Assembly (NCBI RefSeq): GCF_041361345.1
Contig: NZ_JBGKAD010000001.1
Coordinates: 2,046,001 to 2,110,000 of the forward strand
DNA from: Halobaculum sp. MBLA0147
Lineage (GTDB): Archaea; Halobacteriota; Halobacteria; Halobacteriales; Haloferacaceae
Direction of reading: 5' to 3'
DNA: 64,000 bases
The notes under the pieces were generated by a model. The model did not search any database. It was not told the DNA's origin and worked only from the letters and a program-made list of their open reading frames with translations. A program made the translations under genes and the position numbers. This document shows, in pieces, positions 1-64,000 of the stretch (the stretch's first letter is position 1; the number at the start of each line of letters is the position of its first letter).

Positions 1-123
1 GTACGCCACGACCGCCGCCAGCTCGGCGTTCACGACGAGGGTCCACACGAGCAGACTCCGCCGCGTCACCGGCCCGACGACCGGCAGCGAGAACAGTGGC
101 TGCGACGCGGCGTCGGTCGCCAT
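1..123 (-). CDS. N-terminus of a membrane protein (partial)
   Basis: An ATG at 123 opens a frame that leaves the window at base 1, so only about 41 residues are visible. After some 20 polar residues they become hydrophobic (around VWTLVVNAELAAVV), consistent with a first membrane segment. The start lies three bases after the ctaB stop on the same strand, so the two are probably co-transcribed. Its position in a heme/oxidase neighbourhood hints at a role in oxidase assembly, but that is only context. I do not recognise the family from this fragment. Confidence 0.5.
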   Translation of the reverse strand, partial: MATDAASQPLFSLPVVGPVTRRSLLVWTLVVNAELAAVVAY

Positions 124-126
124 CGC

Positions 127-1557
127 TCACACCACCAGCGAGTCGACGACGGCGGCCAACAGCAGCGTCCCGAGGTAGGCGTTCGAGGCGTGGAACGCCC
201 GGAACGCGGCCGACTCGTCGCGCTCGTAGTGGAGACGGACGACTGCCCACAGGAACACTCCGCCGAGGACGACCCCGGTGAGCGCGTACAGCCAGTCGAG
301 TCGCGCCAACCCGACCAACGCCGCCGCGGTCGCCAGCGTCGCGCCGAGGTACCAGAGGATGTGCCGGCGCGTGGTCGTCTCCCCGCGGACGACCGGGAGC
401 ATCGGGAACCCCGCCCGCTCGTAGTCGTCCTCGTACGCGAGTGCGAGGTTGTAGAAGTGGGCCGGCGTCCACAGGAAGATCAACGCCGCCACGCCGAGGC
501 CACCGATCCCGACATCACCGGTGACGGCCGCCCAGCCGATCAGCGCCGGCAGTGCCCCGGCCGCACCGCCGATCACCGTGTTCTGGACCGTGTTCGGCTT
601 GAGCAACAGCGTGTAGACGACGGAGTAGAACACGATCGCCGTCAGCCCCAACACGGCCGTCAGGAGGTTGATCGACGCGAACAGCCCGACGGAGACGACA
701 GCGAGCACCGTCCCGAAGGCGACGGCGTTGGGTACCGACACCAGATCGACCGCCAGCGGGCGGTCGTTCGTCCGCTGCATCTTCCGGTCCACGTCGCGCT
801 CCAACACGTGGTTGAACGTCCCCGAGGCGCCGATCGACAGCGCCCCGGCGACGAGCGTGACGCCGACCGTCTGGGCAGACAACTCCGGACCGCGTGCCAG
901 CGCCATCGCGGCGGCGGCGACGAGACACAGCAGCCACATGAGACGCGGTTTCGTCAGTCGGTAGTACGCCGTCGCGGTGAGCCACCCGCGACGCAGCGGG
1001 TCCTCGCGCCACCCCGGCACGGACGGCGCCGCTCCGCCGTCGAGCGGCTCCGTGTCGACGGCCGCCGGACCACTCGGCGGGTCCGTCGGCGTGTCGTCCG
1101 GGTCGCCGGTCAACGCCTCCAGTTCCCACGCGAGCGCGGCGAGTAGCCCGCCGAAGATCCCGAGTCCGACGAGGAGGTGGACCGTCCGTGCGGCGACGGC
1201 CGTGCCGGCCAGCGTCGCCAGCGCCGTCTCGCCGCCGGCCGTCGCGACGAACGCACCCAGCGCGGCCTGCACCGGGAACAGGACGGTCGCGAGACCGAGC
1301 GCGCCCGCGACCCGCCGGCCGGGGCGTTCGCGGACGGCGACGCCGGCCGTCGCCACGAGGAGCAGCCCGACGAGCGCGGCGACGACACGGTGGCCGAGAG
1401 CGACGAGCGCCGGCGTGGTCGTGGCGACGCCCCCGTCACACAGCGGCCAGCCGACGCAGGCGGCTGCGGCTCCCGTGACGGTCGTCGTCGCACCGACGAC
1501 GAGCAGGAGGTACACACCCATCGCAGTGGCCGCGAGGAGGCCCGGGAGACGGTCCAT
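127..1557 (-). CDS. ctaB: CtaA-like/CtaB fusion: heme O synthase (protoheme IX farnesyltransferase)
   Basis: This 476-residue polytopic protein fuses two heme-modifying domains. Residues 1 to about 155 resemble half of COX15/CtaA (heme A synthase), with a conserved GWPLC loop and membrane histidines in LGHR and TVHLL. Residues about 195-476 are a UbiA-type prenyltransferase with the first Asp-rich motif (NHVLERDVDRKMQRT) and the second (DDYERAGFPMLP). The C-terminal half adds a farnesyl-type chain to protoheme IX to make heme O for the terminal oxidase. CoxB is divergently encoded across a 238-base gap. CtaA-CtaB fusions are known in haloarchaea. Whether the N-terminal half is catalytically complete cannot be told, since a full CtaA has about eight helices. 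Confidence 0.93.
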   Translation of the reverse strand: MDRLPGLLAATAMGVYLLLVVGATTTVTGAAAACVGWPLCDGGVATTTPALVALGHRVVAALVGLLLVATAGVAVRERPGRRVAGALGLATVLFPVQAALGAFVATAGGETALATLAGTAVAARTVHLLVGLGIFGGLLAALAWELEALTGDPDDTPTDPPSGPAAVDTEPLDGGAAPSVPGWREDPLRRGWLTATAYYRLTKPRLMWLLCLVAAAAMALARGPELSAQTVGVTLVAGALSIGASGTFNHVLERDVDRKMQRTNDRPLAVDLVSVPNAVAFGTVLAVVSVGLFASINLLTAVLGLTAIVFYSVVYTLLLKPNTVQNTVIGGAAGALPALIGWAAVTGDVGIGGLGVAALIFLWTPAHFYNLALAYEDDYERAGFPMLPVVRGETTTRRHILWYLGATLATAAALVGLARLDWLYALTGVVLGGVFLWAVVRLHYERDESAAFRAFHASNAYLGTLLLAAVVDSLVV

Positions 1558-1764
1558 CGTTGGTCGGCGAAGCTACCGACTGGCGACATATCAACCCCCC
1601 GCTTCGGACCACGTCCGTGGGAGTCTGGTCCGCTCGCGCGGCGGTCGACGGGTGGACTCGTGTCCGTCTCGGAGCCGCCTCGCGGTCGTGTCTGGCGTCC
1701 GACCTCGGCGGGCTCGTTCTACCCCGAACTGCCGCCGTCGGGCGGCGAGACGCACAACAGTAGG

Positions 1765-1770
1765 TATTTA
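1765..1770 (+). promoter_or_regulatory. TATA-like box for coxB
   Basis: TATTTA lies about 26 bases before the coxB ATG at 1796. That spacing predicts transcription starting at or next to the start codon, a leaderless mRNA typical of haloarchaea. The rest of the 238-base divergent region shows nothing else clear. Confidence 0.5.
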
Positions 1771-1795
1771 CGTACGCTGGGCCAAGCGCGGCGTA

Positions 1796-2587
1796 ATGAC
1801 GGCCAAGCGACTCGGGAGCCTCGCCCGAGGACTGCTCGCGGCGGCGCTCGCGACCGTGGTGTTCGCGAGCCCCGCGGCGGCACAGGCCTCGACCACCCAG
1901 CAGTTGATCGACGGGCTCAACTTCCGGCTGTTGGTGGTCGCGGTGCCGATCACGATCCTCGTCGAGGCGATCCTGCTGTACACCGTACTGAAGTTCAAGG
2001 ACGCCGACGAGGCCCAACCCACGAAGGAGAACCGTCGGCTGGAGATCACCTGGACCGTCGCGACGGCGGTGATCCTCCTGTTCGTCGGGGTCGCCTCCTA
2101 CGGCGTGCTCGCGAACCCGGACGTGACGAACACCCAGGCGGCACCCGACGACGCCGTCGAGGTGGAGGCGGTCGCCTACCAGTGGAACTGGAACATGAAC
2201 TACCCGGACCAGGGGATCGAGAAGCTCACCGCCGCCGACGTGAGCCTCGACGTGGTCGAGGAACAGGACGTGAGCGGGCCGATCATCGTGATCCCGAAGG
2301 GTGAACCGGTGTACATCACCACCACCTCCCAGGACGTGCTCCACGCGGTCCACGTCCCGGACATGGGGCTGAAGCAGGACTCCATCCCGGGGCAGAACAA
2401 CACGATCCGGACGACCGCCACGGAGACTGGCGTCTACCAGGGGTACTGTGCGGAGTACTGCGGACAGGGCCACTCGAAGATGTACTTCAACGTGGTCGTC
2501 GTCGAGCAGGACACCTACGACCGCTTCCTGCAGGCACAGACGAGCGAGGCGGCCGACTCCGCGAACGCCTCCGTCGCGCCGGCCTGA
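1796..2587 (+). CDS. coxB: Cytochrome c oxidase subunit II
   Basis: A 263-residue subunit II of a heme-copper oxidase, which takes electrons at a binuclear CuA centre outside the membrane. A signal-like segment ends near residue 30 (ASPAAAQ). Two membrane helices follow at about 44-64 and 86-106, then a cupredoxin domain. CuA ligands are visible: His186 in HAVHVPDMG, then Cys218, Cys222, His226 and Met229 in GYCAEYCGQGHSKM. The ATG at 1796 was chosen because it begins the signal sequence and sits at leaderless distance from a TATA box; the longer frame upstream is antisense to ctaB. No subunit I gene follows within the window. Confidence 0.96.
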   Translation: MTAKRLGSLARGLLAAALATVVFASPAAAQASTTQQLIDGLNFRLLVVAVPITILVEAILLYTVLKFKDADEAQPTKENRRLEITWTVATAVILLFVGVASYGVLANPDVTNTQAAPDDAVEVEAVAYQWNWNMNYPDQGIEKLTAADVSLDVVEEQDVSGPIIVIPKGEPVYITTTSQDVLHAVHVPDMGLKQDSIPGQNNTIRTTATETGVYQGYCAEYCGQGHSKMYFNVVVVEQDTYDRFLQAQTSEAADSANASVAPA

Positions 2588-2774
2588 CGACCGTCGCGCC
2601 GACTCGTACGCGTCGTCTCTCCTCTCGAACCGTCGTCTCACGATCGGCGAGTGTCGGCGCCCGTGACTGGTAGGTGTCGCCGCTCGTGAGTGATTCGTGT
2701 CGCTGCTGGTGTGTACGACGTGCTCGCACGGGCGACGAGACAGCCGTCACTGGCCGAGCGAGCGTCGGAGGAAG

Positions 2775-2847
2775 TAGTTCCGGAAGGATTCGAACCTTCG
2801 TCGTTGCCCCCAGAAGGCAACAGGATTGGCCACTACCCCACGGAACT
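2775..2847 (-). tRNA. tRNA-Gln (anticodon CUG)
   Basis: On the minus strand a complete cloverleaf can be drawn. The acceptor stem is AGTTCCG/CGGAACT with discriminator A. The anticodon stem TTGCC/GGCAA encloses loop TTCTGGG, giving anticodon CTG. The T arm is GAAGG-TTCGAAT-CCTTC. No intron and no encoded CCA. Confidence 0.95.
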
Positions 2848-2942
2848 GTGTACCTACCAGTAACTCGCGGGCCAATTTCAGTCTTGTGGATCGCGCCGAG
2901 CGTGACGGCCGGGAGGCCGGTCGTGACGACGAGCCAGTGTGG

Positions 2943-3854
2943 TCACTCGGGGACGATGTCGATCCCGTCCGGGTGGATCCCGGTGTCGTAGCGTGCGACC
3001 TCTGCGCGGGCCTCGGTGTCGATCACGGACACGTCGTTGGTCTTGTTGTTCGCGGTGAACGCGCGCCCGCCGTCGGGGTCGAAGACGGTGCCTCCGGGGT
3101 GGATCCCGACCGGCACGCGGGCGACCTCCCACGGGCGGCGCTCCCCGTCGCGGACGAACTCCGTGTCGATCACCGACACGTCGTCCGACTCCCGGTTCGG
3201 GACGAGCGCGTACCGCCCGGCGGGGTCGACGACGACCCGGATCGGTGTCTCGCCGAGCAGTGCCACCTCCGACTCGTACGTCTCCGGGTCGAGCACGGAG
3301 AGGCGGCCGTCGTCCTGGTTCGCGACGAGGATCTCGCCGGTGTCCGGGTCCGTCGCGATCCCCTCCGGCCCCTCGCCGACGGGCGGATCGGCGACGACGC
3401 GGCGCTCGTCTGCGTCGACGACGCTGATCGTGTCGCTGCCGATGTTGGCGACGTACGCCGTCGTCTCGTCCGGCGAGAACGTCACCATGTGGGAGTGCTC
3501 CTGGTGAGTCGGGACCGTCTCCAGCAACTCCCACGAGTCGAGGTCGAACACGAACAGTTGGCTGCTGTACGTCGAGGCGAGCCACAGCTCGTCGGCCGAC
3601 TCTCGGATCGCCAGCCCGTGTGGGAAGTCGAACAGCTCGTGTTCGAACCGGTGGACGACCTCGCGCGACGCGTTGTCGAGGACGAGCAGCGAGTCGCCGA
3701 GCGAGCAGGTGACGACGGCGTGGTCGCCGTCGGGCGTCACGACAACCTCGTGGGGATTGAAGTCGGTCTCGACGGTGGCGAGGTGCTCACCCGTGTCGGC
3801 GTCGAGGTACCAGACGCTGTCCGCGTCCTTGTTGAGAACGACGAGTTCGGTCAC
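2943..3854 (-). CDS. YVTN/YncE-type beta-propeller repeat protein
   Basis: A 303-residue protein from a GTG at 3854, built of repeated blades of about 40-45 residues. Recurring motifs are VSVIDTE, LSVLDPET and VSVVDADE, each followed by G.P.G/H.. turns such as VPVGIHPGG and DTGIHPDG. This is the YVTN/NHL beta-propeller pattern. No signal peptide or enzyme motif is seen, so a binding or scaffold role is likely and the ligand is unknown. The longer frame upstream is Arg-rich and looks non-coding. A PadR regulator gene lies 128 bases upstream on the same strand and might control it. Confidence 0.8.
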   Translation of the reverse strand: MTELVVLNKDADSVWYLDADTGEHLATVETDFNPHEVVVTPDGDHAVVTCSLGDSLLVLDNASREVVHRFEHELFDFPHGLAIRESADELWLASTYSSQLFVFDLDSWELLETVPTHQEHSHMVTFSPDETTAYVANIGSDTISVVDADERRVVADPPVGEGPEGIATDPDTGEILVANQDDGRLSVLDPETYESEVALLGETPIRVVVDPAGRYALVPNRESDDVSVIDTEFVRDGERRPWEVARVPVGIHPGGTVFDPDGGRAFTANNKTNDVSVIDTEARAEVARYDTGIHPDGIDIVPE

Positions 3855-3982
3855 ACTCCCCGCTAGGTCCGCCGCGACAAAACGACGGCGTCGGCGGCGG
3901 CGGTCGCCGGAACCGACGGTTCGTGGGTCGCGTCGCTGGCAGCGGCTGCGAACGCGGGTGGTGGCGGTCGAGTCGCCCGTCC

Positions 3983-4294
3983 CTACGCCGTCGGCTCGGG
4001 TGCGGGGCGTTCCGAGCGCTGGAGGATACAGTCGGCCTCCCACTCGTGACGTTCCACGATGAGCGCGCGGCCGCGGTCGGTGAGACTGTAGGTGTTCTTG
4101 CGCTCGTCGTGACAGGTCTTCACGAGGTAGCCACGGTCGGCGAGTTCGTCGAGGTTCGGGTACAGTCGCCCGTGGTTCACCTCCGTCCCGTAGTAGTCGG
4201 AGAGCTCGTCTCGGATCGCGAGGCCGTACGGGTCCCCCAGCGAGGCGACCGTGTACAACACGTCGCGCTGGAAGGCGGTCAGATCGTCGTCCAT
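3983..4294 (-). CDS. PadR-family winged-helix transcriptional regulator
   Basis: A 103-residue one-domain regulator. FQRDVLYTVASLGDPYGLAI and the following wing region with NHGRLYPNLDELADRGYL match the PadR winged helix, in which the GRLYP.L..L segment is highly conserved. It ends soon after the wing (SLTDRGRALI) and lacks the long C-terminal dimerisation helices of larger PadR proteins. A TATA-like element at 4320-4325 predicts leaderless transcription from the ATG at 4294. The effector is unknown; the beta-propeller gene downstream is the closest candidate target. Confidence 0.88.
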   Translation of the reverse strand: MDDDLTAFQRDVLYTVASLGDPYGLAIRDELSDYYGTEVNHGRLYPNLDELADRGYLVKTCHDERKNTYSLTDRGRALIVERHEWEADCILQRSERPAPEPTA

Positions 4295-4319
4295 ACGATT
4301 CCCGTGACGTGACGATCCG

Positions 4320-4325
4320 TTATAG
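4320..4325 (-). promoter_or_regulatory. TATA-like box for padR-type gene (within the 4295-4616 gap)
   Basis: Read on the minus strand, CTATAA lies 26-31 bases before the ATG at 4294, a leaderless spacing. The 322-base divergent gap 4295-4616 otherwise holds a plus-strand TATA-like CTTATT at about 4522-4527, probably serving the HTH gene at 4617 with a leader of about 65 bases, and no gene that I can support. Confidence 0.5.
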
Positions 4326-4616
4326 ACCGCCCGGTGGCTGAAACTCCGGTTTCACCGACCGCTCGCGGTCGATCACGGTGGTCTCATCGCGGTCGACCCC
4401 GGCAGTCTCCTCGCAGTCGCCCCCGCCGATTCTCGTGTGTCCGACCTCGTCGACCCCTCCGGCCGAGTCACGTCACCCCGCCGCCGGTGTCGGGTTCGGC
4501 CCGGACCGAACCGTGGGAAAACTTATTCTGTTCGTAGTGGTTGTGTCGAGTGTACGTGCGACGAGTCTGGAACACGACCGGACGGGGACCGGCACGGCCG
4601 CGCGTGGGGGGACAGC

Positions 4617-5723
4617 GTGAGCGACGACACGGGTGGTGACGGAGGACGCGATGACGACCGGTCCGGGAGAGAGACGGCGGGCGACGACACGAGTGGGGAC
4701 GACACCACGATCACCGACGCGTCGGCCGTCGACCCGGTGGCGGCGTTCGCCTGTCTCGGCGACGAGACGCGGCTGTCGATCCTCGAGGCACTGTACGAGC
4801 GGGCGCGGGCCGACGACGGCCCCGGACAGCGGGCGGTACCGTACTCGGAACTGCAGGCCGCCGCCGGGGTCGAGGACAGCGGGAAGTTCAACTACCACCT
4901 CACGGAACTGCGGGAGTTCTTCGTCTCGAAGTCGGAGGGGGGCTACTCGCTCGACCAGACCGGCGCGACGGTGGCTCGTCTCGTCTTGGGGAACTTCGGC
5001 GCGGGCGACCCGACGCTCTCGGAGCCGGCCGCGGAGACGGCGTGTCCGCAGTGTGGTGGGACGGTGGTAGTCTCGTACGACGATCAGCGTGTCACGACGC
5101 GGTGTCGCGACTGCCCGGGACACACGGCGGACCCGGCGGTGCCGACCGGGACGCTGTCCTCGCTGGAGTACCCGCCCGCGGGTGTCGCCGGGCGCTCGGG
5201 ACGGCAAGTGCTGGAACGCGTCCACCTCCGGTACGAACTGGAGTGTGCGGCGATGGCGGCGGACGTGTGTCCGACCTGCGGCGGTGGGGTCGCGTCCGAA
5301 CTCGCCGTCTGTTCCGACCACGACGACGAGGGGATCTGTGAGACGTGCAGCTACGCGCTCGGTGCCGTCGTCGGGCTCGCGTGTACGGTGTGTGGCTTGC
5401 ACCACGTCTCCCCGGTCGCCTTCGCCAGGACCGACAGTCCGGTCGTCACGGCGGCGCTGGCGACGACCGACGGCGACGCGACCGCCTGGGAGCGGTTCGC
5501 GACGGCCGCAGGCTGGCCGGTCGAGCCGATCGAGACGGACGAGGGCCTCCGCGTCGCGGTCGACCCGCCCGACGGCCCGCGGTTCGTCGTCGACGACGAC
5601 CTCCGGATCGGACCGCCCGCGACGGGGGACCAAGACGACGACGAGTGGGACGCGGCCGACGCGGACGACGAGTGGGACGCGCCGACCGGCACGCCGCCGC
5701 GGCCGTGGGGCGGCTCTCCCTGA
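4617..5723 (+). CDS. ArsR-like HTH protein with C-terminal zinc-ribbon domains
   Basis: A 368-residue predicted DNA-binding regulator. After an acidic N-terminus, residues about 40-125 form an ArsR-type winged helix (FACLGDETRLSILEAL, then GKFNYHLTELREFFV). Two cysteine clusters follow: CPQCGG with CRDCPG, and CPTCGGG with CETC and CTVCG, consistent with zinc ribbons. The C-terminus is acidic with two DDEWDA repeats. This combination recurs in haloarchaeal regulators of unknown target. The GTG at 4617 is the only plausible in-frame start before the HTH. The last codons lie inside a tandem repeat that continues past the stop. Confidence 0.8.
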   Translation: MSDDTGGDGGRDDDRSGRETAGDDTSGDDTTITDASAVDPVAAFACLGDETRLSILEALYERARADDGPGQRAVPYSELQAAAGVEDSGKFNYHLTELREFFVSKSEGGYSLDQTGATVARLVLGNFGAGDPTLSEPAAETACPQCGGTVVVSYDDQRVTTRCRDCPGHTADPAVPTGTLSSLEYPPAGVAGRSGRQVLERVHLRYELECAAMAADVCPTCGGGVASELAVCSDHDDEGICETCSYALGAVVGLACTVCGLHHVSPVAFARTDSPVVTAALATTDGDATAWERFATAAGWPVEPIETDEGLRVAVDPPDGPRFVVDDDLRIGPPATGDQDDDEWDAADADDEWDAPTGTPPRPWGGSP

Positions 5724-5825
5724 GACGCCACCCGCGGCGGCCGTGGGCTGGCTCTCCCCGGGACGCCACCCGCAGCGGCTGTGAGCTGGCTCTCCCCGAG
5801 ACGCCACCTGCCGCGGCCGTTAGCC
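5712..5825. repeat. Three tandem copies of a 38-bp repeat at a gene's 3' end
   Basis: Units begin at 5712, 5750 and 5788, each starting GGCTCTCCC and containing GACGCCACC and a CGG-rich segment. The first copy includes the last codons and stop of the HTH/zinc-ribbon gene. The unit length is not a multiple of three, and stops interrupt the frame, so the later copies are not an extension of the protein. Confidence 0.85.
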
Positions 5826-5861
5826 GGTTCGTCGTGGGACCCTCGCCGTGACTCTGCGGCG

Positions 5862-6452
5862 TCAGTCGCCGTTCTCGACGGCCAGTCCGACGGAGTTGTC
5901 CCCGACGTGGACGCCGGCGGCACACACCTCGTGTTCGAACTCCAACGCGTAGGCGCTCTTGGCGGCGGCGCTGGCGGTGGTCGGTTCGAACGCGAACGGC
6001 TCCGGCGCGTCGCGTTCGTACGTCGCGACGAGGTGTGGCTCGTCGACCGCCTCCACGAGGAGTGCGTCGCGGCGGACTATCCCGACGTGGGCGGTGTCGC
6101 GACCGACGACGGCGGCGATTCGCGGGGTGTCGTAGTCGTCCTTCTCGAAGTCCAGGGCGTGGAGTGCCTCGACGAGCGCGTCGCGTGCCGGGTAGCCGCG
6201 AGCGTACTTCTCCGCCACGGGGTCGACGTGTGACCCGTTGCCGATCACGCCGGCGCGCCGCCGTTTCTCGCCGACGACGCGAGCGCAGTTGTACGAGACG
6301 TACGGGTTGTCCGTCGCCTCGGCGTCGTCCGTCGGGCCGACGGTCAGCGTCTCGTCGTCGCGCCGACGAATCGCTCTGTTCGGAAACGACCGCGAGGAGA
6401 CGCGGTAGGCACCGATCTGCGGTCCGGCCACCAGTAGTCTGCCGACGTACAT
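5862..6452 (-). CDS. purO: IMP cyclohydrolase, archaeal type (PurO)
   Basis: A 196-residue protein matching PurO, the archaeal enzyme that closes FAICAR to IMP in the last step of purine synthesis. It begins [12 protein letters not shown] and shows [11 protein letters not shown] near residue 20, NPYVSYNC, then the NGSH segment. Length fits the family (about 200). The ATG at 6452 starts exactly at the family N-terminus; the longer upstream frame is Arg-rich and was discarded. It stands alone here, while purS and purQ lie at 59.6-60.7 kb. Confidence 0.92.
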
Positions 6453-6523
6453 GGCCGGACCCTCTCCGGGCGCGAGGTTAGTGGTGTCGGTACTGCGACT
6501 GGACACCTGCTCCGACCGGAGTG

Positions 6524-6567
6524 GACACACGCGACGACCGAGAGGAGACACACGCGACGACCGAGAG
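6524..6567. repeat. Direct repeat, 21 bp twice
   Basis: GACACACGCGACGACCGAGAG occurs in two copies starting at 6524 and 6547, separated by two bases, in the gap between purO and the thiolase gene. No function is evident. Confidence 0.85.
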
Positions 6568-6601
6568 GCCGATCCGCGAGCCACTCGGGTGGGCGCGTGC
6601 G

Positions 6602-7738
6602 CTACGACCGCTCGAACTCGATGGCGGCACCCTGTCCGAAGCCGACACACAGGGTCGCGAGCCCGCGGTCCACGTCGCGTTCGATCATCTCGTGGATCAG
6701 CGTCACCGGCAAGCGCGCGCCGGAGGCACCCAGCGGGTGGCCCAACGCGATGGCGCCGCCGTTGACGTTGTACTTGTCCTCGGGAATCCCGAGTTCCCGA
6801 CGGGCGTACTCACACTGGGAGGCGAACGCCTCGTTCAACTCGACGAGATCGTAGTCGTCGATCTCCGTCCCCGCACGCTCCAACAGGCCGCGCGTCGCCG
6901 GCACCGGGCCGATCCCCATCACGGTCGGGTCGACGCCCGCGACGTTGTTCGTGCCGACCTCGGCGAGCACGTCGAGCCCGTGCTCGTCCGCGAACTCGCG
7001 GCTCGTCACGAGCGTGAGCGCCGCGCCGTCGGTCAACTGCGAGGAGTTACCCGCCGTGACGGTGCCGTCCCCGGTGAAGGCGGGCGGCAACTCCGACAGG
7101 GTCTCCACGTCCGTGTCCGGGCGGATACCCTCGTCTTCCGTGATCGTCCCCTCTTCAGTCTCGATCGGGACGATCTCGTCGTCGAACCGCCCGCTCTCCG
7201 TCGCCGCCGCGGCGCGGTGGTGACTGCGTGCGGCGTACTCGTCTTGTGCCTCGCGGCTCACCTCGTACTCGTCGGCGACCTTCTCGGCGGTCATCCCCAT
7301 CTGGAGCTGGAACACGTTGTACTCGTTCGACAGCTCCGGGTGGAGGTCCTGGTAGGTGTCCTCGCCCATCGGGACGCGGGACATGTTCTCGACGCCGCCG
7401 GCGATCACGCAGTCGCGGTTGCCGGCCGCGACGGCGTCGGACGCCGAGATGATCGCCTGCATCGAGGAGGCACACCAGCGGTTGATGCTCGTCGCCGGCG
7501 TCCCCTCGCCCAACTCCGAGAGCAGCGCGATCACGCGGGCGACGTTGTTGTCCTGCTCGCCGCGCTGCTGGGCGACGCCCCACATCAGGTCGTCGACGTC
7601 GTCGGGGTCGATCCCGGTCTCGGCGAGCGTGTGGTCGATCAGTGCCGTCGAGAGGTCCTCGCTGCGCGTCTCCGCGAAGACGCCGTCTGCCTTCCCGAAC
7701 GGGGTTCGGTACGCGGCCGCGATGACGGGTGTGGCCAT
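6602..7738 (-). CDS. Acetyl-CoA C-acyltransferase (thiolase)
   Basis: A 378-residue thiolase-fold enzyme. The acyl-accepting cysteine is in [11 protein letters not shown] near residue 85; thiolase signature 2 is [19 protein letters not shown] near 330, and the second catalytic cysteine is in [10 protein letters not shown] near the C-terminus. It could act in beta-oxidation (3-ketoacyl-CoA cleavage) or in acetoacetyl-CoA formation; sequence alone does not decide. The ATG at 7738 was chosen over an upstream frame because a TATA box at 7762-7769 gives leaderless spacing. No beta-oxidation partners are adjacent. Confidence 0.93.
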
Positions 7739-7761
7739 GTGTGGGCGTGTGTGACGAACCG

Positions 7762-7769
7762 GTATAAAT
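7762..7769 (-). promoter_or_regulatory. TATA box for thiolase gene
   Basis: On the minus strand the hexamer TTTATA lies 24-31 bases before the thiolase ATG at 7738, a good archaeal box A at leaderless spacing. Confidence 0.6.
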
Positions 7770-7876
7770 CCGCCAGAACGGCGGGTGGGTTGCGGGGTGT
7801 TTGGTCCGGGTGCGTGGCTCCGAGCGGAGGGCCAGCGTTCGTCGTGAGTGGTGACGAGGGCGTCCACCCGGACCGA

Positions 7877-8515
7877 TCACCCACAGTCGACTCGGCCGGC
7901 GGCGACGCGGTCGTCGTCGAGTCGCGGCGACCGCACCAGCAACTCCCGTGCTCGCGGTGCCGCGCCCGGAACTGGCGTCGTGTCCATCCACGGCGCGAAG
8001 TCCGGCGTCCGCGGGGTCTGTTTCGTCCCGGAACTCGCCGCGAGGACGTACGGCGGGTGGACGGTGACGACCGTCACGTCGCCGGGACACTGCCAGTTGC
8101 GACCGATCTGCGCCGGGTCGGCCCCGTCGCGCACCCGCATCGCGACGAACTGAAAGGTGACTCCCTCGGGGCCACCGTACCGAGCGCGGACGCCCGCCGT
8201 CCCCCCGAGATACCCCCAGTCTGCCCCGTCCGTGCCGAGTCGCTCCCAGCCGTCTCCCTCGTTCGGGAGGTACGACGCCGGTGGTCCCGGCGTCGGGGTC
8301 GGTGTACTCGTCGTCCCCGTCGACTCGTCGGGTGTCTGCGTCGGGCTCGTCGTCGCAGTTCGTGTCGTCGTCTCACTCTGCGTCGGTGTCGGCTCTCGAG
8401 TCGGTGTACGCTCAGTTGTCGTCTCGGAACCACCGGTCCCCGCACACCCGGCGACGAGTGTCGACAGCGGGGTGAGCGTCGACAGGGTGGCGAGGACGGC
8501 TCGTCGCTCTGGCAT
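7877..8515 (-). CDS. Secreted lipoprotein of unknown function
   Basis: A 212-residue predicted lipoprotein. An N-terminal hydrophobic stretch ends in a lipobox (LVAGC, Cys at about 24), followed by a Thr/Pro/Glu linker of about 55 residues typical of haloarchaeal surface lipoproteins. The folded part begins near residue 82 (YLPNEGDGWERLG) and has one cysteine pair candidate. I do not recognise the domain. It is transcribed away from the AAA+ ATPase gene. Confidence 0.7.
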   Translation of the reverse strand: MPERRAVLATLSTLTPLSTLVAGCAGTGGSETTTERTPTREPTPTQSETTTRTATTSPTQTPDESTGTTSTPTPTPGPPASYLPNEGDGWERLGTDGADWGYLGGTAGVRARYGGPEGVTFQFVAMRVRDGADPAQIGRNWQCPGDVTVVTVHPPYVLAASSGTKQTPRTPDFAPWMDTTPVPGAAPRARELLVRSPRLDDDRVAAGRVDCG

Positions 8516-8656
8516 CCGTGTCGGGGTCGTCCGCCGTCGTGAACGTGTGCTTTGTGGGCGGTCGACACCGACTGTGAGCCGCCACCGTCGGGTGTGATCC
8601 CGTCGCGCGGCGCCTCTCCGACGCCCTTAACAGATTCCCGCCCGAAGAGATGGAGG

Positions 8657-10012
8657 ATGAACGACCCGGCAGTCGACGTGGTCGAGCTCCTCGTGACGGC
8701 CAGCCGGTTCGACGACGACCGGTCGCTGGACGCCGACGACCTCCCCCCGCGGTACCGTCGTGTGTTCTGGACGGACCACGACGACGAGGACGGCCCGGGC
8801 GGGATTCAGCGTCCACTCCGGGTCACGGAGTCGACTGCGACCACCGCCACCGGCGTGGAACGCCCGTGGGCGGCCGTCTCCGACGAACTGTTCACCGAGC
8901 GCGACGAGTTCGACGGCACGCTCTCGCTCACCCAACCCGAGATGGCCGCCTCCTGGCTGCTCGACCGGGTCGACGACGAGCGCGTCCGGTCGAACCCGGT
9001 GCTCGCGAAACTCGCCGAGGAGACCGACGCCGACGTGGACGTGACCTACGAGGAGGCGCGCGACGACACCCGTCCGATCCAGGCGGACCGCGTCTGGATC
9101 GACGCCCTGCTGGAGGAGTACTTCGACGAGGAGGAGGACGAGGACGCGGAGATGCTCGACCTGGTCACCGTCCGCGCCCCCGAGGAGATCGAGACGACAC
9201 TCGACGATCTCGTCTTGACCGGCGACCAGGAGGGAGAGATCCAGAAGCTCGTCACCGCCATCGAACACCGCGACTACCTCGCGGAGATCGGCCTCCGCGA
9301 GATCGGGAAGCTGCTGTTCGTCGGCCCGCCCGGGACGGGGAAGACCAGCGTCGCCCGCGGGATCGCCCACGACCTGGGGCTCCCGGTCGTCGAGGTGAAG
9401 CTGTCGATGGTGACGAGTCAGTACCTCGGCGAGACGGCCAAGAACGTCGAGAAGACCTTCGAGGTCGCCAAGCGGCTCGCGCCGTGTATCCTCTTCATCG
9501 ACGAGTTCGACTCCGTCGCGAAGACCCGTCGCAGCGACGAACACGCCGCCCTGAAGCGTGCGGTGAACACCCTGTTGAAGTCCATCGACGACATCTCGCT
9601 GATCAACGACGAGGTGTTGTTGATCTCGGCGACGAACCACCCAGACCAGTTGGACGCCGCCGCGTGGCGCCGGTTCGACGAGATCGTCAACTTCCCGAAG
9701 CCGGACCGGGAGATGCGGGCCGACATCCTCCGGATCATCACCCGCGAGATGGAGATCGGCGACTTCGACCCGGAGGTCGTCGCCGACAAGACGGAGGGGT
9801 TGACCGGGAGCGACCTCCGGATGGTGCTCCGTGAGGCGGTGTTGGAGGCGCTGACCGACGGCCGGCGGACGATCACGCAGGCCGACGTGATGGACGCCGT
9901 GAGCGACTTCGAGGAGCGCGACAACCTCAAGAACATGGACATGATCGACGGCGAGGGCGCCGCGGTCGCGGGTGACGGCGGTCACGAACACGAGCACGAT
10001 CACGACCACTGA
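8657..10012 (+). CDS. AAA+ ATPase with His-rich C-terminal tail
   Basis: A 451-residue AAA+ protein. The first 210 residues are a family-specific acidic domain. Walker A is GPPGTGKT at 223-230, Walker B is CILFIDEFDS near 276-285, sensor 1 is in LISATNHPDQLD, and the lid follows. It resembles the ATPase module of proteasome-activating/Cdc48-like proteins but has a single AAA domain and no OB or coiled-coil region, so the substrate is unknown. The last residues, HEHEHDHDH, could bind a metal. The ATG at 8657 directly follows a GGAGG, which is too close to be a normal Shine-Dalgarno. Confidence 0.88.
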   Translation: MNDPAVDVVELLVTASRFDDDRSLDADDLPPRYRRVFWTDHDDEDGPGGIQRPLRVTESTATTATGVERPWAAVSDELFTERDEFDGTLSLTQPEMAASWLLDRVDDERVRSNPVLAKLAEETDADVDVTYEEARDDTRPIQADRVWIDALLEEYFDEEEDEDAEMLDLVTVRAPEEIETTLDDLVLTGDQEGEIQKLVTAIEHRDYLAEIGLREIGKLLFVGPPGTGKTSVARGIAHDLGLPVVEVKLSMVTSQYLGETAKNVEKTFEVAKRLAPCILFIDEFDSVAKTRRSDEHAALKRAVNTLLKSIDDISLINDEVLLISATNHPDQLDAAAWRRFDEIVNFPKPDREMRADILRIITREMEIGDFDPEVVADKTEGLTGSDLRMVLREAVLEALTDGRRTITQADVMDAVSDFEERDNLKNMDMIDGEGAAVAGDGGHEHEHDHDH

Positions 10013-10035
10013 CGACCCACGGAGCGGCGAGTGGC

Positions 10036-10185
10036 TCAGTCGTCGTCCGGGTCGGATTTCGCCTCTGCTTCCGTGTCGTTGGTGATCAGTTGGCTCTCGA
10101 AAGACGGTACGTCGTCAGAGGAGACAGTTTGATCGTCTTCTTCTGTGGGTTCGTCGTCACTGGACGACTCGCCGCTGTCACTCAT
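10036..10185 (-). CDS. Acidic micro-protein, 49 aa (module 1, third gene)
   Basis: A 49-residue acidic peptide starting MSDSGESSSD and containing DDVPSFESQ. Its ATG at 10185 overlaps the stop of the preceding 48-residue ORF by eight bases, which argues for translational coupling. The DVPSFExQ motif is shared with that upstream peptide, so the two are likely paralogous. No signal or membrane segment. Function unknown. Confidence 0.55.
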   Translation of the reverse strand: MSDSGESSSDDEPTEEDDQTVSSDDVPSFESQLITNDTEAEAKSDPDDD

Positions 10186-10324
10186 CGGTCGCCCGACGAG
10201 TTTCTCCGTCGCCGATCGACTCGAAGTGGCCCTTGAAGACGACCTGACCTTCGAACGACGGGACATCCTCTGGGTCCGGTTCTTCGGACCCTTTGTCGGA
10301 TTGTTTCGGAGTGTCAGTGCTCAT
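10178..10324 (-). CDS. Micro-protein, 48 aa (module 1, second gene)
   Basis: A 48-residue peptide beginning MSTDTPKQSD with DPEDVPSFEGQ in the middle. It starts 26 bases after the stop of the 4-TM protein gene and overlaps the next micro-ORF by eight bases, so the three form a tight minus-strand operon. The motif DVPSFExQ recurs in the downstream peptide. The operon arrangement and shared motif support it as a real gene; its role is unknown. Confidence 0.55.
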   Translation of the reverse strand: MSTDTPKQSDKGSEEPDPEDVPSFEGQVVFKGHFESIGDGETRRATDE

Positions 10325-10350
10325 GACTCGTTGTAGACGGCCAAACGTGT

Positions 10351-11010
10351 TCAATCTTCGGTGGGGTCGAGGTCCCTGTACCGCCAGTACCGTCTTAACT
10401 GTCCGACGATACCCGTTCGCCACGTGTAGATGAGCAACGCACAGATCACGAGGAAAGTCATCCACAGCGGGACTCCAGAAGACAGGATTCCGTATACGCC
10501 GACAGCGAGACAGACGATTCCGTAGACGAGGAACGACACTGTCGCCGTACCCAGCGGTGCGTTTTTCGTATTCGTTTTGAAGTTCACCTGCGCCCACTCG
10601 GAGTAACTGTCGACGATACCGTACAGCTTCTCACGGTCGGTGTATTCACCGTAGAGTAAACTGTTCAAGTCGCGCCCACTCAGGCCTTCCCGCATACTCG
10701 ATGCGGTGTACGTCAGTGCAGCCAAGGCTGTCGAGACGAGTATCGAAACGAACCCAGCTACCACGAATCCACTGCCCGACTGTGGGGCGCCCGTGGTGAT
10801 TCCGGAGAGTCGGCTACTGCCTACCACGGAGAACCCGGTGAGAGAGATACTCAGAAGTATGAGGTTCAGTCGTAGAATCTTGGCGGCCTTCGTGTCGATG
10901 TCGTTGAGTGTAGATACCTGTTGATCGATGGTCCTGTGTGCCTCTTCTCTCGCAATCTCGAGGATATCTATCTCGGTATCCGACGACCCGTCCGACTCGT
11001 CCGCTGTCAT
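10351..11010 (-). CDS. 4-TM membrane protein with QVxTLxxIDxKAA motif (module 1)
   Basis: A 219-residue membrane protein. An acidic N-terminus leads to an amphipathic segment with QVSTLNDIDTKAA at 31-43, then two hydrophobic segments (about 46-68 and 82-104), a soluble stretch of about 60 residues, and two more hydrophobic segments (about 150-195). The layout and the xDxKAA signature before TM1 recall SLATT and Pycsar-effector membrane families, which act downstream of defence signalling; that link is inference. A paralogue with the same layout and motif is encoded at 43194-43817. An AT-rich upstream region carries a palindrome near the predicted start of transcription. Confidence 0.75.
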   Translation of the reverse strand: MTADESDGSSDTEIDILEIAREEAHRTIDQQVSTLNDIDTKAAKILRLNLILLSISLTGFSVVGSSRLSGITTGAPQSGSGFVVAGFVSILVSTALAALTYTASSMREGLSGRDLNSLLYGEYTDREKLYGIVDSYSEWAQVNFKTNTKNAPLGTATVSFLVYGIVCLAVGVYGILSSGVPLWMTFLVICALLIYTWRTGIVGQLRRYWRYRDLDPTED

Positions 11011-11052
11011 GCGGTACGTTACTAGTGCGTATCAATTGAAGTTTTTGATAGA

Positions 11053-11066
11053 AGTCTACATAGACT
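11053..11066. promoter_or_regulatory. Palindrome in AT-rich divergent promoter region
   Basis: AGTCTA-CA-TAGACT is a perfect 6+6 inverted repeat. On the minus strand a TATA-like GTAATATAAC lies at about 11077-11086, so the palindrome falls near the predicted transcription start of the 4-TM module and could be an operator. The 142-base gap is conspicuously AT-rich. Confidence 0.45.
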
Positions 11067-11152
11067 ATTTGTTATATTACACTGAAATACAGATAGGAAA
11101 GACACGTCTCCCGACACCTTTTCGATCCGTCACTCCCCAGCACACACCACAC

Positions 11153-12460
11153 ATGGACGGACTACTCGCCGCGGTCGGGCTGGGCGTCCTCCTGGTCGGG
11201 ACGGAGGCGTTCTTCACCGCGTTGAGCGTGGTGAACCTCCGGCACCAGGAGACGGCCGTCGCCGACAACAGCGAGTGGATCGTCTCCGAGTTGGGGATCG
11301 ACGACCCGGAGGAGGCGCTGTCGTACCACCGCGTGAAGACCGGCGTCTCCAAACTCCAGTCGTGGGTGACGCTGGGCCTCCTCTTGCTCGTCCTCTTCTC
11401 GGGGCTGTTCGCCGACCTCGTCGGCGCACTCGACGCACTCGGACTGTCGCCGCTCGTCGAGGGGCTCGTCTTCGTCGTCGGGCTCGTGCTCGCGATCCAA
11501 CTGCTGTCGGTGCCGTTCGACGTCGTCGACACGTTCGTCGTCGAGGAGGTGTACGGGTTCAACAACCAGACGCTCGGGCTGTGGCTCCGTGATCAGGTGA
11601 TCGGGACTGCGATCTCGCTGGTGTTCGCGGTGTTGCTCGGCGGGGCGCTGTTGTGGTTCGTCGAGGCGGTTCCGCTGTGGCCGGCGGCCGGGTGGGGGCT
11701 GGTGATGGCGTTCACGATCGCGTTCACGGTGATCAAACCGCGCGTGATCGACCCGCTGTTCAACGAGTTCACACCCGTCGAGGAGAGTCCGCTGCGGGAC
11801 GCCGTCGACGAGGTGTTCGAGCGGGCGGGCTACCGCACGGACGAGGTGTACGAGATGGACGCGAGCCGGCGCTCCTCGCACTCGAACGCCTACTTCGTCG
11901 GGTTCGGCCCGGCCAAACGGGTGGTGTTGTACGACACGCTCGTCGAGGGGATGGAGACGGACGAGGTCCAGAGTGTGCTCGCACACGAACTCGCCCACTG
12001 GCGCGAGGGCCACATCTGGAAGTTCGTCGCACTGGGTGCGGTGCGGTTCGCGGTCGTGTTCGCCGTGTTGGGGTGGCTCGTCGAGTCGGGCGTCGTCTAC
12101 GCCCCGTTCGCGGTACCGGAGACGGCGTACGTCGGACTGTTCCTCGGCGTGTTGTGGATCGCGCCGCTGAACCGCCTGACCAGTCCGCTGGAGAACTACG
12201 TCTCGTTGTCGTACGAGCGGGACGCCGACGCCTACGCCGTCGAGGTGATCGGCGGCGACGCGATGGCGCGTGCGCTGGCGCAGTTGGCGGCCGACAACCT
12301 CTCGACGCCGTTCCCGCACCCGTGGTACGAGACGTTCCACTACGACCACCCGCCGATTCCCGAGCGCATCCGCCGCGTCCGCGACCTCGACCCGGACGTA
12401 GACGCGCCCGGTGACGGCAGCACAGACCGCGGCGCAGATCCCGGAGCCGCCTCCGACTGA
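11153..12460 (+). CDS. M48-family membrane metalloprotease (Ste24/CAAX-protease type)
   Basis: A 435-residue polytopic zinc protease. The motif HELAHW has zinc-binding HExxH at 278-282, and the third ligand is likely the Glu in NYVSLSYERDADAYAV further on. About six hydrophobic segments surround the site. The N-terminal part (SVVNLRHQET, YHRVKTGVSKLQS) matches Ste24-like members rather than short HtpX. Such enzymes clip membrane proteins or prenylated tails; the archaeal substrate is unknown. The ATG at 11153 begins the first hydrophobic helix. The ORF could be extended upstream only through the AT-rich promoter. Confidence 0.92.
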   Translation: MDGLLAAVGLGVLLVGTEAFFTALSVVNLRHQETAVADNSEWIVSELGIDDPEEALSYHRVKTGVSKLQSWVTLGLLLLVLFSGLFADLVGALDALGLSPLVEGLVFVVGLVLAIQLLSVPFDVVDTFVVEEVYGFNNQTLGLWLRDQVIGTAISLVFAVLLGGALLWFVEAVPLWPAAGWGLVMAFTIAFTVIKPRVIDPLFNEFTPVEESPLRDAVDEVFERAGYRTDEVYEMDASRRSSHSNAYFVGFGPAKRVVLYDTLVEGMETDEVQSVLAHELAHWREGHIWKFVALGAVRFAVVFAVLGWLVESGVVYAPFAVPETAYVGLFLGVLWIAPLNRLTSPLENYVSLSYERDADAYAVEVIGGDAMARALAQLAADNLSTPFPHPWYETFHYDHPPIPERIRRVRDLDPDVDAPGDGSTDRGADPGAASD

Positions 12461-12470
12461 GCGCGACGCT

Positions 12471-13049
12471 CTACGGTTCTCGGTCGTCGGTCGGCGGAGT
12501 GTCGTCCGCAGCGTGGCCATCTGACGGCTCGTCGTCCGCAACGTGGCCGTCTGGCGGGTCGTCGGTCGGCGGGTCGACGTGTCTGTCGAGGAGCCACACG
12601 AGGCCGGCGAGACAGCAGGCGACGACGGCGGGCCAGTAGTCCGAACTCAGGTAGACGTTCCCCGCGGGCGGGAGCCAGTCCGTGAGCGGGTAGAGGTACG
12701 GCGGCGCGACGCCGTCGGCACGGATCACCAGCAGGTCGAGACAGAGGTGGCTCACACCGCCGGCGGCGAGCGCCAGCGCGGCCGGTCCTCGGTCGCCACG
12801 CCGGACGATCACGGCACCGAGTGCGGCGACGACGGCGACACCGCCCAGCGTGTGGTACCCCCACGCCGAGTACGGAATTCCGCCGACGCGACCCCACTGG
12901 ACGCCGAGCAGGAGTGTGAGCTTCGTCGCGTCCGGCGCCACCGCTCCGACCGCCGCGAGGGGGAGGAAGCGCCGTGCGACGAGTCCACGCCGCGCCGCGA
13001 GTGTCCCGACGGCGGCGACGACGAGGACGTGTGTGAGCAGGTCGGCCAC
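12471..13049 (-). CDS. Membrane-bound metal-dependent hydrolase (YdjM/DUF457-like)
   Basis: A 192-residue membrane protein with His/Asp residues next to hydrophobic helices: LLTHVLVV at the start, VAPDATKL near 40, YHTLGG near 65, and SHLCLDLLV near 100. This is the pattern of the DUF457/YdjM family of putative membrane hydrolases. The last 40 residues are a hydrophilic acidic tail with imperfect repeats (DDPPDGHVADDEPSDGHAADD). It starts three bases after the stop of the upstream membrane protein gene, so the two form an operon. Confidence 0.75.
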   Translation of the reverse strand: MADLLTHVLVVAAVGTLAARRGLVARRFLPLAAVGAVAPDATKLTLLLGVQWGRVGGIPYSAWGYHTLGGVAVVAALGAVIVRRGDRGPAALALAAGGVSHLCLDLLVIRADGVAPPYLYPLTDWLPPAGNVYLSSDYWPAVVACCLAGLVWLLDRHVDPPTDDPPDGHVADDEPSDGHAADDTPPTDDREP

Positions 13050-13052
13050 GAC

Positions 13053-13667
13053 TCACCCACCCTCCGACGTGTCGGTGTCGACCGGCCCTCCGCCAGTCTC
13101 GTCGGGCGTCTCTTCTCTGGTCTCGCCGTCAGAGTCGGTCAATCGCGGAACGACGACGAGCCGATCCGTGTCGAGCCGCCAGCGCCGGAGGAACCACCCC
13201 GTCGCGAAGAGGATCCCGACCACGGAGACGACGTACAGTGACGTGCGTCGCTGTGACGAGACGACGACGGTCTCCGTGACGGCGATCCGACGTCCCGGAC
13301 GGAGTTCCCCGTACACCTGGACGTGGTCCCCGGACGATACGGTGTCGGGAGAGAGCCCGACGACGACGAGTTCGAGTGGGTCGGCCGCGACCACGACCGA
13401 GGCTCGCCGTCCGTCGGTGGCCGTCTCGCCACCACTTCGCACCGCGACCACCGTCGTCCACAGGTGGACCCGCTCGCCGACGTGCTCCGGGTAGTCGCTC
13501 GCCAGTTCGCCGGCGTCGGGGTAGGCACTACTCCCGGCGAACTGGACGCCGTACCCGACGAGGAGGCCAGCGAGCACGACGAGGAGCACCGACACCGCCG
13601 CCGCTCGACGGACGCGGCCGCGTCGAGGGTCGTCGTCCGACGACAGCTCCGAGTCGTCCGGTCTCAC
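13053..13667 (-). CDS. Membrane protein of unknown function
   Basis: About 204 residues from a GTG at 13667; a longer version from 13751 is possible but its N-terminus is Arg/Ser-rich and unlike a start. A first membrane helix (AAAVSVLLVVLAGLLVGYG) is followed by an extracytoplasmic beta-rich region with VYGELRPGRRIAV, then a second helix (SLYVVSVVGILFATGWFL) and an acidic tail. The middle region suggests an OB-like fold; I do not recognise the family. Operon with the downstream DUF457-like gene. Confidence 0.6.
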   Translation of the reverse strand: MRPDDSELSSDDDPRRGRVRRAAAVSVLLVVLAGLLVGYGVQFAGSSAYPDAGELASDYPEHVGERVHLWTTVVAVRSGGETATDGRRASVVVAADPLELVVVGLSPDTVSSGDHVQVYGELRPGRRIAVTETVVVSSQRRTSLYVVSVVGILFATGWFLRRWRLDTDRLVVVPRLTDSDGETREETPDETGGGPVDTDTSEGG

Positions 13668-13837
13668 GAGTCGACGCAGGGGGACGTGGTAGTTGGCTGT
13701 TGTGCTCGGACGCCGACTGCCGGTCCGACGTGACGAGGGGGACGGCACCACTCGGCGGTGAGGTGAGGGACGACACTGCTCGGCGGCGAGGGGGCGGAAA
13801 CGTAACGGCTAAACGCCGTCACGTGCGAGTCGGCGGT

Positions 13838-14716
13838 ATGCAACGACGCGCTGCGGCGTTGTACGCCGTCCTCCTCCTCGTGATCGGGGTGGCCTCGTTC
13901 TCGCTCATCAGTGTGGCCACGCCGCCGGAGTTGGCGTTCGAGGATCCGGACCACGAGTTGAGCGAGTCCGACGAGTTCACACTCGACGGGACGACGTACA
14001 CCGTCGACACGATCGACGCCGAGATGCAGTCGAGTGGTGGCGGCGGTGGCCACGGCGGTGGTGGTGGCGGCGCCGAGTTGGTCCGCTCGGGGACCATCGT
14101 CTGGACGAACGAGTCCGCGCTCGCCACCGAGACGTGGGGTAACGGCTCCGAGGTGACCTACCAGAACGACACCTACGTCGCCGAGATCGAGGGTCCCAAC
14201 GACACGGACGTGACCCTGCGTGAGGTGATCGACCGCACCGCGATCCTCCAGAACGACTCCAGCGTCCTCAACGAGACGCAGACCGTCGACGGGACGGAGT
14301 ACGTCGTCCGCGAGGCCGACGACGGCACGCGGACGCTGCTCCCCACCGAGGAGTACTTCCCCGAGCCGGAGACGTACGTCTTCGACGGGGGTGAGTCGGT
14401 ACAGTTCGCGGGCGAGGAGTTCACCGTCGCGGCAGTGAGTGCCGACGAGGCGCGTCTCTCGCGGGTCTCCCCCGAGGAGGTCGAGATCTCCGTCTCGAAC
14501 CACGCCAACGTCACGGTCGGCGACCAGCGGTACTTCGCGCACTTCCCCGACAACGACACGCTCGTCCTGTCGGACGACTACACGGTCTACCAGCAGTACC
14601 AGAACGACCAGGACACCTTCAAAGAGCACGAGAACGGGATGTGGGGTGTCAGCATCGTCACCGTCGCCGGTGCGACGTTCTTGATCGCGCTGGCGTTCCT
14701 GCCGACGCGGTACTGA
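13838..14716 (+). CDS. Membrane-anchored surface protein rich in N-glycosylation sequons
   Basis: A 292-residue protein with a hydrophobic N-terminal segment (about 5-27) and a C-terminal one (about 268-288), leaving a large extracytoplasmic domain. That domain has at least eight Asn-x-Ser/Thr sequons (NES, NGS, NDT, NDS, NET, NVT), as in haloarchaeal glycoproteins, and a glycine/histidine-rich linker near 65-75. Length and layout suggest a surface-exposed sensor or structural protein. Family not recognised. The ATG at 13838 gives the hydrophobic start; the longer upstream frame is Arg-rich. Confidence 0.65.
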   Translation: MQRRAAALYAVLLLVIGVASFSLISVATPPELAFEDPDHELSESDEFTLDGTTYTVDTIDAEMQSSGGGGGHGGGGGGAELVRSGTIVWTNESALATETWGNGSEVTYQNDTYVAEIEGPNDTDVTLREVIDRTAILQNDSSVLNETQTVDGTEYVVREADDGTRTLLPTEEYFPEPETYVFDGGESVQFAGEEFTVAAVSADEARLSRVSPEEVEISVSNHANVTVGDQRYFAHFPDNDTLVLSDDYTVYQQYQNDQDTFKEHENGMWGVSIVTVAGATFLIALAFLPTRY

Positions 14717-14846
14717 GCGGTCGCGTCTTCTGCGCTCTTCTCGTCGGCTCTCCGACTCTCCGAGTGTTTCGCCGTGTCGTCACACGTCGCAGGCCCCGTC
14801 CTCGGATCGCTCGTCACGCGGTGCTCACGACGTTCGAGCCTCGATA

Positions 14847-14951
14847 CGGGCGCGGTGGGATTCGAACCCACGACCGTCGGATGGCTCCCCACGACGGCGG
14901 CGCCGACGCGGTTAGAAGTCCGACGCTCTATCCGGACTGAGCTACGCGCCC
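14847..14951 (-). tRNA. tRNA-Arg (anticodon UCU) with 30-nt intron
   Basis: On the minus strand the acceptor GGGCGCG/CGCGCCC, D stem GCTC/GAGC, anticodon stem TCGGA/TCCGA and T arm GTGGG-TTCGAAT-CCCAC all pair. The loop CTTCTAA gives anticodon TCT. A 30-base insertion separates loop position 37 from 38, the canonical archaeal intron site, at about 14883-14912. Removing it leaves a 75-base tRNA. Discriminator G at 14847; CCA is not encoded. The intron would be cut by the archaeal bulge-helix-bulge endonuclease. Confidence 0.93.
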
Positions 14952-15044
14952 TCGCCCGACAGTGACGCCGCGACCGCAAAAAGCGACCCGGTTGACTCGC
15001 GGCTCCCACAGGGTTTAGGGGCGCCTACGGAGTAGTCCGCCCCG

Positions 15045-15710
15045 ATGCGAGTACTGGGAACCGTCGGACTGCCGGGCAGCGGGAAGGGTGAGGCCGCGAC
15101 CGTCGCCCGGGAGGCCGACATCCCCGTCGTGACGATGGGTGACGTGATCCGAGACGCCTGCCGCGACCGCGGACTCGACCCGGCGGAACACCACGGCACC
15201 GTGGCGAAACGACTCCGCGAGGAGGACGGCCCGACCGCCATCGCCGACCGCACCGTCGAGCGGCTCCGCGCCGTCGACGACGACGTGGTGCTCGTCGACG
15301 GGCTCCGTGCCCCCGCGGAACTCGACACGTTCCGCGACGCCTTCGGCGACGCGTTCACACTCGTCGCCGTCGAGGCACCGTTCGAGGTTCGAGCCGAGCG
15401 CGCCGCCGACCGCGGCCGCGACGACTCCGACGGGGACCGCGAGGCGTTCCGCGAACGCGAGGACCGCGAGAAGTCCTTCGGCCTCGTCGAGGTGATGGAC
15501 CGCGCCGACGTGACCGTCGACAACACCGGCTCGTTGGCCGCCTACCACTCCCGAATCCGCGAGTTGCTGGGTGTCGACGACGCCGATGCCGGCGGGGACC
15601 GAGCGACGGACGAGGCGTCCGCGAATGGCGACGACCCCGCCGGTGGCGACGAGGGCGAGCGACAGGGGGAGCGCGACGACGCGACGGCGGACACGCCGGA
15701 GGCGGAGTGA
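15045..15710 (+). CDS. UPF0200 family nucleotide kinase-like protein
   Basis: A 221-residue P-loop protein. Walker A is GLPGSGKG at 8-15, and VVTMGDVIRDACRDRG follows as in UPF0200, a family that looks like dephospho-CoA or nucleoside kinases. A lid-like Arg/Asp-rich stretch (about 118-145) and VDNTGSL near 162 are also family features. The last 45 residues form an acidic tail. Substrate unknown. The next gene starts one base after its stop, and this UPF0200/UPF0201 pairing is common in haloarchaea. Confidence 0.85.
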   Translation: MRVLGTVGLPGSGKGEAATVAREADIPVVTMGDVIRDACRDRGLDPAEHHGTVAKRLREEDGPTAIADRTVERLRAVDDDVVLVDGLRAPAELDTFRDAFGDAFTLVAVEAPFEVRAERAADRGRDDSDGDREAFREREDREKSFGLVEVMDRADVTVDNTGSLAAYHSRIRELLGVDDADAGGDRATDEASANGDDPAGGDEGERQGERDDATADTPEAE

Positions 15711-15711
15711 G

Positions 15712-16176
15712 ATGACGACGATCTACAGCGTCGACGCGCGCATCGAGACCCCCGTCGCGGACACGGAGGTGACCGACCGGGTGATCGACGCCGTCGAGGC
15801 GCTGTTCCCGGACGTCGAGGTCCACAGCGAGCCGGGGCGCGTCGTCGCGGAGACCCACTCGCTGCAGGGTTTCTCCGACCGGCTCCACGACCAGGAGATC
15901 CTCGACACCGCGCGTCGGGAGTTCCTCGAGGACGCCGACGAGGAGGGGTTCTCGTTCGCGCTGAAGAAACAGGCCGCCTACGAGGGGGTCGTCAACTTCG
16001 CCGTCGGCGAGTCCGACGAGTTGGGCGAGATCACCGTCACCGTCACCGTCCGCGAGCCCTCCGTCGCAGAGTACGTCGACCACGTCGCGCCGCCGACTCG
16101 CGACGGGACGCCGGTCGACCCCGACGGCGACGGACGCGGCGCTTCGAGTGGACCCGGCGGTGCGGGCGAGCGGTGA
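15712..16176 (+). CDS. UPF0201 family protein (RNA-binding-like fold)
   Basis: A 154-residue protein matching UPF0201. It starts MTTIYSVDARIETPV, has VIDAVEALFPDVEV near 25-40, and ends its core with FALKKQAAYEGVVNFAV. Family members fold like an L5-type RNA-binding domain, but the target is not established. It starts one base after the UPF0200 stop, indicating co-expression. The C-terminal 25 residues are a Gly/Asp-rich tail. Confidence 0.85.
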   Translation: MTTIYSVDARIETPVADTEVTDRVIDAVEALFPDVEVHSEPGRVVAETHSLQGFSDRLHDQEILDTARREFLEDADEEGFSFALKKQAAYEGVVNFAVGESDELGEITVTVTVREPSVAEYVDHVAPPTRDGTPVDPDGDGRGASSGPGGAGER

Positions 16177-16216
16177 CGAGCGGCGTCCCAGGGCAACGTC
16201 GGTGGCGACCCGAACC

Positions 16217-16756
16217 TCACCGCGACTCGACCGGGATCGACACCGACTCGGCCGCGTCGCCGTCGGTCGAGCGGTCGCGGGGGCGCTCGCTCTCGCCGCC
16301 GGGGAGCCACTGGCCGTCGGACTCGACGGCACGGCACGTGTTCTCGACGGCACGGCGCAGTTCGCGCCGGTTGTACCACGCGAGGAGTGGCCGCAGTGGG
16401 CCGAGCAGCGACCCGAACGGCACCGCGCCGAGGTCGTAGCGAGCGGTGTAGGTGAACCGCGTCCGGTCGTCGCCGACCGGTTCGAAGGTCCACTCGATCT
16501 CGCCCGCCAGGTCGCCGCTCATCGCGAACGCGATCCGGTCGGGTGGGTCGTACGTCGTCGTCTCCATCGCCCCGGTGAGCACCAGTCCGGCGATCCGGTA
16601 ACCGTACAGCATCCGTCGGCCGCCGTCGGGTTTCTCGCGCACGTCGGCGATCCCGGTCACCGCCGGCGTCACCAGCACCTGCGCGTCCGGGTCGTCGACG
16701 AACGCGACCACCTCGGCGACCGGCGCGTCGATCACCGTCGTCGCGGAGAGTTCCAT
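16217..16756 (-). CDS. SRPBCC-family ligand-binding protein
   Basis: A 179-residue protein with the START-like SRPBCC pattern: MELSATTVIDAPVAEVVAFVDDPD at the start, a central beta sheet (TTYDPPDRIAFAMSGD, WTFEPVGDDRTRFTYTARYD), and a long C-terminal helix (RRAVENTC). Such folds bind hydrophobic ligands; no specific ligand can be inferred. The start at 16756 fits the family N-terminus. It is divergent from the carotenoid oxygenase, whose product is a possible ligand class, but that is speculation. Confidence 0.75.
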   Translation of the reverse strand: MELSATTVIDAPVAEVVAFVDDPDAQVLVTPAVTGIADVREKPDGGRRMLYGYRIAGLVLTGAMETTTYDPPDRIAFAMSGDLAGEIEWTFEPVGDDRTRFTYTARYDLGAVPFGSLLGPLRPLLAWYNRRELRRAVENTCRAVESDGQWLPGGESERPRDRSTDGDAAESVSIPVESR

Positions 16757-16849
16757 ACCACACCTAGCGCGGCCGACGCCTAAGCGGTTCCCCCGCCGAC
16801 GCTCCGCTCCGGCCCTCGGGACACGCCCTCGCGATCCGCCCGAGCCACG

Positions 16850-16856
16850 CTTATAT
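16850..16856 (+). promoter_or_regulatory. TATA box for carotenoid oxygenase gene
   Basis: CTTATAT lies about 25-31 bases before the GTG at 16881, placing the transcription start at the start codon (leaderless) and supporting that GTG as the true start. Confidence 0.65.
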
Positions 16857-16880
16857 CGGCGCCGCTCCTGACGATCCACA

Positions 16881-18398
16881 GTGACAGACACGCAGCGCAC
16901 ACGCCGGCCCACGGAACCGGACGGGTTCCACTCGCTGTCGCTCACGGACGAGACGCGAGCTACCCTCGACGTGGTCGGAACGCTCCCCGACTGGCTCTCG
17001 GGGGTGTTGCTCCGCAACGGCCCGGGGGCGTTCGAGGTCGGGGAGGCGAGCGTCGACCACTGGTTCGACGGGTTGGCGATGCCGACACGGTTCGGACTCG
17101 ACGGCGCCGCCGACCGCGTCACCTTCCGGAACCGCTTCCTCCGGACGGACGCGTTCGCCGCCGCCCGCGAGGGGGAGTTCACCGGCGGGTTCGCGACCGG
17201 CGAGACCACGCTCCGCGAGCGCCTGTGGGGGATGTTGGTCGGAGAGCCGTACGACAACACCAACGTGATCGCCGAGCGCGTCGGCGACGACTACCTCGCG
17301 TTCACGGAGACGCCACGACAGGTACAGTTCGACCCGGACACGCTCGCGACGACGGGCGACGTGACGTACGACGGCGACGTACCCAGCGGACAACTCACCT
17401 GTGCACACGCCAGACGCGACCCCGACACCGGCCGGCTCGTCACCTTCGACACGTCGTTCGGGCGCCGCCACACTTACGAGGTGTACGAGATCGTCTCGCC
17501 GACGGACCGCCGCCACGTCGCCAGCGTCGAGACGGACCAGCCGAGCTACATGCACAGTTTCGCGCTCACGCCGAACTACGTCGTCTTCACCGAGTTCCCG
17601 TACGTGGTGGAGCCGCTGGCGTTCCTCAAACCCGGCCGGCAGGGGCCGTTCGTGGAGAACTTCCGCTGGGAGCCGGATCGTGGGACCCGACTCCGCGTCG
17701 TCGACCGGGCGGACGGCACGGTCGTCGCCGAGGCGACCGCAGAGCCGTGTTTCGGTTTCCACCACGCGAACGCCTACGAGGACGGCGACGATCTCGTCGT
17801 CGACGTGGAGACCGTCCCGGACGCGGAGTCCGTCGCCACGCTCTCGTTGGACCGGCTCCGGGCGGGCGAGTTGGACGTGCTGGGCGGCCGGATCGAGCGG
17901 TTCCGGATCGACCGCGGCGGCCACCGGGAGGCGCCGACCGTCGACCGCCGGCGGCTGTACGACGGCTCCGCGCTGCCGACCGTCTCGCCGGCGCGGTGGT
18001 GTCGCCCGCACCGCTACGTGTACGCTCAGCGGACCGCACAACCGGTCACCCAGTGGCCCACCGGCGTCGTGAAACTGGACACGGAGACCGGCCGCGTCCG
18101 CGAGTTCGACGACGGTGCCGACCACTTCTCGGAGCCGATCTTCGTCCCGCGGTCGGGGCGGCGGCCCGGCCACGGCGACGGTGGTCGCGGGAGCGGCGCG
18201 AGCAGCGGTCACGGCGACTGGGGTGACACCGCCGAAGACGACGGCGTGGTCCTCACCGTCGGGCTCGACACGGACGCGAGCCGGTCCCGGCTGTTCGTCC
18301 TCGACGGTGCGGACCTCGCGGAACTGGCACGCGTCACACTCCCGCTGGCGCTGCCGTTCGCCTTCCACGGGCGGTTCTTCCCGGAACTGACTCCGTGA
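16881..18398 (+). CDS. Carotenoid oxygenase (RPE65/CCO family)
   Basis: A 505-residue member of the carotenoid cleavage oxygenase family, seven-bladed propeller enzymes with an Fe(II) held by four His. Candidate ligands are in TCAHARRDP (about 175), YMHSFALTPNYVVFTEFP (about 220), GFHHANAYEDGDDLVVD (about 290) and the C-terminal FAFHGRFFPEL. The start has the family pattern WLSGVLLRNGPGAFEVG. Retinal formation from beta-carotene is a possible role in haloarchaea, but substrate is unproven. The C-terminal region has a low-complexity Gly/His/Asp insertion near 425-450. Confidence 0.9.
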   Translation: MTDTQRTRRPTEPDGFHSLSLTDETRATLDVVGTLPDWLSGVLLRNGPGAFEVGEASVDHWFDGLAMPTRFGLDGAADRVTFRNRFLRTDAFAAAREGEFTGGFATGETTLRERLWGMLVGEPYDNTNVIAERVGDDYLAFTETPRQVQFDPDTLATTGDVTYDGDVPSGQLTCAHARRDPDTGRLVTFDTSFGRRHTYEVYEIVSPTDRRHVASVETDQPSYMHSFALTPNYVVFTEFPYVVEPLAFLKPGRQGPFVENFRWEPDRGTRLRVVDRADGTVVAEATAEPCFGFHHANAYEDGDDLVVDVETVPDAESVATLSLDRLRAGELDVLGGRIERFRIDRGGHREAPTVDRRRLYDGSALPTVSPARWCRPHRYVYAQRTAQPVTQWPTGVVKLDTETGRVREFDDGADHFSEPIFVPRSGRRPGHGDGGRGSGASSGHGDWGDTAEDDGVVLTVGLDTDASRSRLFVLDGADLAELARVTLPLALPFAFHGRFFPELTP

Positions 18399-18539
18399 CA
18401 GGGTGTACGTGCGCTTCTGCACGGTCTCGCGCTCCCTCGACGAGTGTCTCTCTCCGGCCCCGACACGACCTGCGACGGGGGCGAATCCGGGTGCGGGAGC
18501 GGGTAGCTTTTTGAAGGTGCGTGATATACACTGCCCTGT

Positions 18540-19889
18540 ATGTCAGACGACAACACAGTACGGAGACGACGGTTCGTGCAGGCGGCCGGTGCCGCGGGTG
18601 TCACGGCACTGGCCGGCTGTTCCGGCGGGAACGGCGGCGGAGACGGGGACGCAACCGGGACGACGACCGGCGGGTCCGGCAGTGGCGAGGGGCCGGACGC
18701 GTTGATCGTCATCGGCTACCCCGAAGACGGGACGCAGTTGTTCCGCGACTACTACGGTGTCAGCGACGGGAGCGAGGAGATCCTCGTCCCGGACGGGCTG
18801 CGCGACGGCGCACTCCCGGCACAGGTCGGCAACGACATGGCGAACGTCACCGGCACCGCACCCGCAGCGGGCGGCCCGGCACAGGAGGCGTTCACCACCA
18901 AGTTCGAAGAGGAGTACGGCGAGTCGCCGGGCGTGTTCACCTCCCAGTCGTACGACTCCGTCGCCGTCCAACTGCTGGCGAACGCCGCCGCGGGGGAGAA
19001 CTCCGGCCCGTCGATCAGAGATCAGATGCGGCGCGTCGCCAACCCCGGTGGGATGGAGGTCACGCCGGACAACCTCGTCGAGGGGGTCGAGGCGGCCGCC
19101 AACGGCGAGGACGTGAACTACCAGGGGGCGTCGTCGGCGGTCAACTTCGACCAGAACGGCGACCCGGCGTCGGCCGCGTACGCCATCTGGACGTTCGCCG
19201 GCACGGACGAGCAGTCGACGAACACCGAGGACGTCCAGAACTTCGAGGGGGCCAACCCCGAGGGGAACGGCCCGTCCGCGGACAGCGGCCCCGGCGGGTT
19301 CGGTCGCGAGATGAGCGTCGGGATCCTGCTGCCGGAGACGGGGAACCTCGCCTCTGTCGGACAGCCGATGATCCAGGCGGCCGAACTCCCCGCGATGGAA
19401 GTCAACGAGGCGGACGTGGACCTCTCGGTGAACGCACAGGTCGAGGACACGGAGACCTCGCCGAACGCCGGGACCTCGGCCGCGAACCGGCTCGTCAACG
19501 CCGGTGTCCCGTCCGTCTGTGGGACCGCCTCTTCGGGCGTGAACGTCCCGGTCTCGAAGTCCGTCTTCATCGAGAACGAGGTCGTCGGCTGCTCGCCGTC
19601 CTCGACGGCGCTGTCGGTGACGAACCTCGAGGACGACGACTTCATCTTCCGGACGGCCCCGTCCGACCGGCTGCAGGGCCGCGTGATGGCGAAGGTCACC
19701 TCCGACCGGCTGAGTTCCTCGACTGCCGCGACGCTGTACGTCAACAACGACTACGGCCAGCAACTGTCGAACCGCTTCGCCAGCGTGTTCGAGGACACCT
19801 TCGACGGTACCGTCTTCCGACAGGTGCCGTACAACCAGGGCGAGTCGTCGTACACCTCCGTGGTGCAGGACGCACTCGCGCCGCAGTGA
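18540..19889 (+). CDS. ABC-type (LivK-like) substrate-binding lipoprotein with swapped halves
   Basis: A 449-residue lipoprotein: Tat-like RRRRF motif, lipobox LAGC (Cys27), Gly-rich linker. In the LivK family the order is SVGILLPETG... first, then the half starting PDALIVIGYP. Here the order is reversed. Residues 52-237 are the normal C-terminal half (PDALIVIGYPEDG to VNYQGASSAVNFD and FAGTDE); residues about 256-449 are the normal N-terminal half (MSVGILLPETGNLASVG to VNNDYGQQLS and SSYTSVVQDALAPQ). The two halves are joined by a Gly/Pro linker, and the gene stops where the second half should begin. This looks like circular permutation. No permease or ATPase genes are adjacent. A T-rich element at 18506-18515 may be its promoter. 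Confidence 0.85.
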   Translation: MSDDNTVRRRRFVQAAGAAGVTALAGCSGGNGGGDGDATGTTTGGSGSGEGPDALIVIGYPEDGTQLFRDYYGVSDGSEEILVPDGLRDGALPAQVGNDMANVTGTAPAAGGPAQEAFTTKFEEEYGESPGVFTSQSYDSVAVQLLANAAAGENSGPSIRDQMRRVANPGGMEVTPDNLVEGVEAAANGEDVNYQGASSAVNFDQNGDPASAAYAIWTFAGTDEQSTNTEDVQNFEGANPEGNGPSADSGPGGFGREMSVGILLPETGNLASVGQPMIQAAELPAMEVNEADVDLSVNAQVEDTETSPNAGTSAANRLVNAGVPSVCGTASSGVNVPVSKSVFIENEVVGCSPSSTALSVTNLEDDDFIFRTAPSDRLQGRVMAKVTSDRLSSSTAATLYVNNDYGQQLSNRFASVFEDTFDGTVFRQVPYNQGESSYTSVVQDALAPQ

Positions 19890-19978
19890 GGCGACGAGCG
19901 GGGTAGTACGTGGACGCGGCGAGCCGGCCGCGGCCGACTCCGACGACGTTTTCTCGTGTGGCCTCCGACGGAGAGTCC

Positions 19979-20911
19979 ATGACGTTGCGGGTCACCTTCC
20001 TCGGCACGAGCGGGGCGGTACCGACGGTCGAACGCGCCCCCAGTGCGATCCACGTGAACCGCGAGGGTGAGTCGCTGCTGTTCGACTGCGGCGAGGGGAC
20101 ACAACGCCAGATGATGCGGTTCGGCACGGGGTTCGACGTGGACCACCTGTTCGTCACGCACCTCCACGGCGACCACGTGTTGGGGATACCCGGTCTCGTC
20201 CAGTCGATGGACTTCAACAACCGCGACGCGCCGCTGGCGATCCACGGCCCGCCCGGGTCGCGTCGCCAGCTCCAGTCGCTGGTCCACGCGGCGGGGCACG
20301 ACCCGTCGTTCCCGGTCCGACTCAACGAGGTGACCGCCGACAGCGTGGCACTCGCCGCCGAGGAGTACGAGGTACGAACCTTCGAGACGGAACACCGCAC
20401 CACCTCCGTCGGCTACGCGCTCGTCGAGGACGACCGGAAGGGGCGGTTCGACCGGCAAAAAGCCGAAGAGGAGTTGGGAATCCCACCCGGCCCGGCGTAC
20501 GGCCGGCTCCACGAGGGGGAGACGGTGGAGTTGGACGACGGGCGCGTGATCGAACCCGAACAGGTCGTCGGCGAACCCCGACCGGGTCGAACGGTGGTCT
20601 ACACCGGCGACACGCGCCCGGTGCCGGCGACGCGACGGGTCGCCGAGGGCGCGGACCTGCTGATCCACGACGCCACGTTCGCCGACGAGGCCCGCGACCG
20701 CGCCGAGTCGACCGGCCACGCGACCGCCCACGAGGCCGGTGAACTCGCCGCCGAGGCCGGCGTGCGGCGGCTCGCGCTCACACACGTCTCCTCGCGGTAC
20801 GCGACCGACGCCGAGCGACTGGAACGGGAGGCACGTGCCGTCTTCGACGGCCACGTCGTGCTCCCGGACGACGGCCACGAGATCGAGGTGCCGTTCCCCG
20901 ACGCGGACTGA
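19979..20911 (+). CDS. rnz: Ribonuclease Z (tRNA 3' endonuclease)
   Basis: A 310-residue metallo-beta-lactamase-fold nuclease that removes 3' trailers from tRNA precursors. HLHGDH at 61-66 is the HxHxDH zinc motif. Further ligands are visible in VYTGDTRP and LTHVSSRY, and the flexible-arm region PPGPAYGRL is typical of tRNase Z. It starts MTLRVTFLGTSGAVPT at the family N-terminus (ATG 19979). tRNA genes in this window lack encoded CCA, consistent with the need for 3' processing. Confidence 0.96.
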   Translation: MTLRVTFLGTSGAVPTVERAPSAIHVNREGESLLFDCGEGTQRQMMRFGTGFDVDHLFVTHLHGDHVLGIPGLVQSMDFNNRDAPLAIHGPPGSRRQLQSLVHAAGHDPSFPVRLNEVTADSVALAAEEYEVRTFETEHRTTSVGYALVEDDRKGRFDRQKAEEELGIPPGPAYGRLHEGETVELDDGRVIEPEQVVGEPRPGRTVVYTGDTRPVPATRRVAEGADLLIHDATFADEARDRAESTGHATAHEAGELAAEAGVRRLALTHVSSRYATDAERLEREARAVFDGHVVLPDDGHEIEVPFPDAD

Positions 20912-20948
20912 GGCTGCCGCTTCGGACGCTTCACGACACCCCGGCGCG

Positions 20949-22052
20949 TCACGGCGTCGCGTCCTCGCCGGCGAGCCGGAGCGTCGGATCGTCGCGCTCG
21001 CGCCAGTCCGTCACCGACCCGGCCTCGTCGAGTCGTCGCTCGTAGTAGTCCAGCGGGTGTGCGGCGACCGCCCGGTGGTCGTCGGCGTTCTCACAGACGC
21101 CGTAGGCGGCCAGCGTCCGACAGGAGGGTGGCGGGTACTGACTCCCGTCGCCGTCGGCGACGACCGCGAGCGTCTCGGCGATCTCGTCGACGCCGATCCC
21201 GCCCGCGCACAGTTTCACGACGTCCTCTTGCCCGACGCCGACCGCCGCGAGGAAGGCGAGCAGCGCGAACCGCGCCTGTCGGGACACCTCCGCGCCGTCG
21301 CGTACGTCCGCGAGCAGCGACGCGAGACACGGCGGGAACAGTTCCGGCGCGAGCGTGTCCACGTCGGCGCGGCCGGTGCGCTCGGCGAGCAACGACCGCA
21401 GTTCCGCGACCTCCGCCTCCAACTCCGTCGCGATGGCCTCGCCGACACCGTCGAACGGGAGCCCCTCGCGGACTCGCGCACGGACCGCCGCCCGGAGTAG
21501 CCGGTACAGCTCCTCGCGTTCGACGCGGACGACTCCGTCGGCGAGTTCGCGGTTGACGAGTCGCCAGTCGTCACCCCACGCGGTGTCGACCAGCGAGAGG
21601 TACGCGCCGACGCCGAGGCGGAACCACTGTGGCTCCGGCGCGCCGCGTCTGGCCGGCTCCGGCTCGCACCGGTGCGCGAGGTCGAACTCCGTCAGCAGTC
21701 GCCGGAGGTCGATCCGGTCGGCACGGCCGTCGTCGCGCGCGAGATCTTCGGTGAACCGCTCGTGGGCGGTCTTCGCCTCCGCGGTGGCGTACTTCTCGAC
21801 GGCCGCCTCCGTGTCGAGGAGGGAGACGAGGATCCGTGCGACCGGGTACGACAGCAGTTCCTCGCGGGTGTTCCAGTCGCGCGGACGCTCGCTGGCCGTC
21901 GTCCCCTCCAACAGTGCCCGCTCGACGCGCTCGCCGGCCCGTTCGACGACCGGGTCGGCCGTCGCCACGAGCGTCGCCAGGTCCACCTCCGCCGTCCGCA
22001 CTGCCTCGCGAGCGCTCGACAGGAACGGGTACCGCGCGTCGAGGGGGTCCAT
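20949..22052 (-). CDS. priL: DNA primase large subunit
   Basis: A 367-residue PriL, partner of PriS in making RNA/DNA primers. The N-terminal helical domain contains YPVARILVSL; the C-terminal domain has the Fe-S cysteines in FPPCLASLL (about 250), PPSCRTLAAYGVC (about 330) and the HPLDYYERRL segment. An extra Cys lies in VVKLCAGG. The fourth cluster ligand is not certain by eye. It starts MDPLDARYPFLSSARE, matching haloarchaeal PriL. priS is not in the window. Confidence 0.92.
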   Translation of the reverse strand: MDPLDARYPFLSSAREAVRTAEVDLATLVATADPVVERAGERVERALLEGTTASERPRDWNTREELLSYPVARILVSLLDTEAAVEKYATAEAKTAHERFTEDLARDDGRADRIDLRRLLTEFDLAHRCEPEPARRGAPEPQWFRLGVGAYLSLVDTAWGDDWRLVNRELADGVVRVEREELYRLLRAAVRARVREGLPFDGVGEAIATELEAEVAELRSLLAERTGRADVDTLAPELFPPCLASLLADVRDGAEVSRQARFALLAFLAAVGVGQEDVVKLCAGGIGVDEIAETLAVVADGDGSQYPPPSCRTLAAYGVCENADDHRAVAAHPLDYYERRLDEAGSVTDWRERDDPTLRLAGEDATP

Positions 22053-22145
22053 ACCGGTGCCGGATTGGAGTGGTCCGTGGGTAAGCCCTGCGGTCCCCGG
22101 AGTGGACGGTCGTCGGCACGAGACGCGGGTGACTACGACGGACTG

Positions 22146-22159
22146 TCACACCGGTGTGA
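22146..22159. promoter_or_regulatory. 14-bp perfect palindrome upstream of priL
   Basis: TCACACCGGTGTGA is a perfect palindrome between the stop of the MinD-like gene and the start of priL, about 95 bases before the priL ATG. It may be an operator or part of a 3'-end structure of the upstream gene. Confidence 0.45.
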
Positions 22160-22184
22160 TCGGGTCACCGACGACGAGCGCGAC

Positions 22185-22985
22185 TCACCGCCCGTCCCCG
22201 CCGTCGGCGGCGGTGTCGACGTTGCCGAACTGGAAGCCGGCCTCGCCGCGCGAGACGGACATCCCGACGAGATCCGGTCGCTGGCGGAGTTCCCCGGCGA
22301 TCTCGCGGTAGGCGACGGCGGCCTCACTGTCTGGCGCGTGCGCGACCACCGGGATGCCGGCGTCCTGTGACTTCGGTACCGCCGGATCCTGCGGGACGTG
22401 CCCCAACAGGTCCGTGTCGAGGAACTGCGCGATCCGCTCGGCGGGCGGGGAGCGCCCGGTCCCGGACTTCGTGAGGACGATCCCACCGACCGGCGCCCCG
22501 GCCCGCTCCGCGACGGAGGTGGTCTTGTCGGCGTCGCGGACGGAGGCGACCCGTGGCGTCGAGACGAGGATCGTCGCGTCGGCGGCACCGGTCGGGACGA
22601 CTGTCTCGCGGGACACGCCCGCGCCGGTGTCGATCACGACGGCGTCGTAGCGGGCCCGCAGCGCCTCGATCACGTCCGGGAACCGCGAGACCTCGGCGTC
22701 CATGAACCCCTCCAGCGTGGTGCCGGCGGGGACCAGGTCGAACCCGCCCGGAGCGGGGTACGTCGCCGCCTCGACGCCGCTGCGACCGGCCAACACCTCG
22801 TGGAGTGTCGGGCGGTCACCCACCTCCACGTCGAGGAAGTCGACGGCGTTGGCCATCGCCAGATCCGCCTCGACGACGACCACGGCGCGGCCGTCCGCGC
22901 CGAGTGCGGCCGCGAGGTTGAGGCTGGTCGTGGTCTTCCCCACGCCCCCTTTCGCGCCGGCGACCGCGAGTACCCGCCCGTTCAT
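22185..22985 (-). CDS. MinD/ParA-like P-loop ATPase
   Basis: About 266 residues. The deviant Walker A AKGGVGKTTT sits at about 11-20, followed by EADLAMANAVDFLD and DTGAGVSRETV, as in MinD-type ATPases that switch between monomer and dimer on membranes or DNA. Haloarchaea carry several MinD paralogues with roles in protein positioning rather than division-site choice. No amphipathic membrane-targeting helix is obvious at the C-terminus. The ATG at 22985 gives the usual N-terminus and lies at leaderless distance from a TAAGTA element (23007-23012); an ATG three codons earlier is possible. Confidence 0.88.
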   Translation of the reverse strand: MNGRVLAVAGAKGGVGKTTTSLNLAAALGADGRAVVVVEADLAMANAVDFLDVEVGDRPTLHEVLAGRSGVEAATYPAPGGFDLVPAGTTLEGFMDAEVSRFPDVIEALRARYDAVVIDTGAGVSRETVVPTGAADATILVSTPRVASVRDADKTTSVAERAGAPVGGIVLTKSGTGRSPPAERIAQFLDTDLLGHVPQDPAVPKSQDAGIPVVAHAPDSEAAVAYREIAGELRQRPDLVGMSVSRGEAGFQFGNVDTAADGGDGR

Positions 22986-23139
22986 ACCCGACAAGCGACC
23001 CCGAGTGTACTTAGTTCACTCGCCGACGGCGCGGCGTGGTCGGTGCGGATCGAAGACGACCCCTGGCCTCGGGTCGTGTCGAGCCGTGAGGGTCGGACGG
23101 TGTCGAGTCCCGCACGTCGCACGCGGACCTCGTGAGTGC

Positions 23140-23892
23140 TCAGAGATACGCGGCGTCCCAGCGGGTCGCCTTCCGGCGGTTGCCACAGGCACACTCGACG
23201 CGGCCCATCGCGTCCATCGTGTCCACGACGGTGTCGCAGGCGCCACAGAGGAACCCGCGGCGGGTCGTGCGGTCGCGATCCTCGTAGGTGACGTAGAACG
23301 GCGCCTGCCCGCCGCGTTCGGCCTCGTCCAAGGCGACGTAGATCCGCTCGCCGTCGGTGTCCGTCCGTGCCTCCGTCAACACCTGCTCGCCGCCGTCGTC
23401 GAGGAACTTCGAGTAGAACCGCTCGGTGAACGACTCGCCGCCGATCTCGATCTCGCGTTCCCCGGCGACGGTGAACCCCTCCTCCTCGTAGAACTCCGCG
23501 CCGGTCTCGTTGGCCGCGAGCACGCGCCCCTCGATCCGCTCGACACCGCGCGAGCGTAGCGTCCGCTCGCACCGCGCGAAGAGGTCTCGCCCGATTCCAC
23601 GGCCCCGCTCGTCGGGGGCGACGTGGAGCCAGTCGATCTCGCCGACCGGCTCGCGGCGCTCGACGTAGTAGCTCTGGACGAACCCGACCACGTCGCCGTC
23701 GTCGTCCGCGACGACGAACACCGCGTCGTCGTCGTCGATCTCCCCCTCCAACTCTTCGGAGCCGTACCACGACTCGATCGCCTCGTCGATCACCGTCTCC
23801 GACAACGCGTGCCCGTAGGAGGCCGCCGTCGAGGCGCGCGCGATGGCTCGGATTGCGTCTACGTCCTCGCGGCGTGCGTTCCTGAGTCGCAT
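23140..23892 (-). CDS. GNAT N-acetyltransferase with C-terminal zinc-finger-like domain
   Basis: A 250-residue fusion. Residues 1 to about 150 form a GNAT fold (MRLRNARREDVDAIRAIAR, acetyl-CoA loop DERGRGIGRDLF near 95, EFYEEEGF near 135). Residues about 212-250 carry Cys216, Cys219, Cys234 and Cys236 in a CxxC...CxC arrangement, consistent with a zinc-binding knuckle. Acceptor unknown. On the minus strand a TATA-like TTTAGTACC at about 23916-23924 predicts leaderless transcription from the ATG at 23892. Confidence 0.82.
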   Translation of the reverse strand: MRLRNARREDVDAIRAIARASTAASYGHALSETVIDEAIESWYGSEELEGEIDDDDAVFVVADDDGDVVGFVQSYYVERREPVGEIDWLHVAPDERGRGIGRDLFARCERTLRSRGVERIEGRVLAANETGAEFYEEEGFTVAGEREIEIGGESFTERFYSKFLDDGGEQVLTEARTDTDGERIYVALDEAERGGQAPFYVTYEDRDRTTRRGFLCGACDTVVDTMDAMGRVECACGNRRKATRWDAAYL

Positions 23893-23900
23893 GTGACTCC

Positions 23901-23911
23901 GTACGGCGTAC
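23901..23911. promoter_or_regulatory. Short palindrome between TATA and start of the GNAT gene; 23893-24265 otherwise gene-free
   Basis: GTACG-G-CGTAC is a perfect inverted repeat between the predicted TATA (about 23920) and the GNAT start codon, a place where a repressor would block transcription. The 373-base gap 23893-24265 also holds the 41-bp tandem repeats at 24097-24214; I see no gene in it. Confidence 0.4.
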
Positions 23912-24096
23912 TGGTACTAAACGGTGTGTGCCGTCGTCCCACGCTGGGAGCGGCGGTCCCGTCTCGACTGTGACACGTTCACAGATCCCCTCCGTTTCGG
24001 GTGGAGACCGGGAGACGGGAGGGACACGGGCGAGAGCGTGTCTGACGCGGGTCTGACGGTCGAATCGGTGCTCGGACACACCCTCCGAGTTGGGTC

Positions 24097-24214
24097 GAGC
24101 GGGTGCTGCGAGCAGTCGACGGGGGACGAGGGGTGCCGAGTGGGTGCTGCGATCAGTCGACGGGAGACGAGGGGTGCCGAGTGGGTGCTGCGATCAGTCG
24201 ACGAGAGTCGAGCC
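24097..24214. repeat. Tandem 41-bp repeat, about 2.9 copies
   Basis: Units start at 24097, 24138 and 24179; each has GGGTGCTGCGA.CAGTCGACG and ends near GAGGGGTGCC, the third diverging at its end. They lie directly upstream of the PHP gene. The copies are contiguous with no spacers, so this is a minisatellite and not a CRISPR. Confidence 0.85.
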
Positions 24215-24265
24215 GGCGCGAGTCCGGACCGGGGCGGTGAAGACGGTCGCGACCGGAGGCGTGGT

Positions 24266-25075
24266 ATGGTCGTCGCGGATCTCCACGTACACACGACGGT
24301 CTCCGACGGGACGCTGACACTGGACGCGGTACCGTCGGCGGCGCGGGCCGCCGACGTGTCCGTCGTCGCGATCACGGATCACGACCGCTACCACCCGGGA
24401 CTCGACGCGCCGGTCCAGACACTCGACGGGATCACCGTCGTCCGCGGGATCGAACTGCGGGTCGAGACGGACACCGAGCGCGTGGACCTGCTCGGCTACG
24501 GGCTCCACGAGACGGCGGCGCTGGCGGCGGAGTGTGACCGAATTCAACGGGACCGCCAGCGGCGCGGCCGCGAGATCGTCACTCGCGTCGAGGCCGAGAC
24601 CGGTGTCGATCTGGACGTGACCGTCGAACCGGGGTTCGGGCGCCCGGACGTGGCCCGCGCCGTCGCCGCCAGCGACGCGCCGTACGACTACGGCGAGACG
24701 TTCGACGACCTGATCGGCGCGGGCCGTCCCTGCTACGTCCCGCGGGACGTGACGCCGGTCGACGAGGCGGTGCCACTCCTGCGCGAGGCGTGTGACGTGG
24801 TCGGACTCGCACACCCGTTCCGGTACGACGACCCCGCCGCCGCGCTCGATCTGATCTCGACGTACGATCTCGACGCCGTCGAGCGGTTCTACGACTACGC
24901 GGGCACAGACCAGCCCGACCCGACGCCCGTCGACGAGCTGGTCGACGCCGAGGGACTGCTCCGGACCGGCGGGAGCGACGCCCACGACGAGACCCTCGGC
25001 GTCGCCGGTCTCGACGCCGCCGACTGGGAGCGACTCCGGGCGCGCCTCGACACGAGCGCGCTCGGCGGTGCGTGA
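24266..25075 (+). CDS. PHP-domain phosphoesterase
   Basis: A 269-residue PHP-domain protein. Metal-binding motifs are DLHVHTTVSDG at 5-15 (His7, His9), ITDHDRY near 37, GIELRVE near 65, LAHPFRYDD near 180 and GSDAHDE near 240, the order expected for PHP hydrolases such as the YciV/RNase AM group. It probably hydrolyses phosphate esters or short nucleotides; substrate unproven. The ATG at 24266 starts right at the first strand. Its last eight codons belong to the first unit of a 35-bp tandem repeat that runs past the stop. Confidence 0.87.
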   Translation: MVVADLHVHTTVSDGTLTLDAVPSAARAADVSVVAITDHDRYHPGLDAPVQTLDGITVVRGIELRVETDTERVDLLGYGLHETAALAAECDRIQRDRQRRGREIVTRVEAETGVDLDVTVEPGFGRPDVARAVAASDAPYDYGETFDDLIGAGRPCYVPRDVTPVDEAVPLLREACDVVGLAHPFRYDDPAAALDLISTYDLDAVERFYDYAGTDQPDPTPVDELVDAEGLLRTGGSDAHDETLGVAGLDAADWERLRARLDTSALGGA

Positions 25076-25188
25076 GGGAGGGCGACACGAGTGTGCTGGG
25101 CGGTACGTGAGTGTGGTCGACACGAGCCCGCTCGGCGGTACGTGAGTGTGGCCGACACGAGCGCGCTGGGCGGTACGTGGGTGTGGTC
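25049..25188. repeat. Four tandem 35-bp repeats starting inside a gene's last codons
   Basis: Units start at 25049, 25084, 25119 and 25154, each containing GACACGAG..CGCT.GGCGGT and CGTGAG. Unit 1 encodes the C-terminal DTSALGGA of the PHP protein and its stop; units 2-4 are non-coding. The period is not a multiple of three. Confidence 0.88.
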
Positions 25189-25207
25189 GAGGCGTGACCG
25201 CCGGTCC

Positions 25208-25519
25208 TCAGGGCTCGTAGCGGAGGCCGTAGAGGATACTGCCGAGCCCGGCGAGTTCGAACCCCTGAATCACGAGGTTGAGCGTCGTGACCGAGACCGG
25301 GACGACGAAGGCGAGCAGTGTCGCGACCGCGGGGACTCCGAGCACGAGGAGGAAGCCGACGCCGACGAACAGCATCGCACGGCTGCGGTTCTGGTAGTAC
25401 CCCCGCAGGGCGATGTAGGCGATCACCAGTCCGAGGAGGACGCCGACGCCCTCACCGAGCAGTCTGAGGTGGCGGAGCGGCCGCTCGGGGAGTCCAAGTT
25501 GGAGTGTGTGTTCGATCAT
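25208..25519 (-). CDS. Small haloarchaeal membrane protein (DUF7521-like)
   Basis: About 103 residues with three hydrophobic segments (about 22-42, 50-72, 75-100) and the connecting motif YYQNRSRAMLF. It resembles the small haloarchaeal DUF7521-type proteins that usually sit next to an HTH gene, as here: the HTH gene lies upstream with a 25-base gap on the same strand. An alternative ATG is three codons earlier at 25528. Function unknown; a membrane sensor for the adjacent regulator is an inference. Confidence 0.65.
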   Translation of the reverse strand: MIEHTLQLGLPERPLRHLRLLGEGVGVLLGLVIAYIALRGYYQNRSRAMLFVGVGFLLVLGVPAVATLLAFVVPVSVTTLNLVIQGFELAGLGSILYGLRYEP

Positions 25520-25544
25520 CGAGACCACACTCCCTGCTGGCCGG

Positions 25545-25886
25545 TCACATCTCCTCGATCACGCTGGTGAAGCGGTCGGCGAGCCGCTCGCGGCGACTGA
25601 CGGAGCAGGTCACCACGTCCGGCTGGAGGTCGAACACCGCGCGGTCGAGCGTCGCGGTGTACACCTCGTAGTGGTCGCCGTCCGGGTCCAGTTCCGTCTC
25701 GGCGACGACCAAGCCGGCGTCCTCCAACTCCTCGAGTCGGCGGTACACCGTCGGCCCGGAGACGTCGCACGCCTCCCGCAGCGCGGCCGCCGACTGCGGC
25801 TCGCGCGCCGTCGCTTCGAGGATGGTCCGTGCGGCGTCGTCGGCGAGCAGCCCGGCGACCGTGCCGGGGTCGGGGTCGTCCGTCAC
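25545..25886 (-). CDS. Winged-helix transcriptional regulator (ArsR/TrmB-like)
   Basis: A 113-residue regulator from a GTG at 25886. LLADDAARTILEATAREPQSAAALREACDVSGPTVYRRLEELEDAGLV is split between helix 1 and the recognition helix of a winged HTH (residues about 12-60), followed by a wing and a beta-rich tail. It probably co-transcribes with the small membrane protein downstream. A TATA-like TTTACAC at about 25931-25939 lies roughly 45 bases upstream. The effector is unknown. Confidence 0.8.
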   Translation of the reverse strand: MTDDPDPGTVAGLLADDAARTILEATAREPQSAAALREACDVSGPTVYRRLEELEDAGLVVAETELDPDGDHYEVYTATLDRAVFDLQPDVVTCSVSRRERLADRFTSVIEEM

Positions 25887-26058
25887 TGTCTGGCACCTCT
25901 CGGGGCATCCGTCCGTGTCGGCACGGCGCTGTAGTGTAAATCTCTCGCCACCCGACCGCCGCGACGAGCGCCTCACCCGAGTACCCCCGCGCGTGACTTC
26001 ACTGGCTGAAGCCACTGCCGGCCGTACTACTCTCGTCGGAACCCACGCGGAGACACGC

Positions 26059-27003
26059 ATGGCAGTCGAGACGACCCGAACGATCCGGGACAGAATCGTC
26101 GCACCGCTGTGGAACCGCACCGAGAATCGCCCGCGGGCACTGTGGCGTGCCGTCGGCGCGCTGGTCGCCGGCGTCGCTGCGACCGCGCTCGGCGGCGTCG
26201 CCGCGTCGGCCGTCGACGGGCCGACGGTGCTCGGGAGTCTCGCCGCACAGGGTGTCGCCGCCGCGCTGGTCGTGGCACTCGTCGTCGCGTGGGCGCGCCT
26301 CGTCGACCGCCGGCCCGTGGCGGCGTACGGACTCGGGCTCGACCGCCGGTGGCTCGGCGGCGCCGCACTCGGCTTCGCGGTCGGGACACTCGGGTGGGGT
26401 GGCGCGCTGGCGACGAGTCTCCTCGCCGGGTGGGCACGCGTCGACGGGCTGTTCGTCGCCGGTGCGGCGTTCCCGTTCGGTGTGGGGATCGTCCTGTGGA
26501 GTTGCAACTGGCTCCTCGTCGGCGTCTGGGAGGAACTCCTCTTTCGCGGGTTGCTCTTGCGCAACGCCGTCGAGGGACTCCGCGGGCGACGACTCTCGGA
26601 CCGGGCGGCCGCCGTCGGTGGGCTCCTCGTCACGTCGGTCGTGTTCGGTGGGCTCCACGCCGATCAGGCCGGCTCGGCGCTCGCACTCGGGTTCTGGACC
26701 GGTGCCGGCGTGGTCCTCGGTGTCGCGTACCTCACCACCGACAGTCTCGCCGTCCCGATCGGACTCCACGTCGCGTTCGACCTCGCGGTCAACGACGTGT
26801 TCGGGCTGTCGCGTGTGCGTCCCATCGGGGAGCGGCTCCCGACGGTCGTCGCGCCGGAGTTCACCGGACCCGATCGACTCGTCGAGATCGCCGGGTGGGT
26901 CAACAGCGTCTGGCTCGTCGTCGTCGGTCTCGGTGTGGTCGCTGCGACCGCGTGGTACGAGGGCGGCCTCCGACTGCGGCTGTCGGCGTACGAGTCCTGG
27001 TAG
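26059..27003 (+). CDS. CPBP-family intramembrane glutamic endopeptidase
   Basis: A 314-residue polytopic protease of the CPBP (Rce1/Abi) family. The catalytic pair is in WEELLFRG (Glu158-Glu159), followed by VVFGGLHAD (His) near 193 and GLHVAFDLAVND near 240, the expected four-motif order. About eight hydrophobic segments surround them. Such enzymes process membrane peptides or CAAX-like tails; in bacteria some give bacteriocin immunity. Substrate unknown. The ATG at 26059 was chosen because the frame upstream is antisense to the HTH gene. Confidence 0.9.
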   Translation: MAVETTRTIRDRIVAPLWNRTENRPRALWRAVGALVAGVAATALGGVAASAVDGPTVLGSLAAQGVAAALVVALVVAWARLVDRRPVAAYGLGLDRRWLGGAALGFAVGTLGWGGALATSLLAGWARVDGLFVAGAAFPFGVGIVLWSCNWLLVGVWEELLFRGLLLRNAVEGLRGRRLSDRAAAVGGLLVTSVVFGGLHADQAGSALALGFWTGAGVVLGVAYLTTDSLAVPIGLHVAFDLAVNDVFGLSRVRPIGERLPTVVAPEFTGPDRLVEIAGWVNSVWLVVVGLGVVAATAWYEGGLRLRLSAYESW

Positions 27004-27105
27004 ACGGGAACGGACAGGAACCACCGCGGCTCCCGTCGTCGACTCGCCCTCGCAGGCTCGCCCCGTACCCGACCACTTTTCCCCGCAGACGGCCTCGAAC
27101 GGGTA

Positions 27106-28212
27106 ATGAGTCAGTCGGGAGAACCCACGCCGGAGGTGTACGAGCGTGGGCGCGGCATGGACGCCCACAACCAGGCGATGCGGGAGATCCGTGCGGAGAA
27201 GGACGCCAGCTACGACCCACACGAGCCGACGCGCGTGTGGCTCGACGAGGACAACACCCCCGGCGGGGTGTACCAGTCGCTGACGATCATCCTCAACACC
27301 GGCGGCTGCCGGTGGGCCCGCGCCGGCGGCTGTACGATGTGTGGCTACGTCGCCGAGTCCGTCGAGGGCGGCTCTGTCACGCACGAGGCCCTGCTGGACC
27401 AGATCGAGGTCTGTCTGGAACACGAACGCGAGAACGCCGACGAGCCGGCGGAGCTGATCAAGATCTACACGTCGGGGTCGTTCCTCGACGAGCGCGAGGT
27501 GGGCGCCGAGAGCCGCCGTGCCATCGCGGAGACGTTCGCGGACCGCGAGCGGATCGTCGTCGAGTCGCTGCCGGACTTCGTCGACCCGGAGAAGGTGCGC
27601 GACTTCACCGACCGCGGGCTGGCGACGGACGTGGCGGTCGGGTTGGAGACCGCGACCGACCGAGTGCGACACGACTGCGTGAACAAGTACTTCGACTTCG
27701 CGGAGTTCGAGGCCGCCGCAGCGGGCGTCGCCGAGGTCGACGCCGACCCGGACACCGCCGACGCGGGCGTGAAGGCGTACCTCCTGATGAAGCCACCGTT
27801 CCTCTCGGAGGCGGAGGCGCTCGAAGACATGGTGTCGTCCGTCCGCCGCTGTGCCGACGTGGAGGGGTGTCACACCGTCTCGATGAACCCGTGTAACGTC
27901 CAGCGGTACACGATGGTCGACGAGCTACACTTCCGTGGCGGCTACCGGCCGCCGTGGCTCTGGTCGGTCGCGGCGGTGTTGGAACGGACCGCCGACGCCG
28001 ACGCCATCGTCGTCTCGGACCCCGTGGGCCACGGCAGCGACCGCGGCGCCCACAACTGCGGGGAGTGTGACGACCGCGTCCAGACGGCGATCAAGGACTT
28101 CGACCTCCGACAGGACCCGAGCGTGTTCGAGCAGGTGTCGTGTGACTGCGAACGGACGTGGGAGTTGGTGTGTGAGGAGGGGGCGTCGTACAGTCAGCCG
28201 CTCGTCCGGTGA
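27106..28212 (+). CDS. Archaeosine biosynthesis radical SAM protein RaSEA
   Basis: A 368-residue radical SAM enzyme. The cluster-binding cysteines are Cys68, Cys76 and Cys79 (CxxxxxxxCxxC in GGCRWARAGGCTMCGY), as in RaSEA. Other family features are KIYTSGSFLD near 125, VGLETATD near 190, and a Cys-rich C-terminal region (NCGECDDRV, SCDCERTW). In RaSEA/ArcS systems it helps turn the lysine adduct of preQ0 in tRNA into archaeosine at position 15. ArcS and TGT genes are not in the window. The ATG at 27106 matches the family start. Confidence 0.93.
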   Translation: MSQSGEPTPEVYERGRGMDAHNQAMREIRAEKDASYDPHEPTRVWLDEDNTPGGVYQSLTIILNTGGCRWARAGGCTMCGYVAESVEGGSVTHEALLDQIEVCLEHERENADEPAELIKIYTSGSFLDEREVGAESRRAIAETFADRERIVVESLPDFVDPEKVRDFTDRGLATDVAVGLETATDRVRHDCVNKYFDFAEFEAAAAGVAEVDADPDTADAGVKAYLLMKPPFLSEAEALEDMVSSVRRCADVEGCHTVSMNPCNVQRYTMVDELHFRGGYRPPWLWSVAAVLERTADADAIVVSDPVGHGSDRGAHNCGECDDRVQTAIKDFDLRQDPSVFEQVSCDCERTWELVCEEGASYSQPLVR

Positions 28213-28318
28213 CGGAACGCACGCCGCCGAGTGCGCCGTCGTGACCGCCAGCGGCGAGGACACACACCGCCGCCACCACCAGCCTCACACTGCCGGGGTC
28301 CCACGACACGCTCACCAG

Positions 28319-29431
28319 ATGCAGATCGCACCCTTCGAACTCGAACGCTGGTTCGACGACCACGAACACGACGCGGAGATCATGCTGGCGGAGTCGGGGA
28401 TCCGCTCGCTGCCCGCCGCCCGCTTCGACCTCGACCCGGGGAAACTCGGCTACGTGATCCCGACGGACGGCGACCCGGCGTTCCGCGCGGAGGTGGCCGC
28501 CCGCTACGACCGCAGTGCCGACGAGGTGGCGTTCACCTGCGGCACCCAGGAGGCGAACTTCCTCACCTTCCTCTCGCTGGTGAGCGACCCCGCCGCCCCG
28601 GGGCACGACGAGCGCGTCGGCCAGGGCACCCACGCCGTCGTCGTCACGCCCACCTACCAGGCGCTCCACAGCGTCCCCGCCGCCCTCGGGGACGTGACGC
28701 GCGTCCAACTCGATCCGCCAGAGTGGCGACTCGACACCGACGCCGTCCGCCGCGCCGTCCGCGAGGACACCGCCGTGCTCGTGCTCAACAACCCCAACAA
28801 CCCGACCGGGCGCTACCACCCCGAGGCACGCGTCCGGGAGTTGTACGACATCGCGGCGGAACACGACGCCTACCTCTTGTGTGACGAGGTGTACCGTGGC
28901 CTCGCGCCCGACCCGCTCCCGCGCGTCGCGAGTATGGGTCGCCACGGGATCTCGACGACGAGTCTCACGAAGGCGTACGGCCTCGCCGGGACGCGGTTCG
29001 GCTGGGTCGCCGGGCCGGCGCCGCTCGTCCAGACGGCCGTCCGTTGGAAGGACTACACGACCATCTCCCCGTCGCTGTTCGGGCAACACGTCGCGAAACA
29101 GGCGCTGGGCGACCAGGAGACGGAGATCCTCGAGACGAACCGGGCGCTGGCCCGCGAGCACCACGAGATCGTCGCCGACTGGCTCGCCACCCACGATCTC
29201 GACTGGCACGACCCCGTCGGCGTGAACGCCTTCCCCGAGATTCCGGATGGGTTCGACGGGTCGCGCGACTTCTGCCGGACCGTCGTCGAGGAGGCGTCCG
29301 TCGTGCTCGCCCCCGGCGACGCGTTCGGGGTCGAGGGCCACTTCCGGCTCGGCTTCGGCCACGAGACCGCCGAGCTCCGCGAGGGGCTCGCGCGGATCGG
29401 CGACGTGATCGAGCGCCACGGCTCCGCGTGA
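28319..29431 (+). CDS. PLP-dependent aminotransferase, class I/II
   Basis: A 370-residue fold-type I aminotransferase. The PLP-binding lysine is Lys218 in STTSLTKAYGLAGTRFGW; NNPNNPTGRY near 158-166 and CDEVYRGL near 188 are family signatures, and RLGFG near the C-terminus carries the substrate-carboxylate arginine. Substrate cannot be assigned. The ATG at 28319 fits the start of the first helix. It is convergent with nusA, occupying the place where ribosomal protein genes follow nusA in other haloarchaea. Confidence 0.9.
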   Translation: MQIAPFELERWFDDHEHDAEIMLAESGIRSLPAARFDLDPGKLGYVIPTDGDPAFRAEVAARYDRSADEVAFTCGTQEANFLTFLSLVSDPAAPGHDERVGQGTHAVVVTPTYQALHSVPAALGDVTRVQLDPPEWRLDTDAVRRAVREDTAVLVLNNPNNPTGRYHPEARVRELYDIAAEHDAYLLCDEVYRGLAPDPLPRVASMGRHGISTTSLTKAYGLAGTRFGWVAGPAPLVQTAVRWKDYTTISPSLFGQHVAKQALGDQETEILETNRALAREHHEIVADWLATHDLDWHDPVGVNAFPEIPDGFDGSRDFCRTVVEEASVVLAPGDAFGVEGHFRLGFGHETAELREGLARIGDVIERHGSA

Positions 29432-29501
29432 GGTGTGTCTCTCGCGTGGAACCCGCTGCACACGACTCCTCCCAGGTCGACGGTGGCCACCCGCCCTCGA
29501 C

Positions 29502-29921
29502 TCAGGCCAACTGCACGTCGTCGATCTCGTGGTGCCGAGCGGCCAACTCGCGGGCGGCCTCGATCGTCTCGCCGTCCTCGCCGATGGCGACGCCGCGGTC
29601 GTCGGGCAACACCTCGGCGAAGGCGACGCCCTGTCGTGAGACGGTGACGCCGCGGACCGCCGCGGGCGCCAGTGCGTTGGCGACGAAGTCCGCGGCGGTG
29701 TCGGCGTCCTCGACCACGTCGATCCGCGCCGACAGCAGGTCCTCGGCACGTTCGACGGTCTTGCCCGCCGGGCCGACCGCCTCGCCCTTCGTCCCGGCCG
29801 GGACGAGCACGACCAGTCGGTCGCCGTCGTCGTACACCAGACAGTCTCTAGGCGTCACGTCCGTCACGTCGGCGAACCGCCGCGCGTAGCGTCTCGCCTC
29901 GTCGTCGAGTTCGACTCGCAT
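29502..29921 (-). CDS. nusA: NusA-like transcription factor
   Basis: A 139-residue archaeal NusA, which consists of two KH domains only (no S1 or N-terminal polymerase-binding domain). GTKGEAVGPAGKTVERAED and RGVAIGEDGETIEAAREL carry the GxxG loops for RNA binding. It lies 123 bases after rpoA'', the usual archaeal position at the end of the RNA polymerase genes. A NusA role in transcription or rRNA maturation is expected from the family. Confidence 0.93.
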   Translation of the reverse strand: MRVELDDEARRYARRFADVTDVTPRDCLVYDDGDRLVVLVPAGTKGEAVGPAGKTVERAEDLLSARIDVVEDADTAADFVANALAPAAVRGVTVSRQGVAFAEVLPDDRGVAIGEDGETIEAARELAARHHEIDDVQLA

Positions 29922-30044
29922 GTGTGAGTGAGTAGTGTCGTCGGTCGTCTCCGCAGGAGTCGGTCGCCGCCGGGCGGCGGTGGTCCCACTGACACCCCCC
30001 GGTGTGACCCGGTCTGTTCGTGACTCGGTCCCCACCGGACCGCC

Positions 30045-31889
30045 TCAGTCGTCCGCCGAGGGTGGTTCGGCGTCGCCGGTCGACCCCATCCGGAGGTCGA
30101 CGTCGCCGGTGCCGACGGCGACGGGCTTCCCGGCGATCACGTTCTCGATGACGCCGTCCAGGTCGTCCACTTCGCCCTGGATCGCGGCGTCCAGCAGGTG
30201 GTTCACGGTCACTTCGAAGGCTGCCCGTGCGAGCACGGACTCCTTCGAGCCGGAGATGCCGTGCCGGCCGATGGACTCGACGGTCCCCTGGTTGGTCATG
30301 ATGTCCGCGACCAACATCAGGTGGCGGACGTTCACGTCGTCGAGCCCCTGTTCCTCCAGCGTGTTCATCGTCTCGTCGATGATCGACTCGCGTGCGGCCT
30401 CGACACCCAGCGTCCGGTAGATCTCGTGGATGTTGTTACACGTCGTCCGCGAGGCGTCGACCCCCTCGATCTCGAGGGCGTCCGAGAACGCCGACCCCTC
30501 GGTGTAGAGGACGAACTCCTCCTCGTCGTCGTCCGTCTCCTCCTTGCGGATGACGACGCGGTTGATCTCCTCGATCCCCTTGAACGTGATCTCGCGCAGT
30601 TGTTCGACCAACTGGAGCAGTTCGCGGTAGCTGGGCTGTTCCGGCCCGAACTGGACGACGGTCCCGCGCCGGACCGTCTCGACGCCCAGCGACGACTCGA
30701 TCGTGTCCGCGACGATGTCGGCGACCTCCTCGGCGTCGTCGAACGTCGGCCACCGTTCCAACAGCGTCTCCTCGTTCAGGTCCACCGAGACCCGCATGTC
30801 CGCGACGTTCGTCGACACGTCGCCCAACGCGAGGATCTGCGTCGCCTCGATCTCCCAGACGACCTCGTGGGCCTTCTCCCGGTCGTGGGCGTACTCACCC
30901 TCCAGGTGGACCTCCATCACCGGCGTGTCCGGCTCCTTCCGGGCGTCCACCAACTCGATGAGTCGCGGCAGCCCCTGGGTCACGTCCATCTCTGCAACGC
31001 CTGCGAAGTGGAACGTGTTCATCGTGTTGTGCGTGACGACACCCTCGGCGGTGGTGAACGTCTCCAGTCCCGCCACCGAGAAGTCGTACACGTACTCGTG
31101 GTCCGTCTCGATGGTCCGAATCTCGTCGATCGGGTCCCAACTCGCCTCGCCGAGAATCTCTCGGGCCGAGCCACCGACGGCGACCGCACCTGCACCGTCC
31201 GTCGCGACCGTCTCGAACGCTTCGAGCCCGACCGAGGCAGTCTCTCGGTCGAAATCGCCAGTGACCGGGAGTTCGGTCCCGACTTCGAGTTCGTCGCCAC
31301 GGATCGGGACGATCTCGTCGTCACGCTCGACGACGAAGGAGTGTGCCTTCGTCGCGCGGATCGAACGGCTCGACTCCAGTTCGAACTCCAGCAGTTCGTC
31401 CGGAGCGTCGTGGCGACTCACCTCCTCGACCGGCTTCCACGTCAACGTGCCGTCGGAACGGAGACTCGGAACCGCCAGCGAGTCGGGCGCGAGCGCGACC
31501 TCGTGGCCGTCGACGTCGCGCGACTCGCGTGCGGCGACGATCTCGTCGACCAGCGGGCCGATCTCCGTCACGTCGGTCTGGCCGTCACGACGGACGACGA
31601 CACGCTCGTCGTGCGGGATCGACATCTGCGTCCCGGGTTCCCCGATACTCTGTGCAGAGACCGTTCCGACGGGGTCCAGCGGGTCGACGCGGGTGTCGAC
31701 GTACCGCGACTCCGTCGCCTGGGCGATCTCGTCGGCCTGTTCGACGGTGATCTCCCCTTCGCGACCCTCGATCGTCTCGTACACCTCGTCTTTGAGGCGA
31801 CGGGGGAGTTCCGTGTCCTCGACGACCAGCGCCATCTCGTCGGTGACGTGCTCGTAGTCGTCGGCGTGGCTCCCGGCCGTCTCAGTCAT
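30045..31889 (-). CDS. rpoA2: DNA-directed RNA polymerase subunit A'' containing a mini-intein
   Basis: The 614-residue precursor of the C-terminal part of the largest polymerase subunit. Residues 1-89 and 289-614 are RpoA'' (415 residues after splicing, near the usual length). Residues 90-288 are an intein inserted between EPGTQM and TMNTFHFAG, inside the trigger loop, the mobile element that closes over the incoming NTP. Without splicing the polymerase should be inactive. The start overlaps the rpoA' stop by eight bases. The extein ends in an acidic tail. Downstream 123 bases separate it from nusA. Confidence 0.97.
31026..31622 (-). other. Mini-intein in RpoA'' (199 aa)
   Basis: Residues 90-288 of the RpoA'' precursor. 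It begins with Ser1 ([14 protein letters not shown], block A). Block B has the T-x-x-H core ([12 protein letters not shown] at about 176-187). Block F is [13 protein letters not shown] and block G ends GVVTHN, with Thr as the first residue after it. These are the residues for two acyl shifts and Asn cyclisation. At 199 residues there is no room for a full LAGLIDADG endonuclease, and no such motif is seen. Inteins at this RpoA'' site are known in some archaea. Confidence 0.95.
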
Positions 31890-34812
31890 CGGAGCTCACC
31901 CCCGAGCCGCCGGCCTTGTCGAGTCCCGGCCCGGCGAACTCCGAGAGGTTCGTCGGCGGCTCGCGGCTGCCGATGAACCGTTCTTTCTCCTCTTTGGAGT
32001 CGAACTCGGCGTCGACGATCCGCTCTGCGATCTGGTCGACGTCCACGTCGCCCTCGTCGTCGGAGGAGACCTTCACCGGCGAGGTGCCGTCCTCGCCGAA
32101 CTCGAACTGGACGACCGTCCCGGAGGTGTTCCGGACCGTGCCGTCGTACTGCGCCTCCAACTCGGAGAGCGCGTTGATCAGCCGGCGCTGGAGGTAGCCG
32201 GACTTCGAGGTCCGGACCGCCGTGTCCACCAGCCCCTCGCGACCGCCCATCGCGTGGAAGAAGAACTCCTTGGGGTCGAGCCCGCTGCGGTAGGAGTTCT
32301 CGACGAACCCGTGGGCGTCCGCCGAGAGGTCGTCGGGCGCGAAGTGCGACAGCGTCCGCCCCTCGTAGCCGCGGTTGATCCGCTCGCCGGAGACGGACTG
32401 CTGGCCGACCAACCCGGCCATCTGCGTGAGGTTCAACATCGACCCACGTGCGCCGGAGGCGGCCATGATGATCGCCGGGTTCTCCTCGTCGAGGTAGTCC
32501 CGGGCGATGTCCTGTGCGGAGTCGCGGGCCTTCGAGAGCGTCTGCATCACCTTCATCTCCAGCGTCTCGTCGACCGTCCGACCCGGCAGCGAGTCGATCT
32601 CGCCCGCGTCGTACGTCTCGATCAGCTCCTCGACGCGCTCGCGGGAGTTCTGAATCGCCTCGTCGATCTGTGCGTCGGCCTCCGGCGGGAGCGACTCGTC
32701 GTCGATCCCGATGGAGAAGCCGAAGTGCATGATCGTCCGCATCGCCAGCGCGGCGACCTCGTTGACGAACACCCGCGCTCGGGTCTTCGAGTACACCTTC
32801 GTCAGCGTGTCGACGATCTCGCTGCCGAAGTCCCCGACCGCCGCGGAGTCGATCGTCCCCTGTTTCAAGACGCCGTCCTCGATCACGACGTCGTCGCCCG
32901 CGTCGGAGACGAACTCCAAGTCGAGGTCGTCCGGCAGCAGCTGCGAGAAGATCGTCCGGCCGGTCCAGTACGGTTCCTCGTCGTCGCCGTGGCCGTCCGG
33001 CTCCGGCAGTTCGTCGATGGAGGTCTGCCGCAGCAGGTCCAGCGCCTGCGTCTCGTTGAAGTGGGGATCGTCGTGGGTGAGCAGGTACATCCCCGAGATG
33101 TGGTCCTGGATGGCGCCGATGATGTTCTCCCCGAACCGCGGCGAGAGCATCTGTTCCTGGACGCGCATCAGGACGCGGGCCTCCGCACGCGCCTCCTCGT
33201 TTTGCAGCGCGTGCATGTTCATCTCGTCGCCGTCGAAGTCCGCGTTGTACGGCGGACAGACGGTCGTGTTGAGCCGGAACGTCTTGTACGGCATCACCAC
33301 GACCTCGTGGGCCATGATCGACATCCGGTGCAGCGACGGCTGCCGGTTGAAGATCACGATGTCCCCGTCCACGAGGTGCCGGTTCACCTCCCAGCCGGCC
33401 TCGACCTTCTCGGCGAGTTCCTCACAGTTCTTCTCGGTCACCTTCAGCCGGCGCCCGTCGGGGCGCTTCACGTAGTTGGCACCCGGGTGCGCCTCCGGCC
33501 CGTTCGAGACGTACTGGCGAGCGCGGTCGACGTTGCGCTCGGAGACGTTCATCGTCTGGGTCATCTCCTCGGCGACCCGCTCGGGGACGCCGACCTCGTT
33601 GAGCGACAGCGTCGGGTCCGGACTGATGACGGTCCGCGCCGAGAAGTTGACGCGCTTCCCGGACAGCGAGCCGCGGAAGCGGCCCTCCTTGCCCTTCAGG
33701 CGCTGTGAGAGCGTCTTCAGCGGCCGCCCCGAACGGTGGCGTGCCGGGGGCGTCCCGCTGATCTCGTTGTCGATGAAGGTGGTGACGTGGTACTGGAGCA
33801 GTTCCCACAGGTCCTCGATGATGAGCTGGGGCGCACCGGCCTCGCGGTTCTCCATGAACCGCTGGTTGATCCGGATGATGTCGACCAGCTTGTGGGTCAG
33901 GTCGTCCTCGGACCGCTGGCCGTTGTCCAGCGTGATCGACGGACGTGCCGTCACCGGCGGCACCGGCAGCACCGTCAGGATCATCCACTCCGGACGCGCC
34001 TGCTCGGGGTCGACCCCGATGGCGCCGATGTCCTCGTCCGGGATGTCCTCGAACCAGTCCCGGATGTCCGAGGGCATCAGCTTGTTCATGTCCTCCTCGG
34101 TCAGATCCACGTCCAGGGCCTTCTCGATGGCCGTCCGGTCCTCCTCGCGGGGCCGGAACTCCCCGGACATGATCTGGTTGATCCGATCGAGGTCGATCCC
34201 CGTCTCCTCCGCGAGGTCGTGCGGGGAGGTGCCCTCGTCGTCGTCCTCGCCGGGCTGCATCGCCTGGGCGATCTGCTCGGAGTAGTCGCCCGACAGGACG
34301 TCTTGGACCTCGTAGTAGGTGGTCGGCTTCTCGTGTTTGATGTCCGCCTGCTCGGCCCCGCAGTGGGGACACCGGTCGGCCTTCCGGGCCTGCCGGACGG
34401 CGGTCTTCAACACGTCCATCGTGTCGCCGCCGAGGTTCGCCGTGCGGGTCAGCTTGTCGCGGTAGTCGTCTTTCTCGTCCTCGGAGAGTGCGATCTTCCC
34501 ACAGTCGCGACAGGTCGCACGCAGCAGGCGACGGATGAGCTTCGTGAACCCGACGTGGATCACCGGCGCGGCCAGCTCGATGTGGCCGAAGTGGCCGTTA
34601 CACGACCCACTGTGTTTCCCGCAGGTGCGACACTCCAGCCCGGGGTCGATGACTCCGAGTCGGGGGTCCATCAACCCCATGTCGATTGGGTAGCCGTCGT
34701 CGTCGTACGTGTCCGCCGTGATCACCTTCGTCGCCGACATGTCCCGGTACGTCTCCGGGTCCATCAGCCCGAAACTGATCCCGCCGATCTCTTTGGGTGT
34801 TTGTCCTGCCAT
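31882..34812 (-). CDS. rpoA1: DNA-directed RNA polymerase subunit A'
   Basis: The 976-residue N-terminal part of the largest subunit. Zinc-binding cysteines are in [17 protein letters not shown] near residue 58 and in [14 protein letters not shown] near 100-150. The catalytic [10 protein letters not shown] begins at Asn523, with Mg-binding Asp525, Asp527 and Asp529. Length is normal (about 970) and no intein is present. It starts three bases after the rpoB' stop and overlaps rpoA'' by eight bases, so the genes are translated from one mRNA. Confidence 0.98.
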
Positions 34813-34815
34813 GGG

Positions 34816-36642
34816 TCAGACTGCGTCCTCCAGTTCGAGTTTCGGTCGGATGCCGAGCGCCTTCATCTCGTCCAACAGGAGCTTGAAGGCGTAGCTGATC
34901 TCCAGTTCGTGGATGTCGTCCTCGTCGCCGCTGACGGGGTCGTAGATCCGCCGCTGTTCCACGTCCTCGACGGCGACCATCCCCGTCTCCTCGGAGATGT
35001 ACACCGTCTCCTTGTCCGAGGAGTCGAGCAACCGCTCCTTCAGGGCCATCGCCGCACCGTGACCGATCAGGACCATCCGCTCCATCTCCCCGACACGGAG
35101 CCCACCCTCGCGGGCACGCCCCTCCGTCGGCTGGCGTGTCAACACCTGCACCGGCCCGCGCGAGCGGGCGTGCAGCTTGTTCGACACCATGTGGTACAGC
35201 TTGTGGTAGAGGATCGTCCCGACGAAGATCTCCGCGTCGATCTTCTCGCCGGTGATCCCGGAGTACATGACCTCCTTGCCGGAGGACTTGAACCCGTGGT
35301 CTTCGAGCGACCCCCGGAGTTCCTCCTCGCCGTCACCCTGGAACGGGGTGCCGTCGACCCGCTCGCCGCGCAGCGAGCCGACCTTCCCGCCCAGCATCTC
35401 CAGCACGTGGCCGACCGTCATCCGCGACGGCAGTGCGTGCGGGTTGAGGATCAGGTCCGGGACGACGCCGTCCTCGGTGAACGGCATGTCCTCTTGGGGT
35501 GCGAGGTGGCCCACGACACCCTTCTGTCCGTGTCGAGACGCGAACTTGTCGCCCAACTCCGGGATCCGCTCGTCGCGGACGGACACCTTCGAGAGCTTCG
35601 AGCCGTCCTCGCCCTCCATCAGCGTCACCGTGTCCACGACGCCGGACTCGCCCGAACGCATCGTCACGCTCGTCTCCCGGCGCTTCTGCGGGGAGAGGCC
35701 GCCCATGTCGTCCGGCTCTTCCAGGAACCGCGGCGGACTCGTCTTCCCGAGCAGGACGGAGTTCTCGTCGACCTTCGTCTCCGGGTTGACCAACCCGTCC
35801 TCGTCGAGGTGGGTGTACGCGTCCTCACCACGCGCACCGCGTACGTCCTGCGAGGGTGTCTCGAAGCGGTCCTCCTGGCCGCCGGGGTAGCGCCGCTCCT
35901 CCCCCTCGTAGGTCCGGAAGAAGTGCGACCGCGCCATCGCCCGGTCGACCGACCCCTGGTTCATCACGAGCGCGTCCTCGATGTTGAACCCCTCGTAGGA
36001 CATCACGGCGACGACGAAGTTCTGGGCCGCCGGCCGCTCGTCGAAGCCGATCTGTTCCGTCGTCTGGGTCTTCACCATCGACAACTGCGGGTAGTGCAGG
36101 AGGTGCTGGCGCGTGTCCGGACGGATGCGGTAGTTCGCCGCCGGCAGCCCCAGCGACTGCTTCATCATCCCGGCGCCCATCGTGATCCGCGGCGAGGCGT
36201 TGTGTTCCGGGTACGGGATCATCCCGGCACCGATCCCGAAGATCAACTGCGGGTCGATCTCCAGGTGGGTGGTCTCCTCGGTCACCTCGTCCTCGTCGAC
36301 GGCGACGAGGATGTCCTCCTCCTCCTCGGCGTCGATGAACTCGACGACGCCGGCGTCGACGAGGTCCTCGAACTCGATCTCGTCGTTCTCCAACGCTTCG
36401 ACGTGTTCCTCGTCCAGCAGGGGTTCCCCGTCCTGGACGACGATCAGCGGCCGCCGGGCGCGCCCGGCGTCGGCGTTGACGATCACTTCGCCGGTGCGTT
36501 CCTTCACGGAGACGTTCACCATGTCCGATACGTCGCCACGGCGACGCGCCTCCCGAATCTGTTCTGCGAGCTGGTGGGGGTCAGGGTGGGTGCCCACCAG
36601 ACTCCCGTTGACGTACACTTTCGCGTCTTGTGCCTGTGCCAT
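34816..36642 (-). CDS. rpoB1: DNA-directed RNA polymerase subunit B'
   Basis: The 608-residue C-terminal half of the second largest subunit. [12 protein letters not shown], which carries catalytic-site lysines, lies near residue 390, and [18 protein letters not shown] near the end contacts subunit A'. Length is normal. In the usual zinc-ribbon position the sequence reads [11 protein letters not shown]...[10 protein letters not shown], so all four cysteines of the ribbon known from other archaea and Rpb2 are replaced. Six bases separate it from rpoB''. Confidence 0.97.
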
Positions 36643-36648
36643 GAGTGA

Positions 36649-38229
36649 TCAGTCGTCCGCCGGGCGACCCTGTTCGACGCCCTTGATGCCGGGGATCCCC
36701 TCGACCCCCATCGAGTCCAGTTCCCGCTTCAGTGCGCGCTCGTCGTCCACGTTCTGTGACAGCTCCATCGCCTGCGCGAAGTTCTTCACGAGCCCACAGT
36801 TCGGCCCCTCCGGCGTCTCGGAGGGACAGATCCGCCCCCACTGGGTCGCGTGCAGGTCACGCGCCTCGAAGTGGGGCTGCGAGCGGCTCAGCGGCGAGCG
36901 GAGCCGTCGGAGGTGCGAGAGCACCCCCATGTAGTCCGTCCGGTCGACGAGCTGGGAGACACCCGAGCGGCCGCCGACCCAGTTCCCCGTCGCGATGGGG
37001 TGTTCGAGTCGCTCCGTCAACACGTCCGAACGGACGACCGTGTTGACGGTCAACTGCCGGTTGCGCATGTTCGCGCGTTCGAGCTGGTACTTCACGTCGC
37101 GTGCCAGCTTGTTCAGCGCCGTCCGGAACAGGTCCTTCATCAGGTCGCCGGAGACCTTCAGTCGCTTGTTGGCGTAGTGGTCCTTGTCGTCCTCCTCGCG
37201 GCGGTCCAAGGCGAGTTCGAAACACGCCTCGGCCATCCGACAGAGGTAGTACGCCTTGTTGATCCGCACGTCCTCCTCGTCGACGCCGTCCTCGTGGAGG
37301 TGCGGCAGGAGGTAGCGGTCGATCACGTAGTTCGCCCGCTTGAGCTGGTAGTTCTTCCCCTGGCCGGAGGCGACGCGCTCGCCGAGCGTCTCGATGGCCT
37401 CCTGCTCGGTCTGGACGCTGGCCTCCTCCAGGTTCTCCAGCATGAACTTCACGATCTCCGGGTCGTCGGAGACGCGGTGGACGATCTCCTCGTCGGACTC
37501 CAGCCCGAGCGCACGCACGAGTGTCACGAAGTCCACGGAGCCGGACACCGACGGGAACGAGACCTCCAGCAGTCCCTCGCGGTTCCGTTCACACAGCACC
37601 AGCGCGCGGTACCCGCGTCGCTGGGAGAACGTCTTCGCGACCTGGATCTCGTCGCCGTACTTCGAGTCGTACTCGGCGAGGATCTTGTTCGGCGCGAGGT
37701 CCTCCGAGGTCATCAACACGCGCTCGGAGCCGTTGACGATGAAGTAGCCGCCGGGGTCGACCGGGTCCTCGCCGATCTCGACGAGCTCCTCGTCGTCGAA
37801 GTCCGCGATGTTACAGTTCTGGGAGCCGACCATGATCGGCATCCGGCCGACCTTCGTCTCCGTCTCGTCGACGACGGTCTCCGGTTCGTCCTCGCCGCCG
37901 CGGACGATCCGCATCTCCATGAAGACGGGTGCGGCGTAGGTGATGTTGCGCAGCCGCGCCTCCTGCGGGAACAGCAGTTCCTCGGAGCCGTCGGCCTCGC
38001 GGACGCGTGGCGTCTCCACGCGTACGTCGCCCAACTCCACGTACACCGGCTCTTGCCCCTCCTTGTCGCCGATGTCCGTGTCGATGGTCTCCTTCTCGTC
38101 GACCACTTCCTGCATCCCGCGGCCGAGGAAGCTGTTGAACGAGCGGAAGTGGTGTTCGGCGAGTCGCTCCTGGGTGAAGTACTCGCGCGAGACGGTCCGT
38201 CGTGTCTCTCGGTTCGTGTTCGTCGTCAC
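36649..38229 (-). CDS. rpoB2: DNA-directed RNA polymerase subunit B''
   Basis: The 526-residue N-terminal half of the second largest subunit, as in archaea with a split B subunit. Family features are [15 protein letters not shown] near the start, [14 protein letters not shown] near 160, and the fork region [22 protein letters not shown] followed by [17 protein letters not shown] near 480. No intein. Its start overlaps the rpoH stop by four bases. Confidence 0.98.
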
Positions 38230-38459
38230 TCGTCGACCACCAGCCGGTAGACGACTGCGGTGTCTGTGGTTCGGGAGTCCCGTTCGATACGGACCACGTC
38301 ACCCGCCTCGGCGTCGCGAGGCAGTGCCGGGTCTGTCCGTTTGATCTTGGGTAGGTCTGTCTTGGTCACGTTGTACTCCTCTAGCACCTCCTCGACGTCC
38401 GCTGGGTCGTCGAGGACGGTGTGGTCCGGAACGAGGTCGTGTTGGCTTACGTCTACCAT
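38226..38459 (-). CDS. rpoH: DNA-directed RNA polymerase subunit H
   Basis: A 77-residue polymerase subunit homologous to the C-terminus of Rpb5. [10 protein letters not shown] and the [12 protein letters not shown] motif are diagnostic, followed by [13 protein letters not shown]. It is the first gene of the polymerase operon and overlaps rpoB'' by four bases. The ATG at 38459 is the natural start; a TATA-like GTTAAGTG at about 38552-38560 on the minus strand would give a leader of about 70 bases. The 263-base gap up to tRNA-Asp holds no other gene I can see. Confidence 0.96.
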
Positions 38460-38722
38460 GTCTCGGTGTGTGAGTCGCTGTCTCCGTCGCGCGTCGGATC
38501 GGTGGGAGAAGTCTGCACGAGGTGCTACGGCGGTATTCGACGGTGCCGCACTTAACGCTTGTCGTCCGCAGAGAGGCGAGACTGCTCGGACCGCACTGCG
38601 ATACACCTCACGGGAGGGTGCGCGGGGGTAAGTACGTTGCGGCACCGCGTGGTACTGCCAACCACCCTCGGGTCGGATAAGAAGCCTTTTCTGTCGACCG
38701 GCAGTACGGTGGGATGCGAAGT

Positions 38723-38795
38723 GCCCGGGTGGTGTAGTGGCCCATCATACGACCCTGTCACGGTCGTGACGCGGGTTCAAATCCCGCCTCGGGCG
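38723..38795 (+). tRNA. tRNA-Asp (anticodon GUC)
   Basis: GCCCGGG at the 5' end pairs with CTCGGGC (one G-U). The anticodon stem CGACC/GGTCG encloses CTGTCAC, giving GTC. The T arm is GCGGG-TTCAAAT-CCCGC. Discriminator G; no CCA. The 3' 22 bases recur 140 bases downstream. Confidence 0.95.
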
Positions 38796-38990
38796 TTCTT
38801 CCGACGCCAACTGACGAGCGACGAGCGTAGCGAGGAGCGAGTCCGGCGTCGGAAGACGGTTCGACGGGATTCGAACCAGGGAACGGAGCGAACGGCGTGA
38901 GCGGAGTGACCGTGGTTCAAATCCCGCCTCGGGCGTTCTCTCTTCCGACGTGAATCGGTGAGCGACGAGCGTAGCGAGGAGCGAGTCCGG
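38774..38990. repeat. Duplicated tRNA-Asp 3' end, att-like direct repeat
   Basis: A 26-base segment from the tRNA T loop to six bases past the acceptor occurs at 38774-38799 and again perfectly at 38914-38939. A second 31-base block (GAGCGACGAGCGTAGCGAGG and following) occurs at 38816-38846 and 38960-38990. The repeated tRNA 3' end is what integration into a tRNA gene leaves. No integrase lies between. An 11-bp inverted repeat (CTTCCGACGCC / GGCGTCGGAAG) flanks the first block. The 292-base gap to 39088 has no gene. Confidence 0.75.
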
Positions 38991-39087
38991 GGTCGATGTC
39001 TCTCCTGCGTAGTCGACTCGAACTCGCAGTGACCGCTCCGTCGACGACTCCGACGAGAGCGTGTCACGGAGGGCCAGCGGACGGTGA

Positions 39088-40371
39088 CTACACCCCGTCG
39101 AGGATCTCGTCGACGTCGGCGTGGTCGCGCAACAGCTCGCGCATGATCGCGACCGTCCGCTCGTCGCGCGTCCGGCCGTCGTTGACGATCTCCTCGGCGC
39201 GCTCGACCGCGGTGAGCGTGTCCGTGTTCACCGACAACACCGGGACCCCGGCGGCCTCGGCCTTCCCGAGTACGGCCCCCGAGGGCCGGTGACCGCCGGT
39301 GAGGACGAGACAGGCGACGCCGGCGTCGATCCCGGCCGTGAGCACGTCCGAGCGGTCGCCGCCGGTGATCACCGCCACGTCGCTGCGCCGCCGCATGTGC
39401 CGCAGCGCCGCGTCGCCGCTCATCGCGCCGACGAGGAACCCCTCGACGAGCGTGTCGTCGGGCGCGTCCGTCAACACGTCCGCACCCAACTCGTCGGCGA
39501 GTGCGCCGACCGCGACGCCGGCCAACTCGGAGCGGCGCGGGACGACACCGAGCGACGGGACGCCGCGTCCCTCCAGGAACGGCGCCACGTCGCGTGCCAC
39601 GTCGTCGTAGTCGGCGTCAGCGATCCGGTTGAACAACACGCCTGCGAGGCGGTCGCCGGCCTGCGCGGCGGCCGCGAGCACGTCGTCGGCGTCGCCCGGT
39701 TCGTCGTGGTCCGCGACGAGGAGGATGCGGGCGTCGAGCAACGCCGCCACGTCGGGGTCGGTCAACTCGACGACGCCGCCGGTGGCGAGACTGTCGCCGC
39801 CCTCGACGACGAGGAGGTCGCGGTCGGCGGCGACATCCGCGAGACTGTCGCGGACCTGTGCGCGGAGGTCGTCGGGGTCCTCCATCCCACGGATCGCTCC
39901 CTCGACGAACGTCGGGGAGTAGACGACCGGCTCCATCTCGTGGAGTTCGTCGTCCGTCCCGAGCAGTTCGCGGGCGAGCATCGGGTCCTCGTCGCGCACC
40001 TTCCCGACGCGACTGCGGAGTCGAGTCCCCTTCGGCTTCGCGTAGCCCACGTCGAGCCCACGCTCCTGTGCGAGCGTCGCCAGCGCCAACGCGACGGCGG
40101 TCTTCCCGCCGCTCCCGTCGACGGACCCGACGAGTAACACGTCGGTCTCCGCGAACGGGTCGGCGGTGGTGTCGCTCGTGTCGGCGGCCGTCCGTCCGTC
40201 CGCCTCGTCTGCCTCGTCGGCCGTGTCGGTGGCTGTCTGTCCGCCCGTCTCGTCCGTCTCGTCCGTCGTGTCTGGGTCTGTGTCGGCCATCGCCGTGGTG
40301 TCTCCGGTGTCGCTGGTTGTCGTCGTGTCTGTCTCTGCCGTCTCCGTCCCCGCGTCGTCGCTCGTCGTCAC
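39088..40371 (-). CDS. Phosphotransacetylase-related protein: P-loop domain plus DRTGG domain
   Basis: A 427-residue protein. After about 70 residues of Thr/Asp-rich low complexity, a BioD-like P-loop domain begins with VGSVDGSGGKTAVALAL near 80. The C-terminal 110 residues resemble the DRTGG regulatory domain (VITGGDRSDVLTAGID, CLVLTGGHRPSG). This architecture accompanies Pta and ADP-forming acetyl-CoA synthetase and is thought to be regulatory. The GTG start overlaps the acs stop by four bases (GTGA), indicating translational coupling. Confidence 0.85.
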   Translation of the reverse strand: MTTSDDAGTETAETDTTTTSDTGDTTAMADTDPDTTDETDETGGQTATDTADEADEADGRTAADTSDTTADPFAETDVLLVGSVDGSGGKTAVALALATLAQERGLDVGYAKPKGTRLRSRVGKVRDEDPMLARELLGTDDELHEMEPVVYSPTFVEGAIRGMEDPDDLRAQVRDSLADVAADRDLLVVEGGDSLATGGVVELTDPDVAALLDARILLVADHDEPGDADDVLAAAAQAGDRLAGVLFNRIADADYDDVARDVAPFLEGRGVPSLGVVPRRSELAGVAVGALADELGADVLTDAPDDTLVEGFLVGAMSGDAALRHMRRRSDVAVITGGDRSDVLTAGIDAGVACLVLTGGHRPSGAVLGKAEAAGVPVLSVNTDTLTAVERAEEIVNDGRTRDERTVAIMRELLRDHADVDEILDGV

Positions 40372-42803
40372 GCGTCCCCTCCGTCGGTCGCCTCGACGGG
40401 CGACTCGTCTGCCGTCGACTCGCCGTCGGGGTCGCCTCCCGTCTCACCGTCGGGTCCGTCACCTGCTGGGTCCGCAGTCTCGTCTCCCGTCGCGTCCCCC
40501 GCCGCGGTCGCCTCGGGGAACGCGTCGGGGTCGAACGTCTCGGGGAGCGCGTCGGGATCGACGGTCACGGCGAGGTCGATGGCGACGGCGCCGTCGGGCT
40601 GAGCGATCAGCGGGTTCACGTCCAACTCCACGATCGCCGGGAACTCGTCGGCCAGTTGCGCGAGTCGTTGGATCGTCTCGACGACCGCGTCGAGATCCGT
40701 CGGCTCTCGGCCCCGCGCGCCGCGCAACAGCGGTGCCGCCTCGATCTCGGCGGTCATCTCGCGGGCCGACCGCTCGTCGACGGGTGCCAACTCCGCCGCG
40801 GTGTCGTTCAGCGTCTCGACGAAGATCCCGCCGAGCCCGAACACGACCAGCGGCCCGAACTGCGGGTCGCGGTTGATCCCGACGATCGTCTCGACGCCGG
40901 CGTCGACGTCGACCGACGCCTGCACCTGGACGCCGAGGATCGCCGCGCCCGGCTGGTAGTTGCGGGCCCGCGTCACCAGGCGCTCGTAGGTGTCCGCGAC
41001 CTCCTCGTCCGCGACGCCGACCGCGACGCCGCCGATGTCGCTCTTGTGGAGGATGTCCGGACTGACGATCTTCATCACGACCGGCCCGTCGATCTCGGCC
41101 GCGACCGCCTGTGCCCGTTCTGGCCCGTCGACGATCTCGCCGTCCGGTGTCGGCACGCCGTAGGCGTCGAGGATCGCCATCGACTCCACGCCGAGACGGT
41201 TGTCCTGCCGGTCGCGCACCCGCGAGAGCACCTCGTGGACTCGTTCACGGTCCACGTCGAAGCGGCGCGGCTCGCTGGCCTCGCGCTCGCGGATCTCGCG
41301 GTACCGCGCCAGCGTGTCGAGACTCCCGACCGCCCGCGAGGGGTCGAAGTACGTCGGGATGCCGGCCGCAGAGAGGATCTCCGCCGGACTCTCGACCCGC
41401 TCGCCGCCCATCAGACACGCGGCGACCGGGAGCTCGGCGTCCGCCTGCACGTCCGCGATCGCCTCGGCCAACTCGTCGAACGACAGCGTCGCCGTCGGGG
41501 CGGACAACACCACCACGCTGCCGACGGTGTCGTCCGCGAGCGTGATCTCGAGCGCGTCCCGGAACCGCTCGACGCCCGCGTCGCCGATCACGTCCACCGG
41601 GTTGAACCGGTTCGCCTCGGCCGGGAGTGCGTCGTCGAGTGCCTCCACCGTCTCGTCGGTCAGGTCGGCCAACTCGAGTGCCTCGCTGTCGCCGACGGCG
41701 TCCGTCGCCATCACGCCCGGGCCACCGGCGTTCGTCACCACCGCCACGCCGGGCTCGTCCGGGAGCGGTTGGCCGGACAGCGCCCGCGCGGCGTCGAACA
41801 GCTCGCCGGCGGAGTCCGCCCGCAACACCCCCGCCTCGCGCAACCCGACCTCGTAGGCCCGGTCGTTGCCGGCGATGGCGCCGGTGTGACTCGCCGCGGC
41901 GCCGGCGCCGGCGTCCGTCCGGCCGGACTTGATGACGACGACCGGCGTGTCGGCGGTCACCTCGCGGGCGGTCTCGACGAACCGTTCGCCGTCGTCGACG
42001 CTCTCCAGGTAGCCGACGATCACGTCCGTCCCGTCGTCGTCACCCCACCCGGCGACGAGGTCCGTCTCGTCGAGTGCGGCCTTGTTGCCCAGCGAGACGA
42101 CGTGTCGGAAGCCGATGTCCTGTTCGAAGGCCCAGTCGATCACCGCCGTCACGAACGCCCCGGACTGGCTCATGAACGAGATCGAGCCGGGGTCGGGCAT
42201 CGACGGCCCGAAGGTGGCGTTGAGCCCCACCGGCGTGCTCGCCACGCCGAGGCTGTTCGGGCCGACCACCGTCAGGTCGTACTCGGCGGCCAACTCCGTC
42301 AGGCGCCGCTCCCGGTCGACACCCTCGCCGCCGGTCTCGCCGAACCCCGCGGTGAGGACGACGAGGTTCCGGATCCCCGCCTCGCCGGCCGCCGCGACCG
42401 TCTCGACGGCCGCCGCGGGCGGCACCGCAACGACGGCCAGGTCCGCGCCGGAGTCGGCCACGGAGTCGACGCAGGGTTCTCCCAGCACCGACTCGCGGTT
42501 GGGGTTCACCGGGACGACCTCGCCGTCGAAGTCCGCCAGCAGGTTCGCCGTCACGGCGCGGCCGACCGACCCTTCGCGTTCGGTGGCGCCGACGACGGCG
42601 ACCCGTTCTGGCGCGAACAGCCCCGAGAGGTCGCCCGCGTCGACGCGCTCGACGCGCCCGCCGTCCGCGAGCGCCGCCGTCTCGTCTACGGTCGACGCGG
42701 CCGCGTCCGCGGTCGGCGCGGTCGCGTCCGTCGTCGGCACGTCGTCGTCCGGTGTCGCGTCGTCGTCGGTCACCGGCGGCACCTCCGCCTCGCCGGCGTC
42801 CAC
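40368..42803 (-). CDS. Acetate-CoA ligase (ADP-forming), fused alpha-beta
   Basis: An 811-residue enzyme joining the CoA-binding/ligase alpha part with the ATP-grasp beta part. LFAPERVAVVGATEREGSVG near 62 starts the CoA-binding Rossmann domain; SQSGAF near 215 and ASHTGAIAG near 306 hold the phosphohistidine region; MKIVSPDILHKSDIGGV near 600 is the ATP-grasp domain. It makes ATP from acetyl-CoA or other acyl-CoAs. Acidic low-complexity tails occur at both ends. The GTG at 42803 is the best start, but the first 50 residues are uncertain. A TATA-like CTTAGG near 42920 may drive it. Confidence 0.92.
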   Translation of the reverse strand: MDAGEAEVPPVTDDDATPDDDVPTTDATAPTADAAASTVDETAALADGGRVERVDAGDLSGLFAPERVAVVGATEREGSVGRAVTANLLADFDGEVVPVNPNRESVLGEPCVDSVADSGADLAVVAVPPAAAVETVAAAGEAGIRNLVVLTAGFGETGGEGVDRERRLTELAAEYDLTVVGPNSLGVASTPVGLNATFGPSMPDPGSISFMSQSGAFVTAVIDWAFEQDIGFRHVVSLGNKAALDETDLVAGWGDDDGTDVIVGYLESVDDGERFVETAREVTADTPVVVIKSGRTDAGAGAAASHTGAIAGNDRAYEVGLREAGVLRADSAGELFDAARALSGQPLPDEPGVAVVTNAGGPGVMATDAVGDSEALELADLTDETVEALDDALPAEANRFNPVDVIGDAGVERFRDALEITLADDTVGSVVVLSAPTATLSFDELAEAIADVQADAELPVAACLMGGERVESPAEILSAAGIPTYFDPSRAVGSLDTLARYREIREREASEPRRFDVDRERVHEVLSRVRDRQDNRLGVESMAILDAYGVPTPDGEIVDGPERAQAVAAEIDGPVVMKIVSPDILHKSDIGGVAVGVADEEVADTYERLVTRARNYQPGAAILGVQVQASVDVDAGVETIVGINRDPQFGPLVVFGLGGIFVETLNDTAAELAPVDERSAREMTAEIEAAPLLRGARGREPTDLDAVVETIQRLAQLADEFPAIVELDVNPLIAQPDGAVAIDLAVTVDPDALPETFDPDAFPEATAAGDATGDETADPAGDGPDGETGGDPDGESTADESPVEATDGGDA

Positions 42804-43033
42804 GTCGCTGTCCCTCGACCGTCGTCGTCGCAGACCACTGCCTGCGACCGTCGTGTCCGTGTCATTGTCGTCGGTCGTGTCGTCGCTACGGTACTGTGGG
42901 CGTCACTTGACGACGTACGCCTAAGAGTCCCGCCTTCCTTCCCAGTCTCTGAGTGGTGAAGGTAATAGGAGTCGGTGACAGATCGGGGTTTCTCGCTCGT
43001 CTCGTGGTCGACGACGGCTTCGATGGGGTAGGG

Positions 43034-43189
43034 TCAGTCGGTCCGGTCGGTACGCCCGAGTCGTTCGTCCGGATCACCACCGCCTTTCTGGAGCGACTCC
43101 ATCTTGAGTTCGAGTTCACCGTCTTCATTCTCGAAGACGGCGTCACTCTCGGCGATCGGCCGCGTCTCTTTCTCCGTGTCGTCTGTCAT
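43034..43189 (-). CDS. Acidic micro-protein, 51 aa (module 2, second gene)
   Basis: A 51-residue acidic peptide starting MTDDTEKETR with AVFENEDGELELKMESL in the middle. It starts four bases after the stop of the 4-TM protein gene, mirroring the arrangement at 10.0-10.3 kb. Similarity to those micro-proteins is weak (acidic, a [VP]xFE segment), so homology is not claimed. Function unknown. Confidence 0.5.
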   Translation of the reverse strand: MTDDTEKETRPIAESDAVFENEDGELELKMESLQKGGGDPDERLGRTDRTD

Positions 43190-43193
43190 TGTG

Positions 43194-43817
43194 TCACAGT
43201 TGTCTGCCGAGGGTCAAGTACTCTTCGCGCGTCACGTAGTGTGCGAGAACACCGGCGATAGCGACAGCCATCACCGATGTCGAGACGGCAACCGGCCGAT
43301 TCGGTGTCGCGACGAGAACGACACTCGCGGTCGCTGTGAACACGATGCCGACTAGAAAACTCGCCAGACATCGCTGGAAACGTCTGGCATTCGCCACGAC
43401 GACGCCGTGGTTGCGCTCGACGGCCGAACTGTACCCACGCAGGAGGTGGTTCTTGTAGTCTGTCTGTGTCACTCGGTGTTCGGACATGAACGATCCGAGT
43501 TCCGAGGATGGCCCGTATTCGAACGTACTACTGAGATATGTGATAACCGCCTGTGTCAGCGCGACCGAGAGCGCGACGCCAGCGACCGCCGAGTGAGCAG
43601 TCAGCAGTAGTTCGTTCGTCTGTATCTCGGCACCGCTCCCGACGACGATCGAGACTGCGCTGAGGACGACACCGATCAGGAGTCCGATCAGCCGGGCGAC
43701 TCGTGCTGCCTTTTGATCGATACTAGTGAGCGTCTCGACTTGCGTCTGTATCATCCGTTCGTACCGCCGTAAGAGATCTACTTCTGGTTCGAACTCCGTC
43801 GGGTCGCTCGTGGACAT
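43194..43817 (-). CDS. 4-TM membrane protein with QVxTLxxIDxKAA motif (module 2)
   Basis: A 207-residue membrane protein starting MSTSDPTEFEPEVD. QVETLTSIDQKAA at 26-38 matches the motif of the 219-residue protein at 10351-11010. It is followed by two helices (about 41-60, 72-96), a soluble stretch of about 55 residues with NHLLRGYSSAVERN, and two more helices (about 150-192). Same architecture as Pycsar-effector/SLATT-like membrane proteins, which is inference. The ATG at 43817 was chosen; the longer frame is antisense shadow of trpG. It lies 74 bases after trpG on the same strand. Confidence 0.75.
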   Translation of the reverse strand: MSTSDPTEFEPEVDLLRRYERMIQTQVETLTSIDQKAARVARLIGLLIGVVLSAVSIVVGSGAEIQTNELLLTAHSAVAGVALSVALTQAVITYLSSTFEYGPSSELGSFMSEHRVTQTDYKNHLLRGYSSAVERNHGVVVANARRFQRCLASFLVGIVFTATASVVLVATPNRPVAVSTSVMAVAIAGVLAHYVTREEYLTLGRQL

Positions 43818-43870
43818 GTTCCCTGGCGGTTCGGAGACGAGAACGCCGACGGAGAAGTACGTACCAAATT

Positions 43871-43895
43871 GTGACACACTCGACGACTGTGTCAC
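43871..43895. promoter_or_regulatory. Inverted repeat at the trpG stop / module 2 upstream region
   Basis: GTGACACA (43871-43878) and TGTGTCAC (43888-43895) form a perfect 8-bp inverted repeat with a 9-base spacer, overlapping the trpG stop codon. It may end the trp transcript or act as an operator for the 4-TM module downstream. Confidence 0.45.
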
Positions 43896-44496
43896 GAGAG
43901 GACGGCACCGACCAGGAAGTTCTCGATCACGTCGTGACCCACGCCGGTGAGGACGGACTCGGGGTGGAACTGGACACACTCCAGCGGGTACGACTCGTGG
44001 CGGACGCCCATCACGAGTTCCTCGCCGTCGTGGTCCGTCGTCGCGGTCACGTCGAAACAGTCCGGCACGTCCGTGGCGATCAGCGAGTGGTACCGGCCGG
44101 CCTGGAACCCCTGGTCGAGCCCGGCGAACACGCCCGCGCCGTCGTGCTCGACCGGGAACGCCTTCCCGTGGATCGGCTCGGGGGCGTGCCCGACGGTGCC
44201 GCCGAACTCGTAGACGGCCGCCTCCAGTCCGAGACAGACGCCCAGTGTCGGCACCTCCGGCGAGAGTTCGCGCAAGACGGGCATCGTCACGCCCACGTCG
44301 CGGTCGTTCTTCGGGTGGCCCGGCCCCGGACTGATCACGATCCCGTCCGGCTCGGCGGCACGCACGTCCGCGAGGTCGGCGGCGTTCTTGACCACCTCCG
44401 TCTCGACGGGGTCGCCGTCCGGGCGCTGCTCGCTGACGTACTCGACGATGTTGTACGTGAACGAGTCGTAGTTGTCGACGAAGACGATCCGCGTGC

Positions 44497-44500
<4 letters not shown>
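43892..44500 (-). CDS. trpG: Anthranilate synthase component II (glutamine amidotransferase)
   Basis: A 202-residue class I amidotransferase that supplies ammonia to TrpE. It starts VDNYDSFTYNIVEYV; SPGPGHPKND near 58 and the nucleophile in GVCLGLEAAV near 88 are typical, with His and Glu in VQFHPESVLT near 178. The GTG start overlaps the trpE stop by four bases. Last gene of trpDFEG. Confidence 0.97.
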
Positions 44501-46347
<1,847 letters not shown>

Positions 46348-46383
46348 CTCGCTGGTCCGTTCCGGTGCTCTCGTCGCCGTCCG

Positions 46384-47178
46384 CTACTCCGCCTCGTCGC
46401 CCGGTCGCGATCCGTCGTCCGTCTGGGGGCCGCTCCCCGTCTGCGGCTCGCCCCCGGCTCCCGATCCGCCGCCGGTATGCGACTCGCCGGTCGTTCCCGC
46501 CTCCGCACGCGGTGCGAGCGTCCCCTCGCTCACCGCGGGCTCGTCGAGTGCGCGCCCGGCGTTGCGGACGAACCGCGCGACGGCGGTGTGGTCCTTCGCG
46601 CCGCCGGACCGCTCGACGCCGCTGGCCACGTCGACGGCGAACGGCTCGGCGGCGCGGATCGCGTCGGCGACGTTCTCGGGGGTGAGCCCACCCGCGAGCA
46701 CCACCGGCGAGGCGAGTTCTCGCGCCAACTCCCCCGTCGCGGTCCAGTCGTGTGTCTCGCCGGTACCGCCGGCACCGTCCTCGCTCGTCGAGTCGACGAG
46801 GATCGCGTCGGCGGCTTCGTCGATCTCGTGGGCGCGGTGTCGCTCCGTCGCGTCGACGACCGGTACCACCTGCGTCTCCGTCTCCGCGCGGACGTACCCC
46901 AGTTGGTCGGCGTCGAAGTCGGCGTGCAACTGGACCACGTCCGGCGCGACCGACCGCACCGTGTCGACGGCCGCCTCCGGCGTCTCCGGCATCGTGACGG
47001 CGACGCTCGTGAGGAACGGCGGCGTCCGTGCCGCCAGGTCGGCGGCCGTCGAGCGGTCGATCTCGCGGGGCGTGTCGGCGGACACGTCGGTGATCAACCC
47101 GACCGCGTCCGCGCCGGTCTCCACGACCGCGCGCAGGTCGATGGCGTTCGTCACGCCGCAGATCTTGACTCTGGTCAT
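46384..47178 (-). CDS. trpF: Phosphoribosylanthranilate isomerase
   Basis: A 264-residue protein. The core (residues 1 to about 210) is a TIM barrel starting VKICGVTNAIDL, with catalytic Cys7 and the Asp in AILVDSTSED near 127. VLAGGLTPENV and FAVDVASGVERSGGAKD are the phosphate-binding loops. A 50-residue Gly/Thr-rich tail is extra compared with bacterial TrpF. Third step of tryptophan synthesis; co-oriented between trpD and trpE. Confidence 0.96.
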   Translation of the reverse strand: MTRVKICGVTNAIDLRAVVETGADAVGLITDVSADTPREIDRSTAADLAARTPPFLTSVAVTMPETPEAAVDTVRSVAPDVVQLHADFDADQLGYVRAETETQVVPVVDATERHRAHEIDEAADAILVDSTSEDGAGGTGETHDWTATGELARELASPVVLAGGLTPENVADAIRAAEPFAVDVASGVERSGGAKDHTAVARFVRNAGRALDEPAVSEGTLAPRAEAGTTGESHTGGGSGAGGEPQTGSGPQTDDGSRPGDEAE

Positions 47179-47332
47179 TACCCGTCCGTGGTGGTGCCGC
47201 GGTATTCAGCCTGCCCCTCTCCGTTCGCGACGGGTGGGTCGCTCGTGACGGCCGACTCGGGGGCGAGGGTCGGGCCGCGCCCGCGCGACGACCCGCGCGA
47301 GACGGCTCGCTCGTCCGGGGGGCGTGTGCGAG

Positions 47333-48331
47333 TCACGCCCGCAGCCGTTCGAGCACGTCCGCCGCGTCCCCGGAGTCGATGGCGTCCGCGGCGGCCGCGA
47401 CGCCGTCTTCGAGCGACTCGGCCAGCCCGGCGACGTACACCGCCGCACCGGCGTTCGCGAGGATCACGTCCCGCTTCGGCCCGGTCACCTCGCCGCGGAC
47501 GATCCCCTCGAGATCGGCCGCGTTCTCGTCCGGGGACCCGCCTGCGATCTCCGAGACGGGCGCCCGCTCCAACCCGAGGTCCGCCGGGGTGATCGTGTAC
47601 TCCGTGACCTCGTCGCCGTCGATCTCCGCGACCGTCGTCTCCCCGTGGAGCGCGATCTCGTCGGCGCCGTCGCCGTGGACGACCAGCGCGCGCTCGGTCG
47701 GCATGTGGGTCAACGACTCCGCGATCTGCGGGACCAACGCCTCGCTGTAGACACCCAGCACCTGCGCGTCCGCACCGGCGGGGTTCGTCAGCGGGCCGAG
47801 TACGTTGAAGATCGTCCGCATCCCGAGTTCCTGCCGCGGGCCGATGACGGCCTTCATCGCCGGGTGGAAGACGGGAGCGAGCATGAACCCCATCCCGTCC
47901 TCCTCGATGTCGCGTTCCACGTCCGCCGGCTCCGCCTCCACGTCGACGCCGATGGCCTCCAACACGTCCGCGCTCCCCGACGGCGAGGAGACGCTGTAGT
48001 TGCCGTGTTTCGCGACGGTGACGCCCGCGCCGGCCGCGACGAACGCCGACGTGGTCGAGACGTTGATCGTGTCGAAGTCGTCGCCGCCGGTCCCGCAGGT
48101 GTCGACGAGCCGGTCCGCGTCCGGCTCGATCGTCCGCGCCGCCTCGCGCATCCCCTGCGCGAAGCCGGCGATCTCCGCCTCCGTCTCCCCCTTCGCGCGC
48201 AGCGCCGCCAGCAACGCGCCGATCTGTGCCTCCGTCGCCTCCTCGAAGACCAACGTCGAGGCCTCCCGCGCCTCCGCGACGGTCAGGTCCTCGCCGTCTG
48301 TCACCCGCTCGATGTAGTTCTGGAGTGTCAT
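47333..48331 (-). CDS. trpD: Anthranilate phosphoribosyltransferase
   Basis: A 332-residue TrpD, second step of tryptophan synthesis. DTCGTGGDDFDTINVST near 78 is the PRPP-binding loop, KHGNYSVSS near 106 and NPAGADAQVLGVY near 190 are typical. The ATG at 48331 gives the usual start MTLQNYIERV; a GTG three codons earlier is possible. First gene of trpDFEG, with 154 bases to trpF. A strong inverted repeat lies about 29 bases upstream. Confidence 0.96.
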   Translation of the reverse strand: MTLQNYIERVTDGEDLTVAEAREASTLVFEEATEAQIGALLAALRAKGETEAEIAGFAQGMREAARTIEPDADRLVDTCGTGGDDFDTINVSTTSAFVAAGAGVTVAKHGNYSVSSPSGSADVLEAIGVDVEAEPADVERDIEEDGMGFMLAPVFHPAMKAVIGPRQELGMRTIFNVLGPLTNPAGADAQVLGVYSEALVPQIAESLTHMPTERALVVHGDGADEIALHGETTVAEIDGDEVTEYTITPADLGLERAPVSEIAGGSPDENAADLEGIVRGEVTGPKRDVILANAGAAVYVAGLAESLEDGVAAAADAIDSGDAADVLERLRA

Positions 48332-48359
48332 CTGTCTCACCGGTGTACGGTTCGGTCGT

Positions 48360-48383
48360 ACGATGTACGAGTGTGTACATCGT
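48360..48383. promoter_or_regulatory. 9-bp inverted repeat upstream of the trp operon
   Basis: ACGATGTAC (48360-48368) and GTACATCGT (48375-48383) are perfect inverted repeats with a 6-base spacer. The element spans about -29 to -52 relative to the trpD ATG, overlapping the expected promoter, since no clear TATA box is visible in this gap. It is a good operator candidate for a dimeric regulator. Confidence 0.6.
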
Positions 48384-48432
48384 CTTGAGGCTTTCGCGAG
48401 CGGGGGGAGGCTGGAAGTCGGACTACGCCAGC

Positions 48433-48891
48433 CTATCCCGCGAGAAACGCTCGAAGGTCGTCATCGAGGTCGACACACACGTTTATTTCGACACCTGGAG
48501 CGATCCCGTCAGGTGTGAGTGTCACGGTAGCCGTCTCTTCGTCTACCACCGATCCACTCTCGACGAGAGAGGCAGTGACGAAGTACTCTCCAGTACCTGC
48601 GGCCTCAAGTTGTCCTTCAAATTTGAACCCGTCGGCAGCGGCTGCGGCCTCGTTGAACCCGTTCAGTCGAACGGTACGTTTGAGTACTCGTCGCGTGCGG
48701 TCGTCGGACTCGTAGATCTCGAGGTCGACCCTGTGAGTTCGGTCACTGTTGTTTGTCACGACGAGGTCGCGACCCACTGAGTTGCCACCAGATTTCGGAC
48801 CTGCACTCGCCGATCCAGTGTACCACCCAGTGATCGCGATTCCCGTTCCGACGGCACGTAGCATCTCTCGTCTGTCGATGTTATCTGTCAT
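48433..48891 (-). CDS. Tat-exported protein of unknown function
   Basis: A 152-residue protein with a Tat-type signal (DRREMLRAVG, hydrophobic stretch, cleavage near SASAG at about 31). The mature part is beta-rich (LVVTNNSDRTHRVDLEIYES, EYFVTASLVES) like an Ig-type sandwich. It starts 12 bases after the metalloprotease stop and shares its only evident promoter, so they form an operon. Family not recognised; partner, substrate or inhibitor of the protease are possible roles. Confidence 0.6.
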   Translation of the reverse strand: MTDNIDRREMLRAVGTGIAITGWYTGSASAGPKSGGNSVGRDLVVTNNSDRTHRVDLEIYESDDRTRRVLKRTVRLNGFNEAAAAADGFKFEGQLEAAGTGEYFVTASLVESGSVVDEETATVTLTPDGIAPGVEINVCVDLDDDLRAFLAG

Positions 48892-48903
48892 AACGGGTAC
48901 ACC

Positions 48904-49563
48904 TCACTTTTCGATGATGCCCTTCGAGCAGTCCGAGTACCGAATGGCGATGTTGTCTTGGCTTCCGTCGTGGTCGTCCTTGCAGTAGTTTTTCCCGCCG
49001 TCGACGGGACCCATGACGGTGTTCACCTTTCCGATGGATGTGTTGTACGTGTTCCCGCGCTGATGGTGGTTCCCCCCGTTTACCATCACGTTGTGCCCGA
49101 CCTCGTGGAGGGTTGCCGCCATCGCTCTGAACGCGTCGTTCTTCGAGTGAAGTTTCGTGTAGCTGCTCGGCAGGTCGGCGAGAAACGCACCGCTTGAGAC
49201 GGTCCCGTCGTCTCCCTTCACCTCGGAGTACCCGCCTCCGGGGATATCACCGTTGGTTATCAGTACGTTTGAATCGGCGACTCGAGCGTTGTTACACGAC
49301 AGCCACTCATGCCACCACTGGAGTAGAGAGTCGTAGCTCTTCTTGGTCCCGTCGGAGAAACACGGGCGTTCTGCCTCGAACGACGGACGGCAGGCCTGCT
49401 GTGGTGCTTTTACTGTTTGGGACCCGAGCGTCACCGAAGCCGTCTCTCCACTGATGTTGCTGAACGCGCCTTCAATGTATGTCTTGGCACGTTTGAGTGG
49501 CGTTTCCCCGTGGTTGTTGAAGTTCTCTCTACTCTGCCAGAGCCGTATCTTCCACTCCGACAT
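48904..49563 (-). CDS. Metzincin-like zinc metalloprotease
   Basis: A 219-residue predicted protease. TLHEVGHNVM contains the zinc site HEVGH (153-157); GGNHHQRG at 163-170 could give the third ligand, and VNTVMGP at 180-186 looks like a metzincin Met-turn. Five cysteines (58, 68, 90, 194, 212) are unusual for a haloarchaeal cytosolic protein, yet no signal peptide is seen. Codon use and the upstream DNA are AT-richer than the neighbours. A TATA box at 49587-49594 predicts leaderless transcription. Not a recognised family by eye. Confidence 0.65.
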   Translation of the reverse strand: MSEWKIRLWQSRENFNNHGETPLKRAKTYIEGAFSNISGETASVTLGSQTVKAPQQACRPSFEAERPCFSDGTKKSYDSLLQWWHEWLSCNNARVADSNVLITNGDIPGGGYSEVKGDDGTVSSGAFLADLPSSYTKLHSKNDAFRAMAATLHEVGHNVMVNGGNHHQRGNTYNTSIGKVNTVMGPVDGGKNYCKDDHDGSQDNIAIRYSDCSKGIIEK

Positions 49564-49586
49564 GCGGATACTAGTTTATTTTACTG

Positions 49587-49594
49587 TATATTAA
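49587..49594 (-). promoter_or_regulatory. TATA box for metalloprotease gene
   Basis: TTAATATA on the minus strand is 24-31 bases before the ATG at 49563. The gap 49564-49693 is among the most AT-rich stretches in the window. Confidence 0.55.
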
Positions 49595-49693
49595 CATTTT
49601 CTAGCTATAACAGAGATACCAGAGACCAACAATGGATATGATGATATGAGAAAAGACAAAAAATACTTTACCAAGGTAGATAACCACTACTGT

Positions 49694-50377
49694 ATGCCTG
49701 CAAGTAGACGTCAGATCCTATCGTGTATGGCGTCCGGCTGCCTCGCCGCATTGTCCGGATGTCTCTCGGACAGTAACGAAGACAGTGGGACAGATACAAC
49801 AGCAGAGGAAAGTTCAACAGATGATGGTCCCGACTCACGAACAGAGTCAGATGTGCGGAGAACACGTTCCCCTCCTTTCGAACGATTAAACCCGTCGGAT
49901 GCACCGACGAGGTGTCTCCGGTTCGACTACAGCTCCTACGCGACGACGCCGATGCCGTCTCCGACGCCGACGGTGCCGTCGGCCGACGCGGACGCGGTCG
50001 CACTCGCGAGTGCGTTCGAGCAGACCTACCTCCACTACTGGGCCGTGACGGAGTACGGGCCGCTCGACGAGGCAGAGACCGGTGACGACCGCGAGACGGC
50101 GACTGCCAGCGAGACGGCGGACCCGACACCGAACGCGCCGGCGTACCCGACGGTCGAGCGGGAGACCGAACGACGCGACGTACTCCAGCGGACCGCGGAC
50201 GGCGTCGTCGTCCGGCTCCAGTACCGCCGACGCGTCGTCGAGACGGCCGAGACCTCGCGCCGGACGGTCGTCTACTACCTCACCGACGCGGTCGCCGTCC
50301 GCGCCGCGACGGCGGGCTACGTGACCCCCGGCCCGCACCCGACCCGAGACGGCGTCCGGCTGACGTGTGCGGAGTGA
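49694..50377 (+). CDS. Secreted lipoprotein of unknown function
   Basis: About 227 residues from MPASRRQILS. A twin-Arg-like start and hydrophobic stretch lead to a lipobox (LSGC, Cys near 24), then a Ser/Thr/Asp-rich linker. The folded region begins near 100 (AVALASAFEQTYLHYWAVTEYG), which resembles small haloarchaeal beta-sandwich lipoproteins. A longer start 16 codons upstream (MRKDKKYF) is AT-rich and would hide the signal. The first third of the gene is AT-richer than the rest. Confidence 0.6.
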   Translation: MPASRRQILSCMASGCLAALSGCLSDSNEDSGTDTTAEESSTDDGPDSRTESDVRRTRSPPFERLNPSDAPTRCLRFDYSSYATTPMPSPTPTVPSADADAVALASAFEQTYLHYWAVTEYGPLDEAETGDDRETATASETADPTPNAPAYPTVERETERRDVLQRTADGVVVRLQYRRRVVETAETSRRTVVYYLTDAVAVRAATAGYVTPGPHPTRDGVRLTCAE

Positions 50378-50381
50378 CGGG

Positions 50382-50843
50382 TCAGTACCCGAGGTAGTCG
50401 TTCAACTCGGCGAACTGCTCGGGCGAGAGGATCACCTCTGCCGTGACCCCGGAGAGTCGTTCGAAGTCGTCGTCGAGGGTCAACAGCGTCTCGACGCCGT
50501 GGTCGACCGCCACCTCGGCGTAGTAGCCGTCCCACCCGTCGACGTTCAGCTCGCTCGCCCGGTCTAACCCCGCAGAGACTGCCCGCTCCGTGGGTCCCTC
50601 GACCCAGTGAATCCGTCGCGACCGGAGGAAGTTCTGTAGCACGCGCGAGGCGCGCTCGTTCGAGAAGCCGTAGTACGCGGTCAGTGCGTTGTGTGCTCCG
50701 AAGACAGACGTGTACGGGACGACGGCGTCGATGTCGCCGGTCACGGCACGGCGGACGTACGACAGTGCCGCCTCGCGGACGGGTGCCTCGGAGTGTGCCA
50801 GCGCCGTCACCCCGACGTCGAACAGGTACGGCCCGTCACTCAT
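50382..50843 (-). CDS. PIN-domain toxin (VapC-like)
   Basis: A 153-residue PIN-domain protein. Acidic residues expected of the nuclease site are in YLFDVGVTALAHSE (Asp near 9), ELNVDGWDGYYAEVAVDHG near 105-120, and LLTLDDDFERL near 127. VapC-type toxins cut tRNA or rRNA. Its ATG lies inside the end of the AbrB-type antitoxin gene (8-base overlap), the classic layout of a type II toxin-antitoxin pair. Confidence 0.85.
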   Translation of the reverse strand: MSDGPYLFDVGVTALAHSEAPVREAALSYVRRAVTGDIDAVVPYTSVFGAHNALTAYYGFSNERASRVLQNFLRSRRIHWVEGPTERAVSAGLDRASELNVDGWDGYYAEVAVDHGVETLLTLDDDFERLSGVTAEVILSPEQFAELNDYLGY

Positions 50844-51246
50844 CGGTACCGGGTCCACCGGTCTCGGTCGCGTCACCGTCGGTGTCGTCGCCGTCCACTT
50901 CGCTGCCGTCTGCCTCGTCACCGCCCGCCTCGTCACTGCCCGCCTCGTCGCGGTCCACCGCCCCGTCACCGTTCGTCTCGTCGTCGTCGGCGGCCGCCTC
51001 GCGGATCGTGTCCACCTGGTCGCGCGCTCGCGGGTCGAGGTCCTCGTACGGTGTCGGGTCTCGGTCCGGTGCGCCCTCCAGCAGCGACTCCATCCGGTCG
51101 AGGATCTCCTCGGGATCGTCCTCCGGTTCGACGACCGCGACCCCGTCCTGCTCGCGGACCGTCACCTCGGTCCCGGGAGCGAGCCCGAGTCGTTCCCGTA
51201 CCTCCTGCGGGAGGACGACTCGTCCCTTGGCGTCGACCGTCACCAT
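50836..51246 (-). CDS. AbrB/MazE-type antitoxin
   Basis: A 136-residue protein. Residues 1-45 are a SpoVT/AbrB swapped-hairpin DNA-binding domain (MVTVDAKGRVVLPQEVRERLGLAPG is its start region, TEVTVREQ follows). The rest is acidic, ending in imperfect DEAGGDEADGS-type repeats that could wrap the toxin. It overlaps the PIN toxin gene by eight bases and probably represses its own promoter. A weak TATA-like element is at about 51270-51279. Confidence 0.85.
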   Translation of the reverse strand: MVTVDAKGRVVLPQEVRERLGLAPGTEVTVREQDGVAVVEPEDDPEEILDRMESLLEGAPDRDPTPYEDLDPRARDQVDTIREAAADDDETNGDGAVDRDEAGSDEAGGDEADGSEVDGDDTDGDATETGGPGTDE

Positions 51247-51440
51247 ACTCCCACCTTCCGTGGGAACGGTGTTAGGTGTTGTGCCCGCGAGGACCGACAG
51301 AGGCGTCTCTCGTGAGGAAGCGAGTCGATCGGTCGGTACTCTCCCGTCCACCACGTGTCGACCATGTCCCTCGCTCCCACGAGGATAGAGTGAAACGACC
51401 GAGAAAGTACCACTCACCCGAGAGTCACACTACCGGTAGA

Positions 51441-51447
51441 TCTATTA
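51441..51447 (+). promoter_or_regulatory. TATA-like box for HTH/PemK module
   Basis: TCTATTA lies about 24-30 bases before the GTG at 51471, leaderless spacing. The 224-base gap between the two divergent toxin-antitoxin pairs holds no other gene. Confidence 0.5.
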
Positions 51448-51470
51448 CAACCTCTTACATTCCTCTACAC

Positions 51471-51788
51471 GTGCCGATCGGAATCGACCAGTTCGACGAC
51501 GCACCCGGAGAGACACTCGAGATCCAGACGGGGACGAACGCACACACCATCCTCTCGTTCCTCGCGGAGCACCGCGACCAGGCGTTCACGCAGAGTGAGA
51601 TCCGCGAGAGGACCGGCGTCGCACGTGGGAGTGTCGGGACGACGCTCTCGCGACTCGAAGATCGCGGGCTCGTTCGACACCGCGGTCGGTACTGGGCACT
51701 CGCCGAAGACGACCGTCTCGCCGCGTTCGCCGCACAAACCGCCGCGAGCTCGGCCTCGACGACGGACGACTACTACTCGGAGGGGTGA
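51471..51788 (+). CDS. MarR-like HTH protein, probable antitoxin
   Basis: A 105-residue protein from a GTG at 51471. A winged helix spans residues about 22-75 (HTILSFLAEHRDQAFTQSEI, then RGSVGTTLSRLEDRGLVRHRG), followed by a short acidic/Ser tail. The PemK-like gene begins on its stop codon (GTGA overlap), so it is likely the antitoxin or repressor of that toxin. HTH antitoxins paired with PemK-like toxins are common in haloarchaea. Confidence 0.8.
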   Translation: MPIGIDQFDDAPGETLEIQTGTNAHTILSFLAEHRDQAFTQSEIRERTGVARGSVGTTLSRLEDRGLVRHRGRYWALAEDDRLAAFAAQTAASSASTTDDYYSEG

Positions 51789-52120
51789 CCGTGTACGAAC
51801 GTGGTGCTGTCGTGCGAGGGCCGGACGTGTTCGGCGGTCACAGCTACCGACCTTGGGTGACACTGACCGATCGAAGTCACCCGTTCGAGGACGAGGAAGG
51901 ACTCTACGCGGCCGTGACGACGACACGGCGCTCGGTCGCCGTTCCGCTCGCAGCCGACGACTTCGTGTCCGGTGGTCTCCCGCGAGAGAGCTACGTCAAC
52001 CCGTGGGCAATCACGACGATCAAAGACACCGACGTGGACGGTGTCGAAGGACACCTGACCGACGAGGCGACCGAACGCATCGCGCGGGCTGCCGCCGGGT
52101 ATCTCGGTATCGAGAGCTGA
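51785..52120 (+). CDS. PemK/MazF-like toxin
   Basis: A 111-residue protein, the right size for the MazF/PemK fold. RGAVVRGPDVFGGHSYRPWVTL is its N-terminal strand region, TTTRRSVAVPLAADDFVSGGL follows, and SYVNPWAITTIKDTDV matches the SxxxxxxxxTIxxxDI region of MazF-type mRNA endonucleases. GTG start overlapping the HTH gene stop. It ends ten bases before the stop of the convergent M32 carboxypeptidase. Confidence 0.75.
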   Translation: MTVYERGAVVRGPDVFGGHSYRPWVTLTDRSHPFEDEEGLYAAVTTTRRSVAVPLAADDFVSGGLPRESYVNPWAITTIKDTDVDGVEGHLTDEATERIARAAAGYLGIES

Positions 52121-52130
52121 TCACAGCCTG

Positions 52131-53714
52131 CTACAACCCGTACAGCGCCTCGAACTTCTCCTCGGCGTACGCGAGGAAGTACTCGGCCGTCAGCGGCTCG
52201 CCGGTGGCGCGTTCGACCAACTCGTCGGTGGTGTACCGACGGCCGTGCGCGTGGACGTGCTCGGTCAGCCAGTCCCACAGCGGCTGGAACTCCCCGTCGC
52301 GGATCAGGCCGTCCACGTCCAACTCCCGGCGCATCGCGTGGTCGAGTTGCGCCGCGAGCACCGAGCCGACGGTGTAACCGTGGAACGCCGCGAACCCGCC
52401 GGACCAGTGGATGTCCTGGAGACACCCCTCCGTGTCCGTCTCCGGCGCGAACCCGAGGTACTCCTCGTGGCGCTCGTTCCACAGCCGGGGGATCTCGTCG
52501 GCGTCGATCTCGCCCGAGACGAACGCCTCGCCGACCTCGGCTCGGAGGAGAACGTGCAGGTGGTAGGTGAGTTCGTCCGCCTCGACGCGGATCGGGTTGT
52601 CCGGGTAGATCCGGTTGGCGGCCGCGTACGCCTCGTCGACGGTCACGTCGTCGATCCCGTCGAGGTGCCGCTTCGCCTCCGGGAGGAAGAACTCCCAGAA
52701 CGCCCGCGTCCGGCCGACGTGGTTCTCCCAGAACCGCGACTGACTCTCGTGGACGCCGCTGCCCATCGCCTGTCCCAGTGGCTCGCCGTAGTCCTCCTGT
52801 GGCAGTCCGAGTTGGTAGCTCGCGTGTCCGAACTCGTGGATCGTCGCCGTCAGCGCGTCCAGCGGGTCCTCGGGCTGGTACCGCGTCGTCACCCGCGAGT
52901 CGAACTGCGTCCCGGCGGTAAACGGGTGGGGCGAGGTGTCGAGGCGCCCACGATCCTCCGGGTAGCCGAGCGCGTCGAGGGCCGCCTCCGAGAGTGCTTC
53001 CTGTTCCGCCTCCGAGAACGGCCCGGCGTCGCGGAACGGCGTCGGTAGCTCTCGGCCTTCGCGTTCGATCCGTTCGATCAGTGGCACCAGCCCGTCGCGG
53101 AGGTCGGCGAAGATCTCCTCGACGCGATCGAGCGAGAGGTGCGGGAGACCGTCGTCGAACATCACCTCGTAGGCGGGCGTGTCGGGGTCGATCGCGGCGG
53201 CGCGCTCGCGGTGGAGGTCCCGTAGCCGTTCGAGCGTGGGTGCGAAGTGCGCGAAGTCGTCCTCGGCCTTCGCCGTCTGCCACACCTCCTGTGCCTCCGT
53301 GCCGGTCTCCGTGAGTCGCTCGATCAACTCGTCGGGGACCCTGGCGTTGCGGTCGTACCGCCGTCGGATCTCGCGGACCGTCGCCGCCCGTGCCTCGTCG
53401 AGGGCGGTCGTGTCGGTCGCGTCGCCCGTGTCGGCGTCGATCGCGTCCAGTGCCTCACCCACTGCGGGACTCGTGAGCGTCTCGTGGGCGACCGTCGACA
53501 GGGCCGCGGACTGTTTCGACCGCGCCGGTGTCCCACCGCTGGGCATCGTCACCTGTTGGTCCCAGTGGAGCACCTGTCCGGCGTCTTCGAGGTACGTCGC
53601 TCGTCGGTAGTGGTCGAGCAGTTCCTCGTACGCCGCCGACGGGTCCGTCGGCGCGTCGGTCGTCTCCGTGTCTGTGGGGTCGGCCGCGTCCGTCTCGGGG
53701 TCGTCGGTAGACAT
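52131..53714 (-). CDS. M32-family metallocarboxypeptidase
   Basis: A 527-residue thermostable-carboxypeptidase-1-type enzyme. HEFGHASYQLG near 285 is the zinc site HExxH, ESQSRFWENHVGRTRAFW near 317 has the third ligand, and LHWDQQVTMPSGGTPARSKQ near 48 is the family N-terminal motif. It removes C-terminal residues from peptides. The ATG at 53714 was preferred over one 11 codons earlier. A second M32 gene starts at 63471. Confidence 0.95.
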   Translation of the reverse strand: MSTDDPETDAADPTDTETTDAPTDPSAAYEELLDHYRRATYLEDAGQVLHWDQQVTMPSGGTPARSKQSAALSTVAHETLTSPAVGEALDAIDADTGDATDTTALDEARAATVREIRRRYDRNARVPDELIERLTETGTEAQEVWQTAKAEDDFAHFAPTLERLRDLHRERAAAIDPDTPAYEVMFDDGLPHLSLDRVEEIFADLRDGLVPLIERIEREGRELPTPFRDAGPFSEAEQEALSEAALDALGYPEDRGRLDTSPHPFTAGTQFDSRVTTRYQPEDPLDALTATIHEFGHASYQLGLPQEDYGEPLGQAMGSGVHESQSRFWENHVGRTRAFWEFFLPEAKRHLDGIDDVTVDEAYAAANRIYPDNPIRVEADELTYHLHVLLRAEVGEAFVSGEIDADEIPRLWNERHEEYLGFAPETDTEGCLQDIHWSGGFAAFHGYTVGSVLAAQLDHAMRRELDVDGLIRDGEFQPLWDWLTEHVHAHGRRYTTDELVERATGEPLTAEYFLAYAEEKFEALYGL

Positions 53715-53790
53715 CGTGGTGTGTTCGCAGACGACGGGCCCCGACAAGAACGTGGGGGCTGCGGCGGCTCTCGGTCACCACTGCCGACTG

Positions 53791-54795
53791 TCACCGCACG
53801 ACGCGGGGGCCGTCTCGGGACTCGGCTCGGTCCTCGTCGGGGGGCGCCCACAGTGTCGCCCACGAGAGGAACCCGGTGTCGTCCGTGTCGAGTCGTGGCT
53901 GGCGGACAGAGTCACCCGTCGCACCACCGCCATCCGCCGGTCCGTCGTCGGCGCCGGTCGGGAGCAGGTCGGCCACGACGCCGTCCGACGCGTCCGGCGG
54001 AGTGAGCTGGACCGCCGGCGCGCGGTCGACCGGACGGAGTCGGTACCGTGCGTACACCGCCGGTGCGACGCCGTACGCGGGCCACTCCGGTGTCGTCGTC
54101 CACCCGCGAATCCGGTACCGCTCGCCGTCGACGGCCACGACGCGGCCGACGAGTCGGTGACTCAGTCCGATCGGGTAGTAGTCGCGCACCGGGTCGTCCG
54201 GGCTCCGTGCGTCACCCGCGAGGACTCGGCGCACGACCGACTGCGCGACCGGACCGAGCGCGGACAACGGCGTCGTCTCGGCGGTCGCGTCGACGACCGT
54301 GTCGTACCAGTAGCGTTGCCGACTCGCGGCCGCCGCGACTCCGTGGAACGCGTACGTCGTCGCGTCGATCCGGACGGTGTCGATTCGTGTCTGTGGGAAG
54401 AACGCGCCGTGGGCCGTCGTCCGGACGGCGTGTTCGTCGTACGCCGGCAACCCGTCGGTGACTCGCGTGACGGGGCCGTCGGCGCCAACGACGCGTTCGA
54501 GGAGCGCCCACTGCACACGCGGGACGACGCGGACGGTGGGCGTCCCGTCGAGAGCGGCAGGCGCGACGGCCACCGGTGTCGACGTGGTGTCGGTCGGCGA
54601 CTCGGCGGTGGCGTCGCTCCCCGTCGCGGTCGTCGCCTCGGCGTCGTCCGTCGCCGACGGTCGTCGCTCCGACCGTCGCGTCCGCGACCGGGCCGGCGCG
54701 CGCTCGGTGTCGGACGTGCCGCCGCGCGACCCGCACCCGGCGACACCCCCGCACAGTGCCGTCCCGGCCGCCGCGAGTAGTCGGCGTCTGTCCAC
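53791..54795 (-). CDS. Secreted lipoprotein of unknown function
   Basis: About 334 residues from a GTG at 54795. VDRRRLLAAAGTALCGGVAGC is a twin-Arg signal with a lipobox at Cys21. A Thr/Asp/Arg-rich linker follows to about residue 75. The rest alternates beta strands and turns (TVRVVPRVQWALLERVV, HRLVGRVVAVDGERYRIRGW). I do not recognise the family. An upstream ATG at 54903 is possible but gives no signal peptide at the start. Confidence 0.6.
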   Translation of the reverse strand: MDRRRLLAAAGTALCGGVAGCGSRGGTSDTERAPARSRTRRSERRPSATDDAEATTATGSDATAESPTDTTSTPVAVAPAALDGTPTVRVVPRVQWALLERVVGADGPVTRVTDGLPAYDEHAVRTTAHGAFFPQTRIDTVRIDATTYAFHGVAAAASRQRYWYDTVVDATAETTPLSALGPVAQSVVRRVLAGDARSPDDPVRDYYPIGLSHRLVGRVVAVDGERYRIRGWTTTPEWPAYGVAPAVYARYRLRPVDRAPAVQLTPPDASDGVVADLLPTGADDGPADGGGATGDSVRQPRLDTDDTGFLSWATLWAPPDEDRAESRDGPRVVR

Positions 54796-54931
54796 GGCGG
54801 TCCTCGCGAGCCGTCCGGTAAACGTCTTCTGTGGCTCGGACGTGTCGACGGAGACGGTTACGGCCGTCGGTGTGGATCGACTGCAACGTATTTCAGCGAA
54901 CACTGAAGCCCCGGCCGGCCGAGGGTGGCGT

Positions 54932-55423
54932 GTGTTCGAGATTCGGCCCTTCGAGCGCGGCGACGCCGCGGCAGTGTGGCGCGTCCACGAACGCGCCTTC
55001 CGCGCCTCGCCGCTCCCGTTCGTCGACGACCCGGCGCTGGATCGGGACCTCCGGAACCCGACGGCGCACTACCTGCCCGGCCCCGGCACGCTGGTTGTGG
55101 GTGTCCACCGCGAGTCCGCGTCCGCCGACGGCGAACTCGTCGCCCTCGGCGCCTCCGAACCGGTCGACGCGACGACAGTGGAGTTTCGGCGCCTCCGCGT
55201 CGACCCCGACTACCAGCGCCGCGGCTACGCGAGTCGGCTGCTCGACCGGCTCCGGGCTCGTGCCGTCGCGGACGGCTTCGAGACGGTGGTGTTGTCGACC
55301 GACGAGCGACTGCGGGCGGCGCGTGCGCTGTACGAGTCCCGCGGCTACGAACGGGTCGCGACGGACTGCAGCGAGCGGTGTGGGATCGAGTACCGGCGGT
55401 CGCTCGATCCAGAAAAGAGGTGA
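54932..55423 (+). CDS. GNAT-family N-acetyltransferase
   Basis: A 163-residue GNAT from a GTG at 54932. FEIRPFERGDAAAVWRVHERAF is the first beta-alpha unit; RRLRVDPDYQRRGYASRLLDRL near 95 is the acetyl-CoA-binding motif A, and ALYESRGYERV near 140 is motif B. Acceptor unknown. The following 352-base gap (55424-55775) contains the CRISPR relic. Confidence 0.85.
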   Translation: MFEIRPFERGDAAAVWRVHERAFRASPLPFVDDPALDRDLRNPTAHYLPGPGTLVVGVHRESASADGELVALGASEPVDATTVEFRRLRVDPDYQRRGYASRLLDRLRARAVADGFETVVLSTDERLRAARALYESRGYERVATDCSERCGIEYRRSLDPEKR

Positions 55424-55442
55424 CGCTCTGCGTGCGCGATAA

Positions 55443-55676
55443 CAGGGGTACCTCACAGGTGGTTCGGCTGAACCCTGCTCGGCGGCGGATCGTACCGCCA
55501 CCCGCCGAGACTGCCTCACCTCACAACGGGTTCGTCTGGAACGTTGAGGTGCCGCCGATGGTGGTCGTCACGCACCGTGCTTCAACCTCACAACGGGTTC
55601 GTCTGCAACCTGACGACGGTGATGGTCGTCTCGGACGGTGTACTCGCTTCAACCCCACGACGGGTTCGTCTGTGAC
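55443..55676 (-). CRISPR. Relic CRISPR array: four repeats, three spacers, no cas genes
   Basis: Four 31-base repeats lie at 55443-55473 (strongly degenerate), 55512-55542, 55579-55609 and 55646-55676. On the minus strand they share CAGACGAACCCGT and end GGTTGAAGC, close to the haloarchaeal type I-B repeat (CAGACGAACCC...GAAGC). The last three copies are spaced exactly 67 bases apart, giving 36-base spacers; the first spacer is about 38. The most decayed copy is at the end away from the AT-rich presumed leader at 55677-55740, as expected of an old trailer end. The two 36-base spacers share a short GATGGT..CGTC segment. Confidence 0.75.
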
Positions 55677-55717
55677 AGTGCTAGTTCAAGCACCTGGTAT
55701 GTTGTTGTATTTCGCAT

Positions 55718-55726
55718 ATTATAAAT
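55718..55726 (-). promoter_or_regulatory. TATA-like box in presumed CRISPR leader
   Basis: ATTTATAAT on the minus strand lies in an AT-rich stretch (about 55690-55730) next to the best leader-side position of the array; transcription would begin near 55693, just before the first repeat at 55676. Confidence 0.5.
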
Positions 55727-55775
55727 GTTTCGACTACACGCAATCATCCCCACAACCCCCGGGGGTCGACGGAGA

Positions 55776-56318
55776 TCACCAGGGTTCGTCCTTCAGTCCG
55801 AGCCAGTAGGCGACGACGTTCGTCCCGACGTGGAGCGCGGGCGTGACGACGGCGACGACCAGCAGTCGTCCGGGCGTGAACGTCGTCGCGAACCACCCGC
55901 CGGCGAGCAGCGCCGCACACGCCAGCGCGCCGACGACGAAGTCGAGTTGGTCGAGCCCGGGGAAGGCGGCCCCGCGCTCGCGGCCGCTGCGACGTTTGAG
56001 GAACGACGCCGCCACGTCGCCGGCCATCGCACCCGCCGCGAGCCCGACGGCGGCCGCCAGCGGGAACCGCGGGAGCGCGACGCCGACCGTGTCGCCGACC
56101 GGCCCCGCGACGCCGTTGGCGACCAGCGCGAGGGCGACACCCGCGAGGGTGCCGACGAGAGTGCCGCGCCACGTCTTCCCGTCGCCGAGCAGCCGGCGGT
56201 CCCCCATCGTCCGCCCGCCGTCGATGGGGCGGCCGCCACCCGCGAGGACGGCCGCGTTGTTCGGGACGTACGCGGGTAACATCGCCCACAGCGCACCGGC
56301 GACGACGGAGACGAGCAT
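55776..56318 (-). CDS. carS: CDP-archaeol synthase
   Basis: A 180-residue membrane enzyme (CTP:2,3-di-O-geranylgeranylglycerol-1-phosphate cytidylyltransferase) of archaeal phospholipid synthesis. It has five hydrophobic segments and the family signatures [15 protein letters not shown] near 15, [12 protein letters not shown] near 47 and [14 protein letters not shown] near 118, which carry the Mg/CTP site residues. It lies 165 bases from geranylgeranyl reductase on the same strand, pairing two lipid steps. Confidence 0.94.
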
Positions 56319-56388
56319 ACCCGAGGGTCCGTGGGCGTGGGTTAAGATCCGACGATTCGCGTCCGAGCGGCGATCCGACCGTCCGTAG

Positions 56389-56490
56389 CTTCGGCTCGAC
56401 TCCGGTTGGACTCCGCCTGGACTCCGGTTCGGCCCTGGCTCGGCTCCTGCTCGACTTCGGCTCGGCTCCGGCTGGACTCCGCCTCAGCTC
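56389..56490. repeat. Degenerate short tandem repeat after the reductase stop
   Basis: Between carS and the reductase stop, variants of CGGCTCGACTCCGG / TTGGACTCCGCCTGGACTCC follow one another for about 100 bases. Units are 10-18 bases and irregular. The array touches the last codons of the reductase gene at 56484. Confidence 0.65.
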
Positions 56491-57737
56491 CGACTCAGGC
56501 CCGGGATCGAGTCCTGCACCAGGTCGCGAGCGAGCCCGGCGACCAACGGCACGTCGTCGAACGTGAGCAGACTCGCGATGGCGCGGAGACTCCCACTGTT
56601 GGCGCGCTGGAGCGTGTCGTGGCCGAGTCGGCGCAGGTCGGCCATCAGCTTGTCGTACCGCTCGTTGGAGCCGCGGTACAGCAACTCCGTCATCAACAGC
56701 CGGGTCCGCATGTTCGGCGCGACCTCCGAGTGCCAGAGGTCGTCGTAGACGCTCATCATCTCCGCGGAGGTGTCCGGCTCCCCCGTCAGGGCGCTGTCGG
56801 CCGTCGCGGCTGCCATCCGCCCGGAGCGCATGCACTTGTCGATCCCCTCGCCCCACAGCGGGTCGACCGTCGGGACGGTGTCGCCGATGGCCATGAACCC
56901 GCCCGTCGACAGTGTGTCGGGCATCTGGATGTGTGCGGAGCCGCGGTGTTGTTTCCCCTCGATCCGCTCGGCGTCCTCGAAGCGGGGGTCCGTCTCCATC
57001 CAGTACTCGAGGTAGTCGTCGATCCGGAAGTCGTCGCGGGCGTTCTGGCGGTGACTCTCGTTTTGGATGTAACAGACGCCGACCTTCGCCTCGCTGCCGC
57101 CGGTGTGGAACACCCACGAGTAGCCGCCGGGCGCGAGGTCGTGGTCGAGTCGCAACATCATCGCGTCCGTCAGGTCCGCGTACTCCGGGTGGTCCACGTC
57201 GATGCCACGGAGTTCGTACTCCACGCCGATGGCCTGCCGCTCGCGCTTGAGGTCACACACGTCCAGCTTCCGGGCGAGCGGGGCCGCCGGGCCGGTGGCG
57301 TCGATCACCACGTCGGCGAGCACCTCCTCGTCGCCGTTGTACCGGACACCGACCGCCTTCCCGTCGTCGCGGATCGGTGCCGTCGCGCGGGCGTCGAACC
57401 GCACGTCGGCGCCGTCGTCGCGCGCGTCCGCGACGAGCCACTGCTTGTACTCCGCGAACTCCAGGACGGCTCCGGTCTGGTCGCGGACGAAGTGGTCGTT
57501 GGGCGACTCCAAGACGACCTCGTCGGTGTAGTTCATGACGACCTCGTCGGGGATGCCGAACGAGGACATCGTGGAGGGGAACGTGCCGGCCGTCGACTTG
57601 TTCGAGCCCGCCGGGAACTCGGCTTCACCCTCGGCTTCCAAGAGCAGTACGTCGTAGTTCCGTGCCGCGAGGTCGCGTGCGCACTGGCCACCCGCCGGGC
57701 CGGCGCCCGCGATCACGACGTCGTAGTGTTCGGTCAT
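56484..57737 (-). CDS. Geranylgeranyl reductase (digeranylgeranylglycerophospholipid reductase-like)
   Basis: A 417-residue FAD enzyme that saturates isoprenoid chains of archaeal lipids. The Rossmann motif VVIAGAGPAGGQCARDLA is at 8-25; the second FAD motif MAIGDTVPTVDPLWGEGIDKCMRSG near 290-315 is typical of the family, as is YSWVFHTGG near 215. The ATG at 57737 begins the Rossmann strand; the longer frame upstream is antisense. Same strand as carS. Confidence 0.93.
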   Translation of the reverse strand: MTEHYDVVIAGAGPAGGQCARDLAARNYDVLLLEAEGEAEFPAGSNKSTAGTFPSTMSSFGIPDEVVMNYTDEVVLESPNDHFVRDQTGAVLEFAEYKQWLVADARDDGADVRFDARATAPIRDDGKAVGVRYNGDEEVLADVVIDATGPAAPLARKLDVCDLKRERQAIGVEYELRGIDVDHPEYADLTDAMMLRLDHDLAPGGYSWVFHTGGSEAKVGVCYIQNESHRQNARDDFRIDDYLEYWMETDPRFEDAERIEGKQHRGSAHIQMPDTLSTGGFMAIGDTVPTVDPLWGEGIDKCMRSGRMAAATADSALTGEPDTSAEMMSVYDDLWHSEVAPNMRTRLLMTELLYRGSNERYDKLMADLRRLGHDTLQRANSGSLRAIASLLTFDDVPLVAGLARDLVQDSIPGLSRS

Positions 57738-57832
57738 GATGGAGATGCGTCGAGAGAGTCTCTTCGCTCGTACACAGGCTGGAACGGCGGCCTGTTGTGC
57801 TTTCTGGTTCCGGGACGACGGCCGTCCGGCGG

Positions 57833-59488
57833 TCACCGACGGTAGTGTCGCTCGTAGTACCGCACAGTGCCCAACACGACACCCCCGACGAGACAGAACC
57901 CGCCTGGCAACAGAAACAACGCCGAATCGAAGACCAGTCCGACGACGAGTAACGCCCCTCCGAGCGCGACCGTCGCGACGGTCTGTGCGTACCACTCCGT
58001 GCGACTCGCCGACGCCCGATCTGGGCTCCCGACTGGATAGTACACACCTCCGGCGGCGAACACGATCGGGAGCACGACGGTCGGTTCCACCACGGCCGCA
58101 ACGACGGACTGCGGCTCGTAGAGCGATCCGAGTGCCAACCCCGTCTGAACGAGTGGGACCGAGAGCAACGCTCCGGCGGCGAGTGGTGCTCTCTCGTCTC
58201 CGACTGCCGACACTCGCCCACGGCTTCGGACGAGGAGCAACAGGAGACCGAGTCCGATCAGGGGCCACAGTGGGACGAGTGGCCCACCGGCGAGCGGGAA
58301 CTCCGGAATCATCGACGCACCGACAGTGGCACTCGCTACCGCCGGCAAGAGGAGGCCAGGCGGACGCGCCGGTGCAGTCGGTCGGTCGTCGAGTGTGGCG
58401 ACGACGCGTTGGGCCTGTCGGAACCAGTGGACGGCAGCGTACACCGACGCGGCGACGAGGAGCACACCGGTGCCGAAGACCCGCCAAGCGACACCGACGA
58501 TGTCGACGGCAGTGGACGGCTCGTCCGGCAGCACGGCGGCTGCGGCGGTGACCGCCTGTGCGGCGAGTGGTGGCCACCCTCCGAGTAGTGCGAGACCGTA
58601 CGCCGCCGGTGTCAGTCCGGCTACGACACCGGCGAGTACGGGTATTCCCAGGATCATCTCCTCCGTTCCGATCCCGGCCGGTGTCGGGAGGTGTAACACC
58701 GATCGTTCTGGAGAGCTCGTTCGGAGCCGCCCCACGATAGTGTCGGGCACCCGTCGTCGAACGGCCGACGACTCTGCGAGTACGCCACCGAGCACGGCGA
58801 GGTCGGGGAGCGGGAACGTGTACAAGAGTACCATCGTGCCGACGACTAGTACGACACCAGTGACGGGGACGAACGACGGGAGCAGCAAGACACTCGCCCG
58901 ACGAGTCACACTCGCGGTGTACCCACCGGCTGTGGCGTCTCGCCGGATCTCACCGCGAAGGTCGACGGGAGTGACCCCGTCGACGAGCCGCACCGGATAG
59001 CCGTCGGGGCTCGCGAACTGCCAGCCGTACCGCCACCGACAGTACGACGGGAACCCCACCCCGGTCACGACGACGGCGACCGACACGACGACCCCAACCG
59101 AAGCGAGCGACTCGGCACCGGTTGCTACCCAGTACAACAGCAGTGTCCACCCAGTCACCAGCAGTCTGAGTGCACGAACGTCTCCGATGGACGCCGGAGC
59201 GTTCGTCTCCCGACGCGCCGTCTCCGAGAGCGACGCGTGTGCTGGCTCGAACAACAGCCACCCGTACTGGTAGACGGCGACGGTCACGACCGCCAGTCCA
59301 GTCGTCTCGGACCCCACGAGACCACCGGCGAGCGAGACGACCGGCAACAACTCGGGCCAGAGGTCCCCGTACCGGACGACGAGGTCGACCACGACGGCGA
59401 CCACCAGCGTCCGCCCCGGGCGGAACCGCCGACGAGGTGGACTACGGAGTGACACGAGTGAAACCGTCTGTTCCAACCACAAATACAA
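57833..59488 (-). CDS. Polytopic membrane protein of unknown function
   Basis: A 551-residue protein with roughly twelve hydrophobic segments, an Arg-rich N-terminus and a short C-terminal YYERHYRR tail. No catalytic or transporter motif is recognised; PSYCRWRYGWQFASPDGYPV near 150 is the most polar conserved-looking loop. It stands alone, divergent from purS. Codon and amino-acid composition fit the host. Confidence 0.65.
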   Translation of the reverse strand: MYLWLEQTVSLVSLRSPPRRRFRPGRTLVVAVVVDLVVRYGDLWPELLPVVSLAGGLVGSETTGLAVVTVAVYQYGWLLFEPAHASLSETARRETNAPASIGDVRALRLLVTGWTLLLYWVATGAESLASVGVVVSVAVVVTGVGFPSYCRWRYGWQFASPDGYPVRLVDGVTPVDLRGEIRRDATAGGYTASVTRRASVLLLPSFVPVTGVVLVVGTMVLLYTFPLPDLAVLGGVLAESSAVRRRVPDTIVGRLRTSSPERSVLHLPTPAGIGTEEMILGIPVLAGVVAGLTPAAYGLALLGGWPPLAAQAVTAAAAVLPDEPSTAVDIVGVAWRVFGTGVLLVAASVYAAVHWFRQAQRVVATLDDRPTAPARPPGLLLPAVASATVGASMIPEFPLAGGPLVPLWPLIGLGLLLLLVRSRGRVSAVGDERAPLAAGALLSVPLVQTGLALGSLYEPQSVVAAVVEPTVVLPIVFAAGGVYYPVGSPDRASASRTEWYAQTVATVALGGALLVVGLVFDSALFLLPGGFCLVGGVVLGTVRYYERHYRR

Positions 59489-59585
59489 TTCTAGCTGGGA
59501 GAGCTATCCCGAGAGTGCTGCACGAACGTGGATACACGGCCGCGAGCCGTAACGGATTTGACCCACGACTACGCACCACGAGCCG

Positions 59586-59975
59586 ATGACCGCCTACACC
59601 GCGACCGTCACGGTGCGTCTCAAGGGTGGCGTGTTGAACCCGGAGGCAGAGACGACGGCGCGCGCACTCGACAGGCTGGGGTTCGAGGTGGAGTCGCTGC
59701 GGTCGGCCGACCGCTACGAACTGGATCTCGACGCAGAGTCGGCGGACGCGGCCGCCGAGCGCGCCGAGGCGATGGCCGAACGCCTGCTCGCGAACCCGAC
59801 GATCCACGACTACGAGGTGAGCGTCGACCGCCGCGCGTCCGCCGCGACGGACGGGTCGGGGGAGACGGCCGACACGAGCGACGCGGGCGAGACGGGCGAG
59901 ACGGTGGACACGGACGGGTCGGGTGAGACGGCCAGTCGGGCGGAGACGGCAGCCGCGGAGGGTGACGAGCGGTGA
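59586..59975 (+). CDS. purS: Phosphoribosylformylglycinamidine synthase subunit PurS
   Basis: A 129-residue protein. Residues 1-82 are PurS (TATVTVRLKGGVLNPEAETTARALDRLGFEVESLR), the small subunit that links PurQ and PurL. Residues 83-129 are an extra Thr/Glu/Gly-rich acidic tail not found in bacterial PurS. The purQ start overlaps its stop by four bases. Confidence 0.95.
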   Translation: MTAYTATVTVRLKGGVLNPEAETTARALDRLGFEVESLRSADRYELDLDAESADAAAERAEAMAERLLANPTIHDYEVSVDRRASAATDGSGETADTSDAGETGETVDTDGSGETASRAETAAAEGDER

Positions 59976-60670
59976 CGGTCGCCGTCGTCAGGTTCGGCGG
60001 CTCGAACTGCGACCGCGACGCCGTCGCCGCGCTCGGCCACCTCGGCGTCGACGCGGCACTCGTCTGGCACGAGGACGGCCTCGCGGACGGGGCCGGCGTC
60101 GCCGACCCGACCGACCTCGAGGGTGTCGTCCTCCCCGGTGGGTTCTCGTACGGCGACTACCTCCGGGCGGGTGCCATCGCGGCACGCGCGCCGATCCTCG
60201 AGGAGGTGCGGACGGCGGCCGAGGCGGGCGTCCCCGTGTTGGGTGTCTGTAACGGTGCCCAGATCGGCGCGGAGTCCGGGCTCGTCGCCGGGGCGTTCAC
60301 GACGAACGCCTCCGCGCGGTTCCAGTGTGAACACGTCCACCTCCGCGTCGAGCGGGCGGACACGCCGTGGACCGCCGCCTACGAGCCCGGCGAGGTGCTC
60401 GCCGTCCCCATCGCCCACGCCGAGGGACGGTTCGTCGCCGACGAGGCGACCGCCGAGCGACTCGCCGACGAGGACCGCGTGCTGTTCCGGTACTGTGACG
60501 CCGACGGTTCGGTCACCGACGAGGCCAACCCCAACGGATCGCGACACAACGTCGCCGGTGTGCTCGGCGACGACGATCACGTCGCGGTGATGATGCCACA
60601 TCCCGAACGCGCGACGCTCCCGGACGTGGGCGGGACGGACGGACAGGGCGTCCTGCGAGCGTTCGCCTGA
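59972..60670 (+). CDS. purQ: Phosphoribosylformylglycinamidine synthase subunit PurQ
   Basis: A 232-residue class I glutamine amidotransferase delivering ammonia to PurL. VRFGGSNCDRDAV at the start, LPGGFSYGDYLRAGAIA near 53, nucleophile in VLGVCNGAQIG near 90, and MMPHPERATLP near 210 are PurQ signatures. GTG start inside the purS stop. The 288-base gap to 60959 holds only two overlapping Arg-rich frames that I do not accept as genes. Confidence 0.96.
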   Translation: MTVAVVRFGGSNCDRDAVAALGHLGVDAALVWHEDGLADGAGVADPTDLEGVVLPGGFSYGDYLRAGAIAARAPILEEVRTAAEAGVPVLGVCNGAQIGAESGLVAGAFTTNASARFQCEHVHLRVERADTPWTAAYEPGEVLAVPIAHAEGRFVADEATAERLADEDRVLFRYCDADGSVTDEANPNGSRHNVAGVLGDDDHVAVMMPHPERATLPDVGGTDGQGVLRAFA

Positions 60671-60958
60671 GACCCTCCGATTCGAGTCTTCTCGCCCCGG
60701 AGCTCACGAACGCCGTTCTCCATCCAGTTTTCGAGCCGTCACCCAATTCTCAGATGTCGTACCGCTAGGGTCAGTTTGAAACCCGCGACCGTGGTGACTG
60801 CCGCGTATGACTCGCAGGACCCACACCGCCGGCCGCCACCGGGCGGTGTCCCGAGAGACCGACCGGCGACACGCGACACTCGGACCGACGCGGACGGCCG
60901 GCGTAGTGTCGACGACGACCGACGAGACGGACTCCACACGGACGGAGGGAGCCGACCC

Positions 60959-63283
60959 GTGGTGACACTCGACCCGCGGGAGAGCCACCCGACGAAGGTC
61001 ACGCTCGGGTTCGTCCTCGTGGTGGGTGTCGTCGCCGCTCTCGGTGCGTTCACCGTGATCTCGGTCGGCGACACGGTCCGTGCGGACAACACGGAGACGA
61101 TGGTCGGGGAGGCGGACGCCGTCGACGACGTGGTCGAGGCGACGCTCGACAACCTCCGTAGCTCGGCGGTCGCGGCTGCCCGCGAGACGGAACAGTCCCG
61201 CACCGGGCCGTCGATCTCTATCTCTACACGGACCGATCTGAACGAACGGTACCGGCAACGGACGCTCGGGGGCGACGTCGCCGGTGTCCACCTCGTGAAC
61301 CCCGAGAGTGACGAGGTGCTGGCCTCCTCGCGGTCCGAGGTCGTCGGGGAGTCCGTCTCCGCGCTCGGGCTGTCGGTACCGAGCGGACTCGAGGCCGAGG
61401 CGACGCGGGTCGCGTACGTCTCGGACGCGGGGCCGAACGGCTCGTGGGTGGTGTACGCCGGTACCGACCGCGGGAACGTGATCGTCCAGCGGACGCCGTA
61501 CGCGTTCGTCGACCGCGAGGTCGAGGGGATCGTCGACGAGACGCGCGTCCGGGTCGTGAACGACGCCGGCGTCGTCGTCTACGACAGCGAGTCCGTCGAC
61601 GCGGTCGGCACCCAACACACGGACGGCGCGGGTGTCTCCTCGCCGGCCGTGCAGGCGGCACTGGACGGCGAGTCCGGGTCGACGACCGTCGCCGCCGCGA
61701 ACAGTCCGACCGCCGAGCGGGTGATCGCCGGCTACAACGACCGGATCGGCTCGACCGGCTGGGGGACGGTCGCGTACGCGGAACCCTCCGTACTGTTCTC
61801 CTCTGTCACCGACGTGCGCAACAACCTCTTCCTGCTGTTGGGCGGTGTCGCGATCGCGCTCGTCGGCTTCGCGCTCGTCGTCGAGCGGCCGGCAGTACAG
61901 GAACTGCGGCGGCTGACGGGCCACGTCGACGCGATGGAGTCGGGCGATCTCGACACGGCGGTCGAGACCGACCGCCGCGACGAGTTCGGCGAGTTGGGTG
62001 AGGGGTTAGAGGCGATGCGCGTCAGACTCCGCGAGCGGATCGAGGAGGCCGAGCGGGCGACCGAGGAGGCCGAGGCCGCTCGCGAGGAGGCGGAGGCGCT
62101 CTCCGAGCACCTCGAGACGAAGGCCGACGACTACCGCGCGGCGATCCAGACGCTCGCAGACGGAGACTTCACCGTCCGCGTCGACCCGGAGAGCGACCAC
62201 GACGGGATGCGCGAGATCGGCGAGACGCTCAACGACGTCGTCGCGGAACTGGAGACGACGATCGCCGAGGTCCAGCAGTTCGCGGACGAGGTCGCCGACT
62301 CGATGACGGCGCTGACGACGAGCGCCGAGGAGATCGAGGGTGCGACCGCGGACGTCTCCGAGACGGTCCAGTCGATCAGCGCCGGGACGGACGAACAGCG
62401 CGAGCGACTCGCCTCCGTCGCCGACGAGATGGGCGACATGTCCGCCACCGTCGAGGAGGTCGCCGCAACCTCCGGCGAAGTCGCCGACAACGCCGCGACC
62501 GCCGCCGATCTGAGCCGGGAGGGGCGCGACGCCGCCGAGGACGCCGTCGACGCGCTCGACGAGGTGGAGACGGTGACCGGCGAGGCAGTCGAGGCGGTCG
62601 ACGAGTTGGTCGAGCAGGTCGAACAGATCGAAGAGTTCGCAGACGTGATCGGGGACATCGCCGAGCAGACCGACATGCTCGCGTTGAACGCCAACGTGGA
62701 GGCCGCCCGCAGCGACGGCAACTCGGACGGGTTCGCGGTGGTGGCCGACGAGATCAAGACGCTGGCGTCGGACGCGGGCGACCGCGCCGACGACATCGAG
62801 GCGCTCGTCGGCGAGGTCGGCGACCAGACGGACGCCACCGCCGACCGGATGCGGACGGCGAACGAACGACTCCGGTCGTCCGTGGAGACGGTCGAGACGG
62901 CGATCGACGCGTTGGTCGACATCGGCGAGGTCGTCGAGCGGACGAACGACGGCGTCCAGAACATCGATCAGGCGACGGACGACCAGGCGGCCACGACCGA
63001 AGAGGTGACGGCGACGGTCGAGGAGGTGCGCGAGATCGCGACGGAGAACGCCGACGAGGCCAGCGACGCCGCCGCGGCTGCGGAGGAACAGACTGCTACC
63101 GTCTCCGAAGTCGCTCGCACCGCAGACCGCGTCGCCGACGAGGCCGGCGACCTCCGGGCGGCGACGGAACGGTTCACGGTCGCCCCCGACGCGGGCGGTG
63201 CAGCCTCGGGCGCGGACGGTGCGGTCGAAGACGACACCGTCGGCGACGACCCGGCGGCCCCGACGGCGCCCGACGACGACTGA
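60959..63283 (+). CDS. Methyl-accepting chemotaxis transducer (Htr type)
   Basis: About 774 residues. TM1 is near 14-36 and TM2 near 288-308 (LFLLLGGVAIALVGFALVV), enclosing a 250-residue extracytoplasmic sensor that resembles Cache/dCache domains. HAMP regions follow, then the long coiled-coil signalling domain with hairpin tip QTDMLALNANVEAARSD near 570 and FAVVADEIKTLA, where CheA/CheW bind. The ligand is unknown. Start is uncertain: GTG at 60959 or 60962 is preferred, because the frame further upstream (from TTG 60776) is Arg/Pro-rich. No che genes nearby. Confidence 0.92.
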   Translation: MVTLDPRESHPTKVTLGFVLVVGVVAALGAFTVISVGDTVRADNTETMVGEADAVDDVVEATLDNLRSSAVAAARETEQSRTGPSISISTRTDLNERYRQRTLGGDVAGVHLVNPESDEVLASSRSEVVGESVSALGLSVPSGLEAEATRVAYVSDAGPNGSWVVYAGTDRGNVIVQRTPYAFVDREVEGIVDETRVRVVNDAGVVVYDSESVDAVGTQHTDGAGVSSPAVQAALDGESGSTTVAAANSPTAERVIAGYNDRIGSTGWGTVAYAEPSVLFSSVTDVRNNLFLLLGGVAIALVGFALVVERPAVQELRRLTGHVDAMESGDLDTAVETDRRDEFGELGEGLEAMRVRLRERIEEAERATEEAEAAREEAEALSEHLETKADDYRAAIQTLADGDFTVRVDPESDHDGMREIGETLNDVVAELETTIAEVQQFADEVADSMTALTTSAEEIEGATADVSETVQSISAGTDEQRERLASVADEMGDMSATVEEVAATSGEVADNAATAADLSREGRDAAEDAVDALDEVETVTGEAVEAVDELVEQVEQIEEFADVIGDIAEQTDMLALNANVEAARSDGNSDGFAVVADEIKTLASDAGDRADDIEALVGEVGDQTDATADRMRTANERLRSSVETVETAIDALVDIGEVVERTNDGVQNIDQATDDQAATTEEVTATVEEVREIATENADEASDAAAAAEEQTATVSEVARTADRVADEAGDLRAATERFTVAPDAGGAASGADGAVEDDTVGDDPAAPTAPDDD

Positions 63284-63470
63284 TCCCGTACTCGCCGCCA
63301 ACCCCGCCCCCTCGGCGACGACCCATCGGCCCGAGTCGGCCGACCGGTCGTGTGACCGCCGGCCCGTCCAACTACGTGTCACTCACTCGCAGGTGAGTCA
63401 CAGTCTCTAGTGAGCACGCGTTCGACCGCGAACACACGTTTGAAGCCACGCGGGGTCGTACCACGGGTCG

Positions 63471-64000
63471 ATGGCGACCAACACCGCAGACACCGACGCG
63501 GACGCGGCGGCGGACGACGCGTACGAGCAGTTGCTCGACCGAGTGGAACGGATCAGTGCCGTCCAGTCGGCGGGTGGCGTGCTCTCGTGGGACCAGCAGG
63601 TGACGATGCCGGAGGGTGGCACACCCGTCCGCTCGAAGCAGCTGTCGGCGCTGTCCTCCGTCGGCCACGACATGATCACGGCCGACGAGACCGCCGAGTT
63701 GCTCGACACACTCGCCGACCGGGAGTTGGACGACGAGCAGGCGGCCGTCGTCCGCGAGGTGCGTCGCGACTACGAGCGTGCCGACGCCGTCCCACGGGAC
63801 CTCGTCGAGGAGATCTCCGAGACCTCCTCGGAGGCGCTGTCGGCCTGGGAGGAGGCGAAGGCCGAGGACGACTTCGAGACGTTCGCGCCGTACCTGGAGG
63901 AACTGGTCGACCTCCGCCAGCGACAGGCCGAGGCGATCGACCCCGACCGCGACCCCTACGAGGTGCTGTTCGAGGAGTACGAGCCGTGTCTCTCCATCGA
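63471..64000 (+). CDS. M32-family metallocarboxypeptidase, N-terminal part (runs off window)
   Basis: The ATG at 63471 opens a frame continuing to the window end (176 complete codons). SWDQQVTMPEGGTPVRSKQL matches the N-terminal motif of the M32 enzyme at 52131-53714, and the overall similarity (QLLDRVERI, ALSSVGHDM) shows a paralogue. The catalytic HExxH region lies beyond the window. Confidence 0.9.
   Translation, partial: MATNTADTDADAAADDAYEQLLDRVERISAVQSAGGVLSWDQQVTMPEGGTPVRSKQLSALSSVGHDMITADETAELLDTLADRELDDEQAAVVREVRRDYERADAVPRDLVEEISETSSEALSAWEEAKAEDDFETFAPYLEELVDLRQRQAEAIDPDRDPYEVLFEEYEPCLSI

Follow-up and report, generated by a model that had tools for sequence, protein, structure and literature searches.

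A naturally circularly permuted LIV-type substrate-binding lipoprotein of haloarchaea

The window analysed here, a 64,000-nucleotide stretch of the Halobaculum sp. MBLA0147 genome, carries a gene for a 449-amino-acid protein that is a circularly permuted type I LIV-type (Peripla_BP_6) substrate-binding lipoprotein: the usual second half of the chain comes first and the usual first half comes last. We consider it very likely that the product is a functional, membrane-tethered LIV-type amino-acid-binding protein, cut in a loop of lobe 2 and closed by an 18-residue linker. As a rule, natural circular permutants come to light only when distant relatives are compared. In the present case, permuted and unpermuted orthologues occupy the same chromosomal site, are 62-65% identical and share the same importer, a pair in which the effect of the permutation on folding, affinity, membrane orientation and importer coupling can be tested. 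The pair shows a protein before and after a natural rewiring that left its binding site in place. Automatic domain annotation returns only a split family match for such proteins, and the permutation can easily escape notice.

Exchanged halves in one intact reading frame

The open reading frame at 18540-19889 starts with ATG and runs uninterrupted in a single frame, as had been proposed in a preliminary description made from the letters of the window; its parts are listed in Table 1. That description took residues 52-237 for the usual second half (H2) of a LivK-type protein and residues from about 256 to 449 for the first half (H1), and alignment of each half separately gives the same swapped order. 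Against Pfam PF13458, residues 259-446 match profile positions 3-187 (E 4.5e-19 for this half alone) and residues 50-166 match positions 189-311 (E 1.8e-7 alone), while the whole protein scores 91 bits (E 1.4e-25) in two blocks, above the family cut-off of 31.7. In a PDB search, LIV-type proteins align to the C-terminal half, and the N-terminal half gives weaker, separate blocks; once the halves are rejoined in the usual order, the alignment to 4gnr becomes a single stretch covering query residues 6-315. The swapped profile blocks, the PDB blocks and the merged match after rejoining exclude a chance match or an ordinary gene. The canonical type I / cluster B topology, with the N-to-C order of LivJ/LivK, is found neither in the sequence nor in the model. 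The cut lies at about profile position 188 of 343, immediately ahead of 'PDALIVIGYP', and about 193 residues are moved; in the LIVBP structure we take this point to fall within lobe 2, in the loop between a helix and a strand.

Table 1. Parts of the permuted gene, in window coordinates
Feature	Position	Strand	Basis
Tat-type lipoprotein signal peptide (RRRRFVQ ... LAGC)	18540..18617	+	Direct reading; same RR...LAGC in permuted and unpermuted relatives
Gly/Ser/Thr-rich tether, residues 27-51, ahead of the old C-half	18618..18692	+	Sequence; low pLDDT of model residues 1-22
Old C-terminal half (H2), residues 52-236, starting at P52	18693..19247	+	PF13458 profile 189-311; HMM boundaries; residue invariance
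New 18-aa linker, old C-terminus to old N-terminus	19248..19301	+	Clade conservation; pLDDT
Old N-terminal half (H1), residues 255-447	19302..19880	+	PF13458 profile 3-187; 3ipc structural alignment
Tail of two residues and stop codon, in the loop that continues into H2 in unpermuted homologues	19881..19889	+	Homologue comparison

Both new ends can be read by comparison with normal-order homologues. There, H1 and H2 are separated by only 2-3 residues (e.g., ALS-ND-PDTLVVIGYP) and the chain goes on as PDxLxVIGYP, whereas the window protein ends at ALAPQ and a stop codon, exactly where the preliminary description had expected a 'PDALIV' continuation. At the other end, the signal peptide stayed in front, again as described: a twin-Arg motif and an LAGC lipobox, read by eye, precede the old C-terminal half and place the lipidated Cys at residue 27. 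The tether that follows precedes 'xRTIxxGVLLP' in normal-order homologues, and its median length (27.5 residues in permuted versus 33 in unpermuted proteins) does not clearly differ between the two forms. The old ends are joined by the linker GANPEGNGPSADSGPGGF. The description had envisaged a Gly/Pro linker at low-complexity breakpoints; the joining role holds, but the linker is a conserved and confidently modelled motif. Because GENPDGxGPSADSxPGG is conserved throughout the main permuted clade, we regard the linker as more than a low-complexity join.

The genes flanking the permuted gene in the window encode an RPE65-family carotenoid-oxygenase-like protein (16881-18398) and an RNase Z-like hydrolase of the metallo-beta-lactamase fold (19979-20911); neither is usual beside the orthologues.

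Fold, ligand site and selection

The AlphaFold2 model of the permuted protein has a mean pLDDT of 88.4 and a pTM of 0.85, with linker means of 82-94 per ten residues. Its helices and strands correspond essentially one-to-one to those of the normal-order protein L104 once the halves are swapped. LivJ/LivK structures match the L104 model over its whole length (Z 34, 332 residues); of the permuted model, only residues 230-423 align, to residues 1-193 of the 3ipc chain (Z 14). Foldseek and VIA-align follow chain order and report one half only for the permuted model, and we therefore read the one-half alignment as supporting permutation. One structure, 5er3 from Rhodopirellula, also a binding protein, matches both halves in chain order (model residues 21-394; Z 13.4, 245 residues, 4.4 A, 11% identity), an alignment that may come merely from the pseudo-symmetry of the two lobes or from a related topology.

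Positions 79, 102, 150, 202 and 226 (LIVBP/Atu2422 numbering), which we take to be the known ligand contacts of the LIVBP family, map through the 3ipc alignment to S332, T356, Y405, Y60 and D85, respectively. All five residues are invariant in the 48 permuted sequences compared. The first three lie in H1, and Y60 (LIVBP 202) and D85 (LIVBP 226) lie in H2, so the site forms only if the two halves assemble. Between same-genus genomes, dN/dS is 0.09-0.15 in both halves, and both are under purifying selection. Together with the model and the invariant ligand residues, this agrees with the earlier suggestion that the protein may fold; judged from sequence and model, it should fold and bind, probably with a branched-chain or similar amino acid as its ligand. 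A decaying or non-functional variant would fit the few copies that are interrupted or frameshifted (L090, G083), but a dN/dS of about 0.1, the invariant ligand residues and intact frames in nearly all copies make this highly improbable.

Distribution across genomes

We surveyed 60 related genomes and scanned a larger set of about 85,000 species genomes, and the same order recurs in both. The permuted order is present at more than 100 loci in many genera of Halobacteria, compared with about 60 normal-order homologues. A first set of homologues, scored with profiles for the two halves and including some loci duplicated between collections, comprised 91 permuted and 50 normal-order genes (n=141), each with exactly one copy of each half. 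Within one genus, a permuted copy occurs in 48 of 52 genomes by our own count from the survey table: 31 carry one permuted type (interrupted in 1), 17 carry the main type, 3 have the normal order only and 1 has neither. Both orders are also present in a further family. The non-haloarchaeal genomes of a 197-genome phylum-wide draw yielded no permuted copy and no collinear full-length match at E 1e-30.

These data bear on the possibility that the window gene is an assembly or mis-joining error. The breakpoints do lie partly within Gly-rich sequence, of the kind in which such errors could be suspected; the same order, however, recurs at more than 100 loci of independent assemblies, complete chromosomes included, and linker and synteny are conserved among the orthologues. 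An artefact is thus extremely improbable. The preliminary description had named an assembly error and halves aligning in standard order as findings against its reading; the independent assemblies speak against the first, and the separate alignment of the two halves of the window protein speaks against the second.

Some genomes carry unusual copies. In Haloquadratum walsbyi J07HQW2, two permuted genes (L043 and L068) lie about 11.6 kb apart on the same scaffold, and one of them runs into unresolved bases. At G083:C2:2081030-2083870, a permuted gene appears to be split, its matches 2-373 and 366-476 lying about 1.4 kb apart, as an inserted mobile element would leave them.

Exchange in place and a proposed mechanism

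The rearrangement can be followed at loci of one genus, read as Halorubrum from named relatives and the group code. A normal-order gene (L176, in genome G106) and three permuted genes (L179, L184 and L186) have flanking genes in the same order. In the DNA alignment of L179 with L176, both flanks run collinearly, with 69-85% identity, and the exchange is confined to the two halves of the gene: L179 5019-5556 corresponds to L176 5612-6137, and L179 5685-6207 to L176 5078-5603. That the change went from the normal to the permuted order is judged from the outgroup.

An in-frame duplication followed by partial loss would produce the permuted order. The 3' end of the linker carries tether-like residues, as such a route would leave. 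Haladaptatus sp. DYF46 has two permuted copies in tandem (L084 3809-5188 and 5324-6613), about 135 bp apart and so strongly diverged from each other that the duplication must be old. This pair and the tether-like linker residues fit duplication and then in-frame loss, a route that we infer, since no duplicated intermediate (H1-H2-H1-H2) occurs among the homologues examined.

Number of origins

In a tree of the rearranged halves, most permuted genes form one clade, and others fall among normal-order genes. The AU test rejects a single clade of all permuted rows (p-AU 0.0002), a comparison fixed independently of the tree; subgroup tests, some of which were chosen after the tree had been seen, reject joining the main clade to the L026 group (p 0.0009; 0.0056 with denser sampling) and L025 to the L026 group (p 0.0004), do not reject joining the main clade to L025 (p 0.07; with L212/L213, p 0.08), and allow L025/L212/L213 as one clade (p 0.56). 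Trees of H1 only and of H2 only require 5 and 6 changes, respectively, although the deeper forks of the trees have mixed support. The L026 group, from Halorubrum and relatives, has a linker unrelated to that of the main clade. Beside its breaks, SQW close to the stop and SFEA where H1 begins are as in the unpermuted L115, and VGFPQS is that of the unpermuted L127 and L137; the unrelated linker and these matches to unpermuted relatives argue against spread by gene conversion.

We also weighed a single ancient permutation, in which the additional origins are gene conversion or tree error, or the normal-order genes are reversions. The break position, which agrees within about 3 residues in all permuted groups, speaks for it, as do the allowed union of L025/L212/L213 and the non-rejected joining to the main clade. 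It conflicts with the rejected monophyly of all permuted genes and of the main clade plus the L026 group, with the 5 and 6 changes in the half trees, and with the unrelated linker and unpermuted-type flanks (SFEA, SQW, VGFPQS) of the L026 group. It would also require many reversions, given the normal order of the outgroup and of all solved structures listed. We regard a single origin as unlikely. The comparisons favour a permutation that probably arose at least twice, once in the main clade and once in the L026 group, in the same lobe-2 loop and with unrelated linkers. Three to five origins are possible from these trees, but because joining L025/L212/L213 to the main clade is not rejected, we claim only the lower number. 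More tentatively, and with rather less than even confidence, at least three independent permutations may have hit one identical lobe-2 loop because shifting the lipid anchor off lobe 1 and onto lobe 2 was repeatedly useful for presentation to the importer.

Probable importer partner

The preliminary description noted that no transporter genes are adjacent. This is correct for the window genome and for a same-genus genome (G001), but not for most orthologues: at most loci, four genes with best matches to LivF, LivG, LivM and LivH converge on the binding-protein gene. Of 76 permuted loci, 67 have a Liv gene within 2.5 kb, as do 12 of 19 unpermuted ones, and the two forms never occur together at one locus among those examined. 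The window genome encodes three Peripla_BP_6 proteins alongside three Liv systems. Of these proteins, two are each linked to a Liv system, which leaves the permuted protein and an orphan livHMGF set that is complete and has no binding-protein gene (G000:C1:1579000-1583050; L204 7029-11047), about 480 kb from the permuted gene. Its LivF and LivG are 73-75% identical to those of Natrialba. In G001, a livHMGF set lacking a binding-protein gene likewise lies about 143 kb from an unlinked permuted gene. By elimination within the window genome and by the synteny of relatives, the permuted protein probably pairs with the distant orphan LivHMGF, an ABC importer to which it would deliver the bound amino acid. 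The orphan set adjoins a gene of the uridine-kinase family (L204 11804-12511), a family whose genes also lie beside the binding-protein gene in several other species.

Among haloarchaeal amino-acid-binding lipoproteins, some work with chemotaxis transducers. The permuted protein could similarly be a ligand sensor for a transducer or kinase and not a transporter subunit, with the permutation suiting receptor contact; its orphan location in the window genome and a few others would agree with such a role. However, convergent livHMGF genes stand beside most permuted and many unpermuted orthologues, and no transducer gene was recognised among the annotated neighbour clusters, so we consider a sensor improbable and retain the importer subunit as the preferred reading.

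Position of the lipid anchor

In the normal order the lipid tether stands ahead of the first strand of lobe 1, and in the permuted order it stands ahead of a lobe-2 strand. Reading chain order against the known fold, we suggest that the main mechanical effect of the permutation lies in the lipid anchor, which would now hold the protein by the far end of lobe 2 and no longer by lobe 1. To the importer, the binding protein would then be presented with its membrane attachment on the opposite lobe.

Comparison with known binding proteins

The permuted protein shares with the LIV-type proteins LivJ/LivK (PF13458; PDB 4gnr, 3td9, 3ipc and 4n0q) homology of both halves, the predicted secondary-structure elements and the five canonical ligand positions, and most of its orthologues lie beside livHMGF. 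It differs in the reversed halves, the new termini in the helix-strand loop of lobe 2, the new conserved linker and the tether before a lobe-2 strand. Its normal-order homologues (L104 of Halogranum amylolyticum, L115 of Halorarius litoreus and L176) are about 50-65% identical in each half and have the same importer neighbours; unlike the permuted form, they keep the canonical order, have the tether before lobe 1 and lack the linker.

The open-access literature searched yielded no earlier haloarchaeal or LIV-type permutant. Treponema pallidum and its relatives provide the nearest precedent, TpMglB-2 (Tp0684), a permuted glucose-binding lipoprotein classed as 'Type Ic / Cluster Bc', in which the first three strands of the N-lobe have moved to the C-terminus and the C-lobe order is unchanged (PMC4990184). 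Both are natural type I permutants that are lipid-tethered and largely retain their ligand residues. TpMglB-2, however, belongs to the bacterial MglB-type sugar-binding family and is cut in the N-lobe, whereas the haloarchaeal protein is cut in the C-lobe, about mid-fold, and unpermuted haloarchaeal orthologues survive at the same chromosomal site. The window protein thus shares the circular permutation of Type Ic / cluster Bc but neither its strand move nor its homology; with a different cut and no sugar-binding match in Pfam, it is an analogue of TpMglB-2 and not a member of its class. The authors of that study raised tethering as a possible cause of permutation (PMC4990184), and the haloarchaeal protein would be a second independent case for this idea. 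Since its unpermuted relatives are tethered too, what would matter is a shift in where the tether attaches. Engineered permuted lobes of ribose-binding protein (PMC9815098) show that lobes of type I proteins can accept new termini and still fold; those constructs are designed single lobes, whereas the haloarchaeal protein is a natural, full-length permutant.

Follow-up and report, generated by a model that had tools for sequence, protein, structure and literature searches.

What is a short CRISPR array for when no cas genes accompany it: is it a working barrier or junk? For cas-less arrays directed against cas genes this question was raised in 2010 (Touchon and Rocha, 2010; PMC2886076), and no test of one view against the other was found in the open-access literature consulted. 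The locus described here offers an unusually clean case, with two guides on one site, two alleles, a seed-mismatched resident cas6 and a congener with a matching system. It belongs to a haloarchaeal assembly of 4.29 Mb (97% complete) and lies in the window, the stretch of 64,000 nucleotides that was analysed (C1:2046001-2110000). On the minus strand, the mini-array occupies 55676 to 55445 and follows carS downstream, which encodes a CDP-archaeol synthase (55776 to 56318, minus strand; PF01864, E 4e-43). On the other side, a GNAT acetyltransferase gene is convergent (54932 to 55423, plus strand; PF00583, E 5e-14). At 30 carS loci, the own one and those of 29 other genomes, 420 nt just downstream were read, with 8 more carS matches left out. 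No array was present in the 29 other genomes, and conservation of the array is therefore unsupported.

The array comprises three repeats of 31 nt each, R1 (GTCACAGACGAACCCGTCGTGGGGTTGAAGC, 55646 to 55676), R2 (GTTGCAGACGAACCCGTTGTGAGGTTGAAGC, 55579 to 55609) and R3 with an altered 3' end (AGGTGAGGCA, 55512 to 55542), all on the minus strand and spaced 67 and 67 nt from start to start. They enclose two spacers of 36 nt, spacer 1 (55610 to 55645) and spacer 2 (55543 to 55578). A gapped scan of both window strands with the genome consensus repeat gave scores of 25, 27 and 24 for R1 to R3; the best other place reached 11. The Rfam family CRISPR-DR24 detects R1 (E 3.5e-4, 34.6 bits) and R2 (E 8.1e-4, 33.1 bits), both slightly below the gathering score of 35. 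R1 and R2 show 4 differences and retain the 8-nt 3' end GTTGAAGC; a crRNA handle of 8 nt, GUUGAAGC, is predicted for the array. The altered end of R3, AGGTGAGGCAG, also occurs in the last repeat of another array of this genome, array B, which suggests a common descent of both trailer ends. A 36-nt interval (55476 to 55511), either a third spacer or trailer, follows R3. It holds a strong hairpin (z-score -2.2), and the search for its target gave nothing convincing, only one weak plasmid match, from Gordonia. The badly decayed R4 (55445 to 55473) scores 8 against the consensus, a value reached by about 0.1% of the minus-strand positions. Its 15-nt stretch GTTCAGCCGAACCAC recurs in the congener G002, in a degenerate repeat located ahead of cas6. 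This 15-mer is 3 changes away from the canonical repeat and was found, among 168 loci, solely in copies of the R4 place and of the G002 place. Because of this common stretch, a post hoc find, R4 is probably a true relic. A match of the R4 pattern in a viral contig of 28% G+C without CRISPR repeats was taken as chance. Decay grows toward the trailer end. The preliminary description had given three good repeats and one decayed repeat of 31 nt at 67-nt spacing, 36-nt spacers and the strongest decay at the trailer end, and this is confirmed.

The 99 nt between the carS stop codon and R1 (55677 to 55775, minus strand) form the leader. It aligns with the leaders of three arrays elsewhere on contig C1, named A, B and C, and of relatives; leader and first repeat of array A match it with an E-value of 2.3e-12. 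A TATA-like box, TTTATAATAT (55716 to 55727, minus strand), is located about 40 nt before R1 with CGAAACA in front, and may act as a promoter. Array A (C1:1936.6 kb, 10 spacers), array B (C1:1999 kb, 10 spacers) and array C (C1:294.9 kb, 9 spacers) have the same repeat as the array here. On the shared repeat of these three sister arrays and the homologous leader, the array is read as a genuine haloarchaeal type I-B mini-array.

Three cas families, cas1, cas6 and I-B cas7, were searched genome-wide, and all were located outside the window. The sole cas1 found is part of a type I-D locus at C1:738-747 kb, which has repeats of its own. The sole cas6 (PF01881) and the sole I-B cas7 found are on contig C2. 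They are part of a run cas6-cas8b-cas7-cas5-cas3 (C2:174953-182423, minus strand), which adjoins a large array of more than 100 repeats with a related but different repeat. The earlier statements on a haloarchaeal type I-B-like repeat and an AT-rich leader were borne out by the same-genome comparison of repeats and by the leader homology. The stated lack of cas genes holds for the three families searched, and a service by Cas proteins from elsewhere in the genome is possible, given the I-B Cascade set on C2. For the resident I-B set, no cas1 was found besides that of the type I-D locus on C1; adaptation-less I-B sets that resemble it have been described from proviruses (PMC12596717). A type I-D array (L022:9610-12070) changes along its length from one repeat variant to another, GTCGCAGCGGCCCAGG... 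to GTCGCGACGGGGAGG..., as if repeats had been replaced blockwise.

The preliminary description overlooked the content of the spacers. Judged from their sequence, both target cas6. A single site of 42 nt in type I-B cas6 (EYTVRDDHHRRHLN) is the source of both, with strand and reading frame shared. Spacer 1 encodes EYTVRDDHHRRQ, and spacer 2, 6 nt further on, encodes TVRDDHHRRHLN. In blastn searches of 72,556 plasmid records, the top matches of both spacers were cas6. Haloarchaeal cas6 accounted for 6 of the best 20 of 36 matches of spacer 1 (best E 6e-4) and for 5 of the best 20 of 69 matches of spacer 2 (best E 2e-4); the remaining matches listed were scattered genes with weaker E-values. The best ungapped matches to cas6 genes covered 31/36 and 32/36 positions. 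At the protein level, the two spacers matched Cas6 with scores of 64 and 70. Arrays A, B, C, C2 and I-D of the genome supplied 178 control spacers, trimmed to 36 nt where longer, for a comparison with 18 Cas protein sequences. Their maximum was 34, and none came near any of the 18. An exact protospacer was not found for spacer 1, nor a source within 3 mismatches in 390 other genomes. Phage records yielded no halovirus among the matches listed for both spacers (best 20 of 62 and best 20 of 58; best E 0.4 and 0.03). Exact 20-mers of the spacers had 0 matches in viral contigs, and a search for cas6 relatives in phage records and viral contigs found none. Of the two sources considered beforehand, haloviruses and plasmids, plasmids gave cas6, and haloviruses were absent among the matches listed. 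A pattern of repeat end plus cas6 motif (sense orientation, one motif) was detected in 392 haloarchaeal genomes only in the array here, and 0 times in viral contigs. The single genome-contig match of this pattern, from an uncultured bacterium in apparently coding DNA with no repeats around, was rejected.

The two spacers are identical at 22 of 30 positions in a 6-nt offset. All 8 differences are at third codon positions, so the spacers derive from two different cas6 alleles. The site was compared in 33 cas6 genes, namely 30 loci of the best matches to the resident Cas6 and 3 plasmid genes; the set leans toward the resident Cas6, since it was drawn from its best matches (93 of 293 genomes matched). 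In all 33 genes the two sites share strand and frame at a distance of 6 nt, and TTC precedes the spacer-1 site in 26. Origin of the array and cas6 target are well supported.

The targeted cas6 can be assigned to a repeat type. The Cas6 motif encoded in the spacers is YTV, the array repeat falls into the A[CT]G group, and the resident cas6 on C2 is YQV with CAG repeats. The surroundings of cas6 were inspected in 26 genomes, the own one among them. CAG-A[CT]G repeats accompanied YTV in 13 of these and YRV in 2, and CAG-NAG repeats accompanied Y[QE]V in 6. The other 5 were unreadable (motif not found or stretch without repeats). The Cas6 motif tracks the repeat core in all 21 readable genomes with 0 exceptions; these genomes are related and thus not independent. 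The motif is a possible determinant of repeat recognition. In congener G002, a cas6 encoding EYTVRDDHHRRHLN is preceded by a leader and by GTTCCAGATGAACCCGTTGTGGGGTTGAAGC in ten copies, two of them variants, and the main repeat form there is the repeat of array C. Because YTV goes with A[CT]G repeats and G002 shows the same pairing, the array targets the cas6 of its own repeat's system. A YTV-type system matching the array repeat was not found in the genome here, the sole cas6 being of the other flavour. Directly upstream of cas6 in G002 (G002:C246, L163, reverse complement about 2475-2567), two degenerate repeats surround a short spacer-like stretch. The pair looks like a CreA/CreR-type guide module, and its first repeat resembles R4.

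The preferred explanation, with a probability of roughly 60%, is a cas-less I-B anti-cas6 array through which an incoming cognate system would be turned on its own cas6. It may serve as a trap for incoming CRISPR systems instead of viruses. In this proposal, the leader promoter would transcribe the array. Processing and carriage of the guides would be performed by Cas6 and Cascade, either of the resident C2 I-B set or of an incoming cognate system. Guides reaching the incoming cas6 would then destroy or silence it. A plasmid that brings in a cognate I-B system would arm the trap against itself, while the resident cas6 would escape by its mismatched seed.

Rules for functional guides are available from Haloferax, with the PAMs TTC, ACT, TAA, TAT, TAG and CAC and a seed of 10 nt in which position 6 is free (PMC4390866). 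Under these rules, spacer 1 meets a PAM and no more than one seed mismatch in 16 of the 33 cas6 genes, 2 of which match its seed perfectly. For spacer 2, only 2 of the 33 have a PAM and one seed mismatch, which counts against the anti-cas6 reading. The cas6 of G002 matches spacer 1 at 29/36 positions with TTC in front and spacer 2 at 31/36 with TAC in front, each with 1 seed mismatch.

One cas6 gene contains 31 TTC sites on both strands, or 87 sites for the six PAMs; random uptake of two spacers from one site is therefore unlikely. The same site could have been used twice by primed uptake from a second related plasmid, or by selection for multi-allele guides. It is conceivable, though rather unlikely, that the array is a dedicated two-guide trap, in which spacer uptake ended and which was kept as its two allele-derived guides cover one site. 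The idea that the guides target the most conserved part of cas6 found no support. The site windows rank 205 and 84 of 691 (28 of the 33 genes; 5 dropped for a stop in the aligned stretch), so conservation gives selection for allele coverage no aid. Spacer preservation was also weighed against repeat decay, with 1 amino-acid change in 24 codons on one side and the 4 differences between R1 and R2 on the other, numbers too small to show selection.

An ordinary dying array is the rival that survives best, and is doubtful rather than improbable. The array would be the leftover memory of two I-B-carrying plasmids and without present function; both spacers would match cas6 as this is what such plasmids carry, with chance or primed uptake added. 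Archaeal spacers often match cas genes, which has been ascribed to plasmid-borne cas loci (PMC3285040). The decay of R3 and R4, the loss of one arm of the leader's inverted repeat and the missing exact protospacer (spacer 1 searched) point in the same direction. Against this rival, random uptake would hardly yield two matches from two alleles within one 42-nt site, and the other 178 spacers of the genome lack a cas match. The preliminary description had spoken of a relic, an orphan or dying array. The orphan state holds. On decay the signs diverge: a leader arm is lost, yet the TATA-like box and the 3' end of R1 and R2 are kept.

Very unlikely is a self-regulating guide, whose crRNAs would repress Cas expression by partial pairing with the resident cas6, much as CreR acts on cas promoters. 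CreR guides do occur in type I systems (PMC12737573), and the two resident cas6 sites, preceded by TTC and TAT, match the spacers at 24/36 and 26/36 positions. The resident gene is nevertheless among the poorest matches of the 33, with 4 seed mismatches to spacer 1 and 3 to spacer 2. These mismatches fit a tolerance of the resident gene by an anti-cas6 array and count against self-regulation. The matched sequence is moreover coding sequence and not a cas promoter. A chance or 67-bp tandem repeat instead of a CRISPR array is practically refuted: the kinship of the spacers, a degree reached by only 2 of 9870 pairs from 141 other spacers and in part the sign by which the preliminary description would have recognized such a repeat, runs through two cas6 coding sequences, 6 nt out of register with the repeats and with third-position differences only, and the repeat family recurs in three other arrays with homologous leaders and an Rfam match.

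The anti-cas6 array is of a known kind; a doubling on one cas6 site from two alleles, in a genome with a resident I-B set of another flavour, was not found in the open-access literature searched. Touchon and Rocha (2010; PMC2886076) suggested that short cas-less arrays directed against cas genes of their own subtype bar incoming systems. E. coli CRISPR3 (type I-F), named an "anti-CRISPR" array, is likewise short and cas-less, and its spacers match own-subtype cas genes absent from the genome, namely cas1, cas3 and csy2; it is conserved across strains (PMC2886076). In the array here, too, the spacers match a cas gene of the repeats' subtype, and the matched gene was not found in the 97% complete assembly, where the one cas6 detected has the other flavour. 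Unlike CRISPR3, it is of type I-B, has both spacers on one cas6 site and coexists with an I-B set of the other flavour. A residual array of Haloquadratum walsbyi HBSQ001 is also haloarchaeal, cas-less and leader-bearing, and 3 of its 5 spacers match the cas block of another strain (PMC3119063). As reported there, its matches concern several sites in the cas block within the same species, and Cas is not resident, unlike here (PMC3119063). Brodt et al. (2011; PMC3285040), who surveyed spacers singly, also recognized cas genes as frequent targets in archaea, whereas the present array places two spacers on one site. The open-access literature searched yielded no description of a pair of spacers on a single cas6 site. 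CreA and CreR resemble the array in their few diverged repeats, own promoter and tie to a type I Cascade, and are described as targeting a toxin promoter or a cas promoter by partial pairing (PMC8501985, PMC9458426, PMC12737573). Unlike these, the array matches cas6 coding sequence and is on another contig than the I-B cas genes. Above the level of short seed-only matches, no match of the guides to the own cas promoter was found, the best ones in the resident locus being inside the cas6 coding sequence and seed-mismatched.

If the rather unlikely reading as a dedicated two-guide trap is true, every I-B system that enters and can use the array repeat would destroy or silence the cas6 it brings. 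Chromosomes would in this way control the CRISPR flavour allowed on their plasmids, and the resident C2 system would persist since its cas6 diverged at the seed.

The leader family has further features in common. The leader of array A contains an inverted repeat, GTTTCCGTCGACCC ... GGGTCGACGGAAAC, which B and C have in closely similar form; in the leader here the left arm is kept and the right arm lost. In all four arrays, A, B, C and the present one, a short hairpin of differing letters abuts the first repeat (GTGCCC/GGGCAC, ATGGCC/GGCCAT, GTGCT/AGCAC). In the present array, leader alignment and fold place it as GTGCT-TGAACT-AGCAC (55678 to 55693, minus strand), touching R1, where the fold of a 48-nt piece has a z-score of only -1.2. 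The long inverted repeat and the junction hairpin are common to these haloarchaeal I-B leaders and those of relatives. With changing letters and a pairing that is often kept, the junction hairpin may play a part in spacer uptake. Another leader of the family, the fifth, is located at C1:2003819-2003934 (minus strand). Only one repeat, the decayed GTTCCAGACGGACCCGTCGTGAGACCGAGCC, and no array come after it, and it may represent a leftover solo leader or a guide gene with one repeat.
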